64,000 nucleotides of DNA, from the NCBI RefSeq assembly GCF_024345975.1, contig NZ_JAGQCD010000004.1, forward strand, positions 62,001 through 126,000, in the 5' to 3' direction. The notes below the pieces were generated by a model, which worked only from the letters and a program-made list of their open reading frames with translations, did not search any database and was not told the DNA's origin. This document shows, one piece after another, positions 1-64,000 of this stretch; position 1 is the first letter of the stretch, and each line of letters begins with the position of its first letter. This stretch comes from Cyanobium sp. Cruz-8D1. GTDB lineage: Bacteria > Cyanobacteriota > Cyanobacteriia > PCC-6307 > Cyanobiaceae. The position numbers and the translations under genes are program-made.

Positions 1-429
1 CCGCTTTTCGATCTGGGCCAGATCCGCCAGCCCCAGTTCCAGGTTGATGATCTCGGCATCCCGCTCCGGATCGACGCTGCCGGAGACGTGGATCACGTCG
101 TCGTCGTCGAAGCAGCGCACCACGTGGACGATCGCATCCACCTCGCGGATGTTGGCCAGGAATTTGTTGCCCAGCCCCTCCCCCTGGCTCGCGCCCTGCA
201 CCAGCCCGGCGATGTCCACAAATTCAACCCGCGTCGGCACAATCTCCTTGGATCGGGAGAGATCGGAGAGCTTCTGCAGGCGCTCATCGGGAACGGCCAC
301 CACCCCCACATTGGGTTCGATGGTGCAGAACGGGAAGTTGGCCGCCTGGGCCTGGGCGTTGGCCACCAGGGCGTTGAAGAGGGTCGACTTGCCCACGTTG
401 GGCAGCCCGACGATTCCGGCTTTGAGCAT
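1..429 (-). CDS. ychF: Redox-regulated ATPase YchF, N-terminal part (3' end outside window)
   Basis: Obg-family P-loop ATPase/GTPase that associates with ribosomes. The 143 visible residues begin at an ATG (427-429) and carry the G1 loop GLPNVGKST at about residues 8-16, the switch region ending in [12 protein letters not shown], and the start of the coiled-coil insertion. YchF is usually about 363 residues, so the C-terminal TGS domain lies beyond the left edge. The gene reads leftward and is divergent from the adaptor gene. Identification is firm from the G1 motif and the DIAGLV G3 motif, which are typical of YchF rather than Obg or Era. Confidence 0.95.
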
Positions 430-584
430 GGGTGAAATCTAGGGGTCACCGTGCCAGGGCCCTTTCGGTCTCCCCCCGTCCACAACAGCGGCCCAGGCGA
501 GCGACACTGATCGCAGCGAACCGCCGGCCCATTCCCGCCCTTACCCCCCTACCGCCGGCTCCAGCTCCCACCCGGAGCCCTGCG

Positions 585-1706
585 TTGCCCAACGTCCCGG
601 TGGCGACGAAGCGCCGCCCCCGTCGCCGCCTCTGGATCGGCCTGGTGGTGGGGTTGGCCCTGCTCGCCTCAGCCGGACTCTGGCAGCGGCAACGGCTGCA
701 GACCGGGCGCGATCTGGCCCCCTTCACCGTGGTCGCCCGCGAGGGATCCCTGCCCGGGGTGATCACCGCCAGCGGTGAACTGGATGCCGTCCAGCGGGTG
801 AACGTCAGCCCCAAACGGCAGGGCATCCTGCTGGAGCTGCTGGTCGACGAGGGCGACACGGTACGCAAGGGCCAACCCCTGGCCCTGATGGATGACGGCG
901 ACCTGCGCGACCGGTTGACCGAACTGCAGGCCAACGTGCTCTCGGCGCAGGCGGAGCAACGCCGCAGCGACAGCGAGCTGCGCCGCAACGAACCCCTGTT
1001 CCGCCAGGGGGCGATCAGCCTCAACGACCTGAACCGCTTTCGGGCCGACGCGGAAGTCCGACGGCTGGCCACCTCTGCGGCCCAGCAACGTCTCAAACAA
1101 CGGCAGGTGGAGAAAAGCGAGCTGACCGTGCGGGCCCCGTTCGACGGGGTGATCAGCCAGCGTTACGCCGAGCCCGGCGCCTTCGTCACCCCCACCACCA
1201 CCGCGTCCGCCACCGCCGGTGCCACCAGCTCCTCGATCGTGGAGCTGTCCGAGGGCCTGGAGGTGGTCGCCAAGGTGCCCGAAAGCGACATCGGCCGGCT
1301 GAAGGTGGGGCTGCCCGCCAACGTGCGGGTCGATGCCTTCCCGGACCGTCGTTTCCAGGCCCGGGTGCGCCAGATCGCCCCCCGGGCGGTGAAGACCAAC
1401 AACGTCACGTCCTTCGAGGTGAAGCTCCAGCTGGTCGATCCGGCCCCGGAACTGCGCATCGGCATGACCGCCGACATCGACTTCCAGACCGGCACCCTCC
1501 AGGCCAGGACCGTGGTGCCCACCGTCGCGATCGTCACCGAGGACGGCCGCCCCGGGGTGCTGCTGGTGGGCAAGGGTCAGGAACCCACCTTCCAGCCGGT
1601 GGAGCTGGGCTCCAGCAGTGGCAAGGACACCCAGATCCTCACGGGCCTGGAGAGCGGCACCAGGGTGTTCATTGACCTACCCCCCTGGGCGAAGAAGCGT
1701 CCTTAA
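585..1706 (+). CDS. HlyD/MacA-type efflux adaptor (membrane fusion) protein
   Basis: Periplasmic adaptor that would link an inner-membrane ABC or RND pump to an outer-membrane channel. After a basic N-terminus (KRRPRRR) there is one membrane segment at about residues 16-35. A biotinyl-lipoyl-like barrel half follows (GVITASGELDAV, GDTVRKGQPL), then an alpha-helical hairpin rich in Q/E/R, the second barrel half (VRAPFDGVISQRYAEPGAF) and a beta-barrel. The start is uncertain. TTG at 585 has GGAG seven bases upstream; GTG at 600 and GTG at 432 are in the same frame, and the stretch before 585 is low-complexity and Pro/Ala-rich. No pump gene is adjacent; the nearest MacB/DevA-type ATPase is at 46562. 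The stop codon overlaps that of convergent wecB. Confidence 0.85.
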   Translation: MPNVPVATKRRPRRRLWIGLVVGLALLASAGLWQRQRLQTGRDLAPFTVVAREGSLPGVITASGELDAVQRVNVSPKRQGILLELLVDEGDTVRKGQPLALMDDGDLRDRLTELQANVLSAQAEQRRSDSELRRNEPLFRQGAISLNDLNRFRADAEVRRLATSAAQQRLKQRQVEKSELTVRAPFDGVISQRYAEPGAFVTPTTTASATAGATSSSIVELSEGLEVVAKVPESDIGRLKVGLPANVRVDAFPDRRFQARVRQIAPRAVKTNNVTSFEVKLQLVDPAPELRIGMTADIDFQTGTLQARTVVPTVAIVTEDGRPGVLLVGKGQEPTFQPVELGSSSGKDTQILTGLESGTRVFIDLPPWAKKRP

Positions 1707-2824
1707 GCGGCGGCGACCCCCAGGTAGCGGCGAGCCGCCTCCACAATCCGACCGCTGGCCGCGCCATCGCCGAAGGGATTGTGGGCGTGGGCCATGGCCT
1801 GATAAGCCTCCTGGTCGTCCAGAAGGCGACTGGCCTCCGCCAGGATCACCGCGCTGTCGGTGCCGATCAGCTTCGCCGTACCGGCCGTCACCGCCTCGGG
1901 CCGTTCGGTGGTGCGGCGCAGCACCAGCACGGGCTTGCCCAGGGCAGGCGCCTCCTCCTGCAGACCACCGGAATCAGTCAGCAACAGGGTGCAGCCGCGC
2001 ATCGCCGCCACCAGCCGGTCGTAATCGAGGGGTTCGGTGAGGAAGGCGCGGGGATGGGAGCCGAGCAGGGCCTGCAGGGGCTCACGCACCGTGGGGTTGC
2101 GATGCAGCGGCAGCAGCAGGGCCGTGTCAGGGAAGCGCTCCAGCAAAGCCAGGAAGCCCTGGCCGATCTCAAGCAGCCGCTCGCCCCAGTTCTCGCGGCG
2201 ATGCACCGTAGCCAGCAGCACCCGCTGGTTTTGCCAGTCGAGCCCGGGCAGGTCCCATTCGGGAGCGGTGCGGGCCATCAACAGCAGGGCATCGATCACC
2301 GTGTTGCCGGTGGTGAGGATCTCGCCCACCACCCCTGAGGCCGTCAGGTTCGCCGCCGACTGGGGCGTGGGGGCGAAGTGGAGCCGGGCCAGCTGCGAGA
2401 TCAGACGCCGGTTGGCCTCCTCCGGAAACGGATCGAGCAGGTCGTTGGTGCGCAGACCGGCCTCCACATGGCCGACGGGAATCTGCTCGTAGAAGGCGGC
2501 CAGGGCACTGGCGAAGGCCGTGGTGGTGTCGCCCTGCACCAGGACCAGATCCGGGCGATGCGCCTCAAACTCCTCCTTCAGGCCCTGCAATGCCGCACAG
2601 GTGACATGGGTGAGGGTCTGCTTGGGAGCCATCAGGGCCAGGTCATGGTCGGCGCTGAGGCCGAACAGGCGCATCACCTGGGTGACCATCTCGCGGTGCT
2701 GCCCCGTGAGCACCACCCGGGTGCGGAACTCCTCGGCCCGCTGAAAAGCCAGGATCACCGGCGCCAGCTTGATGGCCTCCGGGCGCGTGCCCAGAACGAT
2801 GCTGACCAGGGGCTGTGGGGACAC
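1703..2824 (-). CDS. wecB: UDP-N-acetylglucosamine 2-epimerase (non-hydrolysing)
   Basis: Interconverts UDP-GlcNAc and UDP-ManNAc in the cytoplasm, supplying ManNAc units for surface polysaccharide. The 373-residue length is normal for the family. Visible signatures are GTRPEAIKLAP near the N-terminus, VQGDTTT and HVEAGLRT in the first Rossmann domain, then VHRREN, LTDSGGLQEEAP and RTTERPEAV in the C-terminal nucleotide-binding domain. No polysaccharide cluster surrounds it, so its end product cannot be told from context. It starts at ATG 2824 and is divergent from the pilT-like gene. Confidence 0.95.
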   Translation of the reverse strand: MSPQPLVSIVLGTRPEAIKLAPVILAFQRAEEFRTRVVLTGQHREMVTQVMRLFGLSADHDLALMAPKQTLTHVTCAALQGLKEEFEAHRPDLVLVQGDTTTAFASALAAFYEQIPVGHVEAGLRTNDLLDPFPEEANRRLISQLARLHFAPTPQSAANLTASGVVGEILTTGNTVIDALLLMARTAPEWDLPGLDWQNQRVLLATVHRRENWGERLLEIGQGFLALLERFPDTALLLPLHRNPTVREPLQALLGSHPRAFLTEPLDYDRLVAAMRGCTLLLTDSGGLQEEAPALGKPVLVLRRTTERPEAVTAGTAKLIGTDSAVILAEASRLLDDQEAYQAMAHAHNPFGDGAASGRIVEAARRYLGVAAA

Positions 2825-2904
2825 GGGCCGAAGCGGGTCCGGCGATCCTAGGGAGCCCCCGATCGACCCTCCCCCAGGCCGGAGGCCATCACTTCACGCT
2901 GATG

Positions 2905-2932
2905 TTTACAGCGGCGAATCCGCACCTAGAAT
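2905..2932 (+). promoter_or_regulatory. Sigma-70-type promoter for the PilT-like gene
   Basis: TTTACA (2905-2910) and TAGAAT (2927-2932) are separated by 16 bases, a close match to the bacterial housekeeping consensus in an otherwise GC-rich gap. Transcription would start near 2939. This argues that the downstream PilT-like protein starts after that point and not at the in-frame ATG at 2769, which lies inside wecB. Confidence 0.55.
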
Positions 2933-3065
2933 TTCTGTTCAGAACCGAGCCCTTCAACTGGATCAACCATCCGTTTTGCAGAGTTCTTCCACGTCACACG
3001 CCCAGGCACCACCACCACCTCCGCCGGTGGAAGGGGTAGGAGCGCGGTCGGCTCAGGCCCCGCCG

Positions 3066-4145
<1,080 letters not shown>

Positions 4146-4149
4146 TCCC

Positions 4150-4347
4150 TCAGCCCCCGGCTAACCGGACCAGCAGCAGAACGCCAAGACCGACCGAAAG
4201 TCCGAGCATGGCCAAGCGGCCATTCCAGATCTCGGCCTGGGGGGTGAAACCGCGACGCCAGGAGTTGAGTTCCTGCTGGGACACAGGCTCCGTGTCGCTG
4301 AGCGATGGATCAATCTGCTCGATGGGCAGGGGATTCGCGGGGGCCAT
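4150..4347 (-). CDS. High-light-inducible protein (Hlip)
   Basis: Single-helix chlorophyll-binding thylakoid protein of 65 residues that protects chlorophyll synthesis and photosystem assembly intermediates. The diagnostic motif is FTPQAEIWNGRLAMLG at about residues 34-49, in which E, N and R provide chlorophyll and helix-dimer contacts. It continues into a hydrophobic membrane helix ending LLLVRLAGG. The gene lies 39 bases downstream of tsaD on the same strand and may be co-transcribed with it. Several hli paralogues normally exist per genome, so no specific symbol is given. Confidence 0.93.
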   Translation of the reverse strand: MAPANPLPIEQIDPSLSDTEPVSQQELNSWRRGFTPQAEIWNGRLAMLGLSVGLGVLLLVRLAGG

Positions 4348-4386
4348 GGGGCCAGACCTTAAAGCGATCTACCCACATTAAGGGCA

Positions 4387-5442
4387 TCAAAAGGGAGGTT
4401 GTGGCGCATAGAGCGTGCCGGCCTGCTCCAGGGGCAGACGGGCCGCCACCCCCAGGGCGATCCCGCTGCGCCCCCCCGCATCGAGGCGCTCGATCGCGGC
4501 CAGGCCCACCATGGCGGCGTTATCGGTGCAGTAAGCCAGGGGCGCAACGCGCCAGCAGAGGCCACGGGCGGCGGTGGCCGCGGCCATGAGGCGGCGCAGC
4601 CGTCGGTTGGCGGCCACGCCCCCCACCAGCACCACGGTCTTCAGCCCCGCCTCGACGGCGCAGCGGCAGCTGCGCTCCACGAGCACCTCGGCCACCACCT
4701 GCTCGAAACTCGCCGCCAGGTCAGCCACCGGCAGGCTGCCGCCGTCGCGGCTGAGGGTCTGCACCTGGCGGAGCACCGCCGTCTTGAGGCCGCTGAAGCT
4801 GAAGTCGTAGGGGTGGTAGCCCCCCTGGGGGAGGGAAACTCTCCCCTTGGGAAAGCGGAAGCGGCCTGGATCCCCGTCCTCGGCCACCGCCTCGATCGCC
4901 GGCCCACCCGGATAGCCGAGCCCGAGCAGCCGGGCCACCTTGTCGAAGCATTCTCCGGCGGCATCGTCGCGGCTGCGGCCAAGGCGGGCGTAGCTCCCCG
5001 GAGCCTCCACCTTGACCAGCTCGGTGTGGCCACCACTCACCAGCAGCACCAGGTAGGGCCCCTCCGGCAGCGGCTCACCCAGGTGCACCGAGCAGAGATG
5101 GCCCTCCAGGTGGTGCACACCCAGGAACGGCTTGCCATGCAGTCGAGCCAATGTTCGAGCTGTCACCGACCCCACCAGCAGGGCCCCCGCCAGGCCGGGG
5201 GCGACCGTGGCGGCGATGGCATCGAGGTCAGCCATGGCCAGACCGCTCTCCTCCAGCACCTGGGCGATCAGGCCCGGCAACGCCTCCACATGGCGACGGG
5301 AGGCGATCTCCGGCACCACCCCGCCCCAGCGGGCGTGCTCCTCCATCTGGGAGGCGACGGCCCCCGCCAGCACCCGCCGTCCGGACACGATCGCCGCCGC
5401 CGACTCGTCACAACTTGTTTCGAGGGCCAGAACCGTGCTCAT
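4387..5442 (-). CDS. tsaD: tRNA N6-threonylcarbamoyladenosine transferase TsaD
   Basis: Transfers the threonylcarbamoyl group to A37 of ANN-decoding tRNAs, together with TsaB, TsaC and TsaE. The 351-residue protein begins [15 protein letters not shown] and carries the metal-binding HHLEGH motif near residue 110. The sugar-kinase-fold signatures [10 protein letters not shown] and [12 protein letters not shown] follow, then [12 protein letters not shown] and the C-terminal [10 protein letters not shown] with its metal-ligand Asp. Length and motifs are complete. It is divergent from psaF, with 73 bases between. Confidence 0.97.
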
Positions 5443-5515
5443 GCGCCCTGAAGAGCTCCCCTACTGTCCGCACGAGCCATCCTGCCCCGCGGCAGTTCCA
5501 CCGCGGCCCCTCTCC

Positions 5516-6025
5516 ATGCGCCGTCTTCTTTCCAGCCGTCCGTTCGCCAGCAGGCTTTTCGCCCTGCTCGCCTCGGCGTTTCTGCTCTTCGGCTTCGCCC
5601 CTTCGGCCCAGGCCGACATCGGCGGACTCACCCTCTGCAGCGAGACTCCCCGGTTCCAGCAGCGCGCCGCCGGAGCCAAGACCGATCAGGCCAAGGCCCG
5701 TTTCGCCATGTATGGCCAAGCCCTCTGCGGCACCGATGGCCTGCCCCACCTGATCGTCGACGGCCGCTGGAATCACGCCGGTGACTTCACGATCCCCGGC
5801 ATCGCTTTCCTCTACATCGCCGGCTGCATCGGCTGGGCCGGTCGGGTCTACCTGCAGGCCATCCGTGGCAACAAGGACGCCAACATGAAGGAGATCCAGA
5901 TCGATCTGGCCCTGGCCTTCAAGAGCACCCTGGCCTCCGCCACCTGGCCCCTGGCGGCGTTCAAGGAACTCACCGGCGGCAAGCTGCTCGAGGACGACAG
6001 CAAGGTGACGGTCTCCCCCCGCTGA
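5516..6025 (+). CDS. psaF: Photosystem I reaction centre subunit III (PsaF)
   Basis: Lumen-facing PSI subunit near the P700 donor side, which in cyanobacteria contacts the PsaJ helix. From ATG 5516 the product is 169 residues. A signal peptide (MRRLLSS..., hydrophobic LFALLASAFLLFGFAP) ends near AQA at residue 34; the mature protein begins DIGGLTLC. A conserved Cys pair and a transmembrane helix (FLYIAGCIGWAGRVYL) follow. The frame is open upstream through the tsaD antisense strand, but the signal peptide fixes the start. psaJ follows 93 bases downstream and shares the terminator. Confidence 0.97.
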   Translation: MRRLLSSRPFASRLFALLASAFLLFGFAPSAQADIGGLTLCSETPRFQQRAAGAKTDQAKARFAMYGQALCGTDGLPHLIVDGRWNHAGDFTIPGIAFLYIAGCIGWAGRVYLQAIRGNKDANMKEIQIDLALAFKSTLASATWPLAAFKELTGGKLLEDDSKVTVSPR

Positions 6026-6118
6026 GGGCGTCCCTGATTCCCCCGCCAAGCCGTTCGTTCCGTTCTGCCCCCAGCGTCCCAAGGGCCGCTGGTCATCCCC
6101 CTTCCGCACCGCCCTTCC

Positions 6119-6235
6119 ATGAAGAAGTTCCTCACCACCGCTCCGGTGTTCGCCGCCATCTGGTTCGGCATCACCGCCGGGATCATGATCGAGTTCAACC
6201 GGTTCTTCCCCGATCTGCTCTTCCACCCGCTCTGA
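6119..6235 (+). CDS. psaJ: Photosystem I reaction centre subunit IX (PsaJ)
   Basis: 38-residue single-helix PSI subunit. It begins [17 protein letters not shown], crosses the membrane once, and carries the conserved EFNRFFPD segment followed by a short hydrophobic tail. Length, sequence and position directly after psaF all fit. A hairpin with a T run begins 26 bases after the stop codon, so psaF-psaJ appears to be a two-gene transcription unit. Confidence 0.96.
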
Positions 6236-6261
6236 AGCGGGGTTCAAAGCCAGACCGCCAG

Positions 6262-6284
6262 GGCGACCCACGGGTCGCCTTTTT
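6262..6284 (+). terminator. Rho-independent terminator after psaFJ
   Basis: GGCGACCC (6262-6269) pairs with GGGTCGCC (6272-6279), and five T residues follow at 6280-6284. The inner pairs must open to make a loop. It sits between convergent psaJ and gmk and would act on psaFJ transcripts. Confidence 0.8.
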
Positions 6285-6293
6285 CATGGCCGT

Positions 6294-6881
6294 TCAGGGC
6301 AGCGGGGTCGCCCCGGCGTCGAGGCCCAGGAGACGCTCCAGTTCGGCCACCGCCGCCTCCAGATCACCGTTGACCAGCACCGCATCGAACTCGGCCTCGG
6401 CCTCCAGTTCCACCCGGGCCCGGGCCAGGCGCTTCTGGATCGCCTCCTGCGCGTCGGTGCCGCGGCCGCGGATGCGGCGCTCCAGTTCCTCGAAGCTGGG
6501 TGGCTTGATGAGCAGCTGATAGGCCGCCGGGAAGGTGCGCCGCACCTGGCGGGCCCCCTCCAGCTCGATCTCCAGCAGCACCGGCCGGCCCTGGGCAAGA
6601 TGCTCCTCCACTGGGTCCCTGGGGGTGCCGTACAGGTGCCCCGCGAAGGCGGCCCATTCCAGGAAGCCCCCCGTGGACACCCGCTGCTCGAAGTCGGGCC
6701 GTGTCAGGAAAAAATAGTGCTGGCCGCCGATCTCCCCGGCGCGGGGCGATCGGGTGGTGGCCGACACCGACAGCCAGATCCCGGGATGGCGCTGCAGCAG
6801 CCTGGCCACCAGGGTCCCCTTGCCCACCCCGCTGGGGCCGGTGATCACCGTGAGCCGACCGGGGCAGGGGGGGGAGGACAT
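6294..6881 (-). CDS. gmk: Guanylate kinase
   Basis: Phosphorylates GMP to GDP with ATP. From ATG 6881 the protein is 195 residues, normal for the family. The P-loop [10 protein letters not shown] lies at about residues 15-24. The GMP-binding part has [21 protein letters not shown] and [14 protein letters not shown], and the LID-adjacent segment is [13 protein letters not shown] much longer open frame continues upstream antisense to the RqcH gene, but it has no homology signal before [15 protein letters not shown]. It is divergent from the RqcH gene with 60 bases between. Confidence 0.96.
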
Positions 6882-6941
6882 GGATCGCTGGCGCTGGGGC
6901 GCACAGTAGGGGTGGACCGCACGGAAGCGACAGTGGAGGCG

Positions 6942-8645
6942 ATGGCCCCATCCCCGCCCATCCAGGCCATGGATGTGACCAGCCTGCGCGCCGTGCTGGT
7001 CGAGATGCGCCGCGGCCTGCTGCCCAGTCGCTTCGAGAAGGCCCAGCAGCCCGACGCCCATCGGCTGCAGCTCGGCCTGCGCAGCCTGCAGGGAACCCTC
7101 TGGCTGGAACTCAGCTGGCTGGCGGAGGCCCCACGCCTGCTGGCCATCGACCCGCCACTGCGGCTGGGGGATGGCAGCACCCTGGCCCAGCAGCTCCAAC
7201 ACGGCCTGCGGGGTCTGGCTCTGGTGAGCCTGGAGCAGCTGGGCTGGGAGCGGGTGGTGACCCTGGGCTTCGCCCCCAGGCCCGGTGAGCCGATCGCCAG
7301 GCAGCTGGTGCTGGAGGTGATGGGGCGCCACAGCAACCTGTTCCTGCTGGATGGGGACGGGCGGGTGATCACCCTGGCCCGCCAGGTCCGCCAGGACCGG
7401 TCGCGCCTGCGGCCGATCGGCACTGGGGATGCCTATGGGCCGCCGCCGCCCATGGCCGGCGAACCTCCCCGGCTCCAGGAGGACTTCGCTTCCTGGCAGC
7501 GGCGCCTCGCCCTGCTGCCCCAGACGGTCGGCCAGGCGCTGATGGGCGCCTACCAGGGGGTCGGCCCGGCCCTGGCCCGCCAGCTGGCGGGCCCCTGGCT
7601 GCCGCTGGCGGTGCAGACCCTGCAGGCGGAGCAGTGGCAGGGGCTGTGGCAGCGCTGGCGCCTCTGGCTGGAAACGGTGGACCAGGAGGGCTTCGCCCTG
7701 GGCTGGGGCGGCCCCAGTGACTACCGCTGCTGGGACCCCGGGGCAGCGGCCAGCGTGCCGGCCGCCTGGGCGATCAACCGGGGATTGGCGGGCTACTACG
7801 CCGACCGGCTGGGGCGTCGGGAGCTGGAGCAACGGCGGGCGAGCCTGCGGCAGCGCCTCCAGAACGCCGCCGTCCGGGAGCGTCGCAACGCCGACCAGCA
7901 GCAGGCCCTGCTGGCGGCGGTGCCCGGCAGCGAGGCGATGCAGCGCCGGGCCGATGGCCTGCTGAGCCTGCCGGCGCCCTCCCGGGACGCGATCGACGAA
8001 GCCCAGCGCCTCTACCGCCAGGCCCGCAAGCTGCGCCGTTCCGTGGCGGCGATCACCCCCCGGCTGGAGCTGCATCAGCAGCGGCTGGCCGCCATTGACA
8101 CCAGCCTCACCTTTGTCGAGCAGGCGGAAAACGAGGCGCAGCTCGCCGCCGTCGAGGAGGACCTGCCGGCCCTGCTCCCCTCCCGCGACGGCAAGGGACC
8201 GGGCCCCTCCCGGCGCACGCGGCGCGGTCCGGCCGGCAGCGCTCCGAGCCCCCTGGAGCTGCGCAGCAGCGGTGGCCTGCGGTTGCAGGTGGGCCGCAAC
8301 CACCGTCAGAACGAGTGGATCAGCCTGCAGCAAGCCCGGCGCGGCGATCTCTGGTTCCATGCCCAGGAATGCCCGGGCAGCCATGTGGTGCTCAAGGGCT
8401 CAGAGGGCACCCCCAGCGACGAGGACCTGCGGGAGGCGGCCGACCTGGCGGCCCACTTCAGCCGGGGCCGGGCCAATGGCCGGGTGGCGGTGGTGATGGT
8501 GCCGACCGGGGATCTGCAACGCATCGCCGGCGCCGGCCCCGGAACGGTGCGCCACCGCGGCGGCGACGTGCTGTGGGCGGTGCCCGAGCGGGCCGCTGGA
8601 CTCCTGGTGGAGCCCCCTAGGCTGCCGGGAACGGAACGGCCATGA
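6942..8645 (+). CDS. NFACT-family ribosome quality-control protein (RqcH-like)
   Basis: Homologue of Rqc2/RqcH, which recruits tRNA to stalled 50S subunits and adds C-terminal Ala tails. In older annotation it is called fibronectin-binding protein. The 567-residue product has an N-terminal NFACT-N domain ([34 protein letters not shown]), a central helical/coiled-coil part (residues about 280-400, rich in Q/R/A) and a C-terminal NFACT-R domain with [19 protein letters not shown] and GSHVVL. Start ATG 6942 or ATG 6969 cannot be decided. The stop overlaps the tatC start by four bases, so translation is probably coupled. Confidence 0.88.
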
Positions 8646-9400
8646 GCGACTCCATCCCCGAGGACAATTTCCCCGGCGAGGTGCAGATGAGCCTGGTGGA
8701 GCACCTGGAGGAGCTCCGCCGGCGGGTGCTGCGCAGCCTGCTGGCGGTGGTGGTCGGTGCCGCCGTCTGCCTGGTGGGCGTGCGGCCCTTGGTGAAGTTG
8801 CTGGAGGTGCCGGCCGAAGGCATCCGCTTCCTGCAGCTGGCCCCCGGCGAATTCCTGTTCGTGTCATTGAAGGTGGCCGGCTACGCGGGGCTCACCCTGG
8901 CCCTGCCCTACGTGCTCTTCGAGATCCTGGCCTTCGTGCTGCCGGGGTTGAGCCGGCGGGAGAGGCGGTTGGTGGCCCCCGCCGTCGCCGGCTCCACGGT
9001 GCTGTTCGCCGCCGGTCTGGCCTTCGCCTGGTGGGCCCTGGTGCCGGCCGCCCTGCGCTTCCTGGTGTCCTACGGCGCCGACGTGGTCGAGCCGATCTGG
9101 TCGATCGAGCGCTACCTCGACTTCGTGCTGCTGTTGATGGTGGCCACGGCCCTGGCCTTCCAGCTGCCGGTGCTGCAGCTGCTGCTGGGCGCCCTGGGGC
9201 TGATCGACTGGCGCACCATGCTGGGCGCCTGGCGCTGGGTGGTGCTGGCGGCGGCCCTGGCCGGGGCGGTGCTGACGCCCTCCACCGATCCGATCACGAT
9301 GTTGTTGCTCACCGGGGCGATCACAGCCCTGTACCTGCTGGGGGTGGCGCTGGTGGCCCTGGCCGAGGGGCTGCGGCCCTCCCCGTCGCCCTCCACCTGA
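8642..9400 (+). CDS. tatC: Sec-independent protein translocase TatC
   Basis: Core receptor of the twin-arginine translocon. The 252 residues start with the conserved cytosolic MSLVEHLEELRRRVL, have six predicted membrane segments, and include the conserved VLFEILAFVLPGLSRRERR loop and FQLPVLQLLLGALGLI. The next gene cluster encodes the Rieske protein PetC, a known Tat client with an RR motif, so the neighbourhood is functionally coherent. The gene overlaps the RqcH stop (ATGA) and converges on the DUF3067 gene. Confidence 0.96.
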   Translation: MSDSIPEDNFPGEVQMSLVEHLEELRRRVLRSLLAVVVGAAVCLVGVRPLVKLLEVPAEGIRFLQLAPGEFLFVSLKVAGYAGLTLALPYVLFEILAFVLPGLSRRERRLVAPAVAGSTVLFAAGLAFAWWALVPAALRFLVSYGADVVEPIWSIERYLDFVLLLMVATALAFQLPVLQLLLGALGLIDWRTMLGAWRWVVLAAALAGAVLTPSTDPITMLLLTGAITALYLLGVALVALAEGLRPSPSPST

Positions 9401-9409
9401 GGCGCCGGC

Positions 9410-9739
9410 TCAGAGCATGAACTCGCTGGCGCGGCCCGCCGGCAGCTCCAGGGGCAGGGAGAGGGCCTTGCCCAGGCGGGGCTTGTCCGTGGTGGTCTGG
9501 AGCCAGTGGCGCACCTGGGCGGCCACGCCGAGGCCATTGAGGGAGCCAACCAGCTCCTCGAGGTGCTCCTCGAAGGCCTCGGGGCTGAGAGGGAAAGACT
9601 GCTGCTCCAGGTAGCCCCACATCACATGCAGATACAGGCGGCCGCGACGCTGGACCAGCTGCAGGTCATAGGTGGCCTGCCAGCGGGTCCGCAGCAACGC
9701 CAGCAGTTCCTCCCGGCGAAGCGGCTCAGCTGAGGTCAT
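9410..9739 (-). CDS. DUF3067 family protein (cyanobacteria/plastid-conserved, function unknown)
   Basis: 109-residue soluble protein starting [26 protein letters not shown], with [19 protein letters not shown] and a conserved C-terminal part including [17 protein letters not shown] recognise it as the DUF3067 type found across oxygenic phototrophs. No catalytic motif is visible. It is divergent from petC across a 127-base gap, which fits a photosynthesis-linked role by context only. The start is taken at ATG 9739 because the upstream extension has no conserved character. Confidence 0.75.
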
Positions 9740-9833
9740 GGCGGCAGGTTGCACTCCACAACAGCATGTTGCAGCCAGCCATCGGCGGGTGCGACTCGGA
9801 CCCGGGCCGGGAAGGGCAAGGTTCATAATGGGC

Positions 9834-9839
9834 GCCACG
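9834..9839 (+). promoter_or_regulatory. Probable -10 element for petC-petA
   Basis: CATAAT lies 28 bases before the petC ATG in an otherwise GC-rich gap. No convincing -35 is visible. An inverted repeat CAACA-GCA-TGTTG at 9759-9771 lies in the same divergent region and could be an operator for petC or the DUF3067 gene. Inference only. Confidence 0.35.
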
Positions 9840-9866
9840 TCAATCGGTCACACCGCGCCGTTTCCT

Positions 9867-10427
9867 ATGACCCAGATTCCTGCGGCCTCCTCAAACGGCG
9901 GTGGAGCGGCTGATGTGCCCGGGATGGGCCGCCGGCAGTTCATGAACCTGCTGACCTTCGGTTCCGTCACTGGGGTGGCCCTGGGTGCCCTCTACCCGGT
10001 GGTGAACTACTTCATCCCGCCGAAGGCCGCGGGTAGCGGTGGCGGCGTCACCGCCAAGGACGAGCTGGGCAACAGCGTCACCGCCACCGGCTGGCTGGCC
10101 ACCCACAAGGAAGGCGACCGCAGCCTGGTGCAGGGTCTCAAGGGCGATCCCACCTATCTGCTGGTGGAGGGTGGCGAGGCCATCGGCGACTACGGCATCA
10201 ACGCCATCTGCACCCACCTGGGCTGTGTGGTGCCCTGGAACAGCGGCGCCAACCGGTTCATCTGCCCCTGCCACGGCAGCCAGTACGACGCCGCCGGCAA
10301 GGTGGTGCGCGGACCCGCTCCCCTCTCCCTGGCCCTGGCCCACGTCAGCGTCGAGAACGACAACGTGTTCCTCAGCCCGTGGACCGAAACCGACTTCCGC
10401 ACCGGCGAGAAGGCCTGGTGGGCGTGA
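9867..10427 (+). CDS. petC: Cytochrome b6f Rieske iron-sulfur protein
   Basis: Carries the 2Fe-2S cluster that takes electrons from plastoquinol and passes them to cytochrome f. From ATG 9867 it is 186 residues. An N-terminal twin-arginine-like segment ([16 protein letters not shown]) becomes the membrane anchor, followed by a Gly-rich hinge. The cluster ligands sit in CTHLGC and CPCHGSQY (two Cys and two His, with the disulfide Cys pair). petA follows 57 bases downstream. The presence of tatC close by fits Tat-dependent insertion. Confidence 0.98.
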
Positions 10428-10484
10428 TCGGCGCCTGAATCTTTCTCCCCCGCTTCCCTCTCCGACGCCCGCCACCTGCACCCC

Positions 10485-11426
10485 ATGCGCCGCTTCCTCT
10501 CCCCCCTGTTCGGCACCCTCCTCACCCTCAGCCTTTCGGTGGGCGCGCTGCTCCTGGGAGCCAGCCCCAGCTGGGCGTACCCCTTCTGGGCCCAGCAGAA
10601 CTACGCCTCGCCGCGTGAAGCCACCGGCAAGATCGTTTGCGCCAACTGCCACCTGGCCAAGAAGGCCACCCGGGTGGAAGTGCCCCAGGCGGTCTTCCCC
10701 GACACGGTCTTCAAGGCGGTGGTGGAAATCCCCTACGACACCTCGGTGCAGCAGGTGTCGGGCAACGGCAGCCCCGCCGGTCTGAACGTGGGCGCTGTGG
10801 TGATGCTCCCCGATGGCTTCACCCTGGCGCCCCAGGATCGGCTCAGCGACGAGCTCAAGGAAGAAACGGCCGGCGTCTACTTCACCCAGTACAGCGACGA
10901 CCAACCCAACATTCTTCTGGTGGGCCCTCTCCCCGGTGACCAGCACCAGGAGATCGTCTTCCCGATCCTGTCCCCCGATCCGTCCACCGACAGCGCCATC
11001 CACTTCGGCAAGTACCAGGTGCACGTGGGAGCCAACCGTGGCCGCGGCCAGGTGACCCCGGAAGGAGAGAAGACCAACAACACCGTCTACACCGCACCCG
11101 CGGCCGGCACGGTCAGCGCCATCAGCGCCGGTGAGAACGGCGCCACCGTGGTGGAGATCACCGGGGCCAGCGGCGCCGTCACCGAGACCGTGCCCGCCGG
11201 ACCCAGCCTGACCGTGGCCGTGGGCGATGTGGTGGAGGCCGGTGCCCCGATCACCAACGATCCCAACGTCGGTGGCTTCGGTCAGATCGATGCCGAAGTG
11301 GTGCTCCAGAACCCCGTGCGCATTTACGGGCTGCTGGCCTTCTTCGCCGCCGTGGCCCTGGCCCAGATCATGCTGGTGCTCAAGAAGCGCCAGGTCGAGA
11401 AGGTCCAGGCGGCGGAGGGCTTCTGA
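10485..11426 (+). CDS. petA: Cytochrome f
   Basis: Heme c subunit of the b6f complex, which passes electrons to plastocyanin or cytochrome c6. The 313-residue precursor has a signal peptide ([13 protein letters not shown]... ending in SWA) and the mature N-terminal YPFWAQ, whose Tyr is the axial heme ligand. The heme-binding CANCHLA motif, a long lumenal beta-domain and a single C-terminal membrane anchor ([19 protein letters not shown]) ending KKRQVEKVQ follow. The stop overlaps the proposed lgt start. Confidence 0.98.
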
Positions 11427-12283
11427 GCGTTCTTTTCGGCCTCTTCACCTCCCCGGGACCCCTGATCTTTCAGCTGGGTCCCGTTTCTGTGCGCTGGTAC
11501 GGCCTGCTGATTGCCCTGGCGGTGCTGCTGGGCCTGCTCCTGGCCACCCGCCTGGGCCGCATCAGGGGCATCGAGCCCGCCCTGATCGCCGATCTCCTGC
11601 CGCTGATGGTGCTCGGTGCCGTGGTCGGCGCCCGCCTCTATTACGTCGCGCTGGAGTGGCGCCAGTTCCACAACAACTGGTTCGATGTCTTCGCCATCTG
11701 GCGGGGGGGCATCGCCATCCACGGTGCCCTGATCGGGGGGTCGCTGGTCACCCTGCTCTTCTGCCGCTGGCGCCGGCAGCCCTTCTGGCCCCTGCTCGAC
11801 GTGCTCGTTCCCGCCGTGGCCCTGGGCCAGGCGATCGGCCGCTGGGGCAATTTCTTCAACTCCGAGGCCTTCGGTGTGCCCACCAACCTCCCCTGGGCCC
11901 TGACCATTCCGATGGCCAACCGGCCGCCGCAGTTCCTGGAGCAGGCCTCCTTTCACCCCACCTTTCTGTACGAGTCCCTCTGGAACCTGGCGGTCTGCGT
12001 CCTGCTGCTGCTCCTGTTCCGCCTGGGCAGCCAGGGCCGGCTGCGGCTGCCGGCCGGAGCCCTGAGCTGCGTCTACCTGATGGCCTACAGCGCCGGCCGC
12101 TTCTGGATCGAGGGGCTGCGGCTCGATCCCCTCTGCCTGTTCTCCCAGCCGCCCTTCTGCGCCGGTGGCCTGCGCATGGCCCAGCTGATGAGCCTGCTGC
12201 TCATCGCGCTTGGTGGGGCAGGTCTGCTCTGGCTTTACCGCTTCAAACGTCCCCTCCCTGATCCCTCCGGCCTGACCGCATGA
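11423..12283 (+). CDS. lgt: Prolipoprotein diacylglyceryl transferase
   Basis: Transfers diacylglycerol to the lipobox Cys of prolipoproteins in the cytoplasmic membrane. The signature [14 protein letters not shown], the H[11 protein letters not shown] region and seven predicted helices are present. The first ATG/GTG/TTG codon in frame is GTG 11489. However, the family-conserved FTSPGP...IFQLGP...VRWYGLL begins about 20 codons earlier, so I place the start at CTG 11423, which overlaps the petA stop (CTGA). The frame has no canonical start codon between 11423 and 11489. It ends by overlapping cobM (ATGA). If GTG 11489 is used instead, the protein is 264 residues and lacks the conserved N-terminus. 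Confidence 0.93.
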
Positions 12284-13044
12284 CAGCCACCGTTCAGATC
12301 GTCGGAGCGGGCCCCGGGGCCCCGGATCTGCTCACCCTGAGGGCCGCCAGGGCCATTGAGGACGCGGAGGTGCTGGTCTGGACCGATTCCCTGGTGAATC
12401 CCCAGATCGCTGCCCTGGCACCCAGCGCGTGCGAAACGATCCGCACCAGCACGCTCACCCTCGAGGAGGTGATGGCCGTGGTGGTCGAGCGGGCCAGGCA
12501 GGGACGGCGGGTGGTGCGCCTCCACGACGGGGATCCCTGCCTGTACGGCGCCCTGCAGGAGCAGATCTGCCGGCTGGCCGACGCCGGCCTGGCGGTGGAG
12601 GTGGTGCCGGGCCTGAGTGCCTACCAGGCCACCGCCGCCGCCCTCGGCGCCGAGCTGACCATTCCCGGCCGCGTGCAGACCATCGTGCTGAGCCGGGCCG
12701 GTGGCCGCACCGGCGTACCGGAGCGCGAATCCCTGGCCCGACTCGCCGCCCTGCAGGCCTCCCTGTGCCTCTACCTCAGCGCCCGCCACGTGGAAGAGGT
12801 GCAGAGCGAGCTGCTGCTGCACTACCCGGCGGACACGCCGGTGGCGATCGGCTACAGGGTCAGCTGGCCCGACCAGTGGCTCACGGTGGTGCCCCTGGAG
12901 AGCATGGCCCGGGTCAGCCGCGAGCGGAACCTGATCCGCACCACTCTCTACGTGGTAAGTCCGGCGCTGCGGGCGGCTGAGGAGGCCCGATCCCTGCTCT
13001 ATTCCGCCAACCACAACCACCTGTTCCGCGGCGGCGCCGAGTGA
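12280..13044 (+). CDS. cobM: Precorrin-4 C11-methyltransferase
   Basis: SAM-dependent methyltransferase of corrin-ring assembly (cobalamin or pseudocobalamin pathway). The 254 residues show the tetrapyrrole methylase pattern: [32 protein letters not shown] split over the N-terminus, [12 protein letters not shown] as the SAM/substrate loop, [16 protein letters not shown], and the C-terminal [15 protein letters not shown]. It overlaps lgt upstream and the AlkB-like gene downstream by four bases each. No cobalamin riboswitch is apparent; it seems transcribed with petC-petA-lgt. Confidence 0.93.
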
Positions 13045-13625
13045 CTCCGTCCAGCCAGCCCTGCCTGCGCCACTGGCGGGGATGGTTGGGCGCGGCGGAA
13101 GCCGATGGCTGGCTGGAGCAGTTGCAGCGGGAGGTGCCCTGGAAACAGGAGTCCATCACCGTGTACGGCCATCGCCATGCGATGCCCCGTCTCACCTGCT
13201 GGATGGCGGATCCGGGCTGCGGCTACCGCTACTCCGGGCTGGAGAACGCCATCGAACCCTGGACACCGCTCATCAGCGCCATCCGCCGGCGCGTTGCTGC
13301 GGCTGCGGCCCAGGAGTTCAATTCCCTGCTGCTGAATTTTTACCGCAACGGCCGTGATGCCATGGGCTGGCACGCCGATGACGAGCCTGAGCTGGATCCG
13401 GAAGCCTGCATCGCCTCCCTCAGTCTGGGGGCCAGCCGCACCCTGCGCTTCCGTTCCCGCCAGCGGGACATGGCCCCCACGCTGGCGGTGGAACTGGGGC
13501 ACGGGGATCTGCTGCTGATGGATCCACCCACCCAGCGGCACTGGCAGCACGGGCTGCCGCGACGCCTGAAGGTTGACGCCGCCCGGCTCAACCTGACCTT
13601 CCGGCTGGTGCGGCGGCCGGCCTGA
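13041..13625 (+). CDS. AlkB-like Fe(II)/2-oxoglutarate-dependent dioxygenase
   Basis: Probable oxidative demethylase of alkylated DNA bases. The GTG start at 13041 overlaps the cobM stop (GTGA). In 194 residues it has FNSLLLNFYRNGRDAMGWHADDEPEL, split across the substrate loop and the HxD metal motif. The family GASRTLRFR segment, the second metal His in HWQHGLPRR and the 2-oxoglutarate-binding Arg of RLNLTFRLV follow. The arrangement is closer to ALKBH2/3-type proteins than to E. coli AlkB. It closes the petC-to-alkB overlapping run. Confidence 0.88.
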   Translation: MTPSSQPCLRHWRGWLGAAEADGWLEQLQREVPWKQESITVYGHRHAMPRLTCWMADPGCGYRYSGLENAIEPWTPLISAIRRRVAAAAAQEFNSLLLNFYRNGRDAMGWHADDEPELDPEACIASLSLGASRTLRFRSRQRDMAPTLAVELGHGDLLLMDPPTQRHWQHGLPRRLKVDAARLNLTFRLVRRPA

Positions 13626-13668
13626 AAACGGGGGTGCTGGTGCCGCCACTGAGGGCGGCCGCCGCGGA

Positions 13669-13686
13669 CCTCCCGGCGCCGGGAGG
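13669..13686. repeat. 18-bp perfect GC palindrome
   Basis: CCTCCCGGCGCCGGGAGG reads the same on both strands. It lies in the 108-base gap between the AlkB-like gene and the lipoprotein gene. It has no T run on either side, so it is not a standard terminator. It could be a transcript-end hairpin or a protein site. The function is unknown. Confidence 0.4.
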
Positions 13687-13733
13687 ACGGCGAGAATGGA
13701 TGCCGTGTACCTCTGAGCGGAGTTCCGAGGGCG

Positions 13734-14393
13734 ATGGCCAGTTCCCGTGGTAGCCGGCACCGGCGCCTCCTGCCGGTGCTGCTGGGCGTGACCCTGCTGA
13801 GCGGTGGCTGTCAGTTCACCGGGGTGAGCGAAGCCGGCCGGGAGCGCTGCCGCAAACTCAGCGCCGCCGCCGGCAATCCCCCCATGGCAGCCCTCAGCTA
13901 CGTCCGCTGCCTGCCTGGCTCCGATTCCAGCCTGGCGGCCGAGAAGGCGGCTGACGAGCAGGCGGCCGCGGCCCGAAGGGCAGCCCTGGAGAGCTGCCGC
14001 AACCGCCAACGGCAAATCAACACCCTGCTGGCCAGCCTGCGCAACGCAGAACAGGAGCTGGCGGCAGCCCGGAACAGCTCCTTCCGCCCCAGTGAGGCGC
14101 CACCCGATCCCCTGGATGCAGGCAAGGAATCCCGTTATCGCCCCGAAGACCAGCGGCTCGACCGGGACCGCTACGAGGCCGCCCTCGGCGCCTGGGAACA
14201 GCAGGTGGCCGCCCAGCGAGCCCAGTGGCGCCAGCAGCGCGTCGAACGCATCGCAGCCGCCCAAGGACAGCTCGACCGGGACGCCCAGGCCCTCAGGCGG
14301 CTCCAGCCCGATCTGTTCAACGCCCCCGCCAGCATCGAGTTCGACCCCACGGCCCTCCGGCGGGTGAGAGCCGACTGCGACAGCGCCGGCTGA
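13734..14393 (+). CDS. Predicted lipoprotein with helical, coiled-coil-like body
   Basis: 219 residues of unknown function. The N-terminus has basic residues, a hydrophobic segment (LLPVLLGVTLLSGGC) and a lipobox ending in Cys near residue 25, so export and lipidation are likely. The mature part is rich in Ala, Arg, Gln and Glu with heptad-like runs (EKAADEQAAAARRAAL, QEWEQQ-type repeats), suggesting long helices, plus several Cys residues. No enzyme motif was seen. Its dependence on Lgt, encoded about 1.5 kb upstream, is suggestive but not evidence of a link. Confidence 0.65.
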   Translation: MASSRGSRHRRLLPVLLGVTLLSGGCQFTGVSEAGRERCRKLSAAAGNPPMAALSYVRCLPGSDSSLAAEKAADEQAAAARRAALESCRNRQRQINTLLASLRNAEQELAAARNSSFRPSEAPPDPLDAGKESRYRPEDQRLDRDRYEAALGAWEQQVAAQRAQWRQQRVERIAAAQGQLDRDAQALRRLQPDLFNAPASIEFDPTALRRVRADCDSAG

Positions 14394-14513
14394 GGGGATT
14401 TGACAGTGTGTTCGGCGACCGTGTAGGAGGGTTCAAGGCCATTGGGCCTGGTCGAAACCCCTGCCGCAGAAAGTTTCTCTTTCAGGCGATGCCGAGGTGC
14501 CGACAGCAACGAT

Positions 14514-14585
<72 letters not shown>

Positions 14586-14693
14586 TGTCTTCATTCCTGT
14601 TTCTGCCCAGTACCGTCATCGCGACGGGGGCTGGTTGGCATCAAGACCGCTCGTCATACTGCTGGCTACGCAGCGCTTCAGGAGTACCTGCCC

Positions 14694-15466
14694 TTGCCCG
14701 AATCTCCTGCCGCAACCATGGCCGCAGAGAACTGGAGCGCACCGATCCCGCAACTCGTCCAGCTGGGCGAAACGCTCGGCAAGGCACGCCGCGACCAGAA
14801 CCTCAGCCTGGAGGAGCTGGCCAACAGACTGCGGCTGGGAACCGAGCAGCTGACGGCGCTCGAGGCGGGCGACCACGCACACCTGCCGGAAGCGGTGTTC
14901 GTGGTCGCCCAGGCCAAACGCGTCGCGGGCGCCCTTGGGATCGATGTCAGCCAGCAGATCAGCGATCTGCAGGGGAGCCGCTTGATGCGCGTCAAGCGGC
15001 GCCAGGTTCCCGTGACGCCGCTCCTGCGAGGGAGCGCCACCGCCCCCTCCAGCCAAGGCAGGCCCCTCGGCGGCCTAGGGGCGGCTCTGCTGCTGCTGGG
15101 GGCCGGCGCCGGCGCAGTGGCCGCCCTGCAGGAGAAGATCTTTCCCCCCAGGCGTCAAGGGCCCCATCAGCGGCCGCAGCCACCAACCAGAACACGACCC
15201 AGGGCCTGAGCACGTCTCCGAACCAGGCCCTGGTGCTGCAGAGCAATCAGCCCAGCTGGCTGAAGGTCCACAACGCCAACGGGGTCACCCTGTTCCGCGG
15301 CACCTTCACCGGCGAGAAGCGTTTCCCCTTGGGACAGGGCCTCAAGGTGCTGGCCGGCCGGCCGGACCTGGTGACCGCCACCGACGGCAGCGAGGGCCCC
15401 CGGTCCCTGGGGCGGATCGATCAGGTGGCGTGGCGCACGTTCACGGCGACACCTGCCGCACCGTGA
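14694..15466 (+). pseudogene. RodZ-like protein, split by a frameshift in a C6 run
   Basis: Membrane-anchored helix-turn-helix cell-shape protein of the RodZ type. The first frame (TTG 14694 with GGAG nine bases upstream, or ATG 14718) encodes a HTH_25-like domain (LGETLGKARRDQNLSLEELANRL) and a membrane helix (LGAALLLLGAGAGAVAAL). It then runs past the C run at 15144-15149 to a stop at 15207-15209. The C-terminal RodZ domain (SWLKVHNANGVTLFRGTFTGE) continues in the -1 frame to the stop at 15466. Adding one C to the run restores a single protein of about 257 residues. This may be a sequencing error, a real mutation or programmed slippage. The end overlaps convergent ppx. Confidence 0.75.
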
Positions 15467-17108
15467 GCCTCAGGCCCGTGGCTTCCAGCACCAGATCAGC
15501 GCAGGAGCGCAGGCTCCACTCCTCGAGGCCCAGATCCTGGGGGGGCTCACCGGGCTGTGGGGCGCTGGCCAGCAGGCTGATGGTGAAGCCACGGGACTGA
15601 GCGGTCCGCTCGGCGTCCGCAGAGACGCTGATCGCCTCGATTCCGGGGGCGGGCCTGCGGTCGAGGGCAGCCGCCAGCCGCAGCAGCAGCGCCATCGTGA
15701 ACACGCTGTGGCGGTGCTGCCCGGCCTCGATCAGCTGCCACGACTCGTGGCGCTTCTTGGGCAGGCTGCGTCGGTGGTAGCGGGCGATCGCCGCCACCAT
15801 CAGGTGCTCAGATTCGGAATAACCAAGCAGCTCCCCATGGCGGATCAGGTACCAGGTGTGCTTGTGGTAAGCGGCGATGTTCACATGCTTGCCGCAGGCG
15901 TGCAGCTGGGCCGCCGCCCACAGCAGGGCGCGGCCGTCGCCATCGTCATCGTGCAGCAGGCCCCGGGTCTGGTCGTAGAGGCTGAGGGCATGGCTGGCCA
16001 CCCGATCGGCCCGGACCGTGTCCACTCCGTAGGTGCGGGCCAGGTGCAGAACCGTGCGGCGGCGAATGGTGCTCTGGAAGCTGAAGCGATCGACGAGCAG
16101 GCCGTTGCGCAGCATCCAGTCGACGATCAGTCCCTCCCGCAGGGCCCGTTCACAGACCACCAGCTCCCTGACATGAAGGATCTCCATGGTGGTCTGGAGG
16201 ATCAGGGCGCCGGGGACGATGATCTCGGCCCGGCGTTCGTTGATCGCGGTGAGGGCGCGGCGCTGCTCCGGGGTCATCCCCACCAGCCGCTCGACAATCC
16301 CATCGAGACGGGCCCGGCCCAGGCGGTAGCCGTCGAGCTTCAGGGGCGGGTTGGGGTCCTGGGCGGAGGCCAGGGCCGCCATCGCCATGGCCGTACCGCT
16401 GGTGGCCACCAGCACCGGCTTCTCCCCCGGCCGCAGTTCCCGTTTCACCTCGGCGACGGCCGGATCCATCGCCCCCTGGATGTAGGCCTCGAGGAAACCG
16501 CGGCGGGCCGGCGTCAGGGGGTCCTCCCGGCAGAACTCCCGCTGCAGGCGCACCGCTCCGATGCGGGTGCTGGTGAGGGCGCGGGCATCGCGGCCATCGG
16601 CCAGCACCAGCTCTGTGGAGCCGCCGCCGATGTCGAGGATGAAGTAGGGCTGATCGCCGAAGGAGAGGCCCGAAAGCACCCCCAGGTAGATCAGTCGGGC
16701 CTCCTCCGGCCCGCTCACCAGATCCACCGCCAGTCCCAGCTGGTCCTGGAGCCCCTGCAGGAACGAGCGGCCGTTCGGCGCCTCCCGCACGGCGCTGGTG
16801 GCAGCGGTGACGATCTGCTCCACCCCATGGCTGGTGGCCAGGTCCCGGCAGTGGCGCAGGGTCAGGAAGGCGCGCTCGATCGCCTCAGGGGTGAGGTCGC
16901 CGGAATCGGGGTCCCTTTCCCCAAGGCGGGTGGTGGATTTTTCCGCCAGCACCACCGAGAAACTGCCCAGAACCGGATCGATCGCCGCGACCAGCAGATG
17001 GATGGAATTGGTGCCGATGTCGATGGCCGCCACTCGCCGTTCCGCGGTGCCGGACGTGGCGGGGACCGAAGCCAACGCGGCTGACGCCGGATCGGGGATC
17101 GGGGGCAT
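15441..17108 (-). CDS. ppx: Exopolyphosphatase, Ppx/GppA family
   Basis: Hydrolyses terminal phosphate from polyphosphate (or acts on pppGpp). The 555-residue product starts at ATG 17108; an in-frame ATG at 17220 would add a Pro-rich leader. The ASKHA ATPase core has VAAIDIGTNSIHLLV, the catalytic Glu region SAVREAPNG, FILDIGGGSTELVLADG and VATSGTAMAMAALA. A C-terminal HD-like helical domain carries LLWAAAQLHACGKHVN and SESEHLMVAAIARYH. The total length fits Ppx rather than the shorter forms. Confidence 0.92.
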   Translation of the reverse strand: MPPIPDPASAALASVPATSGTAERRVAAIDIGTNSIHLLVAAIDPVLGSFSVVLAEKSTTRLGERDPDSGDLTPEAIERAFLTLRHCRDLATSHGVEQIVTAATSAVREAPNGRSFLQGLQDQLGLAVDLVSGPEEARLIYLGVLSGLSFGDQPYFILDIGGGSTELVLADGRDARALTSTRIGAVRLQREFCREDPLTPARRGFLEAYIQGAMDPAVAEVKRELRPGEKPVLVATSGTAMAMAALASAQDPNPPLKLDGYRLGRARLDGIVERLVGMTPEQRRALTAINERRAEIIVPGALILQTTMEILHVRELVVCERALREGLIVDWMLRNGLLVDRFSFQSTIRRRTVLHLARTYGVDTVRADRVASHALSLYDQTRGLLHDDDGDGRALLWAAAQLHACGKHVNIAAYHKHTWYLIRHGELLGYSESEHLMVAAIARYHRRSLPKKRHESWQLIEAGQHRHSVFTMALLLRLAAALDRRPAPGIEAISVSADAERTAQSRGFTISLLASAPQPGEPPQDLGLEEWSLRSCADLVLEATGLRLTVRQVSP

Positions 17109-17238
17109 GGGAGTGGGCCCGGGCAGCGGCGGCGCCACTTTGCCACTGGGCGCCACTTCCCCACAGTGCACGGGAACGCCGCCATCAGGAGTTGGATAGG
17201 GTGCGGCCATACAACCGTTGCAAGCGGTGAACGTTCCG

Positions 17239-18132
17239 ATGGCCCCAGGCCGCGCCCAGGCCTGGCTGGAGCTGCTGCGCTGGCACAAGCCCAGCGGCAG
17301 GCTCATCCTTCTGATCCCCGCCGGCTGGGGCCTGTGGCTCGGTCCTGTCGTGCCGCCTCCGGCCCTGCTGGTGGGCTGGATCGTGCTGGGGGGCCTGGCG
17401 GTGAGCGGCGCCGGCTGCGTGGCCAACGACCTCTGGGACCGGCGCATCGATCCCCTGGTGGAGCGCACCCGCCACCGGCCCCTGGCCGATGGCCGCCTCG
17501 GGGTGGGCACCGCGGCGGTCCTGCTGCTGCTCTGCCTGGTGGTGGCCCTGGCGGCCTTGCTGGCCCTGCCCGCCGCCAACCGGGGGCTGTGCGTGGGCCT
17601 GGCCCTGGCGACGTTGCCCCTGGTGCTGCTCTACCCCTCCGCCAAGCGCTGGTTCGCCTATCCCCAGCTGGTGCTGGCCCTGTGCTGGGGCTTCGCCGTG
17701 CTGATTCCCTGGGCGGCCGCCCAGGGAGGCCTGCAGGGCTCCCTGGGCGGTTGGCCCCTGTTGCTCACCTGGCTGGCGGCGGTGAGCTGGACCTTCGGCT
17801 TCGACACCGTTTACGCCATGAGCGACCGGGACGACGATCGGCGCCTCGGGGTGCGCAGCAGTGCCCTGAGCCTGGGGGCCCAGGCCCCCGTGGCCGTAGC
17901 CCTCTGCTACGGGCTCACCTGTGCGGCCCTGGCCCTGGCGGTGCTGTTGCAGGGGCGGGCGGGTCTGCCGTTCTGGCTGCCCTGGACCGCCGCCGCCCTG
18001 GCCATGCAGCAGCAGGCGGCCCGGCTGCGTCGCCCCGATCTGCCCCGCAGCGCCTACGGCCGGCATTTCGCTGTCCAGGTGTGGCTCGGTGGTCTGCTGC
18101 TGCTGGCCGTGATCCTCTCCACCAGCGCCTGA
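17239..18132 (+). CDS. ubiA: UbiA-family prenyltransferase (4-hydroxybenzoate polyprenyltransferase-like)
   Basis: Integral membrane prenyltransferase; in cyanobacteria the family member of this type is assigned to plastoquinone synthesis. From ATG 17239 it is 297 residues with about eight hydrophobic segments. The two Asp-rich prenyl-diphosphate motifs are NDLWDRRID near residue 70 and DTVYAMSDRDDD near residue 195. The N-terminal LRWHKPSGRLILLIPAGWGLW is typical of the 4-hydroxybenzoate branch. A TTG at 17218 is an alternative start. It is divergent from ppx, and LD-carboxypeptidase follows after six bases. Confidence 0.9.
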   Translation: MAPGRAQAWLELLRWHKPSGRLILLIPAGWGLWLGPVVPPPALLVGWIVLGGLAVSGAGCVANDLWDRRIDPLVERTRHRPLADGRLGVGTAAVLLLLCLVVALAALLALPAANRGLCVGLALATLPLVLLYPSAKRWFAYPQLVLALCWGFAVLIPWAAAQGGLQGSLGGWPLLLTWLAAVSWTFGFDTVYAMSDRDDDRRLGVRSSALSLGAQAPVAVALCYGLTCAALALAVLLQGRAGLPFWLPWTAAALAMQQQAARLRRPDLPRSAYGRHFAVQVWLGGLLLLAVILSTSA

Positions 18133-18138
18133 TTCGCC

Positions 18139-19062
18139 ATGGCCGCCGGACCACCAGCCCGCCAACCACCGCCCCTCCAACCCGGCGACCGGGTGAGGCT
18201 GGTGGCCGCCAGCTCCGCCCTGGCCGATCTGGAACGGCTGGAGGCGGGGCTGGCGGTGCTGGCCAGCTGGGGCCTGGAGCTGGATGGCGATCCCACCCGG
18301 CTGCCAGCGCGCCGCTGGGGCTACCTGGCGGGCCGCGACGCCGAGCGCGCCGGTGATCTGCTGCCCACCAGCGACGACCCTGGGGTGCCCCCGGCGCTGC
18401 TGGCCTGCGTGCGGGGTGGCTGGGGGTCGGCCCGGTTGCTGGAGCGCCCCCTGGAGGCGGCAGGCGGCTGGCTGCTGGGGTTCTCCGATGTCACCTCCCT
18501 GCTGTGGCACCGGCTGGCGATGGGCCGGGGCGGCGCCATCCACGGCCCCCTGCTGACCACCCTGGCGGCCGAGCCGGCCTGGAGCCAGGAGCGGCTGCGG
18601 GCCCTGCTGTTCGGCGAGCCCCTCGGCGACCTGGAGGGGGAGAGCTGGGAAGGCGGCCAGGCCGAAGGCCCGTTGCTGGCCGCCAACCTCACGGTGGCGA
18701 CCCACCTGCTGGGCACCCCGCATCTGCCGGACCTGGACGGGGCGATCCTGATCCTCGAAGACGTGGGGGAAGCGCCCTACCGGATCGACCGGATGCTCAC
18801 CCACTGGCGCCTCTGCGGCGCCCTGCAGCGACTGAGGGGCCTCGGCTTCGGCAGCTTCGAGGCTTGCGACGACCCCCAGGACACCGGCGGCGACACGCCC
18901 CACTTCAGCCTGGAGCAGGTGCTGCGGGAGCGGACCGCCGATCTGGGTATCCCCGTGCTGGCCGGTCTGCCGGTGGGCCACGGCCGCGTCAATGCCGCCC
19001 TGCCCCTGGGGGTGCACGCCCGGATCGACGGCGACCGGGGCCGGCTGAGCGTCATCGGTTAA
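18139..19062 (+). CDS. LD-carboxypeptidase, peptidase family S66
   Basis: Serine peptidase that removes terminal D-Ala from murein tetrapeptides during peptidoglycan recycling; some S66 members instead inactivate microcin C (MccF). The 307 residues begin with a low-complexity tail, then PGDRVRLVAASSAL and CVRGGWGSARLLE. The nucleophile region LLGFSDVTSLLWH follows near residue 115. The expected catalytic Glu is in ILEDVGEAPYRIDRML and the His in GLPVGHGRVNAALPLG. The gene sits directly behind the ubiA-like gene and converges on the cpcT-like gene. Confidence 0.88.
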   Translation: MAAGPPARQPPPLQPGDRVRLVAASSALADLERLEAGLAVLASWGLELDGDPTRLPARRWGYLAGRDAERAGDLLPTSDDPGVPPALLACVRGGWGSARLLERPLEAAGGWLLGFSDVTSLLWHRLAMGRGGAIHGPLLTTLAAEPAWSQERLRALLFGEPLGDLEGESWEGGQAEGPLLAANLTVATHLLGTPHLPDLDGAILILEDVGEAPYRIDRMLTHWRLCGALQRLRGLGFGSFEACDDPQDTGGDTPHFSLEQVLRERTADLGIPVLAGLPVGHGRVNAALPLGVHARIDGDRGRLSVIG

Positions 19063-19102
19063 GGCCGTGGGCCGATCAGCTGACCATCCTTCAGCGGCTG
19101 AC

Positions 19103-19765
19103 TCACCCCCCTAGACCCTGCTGCCGCATCAGCGCCGGCAGGTCGGCCCCGATGGCACCGTCCACCCGGTCGAACAGCAGCCAGCTGAAGCCGTCGACCT
19201 CGCCCCGCACCGAGCCGTCGGCCAGGCGCAGGCTGCGGTCCCGGTACCAGAGCTGGTCGGGATGGAGCAGCATCTCGAACTCAGCGCAGACCTCACCGTC
19301 CTGCGGATGCCGGTAGCGGCAGGCGCCGGGATCCATGCGGGCGCGGAAACGGTCGAGGGCCGGCTCCGCCTCGAAGAACAGATCGCAGCCCGGATGGCGA
19401 TCGAAGGCCTCTGGTCCCAGGGTCTGCACCCAGGTCGCGTCCAAGGCTGGGCGGTCGTAGGTGGGCCCACCGCGGAAGAACAGCTGCTCGGCCCGCACCG
19501 CCCCGCGCAGCGGGTCCACCCCCAGAACCACCACCCGCTGGCGGTGGGCCAGCTGCGGGGCGCTGGCGCGGGACTCCTGGAAATAGAGCACCACCGCACC
19601 GAGTTGGGCCGCCTCCAACCGCTCCACCAGCATGGTTCGCAGTTCCCGGGTGAGCTCGGGAGCCACCGGACCGCCCCTGGCCAGGGTGGCGGCCACCTGG
19701 CGTTGGTTGTGGAAGGCCCCCTGCCAGCGGCAGGCGATCGTCTCAAGCTGGTCGGCACTGTCCAT
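19103..19765 (-). CDS. CpcT/CpeT-type phycobiliprotein chromophore lyase
   Basis: Attaches phycobilin to a Cys of a phycobiliprotein beta subunit in this family (CpcT acts on CpcB Cys-153 type sites, CpeT on phycoerythrin). The 220-residue product has the family pattern: an N-terminal WQGAFHNQRQ, a central VVVLGVDP strand, HPGCDLFFEA, MDPGACRYRHP and a C-terminal DGFSWLLFDRV. The substrate cannot be told, because no phycobiliprotein genes are present here. It starts at ATG 19765, nine bases after the ispD stop on the same strand. Confidence 0.85.
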   Translation of the reverse strand: MDSADQLETIACRWQGAFHNQRQVAATLARGGPVAPELTRELRTMLVERLEAAQLGAVVLYFQESRASAPQLAHRQRVVVLGVDPLRGAVRAEQLFFRGGPTYDRPALDATWVQTLGPEAFDRHPGCDLFFEAEPALDRFRARMDPGACRYRHPQDGEVCAEFEMLLHPDQLWYRDRSLRLADGSVRGEVDGFSWLLFDRVDGAIGADLPALMRQQGLGG

Positions 19766-19773
19766 GGTCGGTC

Positions 19774-20481
19774 TCAGGCGCCGCGGGCCGCCAGCACCGC
19801 GCTGGCGATGGTGAGATCGAAGCGGGTGGTGAGTTTGATGTTCGAGGGGGGCGCCTCCAGCACCCGCACCGGCAGCCCCAGCCGCTCGTAGAGCGCCGCA
19901 TCGTCGGTGACGCTCCAACCCTCACGCTCGGCCCGCCCGTGGGCCTCCCGCAGCTGGGCCACGCCGAAGCCCTGGGGCGTCTGGGCCGCCCAGAGGCCGC
20001 TGCGTTCGGGGGTGGCGGTGATCAAGCCGCCGCCATCCACCTGCTTGATGGTGTCGGTGACGGGGGTGGCGGCGATGATGCCGGCCCCTTCGGCCATGGC
20101 CTGCCTCAGGGCCGTGGCACAACGCTCCAGCAGCTCCGGTTCCGCCAGGCAGCGGGCGCCATCGTGGATCAGCACCGCTTCGGCATCGGCGGGCAGGGCC
20201 TCCAGGCCACGCCGCACCGAGTCCTGGCGGGTGTCGCCGCCGACGATCCAGGCCACCGGTTCGGCCAGGCAGCGGCGGGGCTCGGCGGCGGCCAGGATCG
20301 CCCCGATCGCCGCCTCATCCTCCGGCCGGCCCATCACCCCGATCCAGCGGATCGCCCCGCAGGCCAGGGCGGCATCGAGGGTCCAGGCCAGGACCGGGCG
20401 GCCGGCCAGGGGGAGCAGCAGCTTGTTGGAGGCGGCGCCCATGCGGCGCCCGCTGCCGGCGGCGGCGATCAGCAAATGCAC
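19774..20481 (-). CDS. ispD: 2-C-methyl-D-erythritol 4-phosphate cytidylyltransferase
   Basis: Third step of the MEP isoprenoid pathway, joining CTP and MEP. The GTG 20481 start gives 235 residues, the normal length; an ATG at 20523 would add 14. Motifs are [14 protein letters not shown] with the CTP-binding loop and [59 protein letters not shown] and the C-terminal [11 protein letters not shown] follow. It is followed by the cpcT-like gene and is divergent from the GT9-like gene. Confidence 0.96.
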
Positions 20482-20560
20482 AAGCGATGGCCCGCCCGGG
20501 CGGAACACTGGAATCCCCTCCATACAATCAGGCCGCCAGGCCCGCCCGACCCAACGCCCG

Positions 20561-21403
20561 ATGCGCGCACTGTTTCTGATTCCGGGCGATGGCGCCAGCC
20601 AGTTGCAGGCGCTCCCCGCTGTGGCGGCCATCGCCGAGCAACTCCACTTCCAGATTCAGGTGGCCTGCCATCCGTCACTGATCACCCTCTGGAAACTGCT
20701 GCCGGCGGTGGAGAAGGTGCTTCCCTTCAACTTCGATGGCGCCACCCTGGCCGACTGGGCCAACCTGCTCGGATGCGTGCGGGAGCCCGATTTTCAGGCC
20801 TGCATCAACCTGGCCAGCGGCCGTCAGGTGGATCTGATGCTTTCGATGAGTCACATCCCCAACCGCATGGCGGCCGGGGGCTTCTCTGCCACCAAGACGG
20901 TGCAGGTGCCCCAGAGTCTCTGGCCAGCCCAGGCCCTGGAGGCCTACCTGCGGCCAATCGGGGTGAGCCTGGATGCCGCCGCCTTCCGCCTGAGCCTGTC
21001 AAAGGGCGCCCTCGACGAAGCGGTCGCCACGTTGCCGGCCGGCGACGGGCCGATGCTGCTGCTGGCCCCCTCCGGCGACCCGGACGACTGGCCGGCCGCG
21101 GCCTGGCAGGAGCTGCCCGGCCGCATCGCCGCCACCCTCCCCGGCCTGCGCTCGCTGCAGGTGCCGCCGGAGTCTCCGGCCCACCTGAGCGCCCGGGCCG
21201 CCCTGGTCGCCGCCAGTGACGTGGTGCTGGCCAGCGATCCGGTCACCATCGAACTGGCCCTGCTCAGCGGCACCCCGGTGGTGGCCCTGGGTCGCAGCAG
21301 CGACAGCCTGCCGGCCCGCAGCGGAGTACAAGGGCTGGGTTGCCCCGGCCACCTGCGTGAGCTCCCCTCCAGCGACGTGCTCCAGGCCCTCGGCCTGGGC
21401 TGA
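20561..21403 (+). CDS. Glycosyltransferase family 9-like (heptosyltransferase-type) protein
   Basis: 280-residue cytoplasmic protein with the GT-B-like pattern of ADP-heptose:LPS heptosyltransferases. It has [28 protein letters not shown] at the N-terminus (split over the first beta-alpha unit), [16 protein letters not shown] in the middle, and a C-terminal nucleotide-binding half with [30 protein letters not shown]. Acceptor and sugar cannot be predicted. It is somewhat short for the family. The start is ATG 20561, and the K+ channel gene follows nine bases after its stop. Confidence 0.75.
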
Positions 21404-21412
21404 GCGGCGCCC

Positions 21413-25376
<3,964 letters not shown>

Positions 25377-25380
25377 GCCC

Positions 25381-25393
25381 CCAGAGGCTCTGG
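25381..25393. repeat. Inverted repeat between convergent groL and nanE
   Basis: CCAGAG-G-CTCTGG, followed shortly by GAGCC-GA-GGCTC at 25406-25417. These short GC stems lie in the 39-base gap between two convergent genes and may act as weak bidirectional transcript ends. There is no T run, so a classical terminator call is not justified. Confidence 0.25.
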
Positions 25394-25415
25394 ATGGGGC
25401 CGGTGGAGCCGAGGC

Positions 25416-26120
25416 TCAACCGGCCAGAGCCTTCACGTAGGCGGCCACCTGCAGGTCCACGCCGGTGATGGCCGTTCCCACCACGACGGCATCGGCGCCA
25501 GCGTCCAGGGCATTGCAAGCCTGCTGCTTGGTGGCGATGCCCCCTTCACAGATCAGCGCCACCGCCTCAGGAAGCTCACGCCGCAACGGGCCCAGCAGGT
25601 CCCAGGCCGGGGGCGCCTGCGCGGCGGTGGCCTCGGTATAGCCGTAGAGGGTGGTGCCCACCCACTGACAACCCAGGGCCGCCGCCCGCAGGCCATTCGC
25701 CACGCTGTCCACATCCGCCATCAGCGGAGCGCCCAGATCCTGGCGTGCTCGCCTGATCAGGGCTTCCAGCTCCTGGCCCTCAGGCCGGGGACGGTCGGTG
25801 GCATCGAGGGCCACCACATCGGCTCCTGCCGCCCAGACGGCGCGGATCTCCTCCCAGCCGGGGGTGATGTACACGGCGCTGTCAGGGAAGGTGCGCTTCC
25901 AGAGGCCCACGATCAGGGCCTTGGGGCAGCGGCGCCGCACCGCACCAATGTGCTCCGGACTCTCGAGCCGTACCCCGGCAGCCCCCTGGCGCAGGCTGGC
26001 CTCGGCCATCGCAGCGATCACGGCCGGATCGCGTAGGGGCGAGCCCTCCGGTGCCTGCACCGAGACGATCAGGCGACCGTTCAGTTCGGCGCGTGCAGGC
26101 AGGGGAACAGATGACACCAT
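25416..26120 (-). CDS. nanE: N-acylglucosamine-6-phosphate 2-epimerase (NanE family)
   Basis: Interconverts ManNAc-6-P and GlcNAc-6-P; a TIM-barrel protein of 234 residues from ATG 26120. Family hallmarks are VSVQAPEGSPLRDP at the N-terminus, the catalytic Lys in IVGLWKRTFPDSAVYITP, DATDRPRP, LMADVDS, VGTTLYGYTE and the C-terminal ICEGGIATKQQACNALDAGADAVVVG, which continues the barrel. No other sialic-acid genes are nearby. It is the last gene of the ctaA-ctaB-ABC transporter run, 19 bases after the preceding stop. Confidence 0.88.
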   Translation of the reverse strand: MVSSVPLPARAELNGRLIVSVQAPEGSPLRDPAVIAAMAEASLRQGAAGVRLESPEHIGAVRRRCPKALIVGLWKRTFPDSAVYITPGWEEIRAVWAAGADVVALDATDRPRPEGQELEALIRRARQDLGAPLMADVDSVANGLRAAALGCQWVGTTLYGYTEATAAQAPPAWDLLGPLRRELPEAVALICEGGIATKQQACNALDAGADAVVVGTAITGVDLQVAAYVKALAG

Positions 26121-26139
26121 CAAAGGCGGCAAGGGGAGA

Positions 26140-26646
26140 TCAGCTGGCGCGGCGATGCTGGGGGTCGCCGGAGAGCCAGGAGCGCAGGTCAGCCAGGGTG
26201 GAGGGTGCCGGGGCCGGGGGCGTTCCCGGTGGCAGGACGCTGAGGCGGGAGGCCTCGGGAAGGGACGTGGGGAAGGGCGCCGGCTGAGGTGCCAACTGGG
26301 AGACCAGCGCGGGGGCGTCCGGAGCTACCCCAGCGAACACCGGCGCGGTCGAGAAGGCCGCCTCAAGGGCCGCGAAGGCATCCTCCACCCTGGCGGCAGC
26401 TGGGCCGGGGACCGCGGGAGCGGCGGTGGGGGCCCCTGCCGCTCCTTCCAGTTGCTGACGGAGCCAGTCGCCGGCCCCGATGCCCTGCTGGGCGATCAGG
26501 TTGTCGGTTCGGAACCGCTCCAGGGAGCCCACCCCATGGCGATGGGCCCACTGCCGGGTCAGACGGGCCGTAGCGGTGGCATCCCTGCGGTGGACAGCCT
26601 CGAGAAGCAGGCTGGAGAGCTCGGGCCGGGAGGGGGGCAGGGGCAC
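26140..26646 (-). CDS. Hypothetical protein with helical N-terminus and Pro/Ala-rich linker
   Basis: 168 residues, not recognised. The N-terminal 70 residues (SSLLLEAVHRRDATATARLTRQWAHRHG onward) look like a small helical domain. A Pro/Ala-rich linker follows, then a short C-terminal segment TLADLRSWLSGDPQHRR. There is no signal peptide or membrane segment. It is encoded between the ABC permease (10-base gap) and nanE (19-base gap) on the same strand, so it is probably translated from the same mRNA. Confidence 0.6.
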   Translation of the reverse strand: MPLPPSRPELSSLLLEAVHRRDATATARLTRQWAHRHGVGSLERFRTDNLIAQQGIGAGDWLRQQLEGAAGAPTAAPAVPGPAAARVEDAFAALEAAFSTAPVFAGVAPDAPALVSQLAPQPAPFPTSLPEASRLSVLPPGTPPAPAPSTLADLRSWLSGDPQHRRAS

Positions 26647-26656
26647 GGAGGGGGCG

Positions 26657-27520
26657 TCAGGTGAGCTTGCGATCCAGCATCGGGCGGATCAACAGGAACA
26701 GACCCGCGGCCAGGCCCGCCAGGATGGCGAGACAGGTGGCGGCATTGAGGGATCCGTAGGGAGCCACCAGCACCACGTCGGTGAGGCGGAACGACCCCGC
26801 GTAGGCGGCGCGAATCGGTTCAATCGCGAAGGTAAGGGGATTCAGGGCCGCCAGCCAGCCCAACCAGGGCGGCATGAACGAAATCGGTGCCAAGGCGGTG
26901 CTGGCAAACAGCAGGGGAAGATTGGCCACGAAGATCACGGCGATCAACTCGATATGGCCCGGCAGGGCGAAGGCCAGGCCAAGGCTGAGGGCCGTGACGG
27001 CGAACACCAGCAGCAGCAGGGTGACCAGCACCAGCAGCAGCCCCGCCCCTCCGGGCCAGCCATAGCCCAGCAGGGCAGCGGTGCCCATGATCGCCAGGCT
27101 CTGCACCAGACTCAGGCTGGTGATGTAGAGCACCGAGGCGAAGACGATCGAACTGCGGGAGCGCAACGGCGCCACCAGCAACCGGTTGAGGAAGCCGAAC
27201 TCGCGGTCGAACATCACCGGCAGGCCGGCATTGAGGGCGGCACTGAAGGCTGTGAAGACGATCACCCCGGCCCCAAGGAAGCGGCCATAGCTGATGCCGC
27301 CGGGAAGCAGGCCCTCGGGGGCGTTGGCGAACAGCGCTCCGAACAGCACCAGCCAGATCAGGGGCTGCAGCACCCCCGCCACGAGGGTGGACGGGCGCCG
27401 GGCCAGCTGGACGAACAGGCGCCGGGTGAGGGCAAGCGTCTCCTGGGAGATCTCGGCGAAGGCCGAGGGCTCAGCGCTGAGGGAGGGGACGGGGGCGAGG
27501 GAAGGGCTGGCGCTGGTCAT
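26657..27520 (-). CDS. ABC-2 type transporter permease (DrrB-like)
   Basis: Membrane component of an exporter. The 287 residues have a soluble N-terminus (ETLALTRRLFVQLARRPSTLV), the amphipathic coupling region FGALFANAP, six predicted membrane helices and the ABC-2 signature region FDREFGFLNRLLVAPLRSRSS. The 19-base gap from the upstream ATPase gene and the shared strand make them partners. The substrate is unknown. The pair lies directly downstream of the heme A genes ctaA and ctaB. Confidence 0.9.
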   Translation of the reverse strand: MTSASPSLAPVPSLSAEPSAFAEISQETLALTRRLFVQLARRPSTLVAGVLQPLIWLVLFGALFANAPEGLLPGGISYGRFLGAGVIVFTAFSAALNAGLPVMFDREFGFLNRLLVAPLRSRSSIVFASVLYITSLSLVQSLAIMGTAALLGYGWPGGAGLLLVLVTLLLLVFAVTALSLGLAFALPGHIELIAVIFVANLPLLFASTALAPISFMPPWLGWLAALNPLTFAIEPIRAAYAGSFRLTDVVLVAPYGSLNAATCLAILAGLAAGLFLLIRPMLDRKLT

Positions 27521-27539
27521 GGGGAATCAGGGAATCGGG

Positions 27540-28562
27540 TCATCGCATCGACTGCTTGCGTTCCTCCTTCAGGTCCCGGCGACCCGCCACGGAGAGTTCC
27601 GCGTCGCTCAGGGTGCGACCGGTGGCCTGAAGGTAGACGTCATCGAGGCTGGGCCGGCTCTGGGCCAGGGCGAACACCGGCAGCTGGGCCTCGGCCAGCT
27701 GGTGCCGCAGGGTCTCCACCACGCCGCTGTCCTCTACCACCAGGTTGAGGGAATAGCCCTGGGCCCGGTTGACCACCACCTGGCGGACGCCATGGCAGGC
27801 CTGGAGGAGATCCCGCACCCGGGACGCCTCCTGCTCATCGCTGAACTCCCGCACCCGCAGGGTCACCCGGTCACCGCCGAGGGCGCCCTTGAGGGCCGAG
27901 GGGGTGCCTTCGGCGATCACCCGACCACCGTCGATGATGGCCAGGCGGTCGGCGAGGGCATCCACCTCCTCGAGGTAATGGCTGCTGAGCAGCACCGTGG
28001 TGCCCTGGTCGCGCAGCTGCTGAAGCACCTGCCAGATGGTGGCCCTGCTCTCGATGTCGAGGCCCACCGTGGGTTCATCCAGCACCAGCACCCTGGGCCG
28101 GTGCAGCAGCCCGGCGGCCAGGTCGAGGCGCCGGCGCATGCCGCCGGAATAGCTGCCGCAGCGGCGGTCGATCCAGGCGTCCATGGCGAGGAGTTCGATC
28201 AGCTCGGCGGTGCGGGCCAGCCGATCGGCGCCTGCCATGTGGTGGAGATCTGCCTGGAGGTGCAGCAGCTCCCTGCCGCTGAGGATCTTGTCGATGGCCA
28301 CCTCCTGGGCGACGTAGCCAAGCAGGCGCCTGACAACCCGGGGTTCGGCCAGGGCATCCACGCCGGCGACATGGACCTGGCCGGCATCGGGAGCCAGCAG
28401 GGTGCAGAGGATGCGCAGGGCCGTGGTTTTGCCGGCGCCATTGGGTCCGAGCAGTCCATAGAGGGAGCCGGCCGGCACACTCAGGGAGAGGTCGTCCAGG
28501 GCCTGCACCGGTTCAACCTTGCGGCCGCCGAAACACTTGCTGAGGTGCTGGAGCTCGATCAA
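27540..28562 (-). CDS. ABC transporter ATP-binding protein (DrrA-like)
   Basis: ATPase of the adjacent ABC-2 exporter. The 340 residues have Walker A GPNGAGKTTALRIL near residue 40, the Q-loop GYVAQEVAIDK, signature SYSGGMRRRLDLA, Walker B VLVLDEPTVGLD and the H-loop LLSSHYLEEVD. A C-terminal accessory domain of about 90 residues ends in an Arg/Lys-rich tail (GRRDLKEERKQ). This extension and the D-loop TVGLDIESR are typical of the DrrA/NodI branch. The gene lies 38 bases after ctaB. Confidence 0.92.
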   Translation of the reverse strand: MIELQHLSKCFGGRKVEPVQALDDLSLSVPAGSLYGLLGPNGAGKTTALRILCTLLAPDAGQVHVAGVDALAEPRVVRRLLGYVAQEVAIDKILSGRELLHLQADLHHMAGADRLARTAELIELLAMDAWIDRRCGSYSGGMRRRLDLAAGLLHRPRVLVLDEPTVGLDIESRATIWQVLQQLRDQGTTVLLSSHYLEEVDALADRLAIIDGGRVIAEGTPSALKGALGGDRVTLRVREFSDEQEASRVRDLLQACHGVRQVVVNRAQGYSLNLVVEDSGVVETLRHQLAEAQLPVFALAQSRPSLDDVYLQATGRTLSDAELSVAGRRDLKEERKQSMR

Positions 28563-28600
28563 GCCGGGATCAATCGCGAAGGGCCGGAAGCGACATCAAT

Positions 28601-29596
28601 CTAGGCAGCCGCCGCGGGAGCCAGATGGAGCACGGCAGCCAGCAGGGCAGCCGGCGCGCCGGCGCTGGCCAGGGGCGTGCGCGCCAGGACCAGCAGCAGG
28701 CAGATGCCGAAGAGATAGAAGATCGACCAGCGGAACATGCTGCGGGCCCGGCGGGGATCGCTGGGATCCTCCAGCAGGCTGCCGCTCAGCTGCAGCAACC
28801 TGGCGTTGAAGGGAAGCACCAGCAGGCCGTAGAGCCAGCCGCCGCTGGGCAAGGCGACCACCCCGGCCAGGCTCATCGCCACCGTTACCCAACTGTAGCG
28901 GCGGATCGCCCGAGCGGTGACCTCCAGACCCTTGACGACCGGCAGCATCGGGATGCCGACGGAGCGGTAGTCCTCATGCAGAAGCAGGGCCAGGGCCCAG
29001 AAATGGGCTGGGGTCCAGACCATCACCAAGCTGAACAGCCACCAGCTGCTCCAGCCCAGGTGGCCGGTGGCGGCCGCCGCCCCCACCAGGGGGGGAATGG
29101 CCCCGGCGATGCCGCCGATGACGATGTTCTGGGTGGTCCGGGGCTTGAGCAGGGCCGTGTAGAGCAGCACGTAGCTGCACAGCCCCAGCAGGGCCAGGGA
29201 GGCGGCCAGGGCGTTCACCCCCAAGACAAGCACCAGCACCGAGGCGACCGTGAGGCCGACGGCCAGGGCGAAGGCCTGGCGCTGGGCCAGCCGGCCCGAA
29301 GGCAGGGCCCGGCGGCTGGTGCGCTGCATGCGGCCGTCGAGTTCCTGCTCCCAGAGGCAGTTCAGGACACCGGCCGCCGCCGAGGCCATCGAGCCCCCCA
29401 CCAGGGTGCAGACCATGCGCACCGGATCCAGGGGCCAGGCCGCCGTAAGGGCCATGCCACCGACCGTGGTGGCCAGCAGCAGCGGGATGAGCCGCGGCTT
29501 GGCCACCTCAAGCCAGGCCGGCAACTTCACGGACGGTCGAATCGCTGCCGGCGCTGGGGGCGCGGCGATGGCCGACACGGCGCTGACACTAACCAT
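28601..29596 (-). CDS. ctaB: Protoheme IX farnesyltransferase (heme O synthase)
   Basis: UbiA-superfamily membrane enzyme that farnesylates heme b to heme o, the precursor of heme a. The 331 residues have about eight to nine membrane segments. The prenyl-diphosphate motif is [23 protein letters not shown], split as N-x3-E-x2-D then RTxxRxLPxG, with a second polar loop in [41 protein letters not shown] is diagnostic for CtaB. It overlaps the upstream ctaA by eight bases and serves the aa3 oxidase encoded by ctaCDE. Confidence 0.95.
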
Positions 29597-30545
29597 GGGC
29601 CACCTCAAGACGGGTAGGGACGGAAGGGGACTGGAACGAAAGACCGCAGAGGGCACCAAGCACGGCCACCAGCAGGGCGGCGGTGAGCTGGTGGGCGACG
29701 GTGACGGCGGGAACGGCCAACTGGAGCCGCAGGGTGAAGACCCCAAGGGCCACCTGAACAGCCACCAGCGCGGCGGCGGTCAGGGACAGAGCCTGGAGCC
29801 GACGGTGGCCAGTTGGCAATGCCAGGGAGCCGGCGGCCAGCACCAGCACGGCGATGGCCGCCGGGTAGGCCCCCTGGCGGTGCAGCAGCAACCAGCGGCA
29901 GCCCTCCCCGGCGTTAACACAGAGATCGGCGGCCCAGCGGCTGGCCATGGCCCCACCCAGCAGGCACTGGGCGCCGACGAGCAGGGCCGCCAGAAAGGGA
30001 AGGGGGGACCACCAGCGCGGCAGAAGAAGGCCGGCAGCCTGGGGGTCAGGGCGCTCCAGGCCCTGGTGCATGGCACTGAGAAGGAGCACCAGGCTGAGGG
30101 CGGTGGCCAGGTGCAGGGTGACGGTGGGGGCCGCCAACTGGCTGAGCACGGTGAGGGCCCCCAGTCCCCCTTGCACCGCCACCAGGGCCAGGGCCAGACC
30201 GGAGCTCCAGGGCAGCCAGCCGGGGAAGCGGGCCCGGAACCGCAGGCTGAGGGCGAAGAGCAGCAGGAGGGCGACGCCCACCAGGAAGGCGTCGAGGCGG
30301 TGGAACCACTCCAGGAATACCTGAAGATTCCACTGGCGGCCTGGCCAGAGCACGCCGTAACAGAGAGGCCAGTCCGGACAGGCCAGGCCCGCCTCCATCA
30401 CCCGGGTGGCACCGCCGATGGCCACAAGGGCCACCAGGGCGACAACGAGGTGGGCGGTGAGCAGGGGCACCAGGCGCCGGGGCCATCGGGCCCCGGCGGT
30501 GGACCGTGGCCGGGACTGGGGTTGCGCGGAGGGCGCCACGGCCAT
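29589..30545 (-). CDS. ctaA: Heme A synthase (COX15/CtaA)
   Basis: Oxidises the C8 methyl of heme o to the formyl group of heme a. The 318-residue product has eight membrane segments and the heme-ligand His pairs: [34 protein letters not shown] and [12 protein letters not shown]. The extracytosolic Cys motifs are [10 protein letters not shown] and [11 protein letters not shown] 30545 is chosen over the in-frame TTG 30566. The gene heads the leftward run ctaA-ctaB-ABC ATPase-ABC permease-unknown-nanE, and the copy-1 regulatory element begins 32 bases upstream. Confidence 0.95.
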
Positions 30546-30577
30546 GAACACGTGCTCTTTGGGCAACCAAGTTAGCG

Positions 30578-30677
30578 GGCATTGAAAGATGTGCGAATCA
30601 GCACATCGTGCGAAGTGAATGTGAAATTTCCCCGAAATTGCTTCTCTGGCTACAACGAACGCACGGCATGCGCGCGG
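30578..30677 (+). promoter_or_regulatory. 100-nt duplicated regulatory element, copy 1 (upstream of ctaA)
   Basis: This stretch aligns without gaps to 31702-31801, in the same orientation and with about 14 differences by hand count, most of them clustered at 30609-30615. It includes the GATGTGC-N6-GCACATC palindrome, a near-palindromic GTGAAATTTCCC and a promoter-like pair TTTCCC/TACAAC separated by 18 bases that would read rightward. In this copy rightward transcription would run antisense into the channel-like gene. The ctaA gene lies to the left, where TAACTT on the minus strand (about 30570-30575) is a possible -10. Confidence 0.75.
30588..30607. promoter_or_regulatory. CRP/FNR-like operator palindrome, copy 1
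   Basis: GATGTGC-GAATCA-GCACATC is a perfect 7-bp inverted repeat with a 6-bp spacer. The TGTGC-N6-GCACA core has the geometry of CRP-family sites (TGTGA-N6-TCACA). The same palindrome occurs at 31712-31731 with only one spacer change. It is centred about 53 bases from the ctaA start codon. The regulator is unknown; a CRP-family protein is an inference from symmetry and spacing only. Confidence 0.6.
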
Positions 30678-30750
30678 ATTTAGCTCACCAAACGCACCAT
30701 CGTCAGCCAGCCATGGGCCCCAGCAGCGGCGGCATCACCGCCGGGCCACA

Positions 30751-31527
30751 TCAGCGGATCGAAGGCTGGTGGCTCCCCCGATGGGAATGGGTCGGCGGTG
30801 GTACGGGCCTCCCTCTCCCGGGCCTGCTGTGGAAGCGACCCAGGATCAGGGCAATGAGGATGGCGATGTACAGCTGCCCTGAAATGGTGATCACCACCGT
30901 GATCACCTGCCCCGTCACGTCGCTGCTGCGGAGCACGTCCGATCCCACACTGGTCAGAATCATGAACGAGGCGGCCATCAGCGCCGGCGCCATCGCCACG
31001 TTGTCGGCGTTGCGATCCTGAAGCACTGGCAGGGCGGAGAGGTCGTAGGCGCCCGGATGCAGGACCCACAGGGCCACCAGCATCACCCCGCCGGCGATGC
31101 CGACCAGGAGGTAACCGGACGTGGCACCCATCACCACGGCCAGCGTCACGAAGGGCTCACGCACCAGGGTCTTCACCTTGCGCATCAGCGCCACCAGAAA
31201 GAACAGCAGCCAGGCGACCACATGCGGCACCGTGACAAGGCGCCCCAGGGGCGGATCGAAGGCCAGGGCCAGATGCCACACCCCCTCCAGGGCGAGCGCC
31301 AGGCCACCGAGGCCGTACAGCAGAGGCCGGGTGCTGATCAGGGGTGAGTAGCGCGTCACCGTGCTGACCAGCACCACCGCCAGGCCGATCAGCAGCACCG
31401 AGAGCAGCCAGACGTGCGACTGGCAGAACGGCAGCATCAGGATGAGCAGCACCTCGGTGGCGAGGGTGAGGATGTAGCCGCGATGGCGGTGGCGGAGCCT
31501 CTGGATCTGCTCGTGGGTGAAGGGCAC
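30751..31527 (-). CDS. Voltage-gated-channel-like membrane protein with abnormal selectivity filter
   Basis: 258 residues from GTG 31527; the frame stays open to 31728, but that part is low-complexity and reaches into the copy-2 palindrome. There are about six hydrophobic segments. The final pair brackets a pore-like loop, SFMILTSVGSDVL, followed by the helix ITISGQLYIAILIALILGRF. This matches bacterial K+-channel-like proteins with the pattern SFxTLTTVGYGD...IGQLYLAILIARLVG, except that GYGD is replaced by GSDV. There is no RCK domain. It lies alone between two copies of the duplicated element, splitting ctaBA from ctaCDE. K+ selectivity seems doubtful. Confidence 0.7.
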   Translation of the reverse strand: MPFTHEQIQRLRHRHRGYILTLATEVLLILMLPFCQSHVWLLSVLLIGLAVVLVSTVTRYSPLISTRPLLYGLGGLALALEGVWHLALAFDPPLGRLVTVPHVVAWLLFFLVALMRKVKTLVREPFVTLAVVMGATSGYLLVGIAGGVMLVALWVLHPGAYDLSALPVLQDRNADNVAMAPALMAASFMILTSVGSDVLRSSDVTGQVITVVITISGQLYIAILIALILGRFHSRPGRGRPVPPPTHSHRGSHQPSIR

Positions 31528-31701
31528 CGCAGACGGGCGTGGGTGCGATCCATAGTCGCAGCGGCGTTCAGCCGCCGCACCGGGCCCCGGGGGACAGGAC
31601 GCCGCAGGGCAGCGGTGGCAGAGCAGCGCTGGCAGGGCAGGGGCGGCCGCCTGCTTGGACAGGGGCTTGAGCGGGCGCCATGACGGGACAGGCACTTCGG
31701 A
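31528..31701. other. Gap between channel-like gene and element copy 2
   Basis: With the element and leader this forms a 338-base stretch (31528-31865) without an assigned gene. The first 174 bases are GC-rich and open in the channel-like frame on the minus strand, but the encoded residues (Ala/Pro/Cys-rich) show no conserved feature. I see no promoter consensus or repeat here. The rest is the duplicated element and the 64-base ctaC leader. Confidence 0.4.
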
Positions 31702-31801
31702 GGCATTGGAAGATGTGCAAATCAGCACATCGCCTGGATTGAATGTGAAATTTCACCGAAATCGCTTCTCTGGTTACAACGAACGCGCGGCACGCGAACG
31801 G
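31702..31801 (+). promoter_or_regulatory. 100-nt duplicated regulatory element, copy 2 (ctaCDE promoter)
   Basis: Second copy of the element at 30578-30677. It carries the GATGTGC-N6-GCACATC palindrome (31712-31731), a perfect 12-bp palindrome GTGAAATTTCAC (31745-31756) and a rightward promoter-like pair TTTCAC (31751-31756)/TACAAC (31775-31780) with 18-base spacing. Transcription would start near 31787, about 80 bases before the ctaC start. The large palindrome would then be centred near -66, a position suited to an activator bound upstream of RNA polymerase. Orientation and distance make this the likely ctaCDE promoter. Confidence 0.7.
31712..31731. promoter_or_regulatory. CRP/FNR-like operator palindrome, copy 2
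   Basis: GATGTGC-AAATCA-GCACATC is the same perfect 7-bp inverted repeat as at 30588-30607; only one spacer base differs. Both arms are fully preserved although flanking bases have diverged, which suggests selection on the arms. Confidence 0.6.
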
Positions 31802-31865
31802 CCTTCCATAAGCTGATGGCCTCAGGGTCCTCCACCCTCCCGAAAAGCCGTCCCCCGCCGCCGCC

Positions 31866-32744
31866 GTGCCGATTCCCTCCTCCCTGGTCACCCTGCTGGT
31901 CGGCATGGCGCTCGTCCTCTCCGGTCTCTGGGTGGGCTACAACGTCAACCTCCTGCCCCTCGACGCCAGCGCCAACGCGCCTGTCTACGACTCCCTGTTC
32001 CGGGTCCTGTTCAGCATCGGCACGATCCTCTTCCTGGGCATCGTCGGCCTGGTGGTGTTCAGCCTCGTGCGGTTCCGTCGTCGGGCCGGGGACCACACCG
32101 ACGGGCAGGCGATCGAGGGAAACCTGCTGCTCGAGATCGTCTGGACGGCGATCCCCGCGATCGTGGTGCTGTTTGTCGGCATTTATAGCTACGACATCTA
32201 TGAGCGGATGGGAGGCATGAGCAGCCTCAACGACCATTCCGCCATGCACCGGATGCCGTCGATGGAAACCATGGAGGCATCCGTCACCTCCCCCGAGGGC
32301 GGCCAGGAGCCCGCCGCCAGGGTCTGGGGTGGTATCGGCACCGGGGGCGCAGAAACCAATGTCCTGCCGGTCGAGGTGACGGCCATGCAGTTCGCCTTCA
32401 TCTTCCACTACCCGGAAGGGGACATCACCAGTGGCGAGCTGCACGTGCCCAATGGCCGCCCCGTGGAGCTGCGCATGAAAGCGAATGACGTGATCCACGC
32501 CTTCTGGGTGCCCCAGTTCCGGCTCAAGCAGGACGTGATCCCCGGCCAGCCCACCGTGCTCACCTTCACCCCCACCAAGGCGGGCAGCTACCCGATCATC
32601 TGCGCCGAGCTCTGTGGTCCCTACCACGGAGGCATGCGTTCCACCGTGGTCGTGCACGAACCCGATGCCTATGACGCCTGGCTCAAGAAGAACAGCCCTG
32701 TGACGGCCACCGTCGCCAGCGCCCCGAGCAACCCCACCGCCTGA
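31866..32744 (+). CDS. ctaC: Cytochrome c oxidase subunit II
   Basis: Binds the CuA centre and receives electrons from cytochrome c6 or plastocyanin. The GTG 31866 start gives 292 residues. There are two N-terminal membrane helices (LVTLLVGMALVLSGLWVGY; ILFLGIVGLVVFSLV), the linker LLLEIVWTAIPAIVVLFVG, then a periplasmic cupredoxin domain. CuA ligands are in VIHAFWVP and CAELCGPYHGGM (two Cys, two His, Glu, Met). A Met/His-rich insert, SSLNDHSAMHRMPSMETME, near residues 118-136 is unusual and could bind metal. ctaD follows after 46 bases. Confidence 0.96.
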   Translation: MPIPSSLVTLLVGMALVLSGLWVGYNVNLLPLDASANAPVYDSLFRVLFSIGTILFLGIVGLVVFSLVRFRRRAGDHTDGQAIEGNLLLEIVWTAIPAIVVLFVGIYSYDIYERMGGMSSLNDHSAMHRMPSMETMEASVTSPEGGQEPAARVWGGIGTGGAETNVLPVEVTAMQFAFIFHYPEGDITSGELHVPNGRPVELRMKANDVIHAFWVPQFRLKQDVIPGQPTVLTFTPTKAGSYPIICAELCGPYHGGMRSTVVVHEPDAYDAWLKKNSPVTATVASAPSNPTA

Positions 32745-32790
32745 ACCTCCGTTCTCCCGGTCCCCACTCCGCCCGATCCTTCCAGCCCCG

Positions 32791-34458
32791 ATGACTGTCG
32801 CTTCCCCCAACGACTTCCAGGACAGCCTCCAGCCCCAGGGCTGGCTGCGCTATTTCAGCTTCAGCCTCGATCACAAGGTGATCGGTCTCCAGTATCTGGT
32901 GACTGGGTTCCTCTTCTATTTCATTGGCGGTGCCATGGCGGGGGTGATCCGCGCCGAGCTGGCCAGCCCGATCTCCGATTTCGTCAGCCGGGAAACTTAC
33001 AACGAAGTTCTCACGCTGCACGGCACGGTGATGATCTTTCTGTGGATCGTTCCGGTTGTGAATGGCGGCTTCGGCAACTACCTGATTCCCTTTTATGTGG
33101 GCGCCAGGGACATGGCCTTCCCCAGGCTCAACGCCGTGGCCTTCTGGATGATTCCACCGGCCGGAATCCTGCTGATCGGCAGTTACTTCATCACCGGCGC
33201 GGCTCAGTCCGGCTGGACGGCCTACCCACCGCTGAGCCTCACCACGCCAGCCCTGGGTCAGGTGGTGTGGATCGTGAGTGTGCTGCTGCTGGGGGGCAGT
33301 TCGATCTTCGGTGGCATCAATTTCATCGCCACCGTGCTCAAGCTGCGGCGTCCGGGACTGAAGCTGATGCAGCTGCCGATGTACTGCTGGGCGATGCTCG
33401 GCACCAGCATCTTGGTGGTGCTCTCCACCCCCGTACTGGCCGGCACCCTGCTGCTGCTCAGCTTCGACATCGTCGCCCACACCGGCTTCTTCAATCCGGC
33501 TCTGGGGGGAAATGTGGTGGTCTACCAGCACCTTTTCTGGTTCTATTCACACCCGGCCGTGTACATCATGGTGCTCCCAGCCTTCGGCTTGGTGAGCGAA
33601 ATCCTGCCCATCCATGCCCGCAAACCGCTGTTTGGCTACACCACCATGGTCTATTCGATCATGGCCATCGTGGTACTGGGCCTTGTGGTCTGGGCCCACC
33701 ACATGTTCACCAGTGGCACGCCTCCCTGGATGCGTCTGTTCTTCACGATCGCCACGTCGTTCATCGCCGTGCCGACGGGCATCAAGTTCTTCAACTGGCT
33801 CGCCACCCTCTGGGGCGGCAAGCTGGCCCTGAACAGCGCCATGCTCTTCTCCTGCGCCTTCATCGTCAATTTCGTGTTCGGTGGGATCACAGGGGTGGCC
33901 CTGGCCCAGGTGCCGTTCGACATTCACGTGCACGATACCTACTTCGTGGTCGGCCACTTCCACTACATCGTCTATGGCGGCACGGTGTTTGTGATCTTCG
34001 CCTCCATCTATCACTGGTATCCGAAGTTCACCGGCCGCCTGCTGAATGAAGATCTGGGTCGGTTGCATTTCCTGCTCACCTTCGTGGGCTTCAACCTCTG
34101 CTTCGCCCCCCAGCACTGGCTCGGCCTCAACGGCATGCCACGTCGCGTGGCCGAGTACGACCCCAGCTTCACCACCCTCAACCAGATCAGCAGTGTGGGG
34201 GCCCTGCTGATGGCGATCAGCAGCCTGCCTTTCCTCTACAACGTTCTGGTGAGCGCCTTCCGGGGCCAGGTGGCCGGCGACAACCCCTGGAACGCCCTCA
34301 CCCCCGAATGGCTCACCTCCTCGCCACCGCCTGTGGAGAACTGGATCGGTGAAGCACCGTTGGTCGAACACCCCTACGGTTACGGCGTTGATGAAGAAAC
34401 CCTGAGCCTGGAGGCCGCCACCGGCAAGGACCTCTGGAGTGGCGCCGGTCGCCGCTGA
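32791..34458 (+). CDS. ctaD: Cytochrome c oxidase subunit I
   Basis: Catalytic heme a/heme a3-CuB subunit, 555 residues with twelve membrane helices. Heme and copper ligands are visible: TLHGTVMIFLW (low-spin heme His), HLFWFYSHPAVYIMVLP (CuB His with the cross-linked Tyr), WAHHMFTSG (two CuB His) and VGHFHYIVYGG (heme a3 and heme a His). These mark an A-family aa3-type oxidase, matching the linked ctaA and ctaB heme A genes. It is followed by ctaE after 49 bases. Confidence 0.98.
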   Translation: MTVASPNDFQDSLQPQGWLRYFSFSLDHKVIGLQYLVTGFLFYFIGGAMAGVIRAELASPISDFVSRETYNEVLTLHGTVMIFLWIVPVVNGGFGNYLIPFYVGARDMAFPRLNAVAFWMIPPAGILLIGSYFITGAAQSGWTAYPPLSLTTPALGQVVWIVSVLLLGGSSIFGGINFIATVLKLRRPGLKLMQLPMYCWAMLGTSILVVLSTPVLAGTLLLLSFDIVAHTGFFNPALGGNVVVYQHLFWFYSHPAVYIMVLPAFGLVSEILPIHARKPLFGYTTMVYSIMAIVVLGLVVWAHHMFTSGTPPWMRLFFTIATSFIAVPTGIKFFNWLATLWGGKLALNSAMLFSCAFIVNFVFGGITGVALAQVPFDIHVHDTYFVVGHFHYIVYGGTVFVIFASIYHWYPKFTGRLLNEDLGRLHFLLTFVGFNLCFAPQHWLGLNGMPRRVAEYDPSFTTLNQISSVGALLMAISSLPFLYNVLVSAFRGQVAGDNPWNALTPEWLTSSPPPVENWIGEAPLVEHPYGYGVDEETLSLEAATGKDLWSGAGRR

Positions 34459-34507
34459 ATCGCCCCCATCGCTTTCCTCACCCCCGCCGTCCCCTGTCCG
34501 TCGTCCC

Positions 34508-35110
34508 ATGACCAGCCTCGCCACCAGCACCAGCGCCGCCGAAGCGGTCACCGCCGAGGCCCATGAAGGCCATGCGGATCTGAGGCTTTTCGGTCTGGCC
34601 ACCTTCCTGGTGGCCGACGGCATGACCTTCGCCGGCTTCTTCGCCGCCTATCTCACCTTCCGTGCGGTCAATCCGCTGCCGGCCGGGTCCACCTACGAGC
34701 TGGAACTGCTGCTGCCATCGATCAACACGCTGCTGCTGCTGGTCAGCAGCTACACCTTCCACCGCTCGGGCCGCCATCTGCTGCTGGGTCAGATGGGCCC
34801 CTGCCGCGCCTGGCTGCTGCTCACCGCAGGCCTCGGAGCCGCCTTCCTGGCCGGGCAGATGGTCGAGTATTTCACCCTGCCCTTCGGCCTCACCGACAAC
34901 CTCTTCGCCAGCACCTTCTATGCCCTGACGGGCTTTCACGGACTGCATGTCACCCTCGGGGTGATCTGCATTCTCCTGGTCTGGTTCCAGACCCGCAACG
35001 GGGGTCGCGTCACCAGTGCCGCCCCCTTCGGCCTGGAGGCCGCTGAGCTCTACTGGCATTTCGTCGACGGCATCTGGGTGGTCCTTTACGGGATTCTTTA
35101 CCTGCTCTGA
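34508..35110 (+). CDS. ctaE: Cytochrome c oxidase subunit III
   Basis: 200-residue, five-helix form of subunit III starting at ATG 34508. Conserved features are LRLFGLATFLVADGMTFAGFF, Q-MVEYFTLPFG, ASTFYALTGFHGLHVTLGV and the C-terminal AELYWHFVDGIWVVLYGILYLL. The length matches bacterial short subunit III. It ends the ctaCDE unit. The following 70 bases before cyAbrB contain no clear terminator, so read-through is possible. Confidence 0.96.
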   Translation: MTSLATSTSAAEAVTAEAHEGHADLRLFGLATFLVADGMTFAGFFAAYLTFRAVNPLPAGSTYELELLLPSINTLLLLVSSYTFHRSGRHLLLGQMGPCRAWLLLTAGLGAAFLAGQMVEYFTLPFGLTDNLFASTFYALTGFHGLHVTLGVICILLVWFQTRNGGRVTSAAPFGLEAAELYWHFVDGIWVVLYGILYLL

Positions 35111-35180
35111 TTCCCTGACTGTTGCCTGTTCAGCACAACGATCGGCACAATCAACTCAGAAGTCTCCGTCTGACCGGCTG

Positions 35181-35612
35181 ATGGGTGCCCAGAAAGGATC
35201 AGCCAATGAGGACAACTCAGGCACAGGCCTGATGCTGGAGGGCCAGGCGTTGCTCGATCGGGCCCGCTCACTCAGCAACCGGCCGGAGGACCAGATCGCC
35301 CGGGCCTGCGGCTATGTGGGGCCAAGCGGCAGGGTGCTCAAGAAGAATTTCTACCGGGCCCTGGTGGCCGCCAAGGGCTACACCCTGCCGTCGAGTGGGG
35401 CCGCCAGCGGCGCTGCCAGTGGGGTCGGGAAGGGACGTCAGGCTGAATTCCGCACCCGGGTGCACGGCAACGGCAACCTGCTGATCGGCCAGGCCTACAC
35501 CCGGCGCATGGGGCTGGAACCGGGTCAGGAGTTCAGAATCGAGATCCACAAGGAAACCGGTTCGATCTGGCTGTTGCCCTTGGATGGGGCCGTCGGGGAC
35601 ACCCTCTCCTGA
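35181..35612 (+). CDS. AbrB-family transition-state regulator (cyAbrB type)
   Basis: Cyanobacterial DNA-binding regulator of carbon and nitrogen metabolism. The 143-residue product has an N-terminal part specific to cyAbrB (LLDRARSLSNRPEDQIARACGY, VLKKNFYRALVAAKGY) and a C-terminal AbrB-like swapped-hairpin region (FRTRVHGNGNLLIGQAYTRRMGL, EPGQEFRIEIHKETGSIWLL). ATG 35181 is chosen, and ATG 35232 is an alternative. It lies directly after ctaE on the same strand. Targets are unknown. Confidence 0.85.
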   Translation: MGAQKGSANEDNSGTGLMLEGQALLDRARSLSNRPEDQIARACGYVGPSGRVLKKNFYRALVAAKGYTLPSSGAASGAASGVGKGRQAEFRTRVHGNGNLLIGQAYTRRMGLEPGQEFRIEIHKETGSIWLLPLDGAVGDTLS

Positions 35613-35630
35613 GCCGGGTCCCGCGGGTCG

Positions 35631-36221
35631 TCAATCGGCTTCGGGGTGGAAGCTGGCGCTGAAACGCAGCAGGTCGATACCGCTGAACAGGAAGCTGATC
35701 CCCACCAGGGTGCCCACCACCCAGAGCAGGCTCCAGAACTTCAGCGTCAGGATCAGCAGGCCCAGGGCGAGCGTCACCAGACCGTTGACCAGCCCCCAGC
35801 GCCAGCCGGTGATGTGACGGTGCGAGGTGGCGACCAGGGCCTCCACCAACCCCTCCACCACAAACACCACGCCGATGGCCAGGGCCAGGCCGGCCATCGG
35901 GATCGCCGCCGCCGCCGGACCGGAGGCCATCTGCTGGATCATCCACACCCCCAGGACCAGGAACAGGGTGGAGGTCACCAGGCGCCAGAAGGTGATGGCC
36001 CTGCTCAGCCCTGGGGAGCGCAGCAGGGAGCTGATCCACCCCACCAGGCCCCCGACCAGGAAGGCGATCGCCACCACGGCCGTGACCCACTTGGAGGCCA
36101 GCACGGGAAACACGAGGGCCAGCACCCCCAGCACGAGCAGCATCACCCCCTCGGCCAGGGTGAAGGCGCGCAGGGCTGCCCCCATGGCCTGGCGGGAGGA
36201 GGGGGCTTCGGGGGTGAGCAT
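35631..36221 (-). CDS. HdeD/DUF308-family membrane protein
   Basis: 196 residues with six hydrophobic segments in three pairs, such as LAEGVMLLVLGVLALVFPVLAS and FWRLVTSTLFLVLGVWMIQQM. The family is related to E. coli HdeD, linked there to acid stress; its molecular function is unknown. ATG 36221 is preferred to ATG 36290, because the first membrane-proximal conserved segment begins shortly after it. It lies downstream of ribE on the same strand with an 82-base gap. Confidence 0.82.
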   Translation of the reverse strand: MLTPEAPSSRQAMGAALRAFTLAEGVMLLVLGVLALVFPVLASKWVTAVVAIAFLVGGLVGWISSLLRSPGLSRAITFWRLVTSTLFLVLGVWMIQQMASGPAAAAIPMAGLALAIGVVFVVEGLVEALVATSHRHITGWRWGLVNGLVTLALGLLILTLKFWSLLWVVGTLVGISFLFSGIDLLRFSASFHPEAD

Positions 36222-36303
36222 CTGTGCCGTTGTCGCTGTCGTCAGCGTGACAAGGGAGCCCACCGCTGGCCACGGGCGTTGATGACTCAAAGCATCCGCC
36301 GGG

Positions 36304-36945
36304 CTACCCCCAGCCGTGTTCGGCCAACCAGGCGGAGGAGAGGGTGGCCTCCGGCGGCGCCATCCCGGTCGTCCGCAGCAGCCGCTCGGTGTACTTGGCC
36401 AGCAGATCGGCCTCCAGGTTGACCGTCTCTCCCACCCGGCGTCCCGCCAGGGTGGTGCCGTTCCAGGTGGTGGGAATCACGGCGATCCAGAAGCGGCTGC
36501 CGTCGGCCTCGCAGCCGGCCACCGTGAGGCTGATGCCATCCAGGGCCACGCTCGCCTTCTCGCACACATAACGGCCGTAGGCGGGATCCTGCCAGGCCAC
36601 CTCAAGCCGCCAGGCGTCCGGCTGCCGCTGGATGGCGGTGATCTCGCCGAGGCCATCGACGTGACCGCTGACCAGGTGGCCGCCGAGACGGTCGACCAGA
36701 CGCAGGGCCGGCTCCAGGTTCACCCAGCCGCCGCCGGCGGCCCGTTCGGCCAGGGTGCTGCGGCCCAGGGTCTCCTGGCTGACATCGGCCCGGAAGCCAT
36801 CGGCGAACAGCTCGGCCACCGTGAGGCAGACCCCATCGACGGCAACGCTGTCCCCCAGGGCCAGGGGTCCGAGGTCCGTGCGCACCCGCACACCGGCCGG
36901 ACTCCGCTCCAGCCTGCCGATGGCCTGCACCAGTCCGGTGAACAT
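36304..36945 (-). CDS. ribE: Riboflavin synthase (alpha chain)
   Basis: Dismutates two 6,7-dimethyl-8-ribityllumazine molecules to riboflavin. The 213 residues show the duplicated lumazine-binding fold: the N-terminal MFTGLVQAIGRL, GDSVAVDGVCLTVAELFADGFRADVSQETLGRSTL split over the first half, HLVSGHVDGLGEI, and the repeat in the second half KASVALDGISLTVAG with IPTTWNGTTL. No FMN riboswitch is evident in the 69-base gap to the divergent BFN-family gene. Confidence 0.96.
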   Translation of the reverse strand: MFTGLVQAIGRLERSPAGVRVRTDLGPLALGDSVAVDGVCLTVAELFADGFRADVSQETLGRSTLAERAAGGGWVNLEPALRLVDRLGGHLVSGHVDGLGEITAIQRQPDAWRLEVAWQDPAYGRYVCEKASVALDGISLTVAGCEADGSRFWIAVIPTTWNGTTLAGRRVGETVNLEADLLAKYTERLLRTTGMAPPEATLSSAWLAEHGWG

Positions 36946-37014
36946 CCCCTGAGGCGGCGGCACTGGCCATAATCGTTTCACGGGAACCATCACGTGCGAG
37001 GAGCGGGCCCGACC

Positions 37015-37566
37015 ATGGTTGAAATGCGTGTCGCCGGGATCGCCCTGGATGCGGCCAGCCGAAATCCGATCGTCCTGCTGCGCGATCCTGCCGGCCGCAG
37101 GCAGGTGCCGATCTGGATCGACCAGGCCCAGGCGCAAAACATCCTTTCGGGCCTGAACAGGGAACGGCCGCCCCGGCCCTTGAGCCACGACCTGATGGCC
37201 AACCTGCTGGAGGCCGGCGGCCTGCAGCTGGAGCGGGTGATCATTCACGCGATCGAGGACAACACCTTCAGGGCCGTGCTCAAGCTCCAGGACGGCACCG
37301 ACCAGCCCATCGAGCTGGACGCCCGGCCCAGCGATGCCATTGCCCTGGCCCTGCGCACCGACAGCGGCATCTGGATGCTGGAGGAGGTGGTGGCCGATGC
37401 CTCGATTCCGGTGGATGCGGAGGCCGATGCCGAAGACCAGGAGGATTTCCGCCGCTTCCTCGACCGCACCAGCCCGGCCGACCTGATCCGCCACATCGGC
37501 CGAACGGTGGCCGAGCCCGATCTCGGCCCGGAGGAAGCCCCCGAGGGTGGCGGCCCTGGCGCCTGA
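37015..37566 (+). CDS. Bifunctional nuclease family (DUF151) protein
   Basis: 183 residues from ATG 37015; GTG 36994 is an alternative. It has the DUF151 pattern VEMRVAGIALDAASRNPIVLLRD, IWIDQAQAQNI, then RVIIHAIEDNTFRAVLKLQDG and DARPSDAIALALR. The family includes plant BFN nucleases, but enzymatic activity in cyanobacteria is not established. An acidic C-terminal tail (DAEADAEDQEDF onward) is present. CATAAT at 36968-36973 is a possible -10. The gene overlaps the start of the aldo/keto reductase by 20 bases. Confidence 0.88.
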   Translation: MVEMRVAGIALDAASRNPIVLLRDPAGRRQVPIWIDQAQAQNILSGLNRERPPRPLSHDLMANLLEAGGLQLERVIIHAIEDNTFRAVLKLQDGTDQPIELDARPSDAIALALRTDSGIWMLEEVVADASIPVDAEADAEDQEDFRRFLDRTSPADLIRHIGRTVAEPDLGPEEAPEGGGPGA

Positions 37567-38737
37567 TCCCCAAGACCCATGGCCGCCGCTGCCGGCAGGA
37601 CGGCGATCCTTCGGGACGGGGAGGCCGGTGTCGGCGTTCACCCTCGGCACGATGCGGGCCCTGGACTCCCCGGAGGCCATGGACGCCGTGCTGGTGGCGG
37701 CCCTGGCGGCCGGGATCAACCACATCGAGACGGCCCCCGCCTACGGCCCCGCCGAGGCCTTCCTCGGTCGGGCCCTGCAGCGTCTGGCGGCGCGCGATCC
37801 GGCCGGTCGCTCCGCCCTGGTGCTCACCAGCAAGCTGCTGCCCGGCCTGGAGCTGGAGGACGGCCGCCGCCAGCTGCGGGCCTGCCTGAAACGCCTCGGG
37901 ATCGAACGACTCGACAATCTGGCGGTGCATGGCCTCAACCGGCCGGACCATCTGGCCTGGGCCGTTTCGGGGCCAGGGGCCGAGCTGCTGGCCTGGGCCA
38001 TGGGGGAGGGGCTGGTGGGCCAGGTGGGCTTCAGCAGCCACGGGGACGCGGCCCTGATCGCGGCGGCCCTGGACAGCCACCGCTTCAGCTTCTGCAGCCT
38101 GCACGTGCATCTGTTCGACCAGGAGCGGCTGCCCCTGGCCCGCCAGGCCCTGGCGGCGGGACTCGGCGTGATGGCCATCTCCCCAGCTGACAAGGGCGGC
38201 CGTCTGTATGATCCCTCCGCGGAGCTGACGGCCGACTGCGCCCCCTTCGCGCCGCTGGAGCTCGCCTACCGCTTCCTGCTGGCCGAAGGGATCAGCACCC
38301 TCACCCTGGGGGCTGCCCGGCCCCAGGACCTGGCCTGGGCCATTCTCCTGGGCGCCGCCGCCGCTGTCCCCAGCGCCGGCGAGCGGCAGGACCTCGCGGC
38401 GGCGCTGGCCCGCCTGGAGGCGGCCGGGAGTGAACGCCTCGGGGCCGACCGCTGCGGCCAGTGCCGCCAGTGCCTGCCCTGCCCCAACGCCGTGCCGATC
38501 CCCGCCCTGCTGCGGCTGCGCAACCTGGCGGTGGGCCATGGCATGGAACCGTTCGCCAGCGAGCGCTACAACCTGATCGGCCGGGCCGGCCACTGGTGGG
38601 AGCAGGTGGATGCCTCCGCCTGTGGCCGTTGCGGCGCCTGCCTGCCCCGCTGTCCGCTCCGGCTGCCGATCCCCGATCTGCTGGCCGACACCCACCGGCG
38701 GCTGGCCGCTGCGCCACGCCGCCGCCTGTGGGGCTGA
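37547..38737 (+). CDS. Aldo/keto reductase with C-terminal 4Fe-4S ferredoxin-like domain
   Basis: 396 residues. The N-terminal TIM barrel has HIETAPAYGPAEAFLGRAL, LVLTSKLLPG, IERLDNLAVHGL and VGFSSHG, resembling the family of oxidoreductases with predicted iron-sulfur clusters. The C-terminus has CGQCRQCLPCP and CGRCGACLPRCP near residues 305 and 363, together enough Cys for two 4Fe-4S clusters. The substrate is unknown. The GTG start at 37547 overlaps the BFN-family gene; later starts would remove conserved barrel residues. Confidence 0.85.
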   Translation: MAALAPDPQDPWPPLPAGRRSFGTGRPVSAFTLGTMRALDSPEAMDAVLVAALAAGINHIETAPAYGPAEAFLGRALQRLAARDPAGRSALVLTSKLLPGLELEDGRRQLRACLKRLGIERLDNLAVHGLNRPDHLAWAVSGPGAELLAWAMGEGLVGQVGFSSHGDAALIAAALDSHRFSFCSLHVHLFDQERLPLARQALAAGLGVMAISPADKGGRLYDPSAELTADCAPFAPLELAYRFLLAEGISTLTLGAARPQDLAWAILLGAAAAVPSAGERQDLAAALARLEAAGSERLGADRCGQCRQCLPCPNAVPIPALLRLRNLAVGHGMEPFASERYNLIGRAGHWWEQVDASACGRCGACLPRCPLRLPIPDLLADTHRRLAAAPRRRLWG

Positions 38738-38752
38738 GTTCTGTTGCCCTCT

Positions 38753-39775
38753 TCAAGCGCCAGGGGCAGGGGCGGCGCCATCCCAGAGCTGCTGCAGCCT
38801 GCGGCGCTCGGCGGCCGCCAGCGGCGGCAGGCTGAAGCAGCGCTCCAGCACCGACTGGGGGGGCAGCAGCAGGGCGGCGATGGCCGCCGGGAACTCCGCC
38901 AGGGCTCGCTGCAGCTGGTCCCTCGGCAGGGGCGGCACCCAGCCCCCCGTCAGCAGGGCCGGCAACAGGGGTGGCTCCAGGGCCTCCCCCAGCCACTCCA
39001 GGGGCGGCTCGGGATGGGGACCGGCCGGCCGCAGCAACAGGTTCCAGCTCAGGGGGGCGCCGCCCTCGGGCAGCAACACCTGCAGCCGGGGATCGCGGCG
39101 CAGCAGGCCCACCACCCGCTGGCGGGGCAACACGGCGGCCTCGGCCTCGCCGGTGAGCAGCAGGCTCAGGCCATCCCGCTCGTCGTAGGCCAGGGCTGAG
39201 CGCCGCAGACGCCGCAGCCGTTCCGGGTCCTCCCCCACCAACGCGATCGTCACCCGGGGAGACGAGGGCAGCACCAGCCGGCCGGCCAGGCTGGGATCGA
39301 GCAGCAGATCCCAGCCCTCGGCCCGGCGCCGGGCCAGGTCGGGCCGGCTGCGCAGCACCAGCACCCAGGGGCCGTAGGACCAGGGGAAGGCCAGGGGGCC
39401 GGCGCCGGGCGGGCCATGGAGGCGGGCCAGCGGGGCCGCCATCGGCGCGAACCGCTCGATCAGCGCCGGGGTGCCGATGGGCTGGAGGTCGCCGGTCCTG
39501 AGCTCGGCGGCCCAGCCATCGCTGAGCTGCACCAGGCCCGTCAGGGGAGCGGCCGCCCGGGCCAGCACCTGGGCGGGATCCTCCAGAAGCTCGCTGCGCC
39601 AGGGCTTGGGCAGGCGGCGGACCCAGGCGGCGGGCAGATCGCCCCGGCTGCCCAGCAGCAGCAGCTCCTGACGCTCACAGCCGGCCAGCAGGGTGAGGGC
39701 GGAGGCGGCACCGAGGCGCAGCAGGGTACGGCGGCTGAGGCCCGGGGACGGTGGTGGGGGGAAGGGGGCACCCAT
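38753..39775 (-). CDS. Tat-exported lipoprotein, PotD-like solute-binding protein
   Basis: 340 residues with an N-terminal SRRTLLRLGAASALTLLAGC, combining a twin-arginine motif with a lipobox Cys at about residue 33. The mature part has a periplasmic-binding-protein layout (LLLLGSRGDLPAAWVRRL at the start, FPWSYGPWVLVLRS, WDLLLDPSLAGRLVLP in the hinge) resembling spermidine/putrescine-binding proteins. No permease or ATPase is adjacent, so it is an orphan. It starts one base after the cobT stop and ends the topA-lipoprotein-DUF2232-cobT-SBP run. Confidence 0.78.
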   Translation of the reverse strand: MGAPFPPPPSPGLSRRTLLRLGAASALTLLAGCERQELLLLGSRGDLPAAWVRRLPKPWRSELLEDPAQVLARAAAPLTGLVQLSDGWAAELRTGDLQPIGTPALIERFAPMAAPLARLHGPPGAGPLAFPWSYGPWVLVLRSRPDLARRRAEGWDLLLDPSLAGRLVLPSSPRVTIALVGEDPERLRRLRRSALAYDERDGLSLLLTGEAEAAVLPRQRVVGLLRRDPRLQVLLPEGGAPLSWNLLLRPAGPHPEPPLEWLGEALEPPLLPALLTGGWVPPLPRDQLQRALAEFPAAIAALLLPPQSVLERCFSLPPLAAAERRRLQQLWDGAAPAPGA

Positions 39776-40936
39776 TCAGCGGACCGTAGGCGGGGGTGGC
39801 CCCAGCAGGGTGGCGCAGGCCTGGTCGCAGAGGCGGGCCAGGGCCGGGCCGGAGCGGCCACTGAGCTGCCATAGCAGGGCCAGCCCCCCCGCTCCCACCC
39901 CCTCCTTGACGTAGCCCCGCTCATAGGCCTCCAGGGCCGGATGGCAGGGATCGGTGAAGCGCAGGTCGGCCGCGAAGGCCAGGGGCTCCACCCCCCAGCG
40001 CGCCCCGATGCGGCCCAGCAGCAGGGGCAGGTCGCTGCCGGACTCCTCGGCCACCCAGGCGGTGGTGCCCAGGGCGGTACCGGCGGCGATCGCCGGGCGC
40101 AGGCAGGGGGACGCCAGGGCCAGGGCCAGGGCCAGCACCGCCGCCATCTGGCTGCCGCCGGCCAGCAGCACGGGCCGGCCAGCAGCGGCGGCGGCCAGCA
40201 CCACGGCGGCGGCCAGGGGTTGCATCGGATCCCCAAGGGCGGCAACCACCCGTGCCGCAGCGGCCGGATCCCCTGCTGAGGCCCCAGTCAGGCCCGCCGC
40301 CCGCAGCCCCCGTTCCACCAGCGCCGCCTTGCGACCATGGTCGGGGTGGCGCAGGCTGCCGCTCACCAGCCCATGGGCGGCCACCCCCAGACCCACCAGC
40401 ACGGCAAGGGCGGTGCTGGTGCCCCCGGGCACGCATTCCGCCAGCAGCAGGGGCCGCCCGGGGGTCAGGCGCTCCGCCCAGCGACGGCCCAGGGCCAGCA
40501 GGGCCTCCACCCGGGCCGGATCGAGGGCCTCCCCGCCGCTGAGACAGCGGGCCGGACCGGCCCCGGCCAGCCCCGGCAGCCGCAGGTGGGCCACCGCTGG
40601 GGCCACCGGACAGCCCAGGTCCACCACCAGGGGGGCCAGGGCCAGCTCCCGCAGCACCACATGGCTGATCAGGGCGGGCGACACCCCAGCGGGCAGGGGC
40701 GGCAGGGCGTGGGGACGCTCCCCGGCGGGGCCGAACAGCAGCAGTTCGGCATCGGCGGCGGCCGTGCGGCGCCGGGAGCTGGGGGTGGCGCCGGCGGCGG
40801 AGATGCCGGGCACGGCGGCGGTCTCGGTGGCCGCCAGCAGCAGCAGCACCTCGCTATGGCGCCAACCCTGCCGCCAGGGCCCGCACCAGCGCTCGGCGGC
40901 GGCCGCGGAACCGCAGATCCGCCGCAGCTGGCTCAA
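39776..40936 (-). CDS. cobT: CobT-like nicotinate-nucleotide phosphoribosyltransferase (UPF0284 type)
   Basis: Activates the lower-ligand base of cobamides by transferring ribose phosphate from nicotinate mononucleotide. The 386-residue product includes ISAAGATPSSRRRTAAADAELLL, SPALISHVVLRELALAP, LLAECVPGGTSTALAVLVGLG, GDPMQPLAAAVVLAAA and the C-terminal GVGAGGLALLW. It is a divergent cyanobacterial form, not the classical enterobacterial CobT. The proposed TTG start at 40936 overlaps the upstream DUF2232 stop; the open frame continues further upstream, but homology begins here. The lipoprotein gene follows immediately. Confidence 0.85.
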   Translation of the reverse strand: MSQLRRICGSAAAAERWCGPWRQGWRHSEVLLLLAATETAAVPGISAAGATPSSRRRTAAADAELLLFGPAGERPHALPPLPAGVSPALISHVVLRELALAPLVVDLGCPVAPAVAHLRLPGLAGAGPARCLSGGEALDPARVEALLALGRRWAERLTPGRPLLLAECVPGGTSTALAVLVGLGVAAHGLVSGSLRHPDHGRKAALVERGLRAAGLTGASAGDPAAAARVVAALGDPMQPLAAAVVLAAAAAGRPVLLAGGSQMAAVLALALALASPCLRPAIAAGTALGTTAWVAEESGSDLPLLLGRIGARWGVEPLAFAADLRFTDPCHPALEAYERGYVKEGVGAGGLALLWQLSGRSGPALARLCDQACATLLGPPPPTVR

Positions 40937-41589
40937 AGGGGGTCGAGGGCCACCAGGCCGCGCAAGGCCGGCGGCGGCTCGCTGATCGGCAGGTCGAGCC
41001 TTGGGAAGATCCAGTAGGCCACGGCATGGAGAGCCAGCACCACGATCAGGTTCTGCAAGAGAACCAGCAACAGGGCCGCGACCTGCACCTGGGCCAGATC
41101 GAACCCCCCGGCCAGACCCACCACCCCGGCCAGGCGGTCGAGCAGGTTGGCGGCGGCGGTGGTGATCAGCACCCAGAGGTTCTCCCCCACCAGCACCGAG
41201 AGCACCGCCACCCGCACCAGGAAGCCGCCGGCGCCGATCAGGCCGCCCACCCCCAGGGTGAGCCACCAGCTGCTGCGACGACGCCAGCCCCAGCCCAGCC
41301 AGAGCGAGAGCAGGCCATAGGGGAACAGCACCAGGGGGCCGCGGATCGGCCCCATCAGGGCCACCAGCAACAGGGCCGTCACCACCACCCCCTCCAGGGC
41401 ACAGCGCCAGCCATGGCGCAGCTGCAACAGGGCCAGGGGCAGGGGCAGGGCGAGGCGGAACAGGGGGCTGCCCACCGGCAGGTAGTAGAGCGCCACCCAC
41501 AGCAGGGCGGTGGAGGCCGCCAGGTAGGCGGTGTCCATCAACTGGCGCGCCTGGCGAGGGCTCAGCTGCCGCCGGGAGGGAGGGGTCAT
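40933..41589 (-). CDS. DUF2232 membrane protein
   Basis: 218 residues with about six to seven hydrophobic segments (LMDTAYLAASTALLWVALYYL, LVLFPYGLLSLWLGWGW, WWLTLGVGGLIGAGGFLV, QVQVAALLLVLLQNLIVVLAL). The overall pattern resembles the YybS/DUF2232 group, which is structurally like substrate-binding S components of ECF transporters. It overlaps the cobT start by four bases, suggesting a link to cobamide or its precursors. That link is an inference from position. Confidence 0.78.
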   Translation of the reverse strand: MTPPSRRQLSPRQARQLMDTAYLAASTALLWVALYYLPVGSPLFRLALPLPLALLQLRHGWRCALEGVVVTALLLVALMGPIRGPLVLFPYGLLSLWLGWGWRRRSSWWLTLGVGGLIGAGGFLVRVAVLSVLVGENLWVLITTAAANLLDRLAGVVGLAGGFDLAQVQVAALLLVLLQNLIVVLALHAVAYWIFPRLDLPISEPPPALRGLVALDPL

Positions 41590-41593
41590 CGGC

Positions 41594-42088
41594 TCAGCGC
41601 GGCGCTGGCGCCGGACGGGAGGTGGGGGCCGCGCTGCCGGTGGCTGGGGCGGGGGTCTCCGTGGCCGGGGTGCCGGCTGCCGGCATGCGCTCGATCGTCT
41701 CCACCTCGAACGGCACCCCCGCGGCCCGCAGCGCCTTGGTGACCACCTCGGCGGGCGCCGAGGGATCGGCCAGGGGCAGACGGATGGTGACGCGGTAGGG
41801 GGCCGGACGGACCGCCGGGGCCGCCGGGGTCTCCAGGGTAGGCGCGGTCGGAGGACGGGCCGGAGGTTCGTTGGCCGCCGGACGGGCCGGGCTCTCTGGG
41901 GTCGGGGCCGGGTTGGCGGGGGTCAGGGTCCTGGGCGCGGTGGCTGGCGGGGAGGCTGGGGCGGCGGGGGCGCGGGAAAAACTGCGCGACAGGGCCTCGC
42001 CGAAGGGTGTGCCGCCGCAGGCGGACAGCAGCAGGGGCAGCGTCAGCAGGGTTCCCGCCAGCGGAAGGGAGGGGCGGGGAGACGCCAT
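41594..42088 (-). CDS. Predicted lipoprotein with Pro/Ala-rich linker
   Basis: 164 residues. The N-terminus LPLAGTLLTLPLLLSACGG has a lipobox Cys near residue 24. A long Pro/Ala/Thr-rich linker follows (residues about 40-95), then a short folded part VTIRLPLADPSAPAEVVTKALRAAG and another Pro/Thr-rich tail. The function is unknown. The start shares one base with the topA stop, and DUF2232 starts five bases after its stop. Confidence 0.65.
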   Translation of the reverse strand: MASPRPSLPLAGTLLTLPLLLSACGGTPFGEALSRSFSRAPAAPASPPATAPRTLTPANPAPTPESPARPAANEPPARPPTAPTLETPAAPAVRPAPYRVTIRLPLADPSAPAEVVTKALRAAGVPFEVETIERMPAAGTPATETPAPATGSAAPTSRPAPAPR

Positions 42089-44817
42089 CAGCTGCTGGCG
42101 GGTTTGATCACCCGCACGGCGCTGGCCCGCAGGCGACCGGACTTGGTGGTGGCGGGAGGCTTCTTGGCGGCGGCTGGCTTGGGGGTCGCCTTCTTGGCGG
42201 CCGACTTGCTGGCGGCGGGCTTGGCGGCTGCCCTGGTGGCGCTGCGGGCCTTGGCGGCGCCCTTGGTGGTGGCGGCCTTGGCGGCCAGCAGCTCCACCGC
42301 CTGCTCCAGGCTGATGGTGTCGGCGGTGGTGCCCTCCGGCAGGGAGGCATTCACCTTGCCCTGTTTGACGTAGAGCCCGTAGGGGCCGTCGAACAGCTGG
42401 ATGGTCTCTTCGGAACCCTCAGGAGCTCCCAGATCCTTGAGAGCCGTGCGACCGCCGCGGCCCTTCTTGGGCATGGCCAGCAGCTCCAGGGCCCGGCTGA
42501 GGCCCACCGCCAGCACGTCGTCTTCGGCCTTGAGGGAGCGGTAGTCCTTCTCCCCCTTGCCCTTGTCGTGGACCACGTAGGGACCAAAGCGCCCCAGCCC
42601 GGCCTGCACCTTGCCCCCATCGGGGTGCTCACCCAGGTGGCGGGGCAGCCGCAGCAGCCCCAGGGCGTCCTCGAGGCTGAGGTCCTCGGGCTTGACGCCC
42701 TTGGGCAGGGAGGCGCGCTTGGGCTTGGGCACCTCCTCGCTCACCTGGCCGCGCTGCACATAGGGGCCGTACTGGCCGAACAGCAGGTAAACCTGTTCGC
42801 CGCTCTCCGGGTCCTCCCCGAGCGACTCGGGACCTTCGGCCTTCTGACGCAGCAGCAGCTCGGCCTTCTCGGCGTCGAGATCGGCGGGGGTGATCTCCTG
42901 GGGCAGGGTGGCCTTGAGCAGCTCCTCGCTGCCGTCGTCGGCCACCCGTTTGGTCTCCAGGTAGGCGCCGAAACGGCCGATCCGCACCACACAGGGCAGA
43001 CCCTCCAGCACCACCGTGCGGGAGATGCCGGGGTCGATGTCGCCCTCCCGTTGCTGCACCTGGGTCTCCAGGCCCTTGTCGCCTTTGTAGAATCCCTCCA
43101 GGTAGGGCAGCCAGGACACCTTGCCCGTGGAGATCTCGTCGAGGGTGTGCTCCATCTTCGAGGTGAAGGCCGTGTCCACCAGGTCGGGGAAGTGCTCCTC
43201 CAGCAGGGCCGTCACCGCGAAGGCCGTGAAGCTGGGGGTGAGGGAGTTGTTCTGCAGGGTGGCGTAACCCCGGTCTGTGATGGTGCCGATGATGCTGGCG
43301 TAGGTGGACGGCCGGCCGATGCCCTCCTTCTCCAGGGTCTTGACCAGGGCGGCCTCGCTGTAGCGGGCGGGGGGCTGGGTCTGGTGGCCGAGGGCCTCCA
43401 CCCCCCGGCAGACGGGGGCATCACCGACGGCGAGCGACGGCAGCAGCACCTCCTGGCCCTCCAGGGCCGCGTCGGGATCGTCGCTGCCCTCCACATAGGC
43501 GCGGAAGAAGCCGGCGAAGTCGATGCGCTTGCCGCTGGCCCGGAAGGTGGCGCCCGCGGCTTCAATGTCGACGGCCAGCAGGGTGAGCCGGGCATCGGCC
43601 ATCTGGCTGGCCACGGTGCGCTTCCAGATCAGCTCGTAGAGGGCCAGGTCGCGGCCGTCGAGGCCGGAATCCTTGGGCGTGCGGAAGCTCTCGCCGGCGG
43701 GGCGGATCGCCTCGTGGGCCTCCTGGGCATTGCGGGCCTTGGTAGTGAACTGGCGCGGCGCCGGGCTGAGGAATTCCTTGCCGTACATGGCGCCGACGCA
43801 GTTGCGCGCCGCCGTCAGGGCCTGGTCGGACAGGTGCACCGAGTCGGTGCGCATGTAGGTGATGAAGCCTCGCTCGTAGAGGGCCTGGGCTGTGCGCATG
43901 GTGTCGCGGGCCGAGAGCCGCAGCTTGCGGTTGGCCTCCTGCTGCAGGGTGCTGGTGGTGAAGGGGGGCACGGGCCGCCGCAGCGTGGGCTTCTCCTCCA
44001 CCGCCGACACCCGCCAGGGGGAGCTCTCGACGGCGGCCTTGAGGGCACCGGCCTCCGCCTCGCTGAGCAGCTTCACCTTGCTGCCGGGCTTCAGGCCGCC
44101 GGTGGTCTCGTCGAAGTCGGAACCGCCGGCGATGCGCTCGGCCCCCAGGTGGGTGAGTTTGGCTTCGAACGGCACCGCCGCCTGCGCAAGGCCGGCCTTG
44201 AGATCCCAGTAGCTGCCGCTGCGGAAGGCGCGGCGGGCCCGTTCGCGCTGCACCAGCAGCCGCACCGCCACCGATTGCACCCGGCCGGCGGAGAGGCCCC
44301 AGGCCACCTTTTTCCAGAGCAGGGGCGACAGGGTGTAGCCCACCAGGCGATCGAGGATGCGGCGGGTCTCCTGGGCATGGACCAGCTCCATGTCGAGATC
44401 ACGGGTCTGGTCGAGGGCGCGGCCGATCGCTTCCTTGGTGATCTCGTGGAACACCATCCGCTTGACCGGCACCTTCGGCCCCAGGAGCTGGAGCAGGTGC
44501 CAGCTGATGCTCTCCCCTTCCCGGTCTTCATCGGTGGCCAGCAGCAGCTGGTCGGCATCCTTGAGCGCGTCCTTGAGCTCCTTCACCACCTTTTTCTTGT
44601 CCTTCGGCACCACGTAGAGGGGCTCGAAGGCGTTGGCGGTGTTGACGCCGAGGTTGGCCCACTTTTCTCCTTTATGGGCCGCAGGAATCTCGCTGGCGTT
44701 GTTGGGCAGATCACGCACATGGCCCATCGACGCCTCCACCCGGTAGGTCTTGGGCAGGAACGCCCGAATGGTGCGGGCCTTGGTGGGGCTCTCGACGATG
44801 ACCAGGGTGTGGGCCAC
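42088..44817 (-). CDS. topA: DNA topoisomerase I
   Basis: Type IA topoisomerase relaxing negative supercoils. The GTG 44817 start gives 909 residues. The Toprim domain begins [15 protein letters not shown] and has the metal motif ATDEDREGE near residue 95. [14 protein letters not shown] and the active-site Tyr in [14 protein letters not shown] follow near residue 320, with [15 protein letters not shown] in the core. The C-terminal part has several GxFGx[12 protein letters not shown]-type repeats in place of zinc fingers. It ends in a Lys/Ala-rich tail, likely DNA-binding. It is divergent from ndhB across 121 bases. Confidence 0.96.
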
Positions 44818-44938
44818 GGGAAGGCGCGATACCGCTTCCTTCTTTATCGCATCGGCGGACCCAGCGGGTATCGGGGCACCAGACTGACCCCCCAGATGGC
44901 GGCTACAGTCCGCACCATCGCGTGCCTCCCCGATCCCT

Positions 44939-46543
44939 GTGTCAGTCCTGTTTCTGGCAGCAGCGAGCGCCGTCACCACGGCCGCATCCGCCGCCGAAGC
45001 CATTGCCTCAGGTTTGGGCACCGGCGGCCTGGCCCTGCAGCTGAACGCCGGGGCGATCGCTCCGGAAGTGGCCGTTCTGCTGACGCTGGTGGTCTGCCTC
45101 GTGGTTGACCTGGCCGGGGAAAAGGCGGCCAGCCGCTGGGTGCCGCCCATTTGCTATGGCGGCCTGGGGTCCTCCCTGGTGCTCTTGGCGCTGCAGTGGA
45201 ACAGCCCCCTGGAGCCCTCCTTCCTCGGGTCCTTCCTGGCCGACAACCTGGCCATCGCCTTCCGGGCGGTGGTGGCCGCCTCCACCTTGATCTCCCTGCT
45301 GCTGAGCTGGCGCTACGTGGAGCGCAGCGGCACACCGATGGGCGAATACGCCGCGATCCTGCTGGCCGCGACCCTCGGGGCCATGTTCCTTTGCGGCTCC
45401 ACCGACCTGGTGAGCATCTTCATTTCCCTGGAAACCCTCTCGGTCGCCAGCTATCTGCTGGCGGGGTACATGAAGCGGGATGCCCGCAGTTCCGAGGCGG
45501 CCCTGAAGTATCTGCTGGTGGGATCGGCCGCCGCCGCGGTGTTCCTGTACGGCGCCTCGCTCCTTTACGGCCTCAGTGGCGGCGCCACCAGCCTGGCGAC
45601 CATCGGTTTGGCCCTGCAGACCAGTGCCTCACCGATCACGGCCCTGGCCCTGGTGTTCGTGCTGGCCACCGTGGCGTTCAAGATCGCCGCCGTTCCGTTC
45701 CACCAGTGGACCCCCGATGTCTACGAGGGTTCCCCCACGCCGGTGGTCGCCTTTCTGTCGGTGGGCTCCAAGGCCGCCGGTTTCGCCCTGGCGGTGCGGC
45801 TGCTGGTGGGCTGTTTCGAGAGCTTCGATGCCCAGTGGAAGTTTCTGTTCACCGTGCTGGCGGTGCTGAGCATGGTGCTGGGCAACGTGGTGGCCCTGGC
45901 CCAGACTTCGATGAAACGGATGCTGGCCTACAGCTCCATCGGCCAGGCCGGTTTCGTGATGATCGGCCTGGTGTGTGGCACCGAAGATGGCTTCTCGGCG
46001 ATGGTCCTCTATATGGCGGCCTATCTGTTCATGAACCTGGGCGCCTTCGCCTGCATCATCCTGTTCTCCCTGCGCACCGGCAGCGACCGCATCGCCGACT
46101 ACGCCGGTCTTTATCAGAAGGATCCCCTGATCACCCTGGGCCTGAGTCTTTGCCTGCTCTCCCTTGGCGGGATCCCACCGATGCTGGGCTTCTTCGGCAA
46201 GATCTACCTCTTTTTCGCCGGCTGGGCCGACCACCAATACCTGCTGGTTGTGGTGGGTCTGGTCACCTCCGTGGTGTCGATCTATTACTACATCTCGGTG
46301 ATCAAGATGATGGTGGTGAAAGAACCCCAGGAGGCCTCCGATGTGGTCAAGGCCTACCCCGCCATCACCTGGAATCTGGCCGGCATGCAGCCCCTGCGGG
46401 CCGCCCTGGTGGGCTGCGTGGTGATCACCGCCGTGGGGGGCGTCCTCTCCAGCCCGCTGTTCGACTGGGCCAGCTCCACCGTGGCCGGCACCCCGATCCT
46501 GCAGCAGGCCATCGCCGCAGCGGCCATCGCCCCGCTGGGCTGA
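44939..46543 (+). CDS. ndhB: NAD(P)H-quinone oxidoreductase subunit 2 (NdhB)
   Basis: Proton-pumping antiporter-like subunit of the thylakoid NDH-1 complex (cyclic electron flow, respiration, CO2 uptake). The GTG 44939 start gives 534 residues with about 14 helices. Conserved features are [17 protein letters not shown] with the functional Glu, [34 protein letters not shown] (split around the Lys and His), and [11 protein letters not shown]. It is followed by an ABC ATPase gene 18 bases downstream. Confidence 0.97.
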
Positions 46544-46561
46544 CTTCCTAGCCTTTCGGCC

Positions 46562-47245
46562 ATGGATCTCCCCAAGCCCCCGGTGGCCGAGCTGGCCCAC
46601 GTCTCCAAGGTTTACGGCAGTGGCGACACAGAGGTTCGTGCCCTCGACGACCTCTCGTTAACGGTGCAGCAGGGCGACTACCTGGCGGTGATGGGGGCCA
46701 GCGGATCCGGCAAGAGCACGGCCATGAACATCCTCGGCTGCCTGGACCGGCCCAGTTCCGGCAGCTATCGGCTGAACGGCACCGATGTCGACAGCCTCGA
46801 CGACGATGCGCTGGCCGACCTGCGCAACCAGCAGCTGGGTTTCGTGTTCCAGCAGTTCCATCTGCTGCCCCAGCTGAGTGCCATCGACAACGTGATGCTG
46901 CCGATGATCTATGCCCGCATCCCCAAGGAGGAGCGGCGCCGGCGGGCCCTGGCGGCCCTCGATCGTGTCGGCCTTTCCAACCGGCTGGAGAACAAGCCCA
47001 ACCAGCTCTCCGGCGGCCAGCAGCAGCGGGTGGCTTTGGCCCGGGCGATCATCAACGATCCGGCCATGCTGCTGGCCGACGAGCCCACCGGAGCCCTCGA
47101 CTCCCACACCACCGAGGAAGTGCTGAGCCTGTTCGGTGATCTCAATGCCCAGGGGATCACGATCCTGATCGTCACCCACGAAAATGAGGTGGGCGCCAGG
47201 GCCGATCGGGTCGTGCACTTCCGCGACGGACGCATCAGCGCCTGA
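46562..47245 (+). CDS. ABC transporter ATP-binding protein (MacB/LolD/DevA type)
   Basis: 227-residue ATPase with Walker A GASGSGKSTAMNILG near residue 42, Q-loop GFVFQQFHLLPQLS, signature NQLSGGQQQRVALARA, Walker B MLLADEPTGALD and H-loop ILIVTHENEV. The TGALD and HEN features place it in the MacB/LolD/DevA group, which works with a MacB-like permease and often with a HlyD-type adaptor. No permease gene is adjacent. The adaptor at 585-1706 is a possible distant partner, but this is only a suggestion. Confidence 0.9.
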   Translation: MDLPKPPVAELAHVSKVYGSGDTEVRALDDLSLTVQQGDYLAVMGASGSGKSTAMNILGCLDRPSSGSYRLNGTDVDSLDDDALADLRNQQLGFVFQQFHLLPQLSAIDNVMLPMIYARIPKEERRRRALAALDRVGLSNRLENKPNQLSGGQQQRVALARAIINDPAMLLADEPTGALDSHTTEEVLSLFGDLNAQGITILIVTHENEVGARADRVVHFRDGRISA

Positions 47246-47259
47246 CCCGCACCCCCGAC

Positions 47260-48504
47260 TCAGCCGGGGGAAGGCGTCCGATCTGTGGGCAGGGCCAGGG
47301 GAGAACGGGGCCGCTCCAGGGTGGCGATGAGCTGGCCCATCAGCAGGGCCACCGCGTCGCTGGACCCACGGCCATCGGGACCGGCCATGCCGGCGAACAG
47401 GCTGCCGCCCGGGTCGAAATCGCCGGGATTGGTGGCGACCCAGCCGCCATCCTGGGGCAGGCGCAGCTCGAAATGCAGGTGGGGGCCGGTGCTCAGGCCC
47501 GTGCTGCCGACGCGGCCGATCACTTCGCCCTGACGCACCATCTCCCCGTCCTTGACATAGAGCTCGGACAGGTGGCCATAGAGGGTGCGGCGCCGGGGGC
47601 GGTCATGCTCCAGCTCCACCGCCAGACCGTAACCACCTGCCAGACCGCTGCTGACGACGCGTCCGGAGAGGGCCGCCACCACCGGCGTGCCCTCAGGGGC
47701 CGCCAGATCACGGCCCGCATGCATCAGCCAGCTGCCGATGATCGGATGCAGGCGCCAGCCAAAGTCGCTCGTGGTGACGGCGGAGCCGATCAGGGGGAAG
47801 AGCAGGCGCAGGTTGCCGTTGCCACCGATCGGGGCGGGCCGGGGGGTGACGCGAAACACGTCGGTGAGCCGGAAGCTGCCGCCGGCTCCGGTGAGCAGGG
47901 CGCTGACGGGAACGGTGATCGGCGGCAGGGGGGAAGCATCAAGGCCGAAACCGCCGAAGCCGATGCCGCGGCCCCCGGCCGCCAGATCCCCCTCGCCCCG
48001 TCCGTCCGCGAGACCATCCTTGCGGCCGCGGCCGATGATGATCACACCGGTATTGCATTCCTGTACGGAGAGGGCCCCGGCACGGCAGGCCTGGCTGCGG
48101 GAGGCCGCCTGCTGGGGCGAGAGCAGGGAGCCGCGCACCCGAACCCGCTCGCCAGGGGTCACAACCCCTTCCCGCACCAGGGCATCGAGGGAGGCATCAA
48201 AGCGGCGGACCGGTTCGGGACGGCGCTCGGCCGTTCCGGGACGCAGCATCGGCGGAGGGGCCTCACCGCTGACCGGTGATGGAGGCGCCAGGGGTTGGAC
48301 GGGGGCCTGGAGCTCGGGGCGGGTGACCGGCGCGGCGATTCTCACCGAAGGGCGCAGCACCGGCGTCGGTTCTGGGGCCTGGGCCGGCGGGGCCGTCGCT
48401 TCGGCGCCAGGAACGGCCTGGGCCAGCACCAGGGGCATCGCCAGCCACGAGGCGGTGGCCCCGGCCGTGAGGGCCGTCAGAACGGTGAGGGGCTGGGGGG
48501 ACAT
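47260..48504 (-). CDS. M23-family metallopeptidase (LytM/peptidoglycan-associated)
   Basis: 414 residues: a signal-like N-terminus (LTVLTALTAGATASWLAMPLVLAQA), a long Pro-rich region (about residues 35-100) and a middle segment with conserved Cys (QACRAGALSVQEC). The C-terminal M23 domain has zinc ligands in HAGRDLAAP near residue 260 and TGPHLHFEL near residue 340. GRVVSSGLAGGYGLAVELEH and VGSTGLSTGPH are typical. It probably cuts or remodels murein in the periplasm. It is the last gene of the vipp1-to-M23 run. Confidence 0.9.
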   Translation of the reverse strand: MSPQPLTVLTALTAGATASWLAMPLVLAQAVPGAEATAPPAQAPEPTPVLRPSVRIAAPVTRPELQAPVQPLAPPSPVSGEAPPPMLRPGTAERRPEPVRRFDASLDALVREGVVTPGERVRVRGSLLSPQQAASRSQACRAGALSVQECNTGVIIIGRGRKDGLADGRGEGDLAAGGRGIGFGGFGLDASPLPPITVPVSALLTGAGGSFRLTDVFRVTPRPAPIGGNGNLRLLFPLIGSAVTTSDFGWRLHPIIGSWLMHAGRDLAAPEGTPVVAALSGRVVSSGLAGGYGLAVELEHDRPRRRTLYGHLSELYVKDGEMVRQGEVIGRVGSTGLSTGPHLHFELRLPQDGGWVATNPGDFDPGGSLFAGMAGPDGRGSSDAVALLMGQLIATLERPRSPLALPTDRTPSPG

Positions 48505-48540
48505 GTCAGAGAAAGGCGATACACACTTTAAGGGGGGTGC

Positions 48541-49329
48541 TCAACCGGCGCCGAACGTGCGTTGCAGCACCTGCTCCCGTGGGCCGTGAACCAGCCGCAG
48601 TCCGCCATCGGCCGTCAGCCCGATGGGACGCCAGTCTTCGCCGTTGCGGTGGATGGGCCCAGCGGGCAGCAGCAGACGCCGCTCCGCCTGCCGGCGCACC
48701 TCCTCGGGCTCCCCGGCCCAGGCCATGGCCCACTCCAGGGCCGCCAGCACCTCCCCACACCAGAGCAATGGATCGGCGCGCCGGGGGCCCAGCAACGTCG
48801 CCACGGCCACCGCACCGGCTGGCACCCGGTTGGCGGCATTGAGCCCGACACCGACGCGGGCCCAGCGGCAGACGCCCCCCCGTAGCCGCAGCCGGGGCAG
48901 CAGGCCCGCCAGCTTCAGCGGTGTGGCCCCATCGGCGGCCACCAGCAGCAGATCGTTCGGCCATTTGAGCCGCACCGGCAGCCCCCGGGCCTCCAGCCGC
49001 AGGCACAATCCGACCGCCGCCGCCAGGCCGGGGGCGGCGGCCGGCTCGGCAGCGGCGGGCCAGGGCAGGGCTGCACTCAGCCAGACCCCCCCGCTCGGGG
49101 AGCACCAGGGGCGGCCCTGCTGGCCGCGGCCGAAGCGCTGGCGGCGGGCGATCACGGCCCGGGGGGCCCGCAGCGACCCGTCGCCCGCAAGGCGCGGGTC
49201 ATCGGCCAGCCAGCGATCGAGCTCCGTCTCGGTACTGGCGCACACCGGCAGGGCCCGCAGCCGCCAGGGCAGGGGAGGCGTCGGGGCGTTTGGCGTCGCT
49301 CGTCGCTGGGCCCCGATCGCGCCGATCAA
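48541..49329 (-). CDS. birA: Biotin--[acetyl-CoA-carboxylase] ligase
   Basis: Attaches biotin to the carboxyl carrier protein. The 262 residues show RQRFGRGQQGRPWCSPSGGVWLS (biotinyl-AMP loop), LKWPNDLLL, and LAGLLPRLRLRGG leading to VGVGLNAAN. There is no N-terminal HTH, so this is a non-regulatory group I ligase. The TTG start at 49329 overlaps the aminotransferase stop (TTGA), a layout that supports it despite the rare codon. Confidence 0.88.
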   Translation of the reverse strand: MIGAIGAQRRATPNAPTPPLPWRLRALPVCASTETELDRWLADDPRLAGDGSLRAPRAVIARRQRFGRGQQGRPWCSPSGGVWLSAALPWPAAAEPAAAPGLAAAVGLCLRLEARGLPVRLKWPNDLLLVAADGATPLKLAGLLPRLRLRGGVCRWARVGVGLNAANRVPAGAVAVATLLGPRRADPLLWCGEVLAALEWAMAWAGEPEEVRRQAERRLLLPAGPIHRNGEDWRPIGLTADGGLRLVHGPREQVLQRTFGAG

Positions 49330-50537
49330 AACCGCCGCAGCCAGTCGCCGATGCGGGCCGCCCCCGCCTCCAGTTCCGCGGCCGGGTGGACCAGGGCCAA
49401 CCGCTGCCAGCCCTCGCCGCCGGGGCCGAAGCCGTTGCCGGGGGTGAGGCAGACGCCCGTGGCCTCCAGCAGGGCGGCGCAGAAACGCTCCGAATCCAGA
49501 CCCCGAGCCCGCGCCGGCTCAGGGATCTGCAGCCACAGGTAGAGGGCCATTGAGGGCAGCCGCACCGGCCAGCCCTGGGCCTCGAGGGCGGCGGCCATGC
49601 GGTCGCGGCGCTCGCGGTAGACGCCGCGCAACTGCTCGGGCCAGTGGGGGGCCTGCTCGAGGGCGGCGATGGCTCCGGCCTGCAGCGCCAGGGACTGGTT
49701 GAAATCCACCACCCCCTTGAGCTGGCGCAGGGCACTGATCAAGTCCTCAGCACCGATGGCGAAGGCCAGCCGGTACCCCCCCAGACACCAGCTTTTAGAG
49801 AAGGAGAAGAACTCGATGCCACAGCGCCGCCAGGCGGGATGGCGCATCAGGGCAGGGGCCTCCCCGTCCAGGGCCAGATCCACGTAGGGGTTGTCATGGG
49901 CGAGCACCACGTCGTGGCGCAGGGCCCGCTCCACCGCCGCGTCCAGCCAGGCCTGCTCGCCAGTGGTGGCCGTGGGGTTGTGGGGAAAGCCCAGCACCAT
50001 CAGCTTGAGGGCCTGCCACTGGCTGGGGGCCAGCCGGTCGAAATCCGGACGCCAGCCGGCCTCGGCGTCGAGGGGCAGCAACACCGGCTCGGCGCTGGCC
50101 AGATGCAGGCCCCCCATGTGGGAGGGGTAGTAGGGGTCGAGCAGCAGGGCCGGATCGCCGGGGTTGAGCACCGCCAGCGGCAAATGGGCCGTGCCCTCCT
50201 GGGAACCCACCAGCAGCAGCACCTCCGTTTCCGGATCCACCGCCACGTCGAATCGCCGCCGCGCCCAGGCCGCCACCGCTTCGCGGAAGGGCAGGGTGGC
50301 GGCGTGGAGGCAGTAGGACGCACTCTCGGGCCTGGCCAGGCCCGCGGCGATGGCCTCAAGGGCCACAGGCGGGGGCTGCAGGTCGGTGGAGCCGAGGGAG
50401 AGATCCAGCAGCGGCGGCAGGGGAGACGCGTCGGCACCGTGGCCGGCGGCGGCACGGACGCTGTAGGCGGCCTTGCGCTGGTCGTTGCGGGCGAAGACGC
50501 CGCTGCCCAGCCGCGACAGGCGCTCAGAGATGGGCAT
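49326..50537 (-). CDS. Class I/II pyridoxal-phosphate aminotransferase
   Basis: 403 residues. Fold-type I features are LLDLSLGSTDLQPP, the Asn/Pro substrate region LGFPHNPTATTGEQAW, the Asp/Tyr contacts VLAHDNPYVDL, the PLP Lys in FFSFSKSWCLGGYRLAF and a C-terminal Arg. In cyanobacteria such proteins are often annotated as succinyldiaminopimelate or LL-DAP-type aminotransferases; the substrate cannot be set from sequence alone. The ATG 50537 start overlaps the trxA end by 14 bases. Confidence 0.88.
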   Translation of the reverse strand: MPISERLSRLGSGVFARNDQRKAAYSVRAAAGHGADASPLPPLLDLSLGSTDLQPPPVALEAIAAGLARPESASYCLHAATLPFREAVAAWARRRFDVAVDPETEVLLLVGSQEGTAHLPLAVLNPGDPALLLDPYYPSHMGGLHLASAEPVLLPLDAEAGWRPDFDRLAPSQWQALKLMVLGFPHNPTATTGEQAWLDAAVERALRHDVVLAHDNPYVDLALDGEAPALMRHPAWRRCGIEFFSFSKSWCLGGYRLAFAIGAEDLISALRQLKGVVDFNQSLALQAGAIAALEQAPHWPEQLRGVYRERRDRMAAALEAQGWPVRLPSMALYLWLQIPEPARARGLDSERFCAALLEATGVCLTPGNGFGPGGEGWQRLALVHPAAELEAGAARIGDWLRRF

Positions 50538-50874
50538 CAAGGAACGCCTTGAGCTGGGACTGGGCCATGGCACCTTCGTGGCGGGCCACTTCCAGGCCGG
50601 CCCGGAACAGGATCAAGGTGGGCAGGCCCTGCACCTTGAGGCTGTCGCGGCTGATGGGGTTGGGATCGGCCTCCAGCTTGCCGACAGTGAGGGCGCCTCC
50701 GGGAACCTCGGCATAGGCCGTGGCGGCCCAGGTCATCAGGGGCGCCATCAGGCGGCAGGGGCCACACCAGGCCGCCCAGACGTCCACCAGCACCGGTCCT
50801 GGAGCCTCGAGAACCGACGCCTGGAAGTTGGCATCGGTGAGTTCAAGGACGGGGGAGTCGACGTCGGCGGGCAC
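50524..50874 (-). CDS. trxA: Thioredoxin
   Basis: 116-residue thioredoxin with the active site WCGPCRLMAPL near residue 38 and the cis-Pro segment VQGLPTLILFRAG. The N-terminal extension (MPADVDSPVLELTDANF) is short. It is encoded 35 bases after vipp1 and overlaps the aminotransferase start. One of several thioredoxins is likely; the standard CGPC site indicates a general disulfide reductase. Confidence 0.93.
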   Translation of the reverse strand: MPADVDSPVLELTDANFQASVLEAPGPVLVDVWAAWCGPCRLMAPLMTWAATAYAEVPGGALTVGKLEADPNPISRDSLKVQGLPTLILFRAGLEVARHEGAMAQSQLKAFLDAHL

Positions 50875-50909
50875 GGCGTTCGGAACAGCGGTGGCCCGAT
50901 TGTATGAAT

Positions 50910-51683
50910 TCAGAGCTTGTCGATGGACTGGCGCAGTTCCTCGAGTTCGGCATTCACCTCAGCCACCTTCACCGGCTCCAGCAGGGGGGCCGGTCCGCCC
51001 TCCATGGGCAGGGAGATGGGGGTCTTGCCGCCTTCGAGCCGGTTTTTGAGGGCCGCCAGCTCTTCGTCGACGTTGCTGCCCTCCAGGGCCGCGAACTGGC
51101 TTTCCAGATCGGCCCCGGCCAGCTCGGCGGCGGCCTGGCTGCGGGCCTCCATGTTCAGCACCTTCTCCTCCATCTGGTCGAAGGCGGCCATCGAACTGTT
51201 GGTGTTCAGGCTGCCTACGGCGTTCTGGAGCTGCTCCTGGGCCTGGGCCGCCTGGGCACGGGCCTTGAGCATGTCCTTCTTGGTCTTGGCCTCGGCGATC
51301 TTGCCTTCGAGGGCGGTGAGGCTGCGCTTGAGGGTGTCGACCTGACCGGCCTGGCCGTTGAGCTGGGCGTTGAGGGCGGCGGCGGTGTCGGTGTAGGTCT
51401 TACGGCGCGAGAGGGACTCGCGGGCCAGATCCTCTTCACCCTTCTTGAGCGCCAGTTCGGCGCGTTCGTACCAGGTGCGGCTCTGGGCCTCGGCCTGCTC
51501 GGCCTGATTCTGCAGCCGCTTCTGGCTGGCGATGGCGGTGGCCACGGCCTGGCGCAGCTTGACCAGATCGGACTGCATGTCCGCCACGGACTGATCCAGG
51601 ATCTTGGCCGGGTCCTCGGCCTTGCTCACCAGGTCATTGAGGTTGGCGCGCAGGAGGCGGCTCAGCCGATCGAAAAAACCCAT
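50910..51683 (-). CDS. vipp1: PspA/IM30 family protein (VIPP1-like)
   Basis: ESCRT-III-like membrane-remodelling protein needed for thylakoid formation and membrane protection. The 257 residues begin with the amphipathic helix MGFFDRLSRLLRANLNDLVSKAEDP (split here over helix 0), then long coiled-coil helices rich in A/Q/E/K. The protein is about 35 residues longer than E. coli PspA. The extra C-terminal helix VAEVNAELEELRQSI matches the VIPP1/IM30 extension, so VIPP1 is preferred to PspA. It heads the leftward vipp1-trxA-aminotransferase-birA-M23 run. Confidence 0.9.
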   Translation of the reverse strand: MGFFDRLSRLLRANLNDLVSKAEDPAKILDQSVADMQSDLVKLRQAVATAIASQKRLQNQAEQAEAQSRTWYERAELALKKGEEDLARESLSRRKTYTDTAAALNAQLNGQAGQVDTLKRSLTALEGKIAEAKTKKDMLKARAQAAQAQEQLQNAVGSLNTNSSMAAFDQMEEKVLNMEARSQAAAELAGADLESQFAALEGSNVDEELAALKNRLEGGKTPISLPMEGGPAPLLEPVKVAEVNAELEELRQSIDKL

Positions 51684-51778
51684 GGAGGCGGGGCTATTGC
51701 AGAAGCTGACAGTAGCCAGAACTGGCCAGGCGCACCCAGCCAACAGTCAGCGGATTGCCGCACCCCTAGCGTGGGCCC

Positions 51779-52351
51779 ATGGAGCCGTCCCGTTCCCGCC
51801 AGCGCCGCCAAGCCGACAGCGGCGGCTCCCGTCGCTGGATCAGCGAGGCGCTGCAGACGCGCCGGGTGGGCAACATTTCCTTGCTCATGCCGCCTCCCCG
51901 GCCGCCGGCCAGTGCCCTGGCGAGCTGCCTCGACAGCCTCCAGCAGGACTGGCGCCGCGACGGCCACCTGGCGGGCCTGTGGCGGGAATGGCCCCGCATC
52001 GCCGGCCCCCAGCTGGCCCCCCATTGCCGCCCCCTGCAGCTGCAGGGGGGCCTGCTGACAGTGGGCGCCGCGCCGGGACCCTGGCTGCAGGCCCTGCAGT
52101 ACAACCGCCACCAGCTGCTGGGTTCGCTGCGGGCGGCGGGCTTTGCGGTGCGGGACGTGCGGGTGCAGCAGCACCACCCCGCCCCCACCACCCCGGGCGG
52201 CCAGAGCGAGGCGGAGGTGTGGGCCGTCCATCCCAGCCGCTGCGATGTTCACGGCATGGCGGACTGCCCGGCCTGCGGTCGGCCGGCCCCGGCCGGGGAG
52301 ATGGCCCGCTGGGGCCACTGCAGCTTCTGCCGCCGCGCAGAGCTGGCCTGA
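51779..52351 (+). CDS. DUF721 protein with C-terminal zinc ribbon
   Basis: 190 residues. The middle part (SCLDSLQQDWRRDGHLAGLWREWPRIAGPQLAPHC onward, then LTVGAAPGPWLQALQYNRHQLL) is the DUF721/DciA-like fold seen in helicase-loader proteins. The C-terminal 30 residues contain CPAC and CSFC pairs, a likely zinc ribbon. DciA-type proteins help load replicative helicase in bacteria lacking DnaC, so a role in replication is possible; I would not assert it. It is divergent from vipp1. Confidence 0.75.
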   Translation: MEPSRSRQRRQADSGGSRRWISEALQTRRVGNISLLMPPPRPPASALASCLDSLQQDWRRDGHLAGLWREWPRIAGPQLAPHCRPLQLQGGLLTVGAAPGPWLQALQYNRHQLLGSLRAAGFAVRDVRVQQHHPAPTTPGGQSEAEVWAVHPSRCDVHGMADCPACGRPAPAGEMARWGHCSFCRRAELA

Positions 52352-52370
52352 GCGCCTCACCCGGGGCCCT

Positions 52371-52892
52371 TCAGGGGCCGCCAGCCTCGTGCTGGTCGCC
52401 GAACAGGGCCCGCCAGGCCTTCTCCTGGGCCGCCGCAGCCTCGCTGCCCTCCAGGGGGAAACCAGCGAGGAAGTCCTTGTCGGCGGATGGCTCGTAGGGC
52501 CCCTGCTTGATCTCCATGAGCACCGCATCGGCGCTCAGGGCCACCAGGGTGTGGATCACCCCTTCGGCCAGCTCGATCCCGAACAGGGGCCCGCCGGCGC
52601 TGATCCGTTCACACCCGAGCACCCGACCACCACCGTCGAGCAGCACCAGCCCCACTTCTCCCTGCAGCACCAGGAAGCACTCGAAACCGGCCCCGGGTGG
52701 CTGGCGACGGTGGCGGTGGGGCCGCACGTAGGTGCCGATCTGCAGGACGTTGAGGAAGCGCTGCACCCGATCGGCGGGGGCATGGAAGTTGTGGTTGAGA
52801 CGGCGGCGGCGGGAGCCGCGGGCGCCGGCCGCCACGGTGTCGAACAACGCCTGATCGATGCGCTGCAGGGGAGAAGGCGTTGCGGACTGCAT
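52371..52892 (-). CDS. WbuC-type cupin-fold metalloprotein
   Basis: 173 residues with NHNFHAPADRVQRFLNVLQIGTYVRPHRH split over the first metal motif, and FLVLQGEVGLVLLDGGGRVL with EGVIHTLVAL as the second. The VQRFLN and TYVRPHRH pattern is characteristic of the WbuC family, which occurs in some O-antigen clusters; its enzymatic function is not known. No polysaccharide genes are next to it. It converges on the DUF721 gene. Confidence 0.78.
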   Translation of the reverse strand: MQSATPSPLQRIDQALFDTVAAGARGSRRRRLNHNFHAPADRVQRFLNVLQIGTYVRPHRHRRQPPGAGFECFLVLQGEVGLVLLDGGGRVLGCERISAGGPLFGIELAEGVIHTLVALSADAVLMEIKQGPYEPSADKDFLAGFPLEGSEAAAAQEKAWRALFGDQHEAGGP

Positions 52893-53003
52893 CGGAGACA
52901 GGGACAGCCATCGGTGTCCGTCCTAGTCCGTCCTGCCCATGGCGCGGCTCCTTAGCCTGAGCTGGTTCACGGCCCCCGTTTCGCCGCCCGCAGGAGTCCG
53001 CCC

Positions 53004-53993
53004 TTGGCCGCCGCGCGCCACATCCTGCTGACCGGCGGCAATTCCGGCATCGGCTTTGAGGCGGCGGTGGTCCTCTGCCGGGCCGGCCACCGGCTCACCC
53101 TGCTCTGCCGGGATCGCCCCAGCGCCGAGGCGGCCAGCCGGCGGGTGCTGGAGCGGGCCGGCGCCGGCACGCCCCCCGCAAGCGAGGCCTGCGACCTGGC
53201 GGATCTGGACAGCGTGCGGGCCTGTGCCGCCGTCCTGCTGGCCCAGGCGACCCCCATCGACACGCTGGTGCTCAATGCCGGCCTGCAGTACGCCGGCGCC
53301 AGCGAGCCGCGGCGCACCGCCCAGGGCCATGAGCTCAGCTTCGGGGTGAACCATCTCGGCCATGTCCTGCTGGCCCACCAGCTGGGGCCCCTGCTGGCGG
53401 CCGGACAATCCCCACGGCTGGTGGTCACCGCCAGCGAGGTCCACGACCCCAGCACCGCAGGCGGGAAGGTGGGCGCCCCGGCGGGGCTGGGCGATCTGGC
53501 TGGCCTGCGGCCGGGCCAGGCCACCACGATGGTGAACGGCACGGACCGCTTCAATGCCGACAAGGCCTACAAGGACAGCAAGCTCTGCAATGTGCTGTTT
53601 GCGCGTGAGTTCGCCCGGCGAGTGGAGGCGCAGGGAACGCCCCATCCGGTGATCGCCTGGAGCCCCGGACTGGTGATTCCGCCCACCAGCGAAGGCGGCT
53701 TCTGGCGCTACAGCCGCCAGTCGAACGAGCTGGGGCAACGGTTATTCGCCCTGGCGGCCCGCTCGATCCTGCGCCTCACCGAAAGCGTCGAGAACGCCGG
53801 GGCGCTGCTGGCCGCCCTGGCCGTCGATGACGCCTACGCCGTCAACGGCTTCCGCTACCACTGCAACCGCGTCACGGCCCCGGGCCGGCATGTGTTTGCG
53901 CCCACCGCCACCAGCGCCGAAGGACAGGACGCTGATCTGGCCTGCCGGCTCTGGGAGGCCAGTGCGGCCCTGGTGGGGGTGGGGGCGCCATGA
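53004..53993 (+). CDS. Protochlorophyllide-reductase-like short-chain dehydrogenase
   Basis: 329 residues from TTG 53004, with AGGAG seven bases upstream. The cofactor loop is ILLTGGNSGIGFEAAV. LVLNAGLQYAG, NHLGHVLLAHQL and the catalytic region KAYKDSKLCNVLF (Tyr-x3-Lys and the following Cys) resemble light-dependent protochlorophyllide reductase. The section from LVVTASEVHDPSTAGG to VNGTDRF also follows the POR layout. However, the GGNSGIG loop and several substrate-region residues differ from true LPOR, so it is probably a POR-like paralogue. A real por is expected elsewhere. Confidence 0.7.
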   Translation: MAAARHILLTGGNSGIGFEAAVVLCRAGHRLTLLCRDRPSAEAASRRVLERAGAGTPPASEACDLADLDSVRACAAVLLAQATPIDTLVLNAGLQYAGASEPRRTAQGHELSFGVNHLGHVLLAHQLGPLLAAGQSPRLVVTASEVHDPSTAGGKVGAPAGLGDLAGLRPGQATTMVNGTDRFNADKAYKDSKLCNVLFAREFARRVEAQGTPHPVIAWSPGLVIPPTSEGGFWRYSRQSNELGQRLFALAARSILRLTESVENAGALLAALAVDDAYAVNGFRYHCNRVTAPGRHVFAPTATSAEGQDADLACRLWEASAALVGVGAP

Positions 53994-54133
53994 GCAAGAC
54001 CACCGGCCCCCACTGGAATCCGCTGGCGCCAGAGCAGGCCCATCGCTGGCGCTGGCTGGAGGGCCAAGTGCAGGAACTGGTTCCCGTGAGGATCCCGCCT
54101 CCGGGTCACGCACCCGCTTCACCCGCTTCCTGA
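53990..54133 (+). CDS. Small open reading frame after the POR-like gene, possibly a remnant
   Basis: 47 codons starting at an ATG that overlaps the POR-like stop (ATGA). It begins MSKTTGPHWNPLAPEQAHRWRW and ends in a Pro/Ala-rich stretch. The overlap suggests translational coupling, but the composition is poor. A second frame remains open past the stop (residues such as RTRFTRFLSVADTAGGIWG), so this may be the start of a frameshifted gene. Nothing else was seen between 54134 and 54239. Confidence 0.3.
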   Translation: MSKTTGPHWNPLAPEQAHRWRWLEGQVQELVPVRIPPPGHAPASPAS

Positions 54134-54239
54134 GCGTTGCCGACACCGCCGGGGGCATTTGGGGTGCAACGCTTGCCACCAATGGAGTGCCTGCTGGGCC
54201 GCCCCTGCCTAATCTCCCGCCAAAGCTCCCCCCCCTGCG

Positions 54240-55013
54240 ATGGCCGTGTCTCTGATGCAGGATCCCTCCGGTGGATCCTCCCTGAAGGTGATCGAGGCCG
54301 TGAAGGAGGGGTGGCAGGCCTTCACCCGGGCCCCCTGGGTGTTCGTCGGTTTCACCCTGCTGGCGGGGGTGCTGAGCAGCCTCTGCTCGCTGATCCAGGG
54401 CCAGATGGACCCCGATGCAGCCGCCGTGGTCACGACGGTTGAGGTGATCCGCCTCGTGGTGGGCTCGATCCTGAGCGTGTTGGTGAGCCTGTGGAGCACC
54501 ACGGGTCTGGTCCGGGGGGCCTGGTGCGCCCTGGCGGGAGGGAAGCCAAGCCTGGGCACCTTCCTCCGCTGGGACGGCCAGGCCAGCTGGCGACTGTTCC
54601 GTAACGGGCTGGTGCTGGGGATCCTGTTTGGCGCCGTCCTGGTGGTGGCGGCCCTGGTGGGGGTCGCCGCCGCCCGGCTCAATCAGGTCCTGGCCGTGTT
54701 GCCCTTCCTGGTGGCCTTCACCGTGCTGATCTACCTGGCGGTGAACCAGAAGTTCATGGCCCAGATCGCCCTGCTCAAGGGGCTGGGCCCGATCGAATCG
54801 ATCACCCGCGGCCGCACCCTGCTTGATCCCCAGTGGGGCTCGGTGCTGCTGCTGGCCCTGGTGGAATTCGCCATCGCCCTTGTGGGCCTGCTGGCCTGCT
54901 TCGTGGGGCTGCTGGTGGCGGTGCCGGTGATCCTCTGCACCAGCACGGCCGCCTACCGCCAGGTGTTCGGCAGCGAAGACCTCACGGGACTGCTGGTCGA
55001 GCCGGCGGCCTGA
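54240..55013 (+). CDS. DUF975-like multi-span membrane protein
   Basis: 257 residues, six predicted membrane segments. A soluble amphipathic start (LKVIEAVKEGWQAFTRAP) leads into VFVGFTLLAGVLSSL. Later parts contain TFLRWDGQASWRLFRNGLVLGILFGAVL, split by a charged loop, and ITRGRTLLDPQWGSVLLLALV. The pattern of an N-terminal GWQAFxxxPW segment and paired helices resembles DUF975 and related membrane proteins of unknown function. The following gap (55014-55243) holds no recognisable element. Confidence 0.7.
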   Translation: MAVSLMQDPSGGSSLKVIEAVKEGWQAFTRAPWVFVGFTLLAGVLSSLCSLIQGQMDPDAAAVVTTVEVIRLVVGSILSVLVSLWSTTGLVRGAWCALAGGKPSLGTFLRWDGQASWRLFRNGLVLGILFGAVLVVAALVGVAAARLNQVLAVLPFLVAFTVLIYLAVNQKFMAQIALLKGLGPIESITRGRTLLDPQWGSVLLLALVEFAIALVGLLACFVGLLVAVPVILCTSTAAYRQVFGSEDLTGLLVEPAA

Positions 55014-55243
55014 CCCCGGCCGCTTGCAACGGTCCTGCCTGCTGACTCCGCGGTTGATCGTGATTCGGATTGATCACATTCCACACGACGGTTCCTGAAC
55101 ACGATGGCCGAAGGTGGATGTTTGCTTCGCTTTCGCCATTCGCTCATCCCCAGGGTTGCCTCCCCTCGATCTGGGCTTGTCCCCCTCCCATGCCCTTTCC
55201 CCATGGAACTGCCAGTGATTCGGCCTCCGGCCCCGGAGCGTCG

Positions 55244-55881
55244 ATGCCGCTCCGGGAGGAAGAGATCCTGACCTCGTGGGGCCTCAATGCCGCCGTCTGG
55301 ACCAAGGCCATCCTCAAAGCGATCAAGGAGTTGCCCCACGCACCCTGCTGGATCTGGGCTGCGGTGAAGGCTGGCTGGCCCACCATTGCGCCCGTCAGGG
55401 CATTGAGGTGCTCGGCATCGACGCCGTGAACGAGCTCACGGCTGTGTCCGCGGACAGCGCCCCGCCTGGTGCCCGCTTTCAGACGCTGACCTACCAGCAG
55501 GTCGCGACCGGCAGCCTGAAGGAGCGGTTTGATGTGGTGGCGGCCAACTTCTCCCTGTTGGGGAATCGCAGCGTCGACGAGCTGTTCCTGGCTCTGCCGA
55601 AGCTGCTTGTCCCCACTGGCTGCGTGCTTGTCCAGACCCTGCACCCCATGCTGATCTGCGCCGACCATCCCTACGAAGATGGGTGGCGGGAGAGCTCCTG
55701 GTCAGGCTTTTCCCCATCCTTCCGGACTCCGGCTCCCTGGTACTTCCGCACCATGGAATCCTGGAAGGGGCTCTTCCGCCGTCACAACCTCGAGGTCAGG
55801 GAGATGCGCGAACCCCTGGATCCCATCAGCGGCCAGCCCGCCTCGGTGATCTTTCGCGCCACCACCATGAACGCCGCCTGA
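55244..55881 (+). pseudogene. SAM-dependent methyltransferase, split by a frameshift in a C4 run
   Basis: Class I methyltransferase. The first frame from ATG 55244 encodes LREEEILTSWGLNAAVWTKAI, a typical pre-motif-I helix, and loses homology after the C run at 55334-55337. From there the -1 frame continues with PRTLLDLGCGEGWLAHHC (motif I), VLGIDAVNEL, FDVVAANFSLLG and the C-terminal GLFRRHNLEVREMREP to the stop at 55881. One extra C would restore about 212 residues. As with the rodZ-like gene, a homopolymer error or a genuine mutation is possible. The substrate is unknown. Confidence 0.72.
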
Positions 55882-55906
55882 GCCGCCTGAAGGCCCGGCC
55901 GCTGAC

Positions 55907-57019
55907 TCAGCGCAGGCAGGCCATCGGATGGCGGGGCGCCACCCCAAGAGCCTTGGCCACGCCGGGATGGCACACCGCCCCATCCACCGTGTTCAGACCG
56001 GAGAGCAGTTCGGGCCGGTCGGTGACCGCCTCGAGCAGGCCCCGCCCCGCCATCACCAGGATGTAGGGCAGGGTGACGCTCACCAGCGCTTCGGTGGAGG
56101 TGAAGGGCACGGCGCCGGGCATGTTGCCCACGGCGTAGTGCTGCACGCCATGGATGGTCACCACCGGATCGGTGTGGGTGGTCTCGCGGCTGGTGGCGAT
56201 GCAGCCCCCCTGGTCGATGGCCACATCGACGATCACCGACCCTGGCCGCATGCGCTGCACCAGCTCCTCCCCCACCAGGGTGGGGGCCCGGCCTCCGGGC
56301 AGGAGCACGGCGCCGATCAGCAGGTCGGCCCCCGGCACCAGCCGCTCGATCAGGCTGCGGCTGCTCACCAGGCCCGTCATGCGGCCGCGCCGGGCGGTCT
56401 CCAGGCCCCGCAGGCGTTGCGGCGAGCGATCCAGCAGGAACACTTCCGCATCCATCGCCGCGGCGATGCGGGCCGCATTCCAGCCCACCGTGCCGGCCCC
56501 CAGCACCACCACCCGGGCGGGCCGCACGCCGGTGCAGCCCCCCATCAGCACACCACGGCCCCCGTGGGGTTTCTCCAGCAGGTGGGCCCCCACCTGGGCC
56601 GCCAGCCGGCCGGCCACCTCGCTCATCGGCGCCAGCAGCGGCAGGCTGCCGTCCTCAAGCTGCACCGTCTCGTAGGCCAACGCCGTGGTGCCCGCGTCCA
56701 GCAGGGCCTGGCCCACCTCGGGGTAGGCCGCCAGGTGCAGGTAGGTGAACAGCACCAGGTCGCTGCGCAGAAAGGCGAATTCCTGGGGCTGGGGCTCCTT
56801 CACCTTCACCACCAGATGGGCGGCCCAGGCCTCCTCACAGCTGACCAGGCGGGCCCCGGAGGCGCGGTAGTCGTCGTCGCTGATGCCCGCCCCCAGCCCG
56901 GCCCCCTCCTGGACGCGCACCTCCATGCCCTGGGACACCAACTCATGGACGCCGTCAGGGGTGAGGGCCACCCGCTGTTCGTCGCGCTTGATTTCCGTGG
57001 GCACACCGATGCTCGCCAT
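55907..57019 (-). CDS. ald: Alanine dehydrogenase
   Basis: NAD-dependent interconversion of alanine with pyruvate and ammonia. The 370 residues from ATG 57019 begin IGVPTEIKRDEQRVALTP. They have the substrate Lys region HLVVKVKEPQPQEF, HLAAYPEVGQALL with its His, the NAD-binding VVVLGAGTVGWNAARIA, and the C-terminal VDVAIDQGGCIATS and HYAVGNMPGAVPFTST. The HxVxNMPGAVPxTS motif separates it from the related transhydrogenase subunit. It converges on the methyltransferase. Confidence 0.95.
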   Translation of the reverse strand: MASIGVPTEIKRDEQRVALTPDGVHELVSQGMEVRVQEGAGLGAGISDDDYRASGARLVSCEEAWAAHLVVKVKEPQPQEFAFLRSDLVLFTYLHLAAYPEVGQALLDAGTTALAYETVQLEDGSLPLLAPMSEVAGRLAAQVGAHLLEKPHGGRGVLMGGCTGVRPARVVVLGAGTVGWNAARIAAAMDAEVFLLDRSPQRLRGLETARRGRMTGLVSSRSLIERLVPGADLLIGAVLLPGGRAPTLVGEELVQRMRPGSVIVDVAIDQGGCIATSRETTHTDPVVTIHGVQHYAVGNMPGAVPFTSTEALVSVTLPYILVMAGRGLLEAVTDRPELLSGLNTVDGAVCHPGVAKALGVAPRHPMACLR

Positions 57020-57098
57020 CGGAGAGGCCAGGGGTGCCGGGCCGGGAGCTGGCATGGACCGAAAAGAATTGCCGCCCTGAGGCGATCGTGGCCAAACC

Positions 57099-58808
57099 CT
57101 AGGCCGAGGCGATGGGCATCCGCCAGCCACTGCCGAAGGCCCGGTCGCTCACCTTGAGCACCGGTGCCGCCTGGCGGCGCTTGAACTCGGCCCGCCGCAG
57201 CAACCCGGCCACCCGGTCCACCAGCTCCCGGTCGGCCCCCTGGGCCACCAGCTCCTCCGGCGTGCGCATCTCCTCGATGCAGGCCTTGAGCAGGGGATCG
57301 AGCACCGCGTAGTCGGGCAGGGAATCGCTGTCGCGCTGGTCGGGGCGCAGCTCGGCGCTGGGGGGCTTGGTGCGGATCGCCACGCCGATCAGCTCCGCAT
57401 CGGACGGCAGGCCAAGGGTGGCGCGGCAGGGGCCGGAGGCCGGCCCATCCAGCCAGTCACACAGACCGGAAATGGTGGTCTTGTAGAGGTCGCCGATCAC
57501 CGCCAGGCCGCCGTTCATGTCGCCGTAGAGGGTGCAGTAGCCCACCGCCAACTCCGATTTGTTGCCGGTGGAAAGCAGCAGACCCCCCTTTTCGTTGGCC
57601 ACCGCCATCAGCAGCGTGCCCCGGATCCGCGACTGCAGGTTCTCCTCGGTCACCCCCCGCGGTGGCGCCCCCAGCTCGGCGCTGAGGGCGGCGGCGAAGG
57701 CCTCCATCAGCGGCGCGATCGGCAGGGTGGCGGTGCGCAGTCCGAGCCGCCCGGCCAGGGCGGCGGCGTCGTCCAAGGAGCCAGCCGAGCTGAACGGGGA
57801 GGGCATCCGCAGCCCTTCCACCCGCTCAGGCCCGAGGGCCGCGGCGGCGATCACCGCCACCAGGGCCGAATCGATGCCGCCGCTGAGCCCCAGCAGGGCC
57901 CGCTGGAAGCCGCACTTGGCGGCGTAGTCGCGCACCCCCAGCACCAGCACCCGAAGCAGCTGCTCCCAGGGATCTGGCGGCGCCGCGGGCGTCGTGGCAG
58001 TGGTGGCCCCGGGGCTGGTCGCCGCAGGGGGGCCGGCGTCCCAGCGGCCCAGGTCCTCGGCGGCGCAGGCCAGCCGCAGCAACGGACGCCCGGCCCCATC
58101 GACCACGAAGCTGGCGCCGTCGAAGACCAGCTCGTCGTTGCCGCCCACCTGGTTGAGGTAGACCACCGGCGCCCCGAGCCGGGCCGCCGCCCGGGCCGCC
58201 AGGGCCTGGCGCACCTCCCCCTTGCCGCGGCCGAAGGGGGAGGCCGAGAGGTTGAGCAGCAGGTCGATCCGGCTCGGCACCAGATCAGCGATCGGATCCA
58301 CCGCGTCCGGCCAGCGGCTGCGCAGGGTCTCCTCCACCCAGAGGTCCTCGCAGATGGTCAGGCCCAGCCGCCAGGGGCGGCCACCGGCCTCCAGCTCCAG
58401 CACCGCCGCGGCGTCGCCGGGCAGGAAGTAGCGGCGCTCATCGAAGACGTCGTAGGTGGGCAGCAGGCGCTTGCGACAGACATAGCGCCAGCGACCCCGC
58501 TGCACCAGGGCCAGGGCGTTGTACAGGCCAGGCTGCCGCCGGCCAACAGCCGGCTCGGCCACCCCGACCAGCAGGGCCAGATCGTCTTGGCAGGCCGCCG
58601 CCAGGGACGCGAGCACCTGCTCCTGGCGCTGGATCAGGGCAGGGCGCAGCAGCAGGTCCCGCGGCGGGTAGCCCCACAGCGACAACTCGGGGGTGAGAAC
58701 AAGGTCGGCCCCGCCGGCGCGGGCCCGCTCGGCGGCCGCCAGGATCCGCTGGCCGTTGCCCTCCAGGTCGCCGACAAGGGGATTGAGCTGGGCCAGGGCG
58801 AGGCGCAT
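57099..58808 (-). CDS. nadE: Glutamine-dependent NAD+ synthetase
   Basis: Last step of NAD synthesis. The 569-residue two-domain enzyme has an N-terminal nitrilase-type glutaminase: catalytic Glu in LTPELSLWGYPP, Lys in KRLLPTYDVFDE and Cys in GLTICEDLW near residue 152. The C-terminal synthetase has the ATP loop LLGLSGGIDSALVAVI near residue 315, STGNKSELAVGYCTLYGDMNGG split over the deamido-NAD site, and a C-terminal KRRQAAPVLKVSDRAFG. It follows nadD with a one-base overlap, so two NAD-pathway enzymes are coupled. Confidence 0.97.
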   Translation of the reverse strand: MRLALAQLNPLVGDLEGNGQRILAAAERARAGGADLVLTPELSLWGYPPRDLLLRPALIQRQEQVLASLAAACQDDLALLVGVAEPAVGRRQPGLYNALALVQRGRWRYVCRKRLLPTYDVFDERRYFLPGDAAAVLELEAGGRPWRLGLTICEDLWVEETLRSRWPDAVDPIADLVPSRIDLLLNLSASPFGRGKGEVRQALAARAAARLGAPVVYLNQVGGNDELVFDGASFVVDGAGRPLLRLACAAEDLGRWDAGPPAATSPGATTATTPAAPPDPWEQLLRVLVLGVRDYAAKCGFQRALLGLSGGIDSALVAVIAAAALGPERVEGLRMPSPFSSAGSLDDAAALAGRLGLRTATLPIAPLMEAFAAALSAELGAPPRGVTEENLQSRIRGTLLMAVANEKGGLLLSTGNKSELAVGYCTLYGDMNGGLAVIGDLYKTTISGLCDWLDGPASGPCRATLGLPSDAELIGVAIRTKPPSAELRPDQRDSDSLPDYAVLDPLLKACIEEMRTPEELVAQGADRELVDRVAGLLRRAEFKRRQAAPVLKVSDRAFGSGWRMPIASA

Positions 58809-59389
58809 CAGGGCTCGGAGAGGCCGTAGAGATTGTGCTGCAGCAGCACGGGCCAGAGCTCGGACGGTACCTGGGCCGGATCGGGCCGATCCCGGATCCG
58901 GGAGCTGGCGCTGGGCGGGATCGCCAGGGGCAGCAGGTCGAGGCTGGCCCCCAGGCCGCGCAAGCGCTCCAGATCCGCCGTCTCCAGCGGCCAGCCCTCG
59001 CGACGGGCGATGCCGAGCCGGCAGCTGCTCAGCAATGTGTCGGCCCGCTTCCAGCGGGGAATCTGGCCGGCCAGGTCGCTGCCCACCACGAACACCAGCT
59101 CCCGCTGGGGCCAGCGCGCCCGCGCCCGCTCCAGCGTCTCCACCGCCCAGGGACTGCTCAGCTGCGGCTCCAGGCTGAGCCGGGGGTCATCGATGGCGCC
59201 CACCAGGGCGGCCAGCAGGGCGGTGCGCAGCTCCAGGGGGGCGCCGTGCTGCTTGAGGGGGTTGTCGCTGGCCCAGGTGACCACCGCAGGGAACAGGCCC
59301 AGCAGTCCCTCCAGCAGCGCCCTGTGGCCGCGGGTCGGGGGATCGGCGCTGGTGCCGAACAGGGCGAGACGACCTTCAGGGGGGGTCAC
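58808..59389 (-). CDS. nadD: Nicotinate-nucleotide adenylyltransferase
   Basis: Makes deamido-NAD from NaMN and ATP. GTG 59389 overlaps the GTPase stop (GTGA) and gives 193 residues. The nucleotidyltransferase motif is LALFGTSADPPTRGHRALLE (T/HxGH-type, here TRGH), with FVVGSDLAGQIPRWKRAD and the C-terminal SSRIRD. The gap between the two substrate motifs is normal. nadE follows directly, which strongly supports the assignment. Confidence 0.92.
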   Translation of the reverse strand: MTPPEGRLALFGTSADPPTRGHRALLEGLLGLFPAVVTWASDNPLKQHGAPLELRTALLAALVGAIDDPRLSLEPQLSSPWAVETLERARARWPQRELVFVVGSDLAGQIPRWKRADTLLSSCRLGIARREGWPLETADLERLRGLGASLDLLPLAIPPSASSRIRDRPDPAQVPSELWPVLLQHNLYGLSEP

Positions 59390-60723
59390 GGCTGGAGGCC
59401 GCCGCCGGCGGTGCGTTCCCCTCCCTCCTGCTGCCACTCGCTCAACCAGCGGCGGGTTTCCGGATCCTGCCGCACCAGCCGGCGCAGCAGGGCCCCCGGC
59501 TGGCCCGCAGCGGTGGCGGCGCGCAGCAGTTCGGCGGCCGCCAGCCGGCCCGTGCGCCGGGTGGTGTGCACCGCGAGCGCCGCCTGGGCCAGGGCCACCG
59601 GGGCCGCCGGCGCCAGGCTCAGCCCACCGCTCAGGGGCGCCGCCAGCAGCAGCAGCTGGCGCAGCCCGCCCAGCAGCAGCTGCAGGCCCAGCTGGGCGCC
59701 CCCCAGCAGGGCGTTGTGGCCACTGAGGCGGGTGAGCAGGGAACGGGCCCCGCCGCGGGTCATGGGCAGGCCGTAGAGCTGGCAGAGCTGGACCACCAGG
59801 GCGCTGTCGCAGGCCAGACCTCCAGCCAGATCGAGCAGCAGCAAGGGGTTGGCCGCCACCCCCGTGGCCTTGAGGGCCGCGAAGCGGCCGATCAGGCCCT
59901 GGGCCTGGCGGCGGCCGTGGCGCAGCCGGCAGCGGTGAAGGGCCTGGCTGAAGCGGTCGGCGGCCCGCAGGGCATTGAGGGCCAGCAGCAGCTCCCCATG
60001 GCGCTCGAGCAGGCCGGTGAGTTCACGGCGCAGGGGCTCCACCCGGGGCGGCGCCGGCTCGCTGCGCACCCGGCCGTCGGCGCGCAGGCGTGCCTCGCGG
60101 GGGGCGGCCGCCACGGCCAGGGGCCGCAGGTTGCGGGCCCCCACCGGCAGACGCAGGCCGATGCTGGCCAGCAGGGCGTCGCGCTCGGCCTCCGGCCAGC
60201 AGTCGCTGCGGTTGAGCACCAGCAGCAGGGGCTTGCCGGAGGCCAGCAGATCGTCCAGGGCCTGCGCGTCCATCACGGTGAGGTCGCTGTCGATCACCAG
60301 CAGCACCAGGTCGGCCCCCACCGCCACCCGGGCCGCCAGGCGGGAGCGGGCGGCGGCGGCGATCTCGTCGATGCCGGGGGTGTCGACCAGGTCGACCCCC
60401 TCCAGGCCGGCCAAGGGCTGGCCCCAGGCCTGCTGCTGCTGGTGGCGGGTGCAGCCGTGGGCCACGTCGGTGGCGAAGTGCTCCTCCCCGAGCAGGGCAT
60501 TGAGCAGGCTCGACTTGCCCACCCCCACCCGGCCGAACACCGCCACCCGCGGCCGGCGCAGGCGCAGGCGTTCCAGCTGGCGATCGAGGCTGGCCAGTTC
60601 CGGCGCCAGGGCCGCCTGCTCCCGGCCGCTGAGCACCAGCCCCGATCGCCAGCGGGCCAGCAGCTGCCGGCAGCGCTCGGCGGCGGGGGGGGCAACCAGG
60701 GGGGCCGGGGCCGCCATGGTCAT
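59386..60723 (-). CDS. P-loop GTPase with C-terminal DUF697-like membrane region
   Basis: 445 residues. The Era/Toc-like G domain has G1 FGRVGVGKSSLLN near residue 62, G3 VDLVDTPGIDE and G4 LVLNRSDCW. A helical stretch follows, then a hydrophobic C-terminal part (LLLLDLAGGLACDSALVVQLCQLYGL, GLQLLLGGLRQLLLLAAPL) matching DUF697. The cellular role is unknown; family members are widespread in cyanobacteria and plastids. It overlaps both the DUF21 gene before it and nadD after it, so it belongs to the same transcript. Confidence 0.85.
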   Translation of the reverse strand: MTMAAPAPLVAPPAAERCRQLLARWRSGLVLSGREQAALAPELASLDRQLERLRLRRPRVAVFGRVGVGKSSLLNALLGEEHFATDVAHGCTRHQQQQAWGQPLAGLEGVDLVDTPGIDEIAAAARSRLAARVAVGADLVLLVIDSDLTVMDAQALDDLLASGKPLLLVLNRSDCWPEAERDALLASIGLRLPVGARNLRPLAVAAAPREARLRADGRVRSEPAPPRVEPLRRELTGLLERHGELLLALNALRAADRFSQALHRCRLRHGRRQAQGLIGRFAALKATGVAANPLLLLDLAGGLACDSALVVQLCQLYGLPMTRGGARSLLTRLSGHNALLGGAQLGLQLLLGGLRQLLLLAAPLSGGLSLAPAAPVALAQAALAVHTTRRTGRLAAAELLRAATAAGQPGALLRRLVRQDPETRRWLSEWQQEGGERTAGGGLQP

Positions 60724-61733
60724 GGGTGGCTCTCGGCGGCGGAGGCCGGGCGGCGCCACCAGCCGGCCAGCACCGCCAGCACGGCTTCGGGGCCGATCAC
60801 CCCGACAAAGCCGCCGAACTCGTCCACCACCACCCGCACCCCGGAGCCATTGCGGCGGAAGCTGGTCAGCAGCCGGTCGGCCCGGATCATCTCCGGCACG
60901 AACTCCACCGGTTCGCAGAGATCGGCGGCCTGGCTGGCGCCACGGCACTCCACCAGGGCGGTGAGCAGCTGCTCGCGGCTGGCCACGCCCAGCACCTCGT
61001 CCACCTCCTCCCCCAGCACCACCCACCAGGCGGTGGCATGGCGCAGCAGGGTGGCGCGCTGCTCATCAAGGCTCTGGTGGCCCGCCAGGGTGGGGGCCGA
61101 GACCCGCGGCAGCATCAGGTCCCGCGCGGTGAGGTCGTTGAGCTGGAACACCTTGGCGATCATGGCGGCCTCATCGGCCTCGATCTGACCCTGCTGGGAG
61201 CCGAGGCGGGCCAGCAGGCGGATCTCGTTTTCGTCGGTGCTGATCTCGTTCTCGGCCGTGATCGCCGGCAGGATCCGCTCCAGCAGCAGCACCAGGGGCA
61301 ACATCAAGGTGGTGATCAACCCCAGCCCCGGGGCGACGGCCAGGGACACGGGCAGGGCCAGCTTGCTGCCGATCGCCTTGGGCAGGATTTCCCCCAGCAG
61401 GATCACCAGCACGGTGAGGGCCACCGAGAACAGGGGCAGGGCCGGGCCGCTGACGCCGTAGCGGGCGAAGACGACGCTGGCAAACCCGCCCACCATCAGG
61501 CTGCCGAAGATGTTGAACATGTTGTTGGCGATCACAAGCACCGCCAGGGTGCGGCCGAGTCGCTGGCGCAGGGCTTCCAGCCGCCGGGCCCCTGGCACCG
61601 GCCGGGGGCGGCTCGCCAGTTCATGCACCTTCACTGGGTTGACCGTGAGCAGGGCCGCCTCCACCCCCGAACACAGGAAGGACCCCATCAACATCACGAT
61701 CACCGCCAGAACCAGAAGCAGGAGATCGTTCAT
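60720..61733 (-). CDS. CNNM/CorC-type DUF21 membrane protein with CBS domains
   Basis: 337 residues. The N-terminal DUF21 domain has LLLVLAVIVMLMGSFLCSGVEAALL, IANNMFNIFGS and LGEILPKAIGSK (three to four helices), as in Mg2+/Co2+ efflux proteins of the CNNM/CorC group. A tandem CBS region follows (ARDLMLPRVSAPTLAG, VLGEEVDEVLGVASREQL, VRVVVDEFGGFVGVIG). There is no C-terminal CorC/HlyC transporter-associated domain. Ion efflux is the likely role. Its stop overlaps the GTPase start, and it is divergent from pepP. Confidence 0.87.
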   Translation of the reverse strand: MNDLLLLVLAVIVMLMGSFLCSGVEAALLTVNPVKVHELASRPRPVPGARRLEALRQRLGRTLAVLVIANNMFNIFGSLMVGGFASVVFARYGVSGPALPLFSVALTVLVILLGEILPKAIGSKLALPVSLAVAPGLGLITTLMLPLVLLLERILPAITAENEISTDENEIRLLARLGSQQGQIEADEAAMIAKVFQLNDLTARDLMLPRVSAPTLAGHQSLDEQRATLLRHATAWWVVLGEEVDEVLGVASREQLLTALVECRGASQAADLCEPVEFVPEMIRADRLLTSFRRNGSGVRVVVDEFGGFVGVIGPEAVLAVLAGWWRRPASAAESHP

Positions 61734-61836
61734 CCGCGGGGGTGGGCAGCAGGGGTGAACGGCACGTGCAGGTTCGGGGGGATCACGTGTATTTAATCGG
61801 CTGTGCCATCTTCTCGCTGTACATCCCTGCGCCGCG

Positions 61837-63168
61837 ATGCCGCCGACCCCCCCGATCGATGCCGCCCTGCTGGCCCGCCGGCGCCAGCGGTTCCTGCAGC
61901 AGCTGGGCGGAGTGGCCGCGGTGATCCCCGGCGCGGCGCTGGTGACCCACCACGCCGACGTGGAGCACAGCTTCCGCCAGAACAGCGATTTCTGGTATCT
62001 GACCGGCTTCGATGAGCCCGGTGCCGTGGCCCTGTTCCTCCCCCACCGCCCCGACAACCCCTTCGTGCTGTTCGTGGAGGCGAAGGATCCGGGGGCCGAG
62101 GTATGGAACGGCTTCCGCTGGGGCTGCGAGGGTGCCGTCACCAGCTTTGGCGCCGACCTGGCCCACCCCCGCCGCGAACTGGCCGAGCGGCTGCCGGAGT
62201 ATCTCGACGGCGCCGAGGGGATCGCCTTCCGGGTGGGCCGCCACCCCCAGGTGGAACCCCTGGTGCTCGCCGCCTGGGGGCGCCAGCTGGATCGGGCCCC
62301 CCGCAGCGGCAAGGCGGCCCTGGGGCTGGTCGCCCCCTGCCCGCTGCTGCACGAGCTGCGGCTGCGCAAGGAACCCGAGGAGCTGGCCCGCCTGCGGCAG
62401 GCCGCCCGCATCTCCGCCGAGGCCCACGAACTGGCGCGGCGGGTGGTGCGGCCTGGCCTCAGCGAACGGCAGGTGCAGGCCGTGATCGAGCAGCACTTTC
62501 TTGAGCAGGGGGCCCGGGGCCCGGCCTACGGCTCGATCGTGGCCGGCGGCGACAACGCCTGCGTCCTCCACTACACCGCCAACGCCGATGTGCTGCGGGA
62601 CGGCGACCTGTTGCTGATCGATGCCGGCTGCAGCCTCGACGACTACTACAACGGCGATATCACCCGCACCTTCCCCGTCAACGGACGCTTCAGCGGCGAG
62701 CAGCGGGCCCTCTACGAACTGGTGCTGGCCGCCCAGGAGGCGGCCGTGGCGGCGGTGGCCCCTGGCCAGACCGCCGAAGGGGTGCATGACACCGCCGTGC
62801 GGGTGCTGGTGGAGGGGCTGGTGGAGCTGGGCCTGCTCAGCGGCGCGGTGGATGGCCTGATCGAGCAGGGGGCCTACCGCCACCTGTACATGCACCGCAC
62901 CGGCCACTGGCTCGGCCTCGACGTCCACGATGTGGGGGCCTACCGGCTGGGCGAGCACCACGTGGCGCTCGAGCCGGGCATGGTGCTGACCGTGGAGCCC
63001 GGCCTTTACGTGAGTGACCGGTTGGCGGTACCCGAGGGCCAGCCCGCCATCGCCGAGCGCTGGAAGGGCATCGGCATCCGCATCGAGGACGATGTGGCGG
63101 TGAGCGACCACGGCCATGAGGTGCTCACGGCCGCCGCCCTCAAGGCGCCGGCGGCGATGGAGCGCTGA
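61837..63168 (+). CDS. pepP: Xaa-Pro aminopeptidase (aminopeptidase P)
   Basis: Removes N-terminal residues before proline. The 443 residues carry an N-terminal creatinase-like domain (HSFRQNSDFWYLTGFDEPGA) and a pita-bread metallopeptidase domain. The Mn ligands are in LLIDAGCSLDDYYNGDITRTFP (two Asp), HRTGHWLGLDVHD (His), VLTVEPGLYV (Glu) and GIGIRIEDDV (Glu). The length and motif order match PepP group M24B. The 3' end overlaps the convergent HAD gene by 29 bases. Confidence 0.95.
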   Translation: MPPTPPIDAALLARRRQRFLQQLGGVAAVIPGAALVTHHADVEHSFRQNSDFWYLTGFDEPGAVALFLPHRPDNPFVLFVEAKDPGAEVWNGFRWGCEGAVTSFGADLAHPRRELAERLPEYLDGAEGIAFRVGRHPQVEPLVLAAWGRQLDRAPRSGKAALGLVAPCPLLHELRLRKEPEELARLRQAARISAEAHELARRVVRPGLSERQVQAVIEQHFLEQGARGPAYGSIVAGGDNACVLHYTANADVLRDGDLLLIDAGCSLDDYYNGDITRTFPVNGRFSGEQRALYELVLAAQEAAVAAVAPGQTAEGVHDTAVRVLVEGLVELGLLSGAVDGLIEQGAYRHLYMHRTGHWLGLDVHDVGAYRLGEHHVALEPGMVLTVEPGLYVSDRLAVPEGQPAIAERWKGIGIRIEDDVAVSDHGHEVLTAAALKAPAAMER

Positions 63169-63937
63169 ACAGCTCCAGCACCTGACGGGTGGAGCCCAGG
63201 AGATGGTCGGCCCCCGCCTGGCGCAGCTGCGCTTCATACCGCTGCCGCTCGGCCTCCCGTCCGGGCCCGTGCAGATGGGGGGGCGCCACCGCCAGGGCCT
63301 CGAAGCGCTGGCCGGGCACCCGGGCGCGGGCGCGGCGCACCGTCTCCACATCGGCCACTGTGTCGCCGAGGTAGGCCACGGGCGGGGCGCCGGCGCCCAG
63401 GGGCACCCCCGCCAGGCGGGCCGCCAGGGCCAGGAGGCCGGTGGGCTCGGGCTTGTCGGGGGCCTGGCCCATGGCGATCAGGGGCGGCGCCACCAGGCCC
63501 AGCCGCTGCTCCAGCACAAAGCGGGCGGAGGGGGGCTCGGCGCCGCTGACGAAGCCCCAGGCGATCCCAAGATCGCCGAGGGCGGCGAAGAACGGCCCGT
63601 CCACCAGCAGGGGCTCACTGCCGATGAAGCCGCGCCAGAGGCCGGTATCCCCCTCCGGATCGCCACCGAAGTAGTAGCCGCTGAACACCGCCACCAGCTC
63701 CGCCCAGGCAGGCAGAGGGGCCACGCCGCGACGGCGCAGCAGCTCCATCGAGGCCTGCCAGTCGTTGTTCCAGCGACCTTCACCCTTGAGAGCGTCGATG
63801 GCGGCGGGCTCCGGCGCCCAGCCGCTGAAGTGCTGCACGGTTTCGACGATGGCGCGCCGGTAACTGCCGCCCACATCCCTGATCACGCCGTCGATGTCGA
63901 ACAGGAGGACGGCGCGGGGGGCGGCGGGGGCAGCCAG
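63140..63937 (-). CDS. HAD-superfamily hydrolase (TIGR01548-like), non-canonical start
   Basis: HAD phosphatase-like protein. Motif I LLFDIDGVIRDVGGSYRRAI, the cap domain with GEGRWNNDWQAS, motif II in GFVSGAE, and motif IV YLGDTVADVETV are clear. The first ATG/GTG/TTG in the frame is GTG 63886, which lies inside motif I and would delete the catalytic Asp pair. The frame is open to the window edge without a canonical start codon. CTG 63937 gives a 10-residue lead before motif I, as usual for the family, so it is proposed here; ATT 63952 or a start outside the window is also possible. The substrate is unknown. Confidence 0.8.
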   Translation of the reverse strand: MAAPAAPRAVLLFDIDGVIRDVGGSYRRAIVETVQHFSGWAPEPAAIDALKGEGRWNNDWQASMELLRRRGVAPLPAWAELVAVFSGYYFGGDPEGDTGLWRGFIGSEPLLVDGPFFAALGDLGIAWGFVSGAEPPSARFVLEQRLGLVAPPLIAMGQAPDKPEPTGLLALAARLAGVPLGAGAPPVAYLGDTVADVETVRRARARVPGQRFEALAVAPPHLHGPGREAERQRYEAQLRQAGADHLLGSTRQVLELFSAPSPPAP

Positions 63938-64000
63938 GGGGTTGCAGCGAATCGGCTGGTAGGTTAATCGTTTGCTAGTTCTCCTTGAGCGCCGAAACCG

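Follow-up and report, generated by a model that had tools for sequence, protein, structure and literature searches.

In Escherichia coli, binding of RodZ to MreB takes place in the cytoplasm. Cells of this species that produce RodZ1-142 or RodZ1-155, in which most of the periplasmic domain is gone, are rod-shaped according to the excerpted text of one report, which terms that domain largely dispensable (PMC6946637). Excerpts of another report assign the periplasmic domain of RodZ little role in the curvature preference of MreB, describe fewer MreB polymers when the domain is absent, and term it necessary for cell shape (PMC6052060). A literature search on RodZ with frameshift or truncation gave no broken rodZ among the matches listed, and no paper joining Cyanobium with RodZ was found.

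The window analyzed here is the whole stretch of 64,000 nucleotides at 62001-126000 of contig C43 of Cyanobium sp. Cruz-8D1 (genome G000), a draft assembly of 3.97 Mb in 108 contigs. We take the genus to be Cyanobium-like, with short, near-coccoid cells. The rodZ gene of the window is split between two reading frames, and the split is real in the assembly. We consider it probable that this is the ordinary rodZ of the genus, interrupted by the recent loss of one base immediately before a run of six Cs (C6), and that a truncated RodZ is most likely made. Assembly error is the main rival of this reading, and programmed slippage is unlikely.

Layout of the locus and position of the missing base

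The upstream neighbor of rodZ is a tRNA-Val (CAC) identified by ARAGORN at 14513..14586 (+ strand); tRNA-like read-through is also found upstream of the rodZ match in several relatives' loci. The 0-frame ORF (14718..15209, +) encodes 163 amino acids from an ATG at 14718 to a stop at 15207-15209. The mechanical ORF start is a TTG at 14694, and the ATG is more likely to be the start. This ORF contains, in order, the HTH, a juxtamembrane part, a hydrophobic stretch, and then 21 residues past 15143 that are outside the family frame. The HTH_25 domain (PF13413; 14775..14951, +) covers residues 28-86 of P0001 with an E value of 2.5e-15 and 56.4 bits against a cut-off of 24.6. By hydropathy, a single hydrophobic stretch follows the HTH, as expected of RodZ. 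This likely membrane-spanning stretch, GLGAALLLLGAGAGAVAAL (15072..15128, +), is the best 19-residue hydropathy window with a mean of 1.98, and the corresponding peak in L007, the rodZ locus of the sister genome G026, is 1.94. A Shine-Dalgarno-like AGGAG (15130..15134, +) lies 9 nt before the C run.

The linker and C-terminal domain are read in the -1 frame (15149..15466, +), and their stop codon at 15464-15466 is at the same position as in close relatives. RodZ_C (PF13464) is matched at E 0.01 or better in 27 of 28 intact relatives. In the window it is absent from the frame of HTH_25 and present in the -1 frame only, as a RodZ_C-like domain at 15233..15382 (+) scoring 20.6 bits (21.8 in a second search), below the cut-off of 23.9. 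A profile built from 28 intact orthologs matched frame 0 at model positions 2-185, running over two stops beyond the break, and frame -1 at model positions 154-274. Compared with G026, the linker has an in-frame shortfall of 39 bases (13 residues, by alignment with the length counted by eye) at 15222..15229 (+). A convergent ORF (15441..17579, -), presumably Ppx/GppA-like by its motif, overlaps the C-domain frame over the final 26 bases of the latter. An earlier note on this DNA had placed the HTH and membrane parts in one frame and the C-terminal RodZ domain in the -1 frame; its coordinates and frames are borne out by the domain search and the profile. It had also let the family-like sequence on both sides reach 15144-15149; such sequence was seen to extend to about 15143 before the break and to resume at 15149 after it. 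No ATG, GTG or TTG start was found in the -1 frame between 14801 and 15200, so a C-terminal piece that starts on its own near the break looks unlikely from the sequence.

When the DNA of the window was aligned with that of 14 relatives, 13 of them intact and one (L017, the locus of G023) split elsewhere, the break site TTT CCCCCC (15141..15149, +) was one base shorter than TTCT CCCCCC of the intact sister. The sister reads AAG ATC TTC TCC CCC CAG and the window reads AAG ATC TTT CCCCCC AG, thus the window is one base shorter between the AAG-ATC codons and the C6 run. Six Cs are common to the window, intact L007 and intact L012 (the locus of G025). The event is therefore not a shortened C run, and contraction of the C6 run as the cause is ruled out. 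The earlier note had placed the one-base difference inside this run and proposed to compare the number of Cs in relatives, with seven Cs on resequencing taken as the mark of a simple error. The base is missing immediately 5' of the run, and the seven-C test was mis-specified because the intact genes have six; the bases before the run, not the run itself, are informative. C6 is frequent in G000, with 400 overlapping occurrences on both strands of 301 kb at 68% GC.

Intact rodZ is the rule among relatives. The sister G026 shares about 94% DNA identity over 118 kb aligned from the contig and has rodZ in one frame, and the N-terminal part of its RodZ is 91% identical in protein sequence to that of the window. 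The surroundings of rodZ are collinear with both G026 and G004, as expected of an orthologous locus. When the 28-ortholog profile was run against 42 genomes of the genus, rodZ was in one frame in 33, split in two (G000 and G023) and without a clear ortholog in seven. In three of the one-frame genomes (G016, G017 and G020) there is one stop within the match, which is the natural end of the gene.

Probable recent deletion or possible assembly error

We favor a recent deletion because rodZ is in one frame in those 33 genomes, including the sister, because one change relative to the sister accounts for the break site, because frame breaks are few in the sampled G000 sequence, and because of the changes that have gathered in the C-domain region. 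The possible tolerance of rodZ loss in the genus, where seven genomes have no clear ortholog, and the presence of MreB and MreC in G000 also speak for this reading. A single base would have been lost recently just 5' of the C6 run in this one species. The product would be a truncated RodZ of about 163 residues with a cytoplasmic HTH part, a membrane anchor, a short foreign tail and no periplasmic domain. Such a protein is most likely made and may still work with MreB, and the C-terminal frame would now be silent.

A sequencing or assembly error, in which the rodZ of the cell is intact and a base was dropped in a draft genome of 108 contigs, is a possible explanation, to which we give the lesser weight. 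The site adjoins short T and C runs, and the C-domain frame is still open to the stop used by close relatives; the loss, however, did not shorten the C6 run. We screened conserved genes for frame breaks with two intact relatives as reference and judged candidates of G000 by eye. Among 108 conserved genes on C43, two interior breaks were judged real, those in rodZ and a methyltransferase gene, and none was judged real among 79 conserved genes on another G000 contig, C65. The rodZ break is thus the only single-base interior break judged real in the 108 + 79 genes, which argues against an error since the sampled draft looks clean. A generally noisy genome was rejected as an explanation on the same by-eye verdicts. 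The methyltransferase-like gene, at about 55200-55890 of the window, lacks 49 bases present in G026; its frame is broken by this deletion, whose junction is near 55310.

The raw candidates were more numerous than the breaks judged real. With G004 as the second reference, they numbered 5/108 and 0/79 in G000, 4/107 and 3/78 in G026, 7/128 in G023 and 3/114 in G008. With G026 as the second reference, they numbered 11/103 in G004 and 4/119 in G023, and with G008, 5/111 in G000 and 4/111 in G026. The other three candidates on C43 of G000 were a shadow-frame ORF, with the event just upstream of a gene that we presume to be petA by its motif, and two indels located ahead of likely starts. The five G000 candidates obtained with G008 were the methyltransferase, two from the first screen and two that were left unjudged; rodZ was absent from them. 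A stricter filter dropped both rodZ and the methyltransferase and retained two other G000 candidates among 95 genes. A G023 candidate in a GTPase gene, with an indel at codon 24, was ambiguous.

The C-domain region bears on both explanations. E202 is replaced by K in the window, where E is found in 23 of the 28 intact relatives and K in none, and R204, found in 27 of the 28, is replaced by H. These changes at two highly conserved residues, together with the 39-base linker loss, suggest decay and speak against an error. By parsimony, leaving out four unpolarized changes and one ambiguous change, the C-domain gained 7 nonsynonymous and 3 synonymous changes on the window branch vs. 1 and 6 on that of the sister (Fisher p 0.0498). 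Over the whole sequence past the break the counts were 9:3 vs. 2:6 (p 0.065), and before the break 7:5 vs. 6:6. On the window branch itself, the difference between the two sides of the break was not significant (p 0.67).

Maximum likelihood under a codon model did not back the parsimony contrast. With 14 taxa (L017 was left out as split, and L019, L020 and farther loci as distant), no relaxation of the C-domain was shown: omega was 0.235 on the window branch vs. 0.141 in the background (p 0.43), and omega 1 was rejected on the window branch (p 0.036). This constraint along the branch favors an error. Without the nine final codons, where the gene overlaps the convergent ORF, omega was 0.270 vs. 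0.104 (p 0.20) and omega 1 was not rejected (p 0.125). The sister branch was then unusual, with omega 0.002 (p 0.006), so the contrast of 7:3 vs. 1:6 owes something to a slow sister. The HTH part is constrained (omega 0.046, below 1 at p 0.001), and the N-terminal half of the window RodZ is under selection. On the C-domain, selection probably acted over most of the window branch, and decay of this domain may have begun. Mostly maintained constraint with possible early decay suits a recent break and is also compatible with an error. If constraint on the C-domain has lasted to the present, a very recent event or an assembly error agrees with the data no less than a loss long ago.

Possible loss of the domain in the genus and possible slippage at the C run

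It seems improbable to us that short, near-coccoid Cyanobium lineages are shedding the periplasmic domain of RodZ, adaptively or because its loss is tolerated, with the window as one instance; this reading overlaps with a recent deletion. In its favor, the seven genomes without a clear rodZ (G011, G015, G021, G022, G029, G033 and G035) gave weak HTH-side matches or none, and a search of all seven for RodZ_C at E 0.001 gave no match. Completeness is at least 90% in six of them, and another HTH_25 protein is retained in five. Because seven of the 42 genomes have neither a clear ortholog nor a RodZ_C match, the genus may tolerate loss of rodZ. The seven absences, however, may be one loss in one clade, and the weak matches of G021 and G022 over the HTH-to-membrane part (E 7e-4 and 3.2e-6, respectively) could be diverged rodZ copies.

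The independent break in G023, a single-contig genome, also favors shedding. Its rodZ, L017 (G023:C1:3154937-3155742), is split at a different place, where its C run has six bases vs. seven in L014 and L016, and its C-domain is otherwise well conserved. This break precedes the hydrophobic stretch and removes the membrane part as well, so the products of the two split genes differ. Moreover, at about 0.6% broken genes per genome, an estimate from candidates judged by eye where raw candidates are more numerous, roughly 0.2 other rodZ breaks are expected among the 34 other orthologs. The second split is thus unsurprising and is not strong evidence for a trend.

We also looked in G000 for a second full RodZ and found none: a protein on C15 is RodZ_C-like and has no HTH_25, and a protein on C30 has HTH_25 and no RodZ_C. 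The C15 protein (L149:3340-4299) resembles one in G025 (L150:3189-4070, on G025:C37). Both have a start that is coiled-coil-like by eye, a hydrophobic stretch, a RodZ_C-like end and no HTH, and their neighbors are similar. In some relatives a multi-copy RodZ_C-like protein occurs (G019:C1:12289-13338, G064:C63:622-1653, G061:C323:81-971 and G005:C23:17549-18313), in whose ORFs of 387-590 amino acids the C-terminal part of the RodZ profile is matched two or three times in succession.

The earlier note had named a recent break, an assembly error and slippage as possible causes. The first two stand; the third is not supported. Slippage, translational or transcriptional, at TTT CCC CCC that yields full-length RodZ besides the short form is very unlikely. 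On the C6 run one-base slips are possible, a shift of -1 after CCC CCC would lead into Q-A-S as in close relatives, and the C-domain is not free of constraint. Bacterial -1 frameshifting sites follow the slippery heptamer rule X XXY YYZ, with a stimulatory structure a few nucleotides downstream and a Shine-Dalgarno-like element upstream, and the AGGAG is placed 9 nt upstream as at sites such as dnaX. However, T CCC CCC mismatches the heptamer, and the P-site tRNA would have to re-pair on UCC. The TTT-CCC-CCC-A sequence, which had been proposed as a run for slipping back, is a poor -1 site by these rules.

Nor was a stable structure found close downstream of the run, where the 60-nt fold was no better than shuffles (z +0.91). 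A strong GC-rich hairpin lies farther into the linker at 15199-15233 (80-nt fold, z -2.40). It begins 49 nt past the run, and a 150-nt fold of the intact sister, which needs no slip, predicts a comparable hairpin; the sister 80-nt fold (z +0.51) ends before the 3' arm of the hairpin. AGGAG precedes the run in none of the 14 aligned relatives (AGGGG in 8), and chance alone predicts about two AGGAG-C6 pairs in 301 kb of G000, where one was seen. No other genome of the genus searched is split at the window's break site, and the 33 genomes with rodZ in one frame indicate that slippage is not an ancestral trait. We therefore regard programmed slippage as unsupported. A newly arisen recoding site, aided by the AGGAG and giving short and long RodZ forms prior to decay or fixation, is the least credible of the readings.

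Cell shape and comparison with known systems

G000 encodes MreB (C23:61858-62835) and MreC (C23:61082-61513). The earlier note had suggested that loss of the C-terminal domain could matter for a coccoid cell. This suggestion is weakened by the rod shape of RodZ1-142 and RodZ1-155 cells in the excerpts of PMC6946637. Because the excerpts of PMC6052060 term the domain necessary for shape and describe fewer MreB polymers without it, an effect of the window truncation may still occur. We expect that a truncated window RodZ would have a mild effect on shape or none.

If the deletion is real, the window offers, in a near-coccoid cyanobacterium that retains MreB and MreC, a natural parallel to the RodZ truncations made in E. 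coli. If that is true, the genus, which includes members without a clear RodZ, could serve as a comparison set for the role of the periplasmic domain. A single broken rodZ is by itself an ordinary outcome and not a special coding trick. The locus resembles programmed -1 frameshifting of the dnaX type in its upstream Shine-Dalgarno-like AGGAG and a run that permits a one-base slip, but differs in having no perfect heptamer, no close stimulatory hairpin and no conservation in relatives. With the intact RodZ of G026, G004, G025 (Cyanobium sp. Cruz CV13-4-11) and G018 (Aphanothece cf. minutissima CCALA 015) it shares HTH_25, the hydrophobic stretch, the linker and RodZ_C. In these relatives all are read in one frame, whereas in the window the frame is lost directly behind the hydrophobic stretch and the linker is shorter. 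Like RodZ1-142 and RodZ1-155 of E. coli, as described in the excerpted report, the predicted window protein retains the HTH and membrane part and mostly lacks the periplasmic domain; those truncations were engineered and gave rod-shaped cells, whereas the one in the window would be natural and is predicted from the sequence (PMC6946637).
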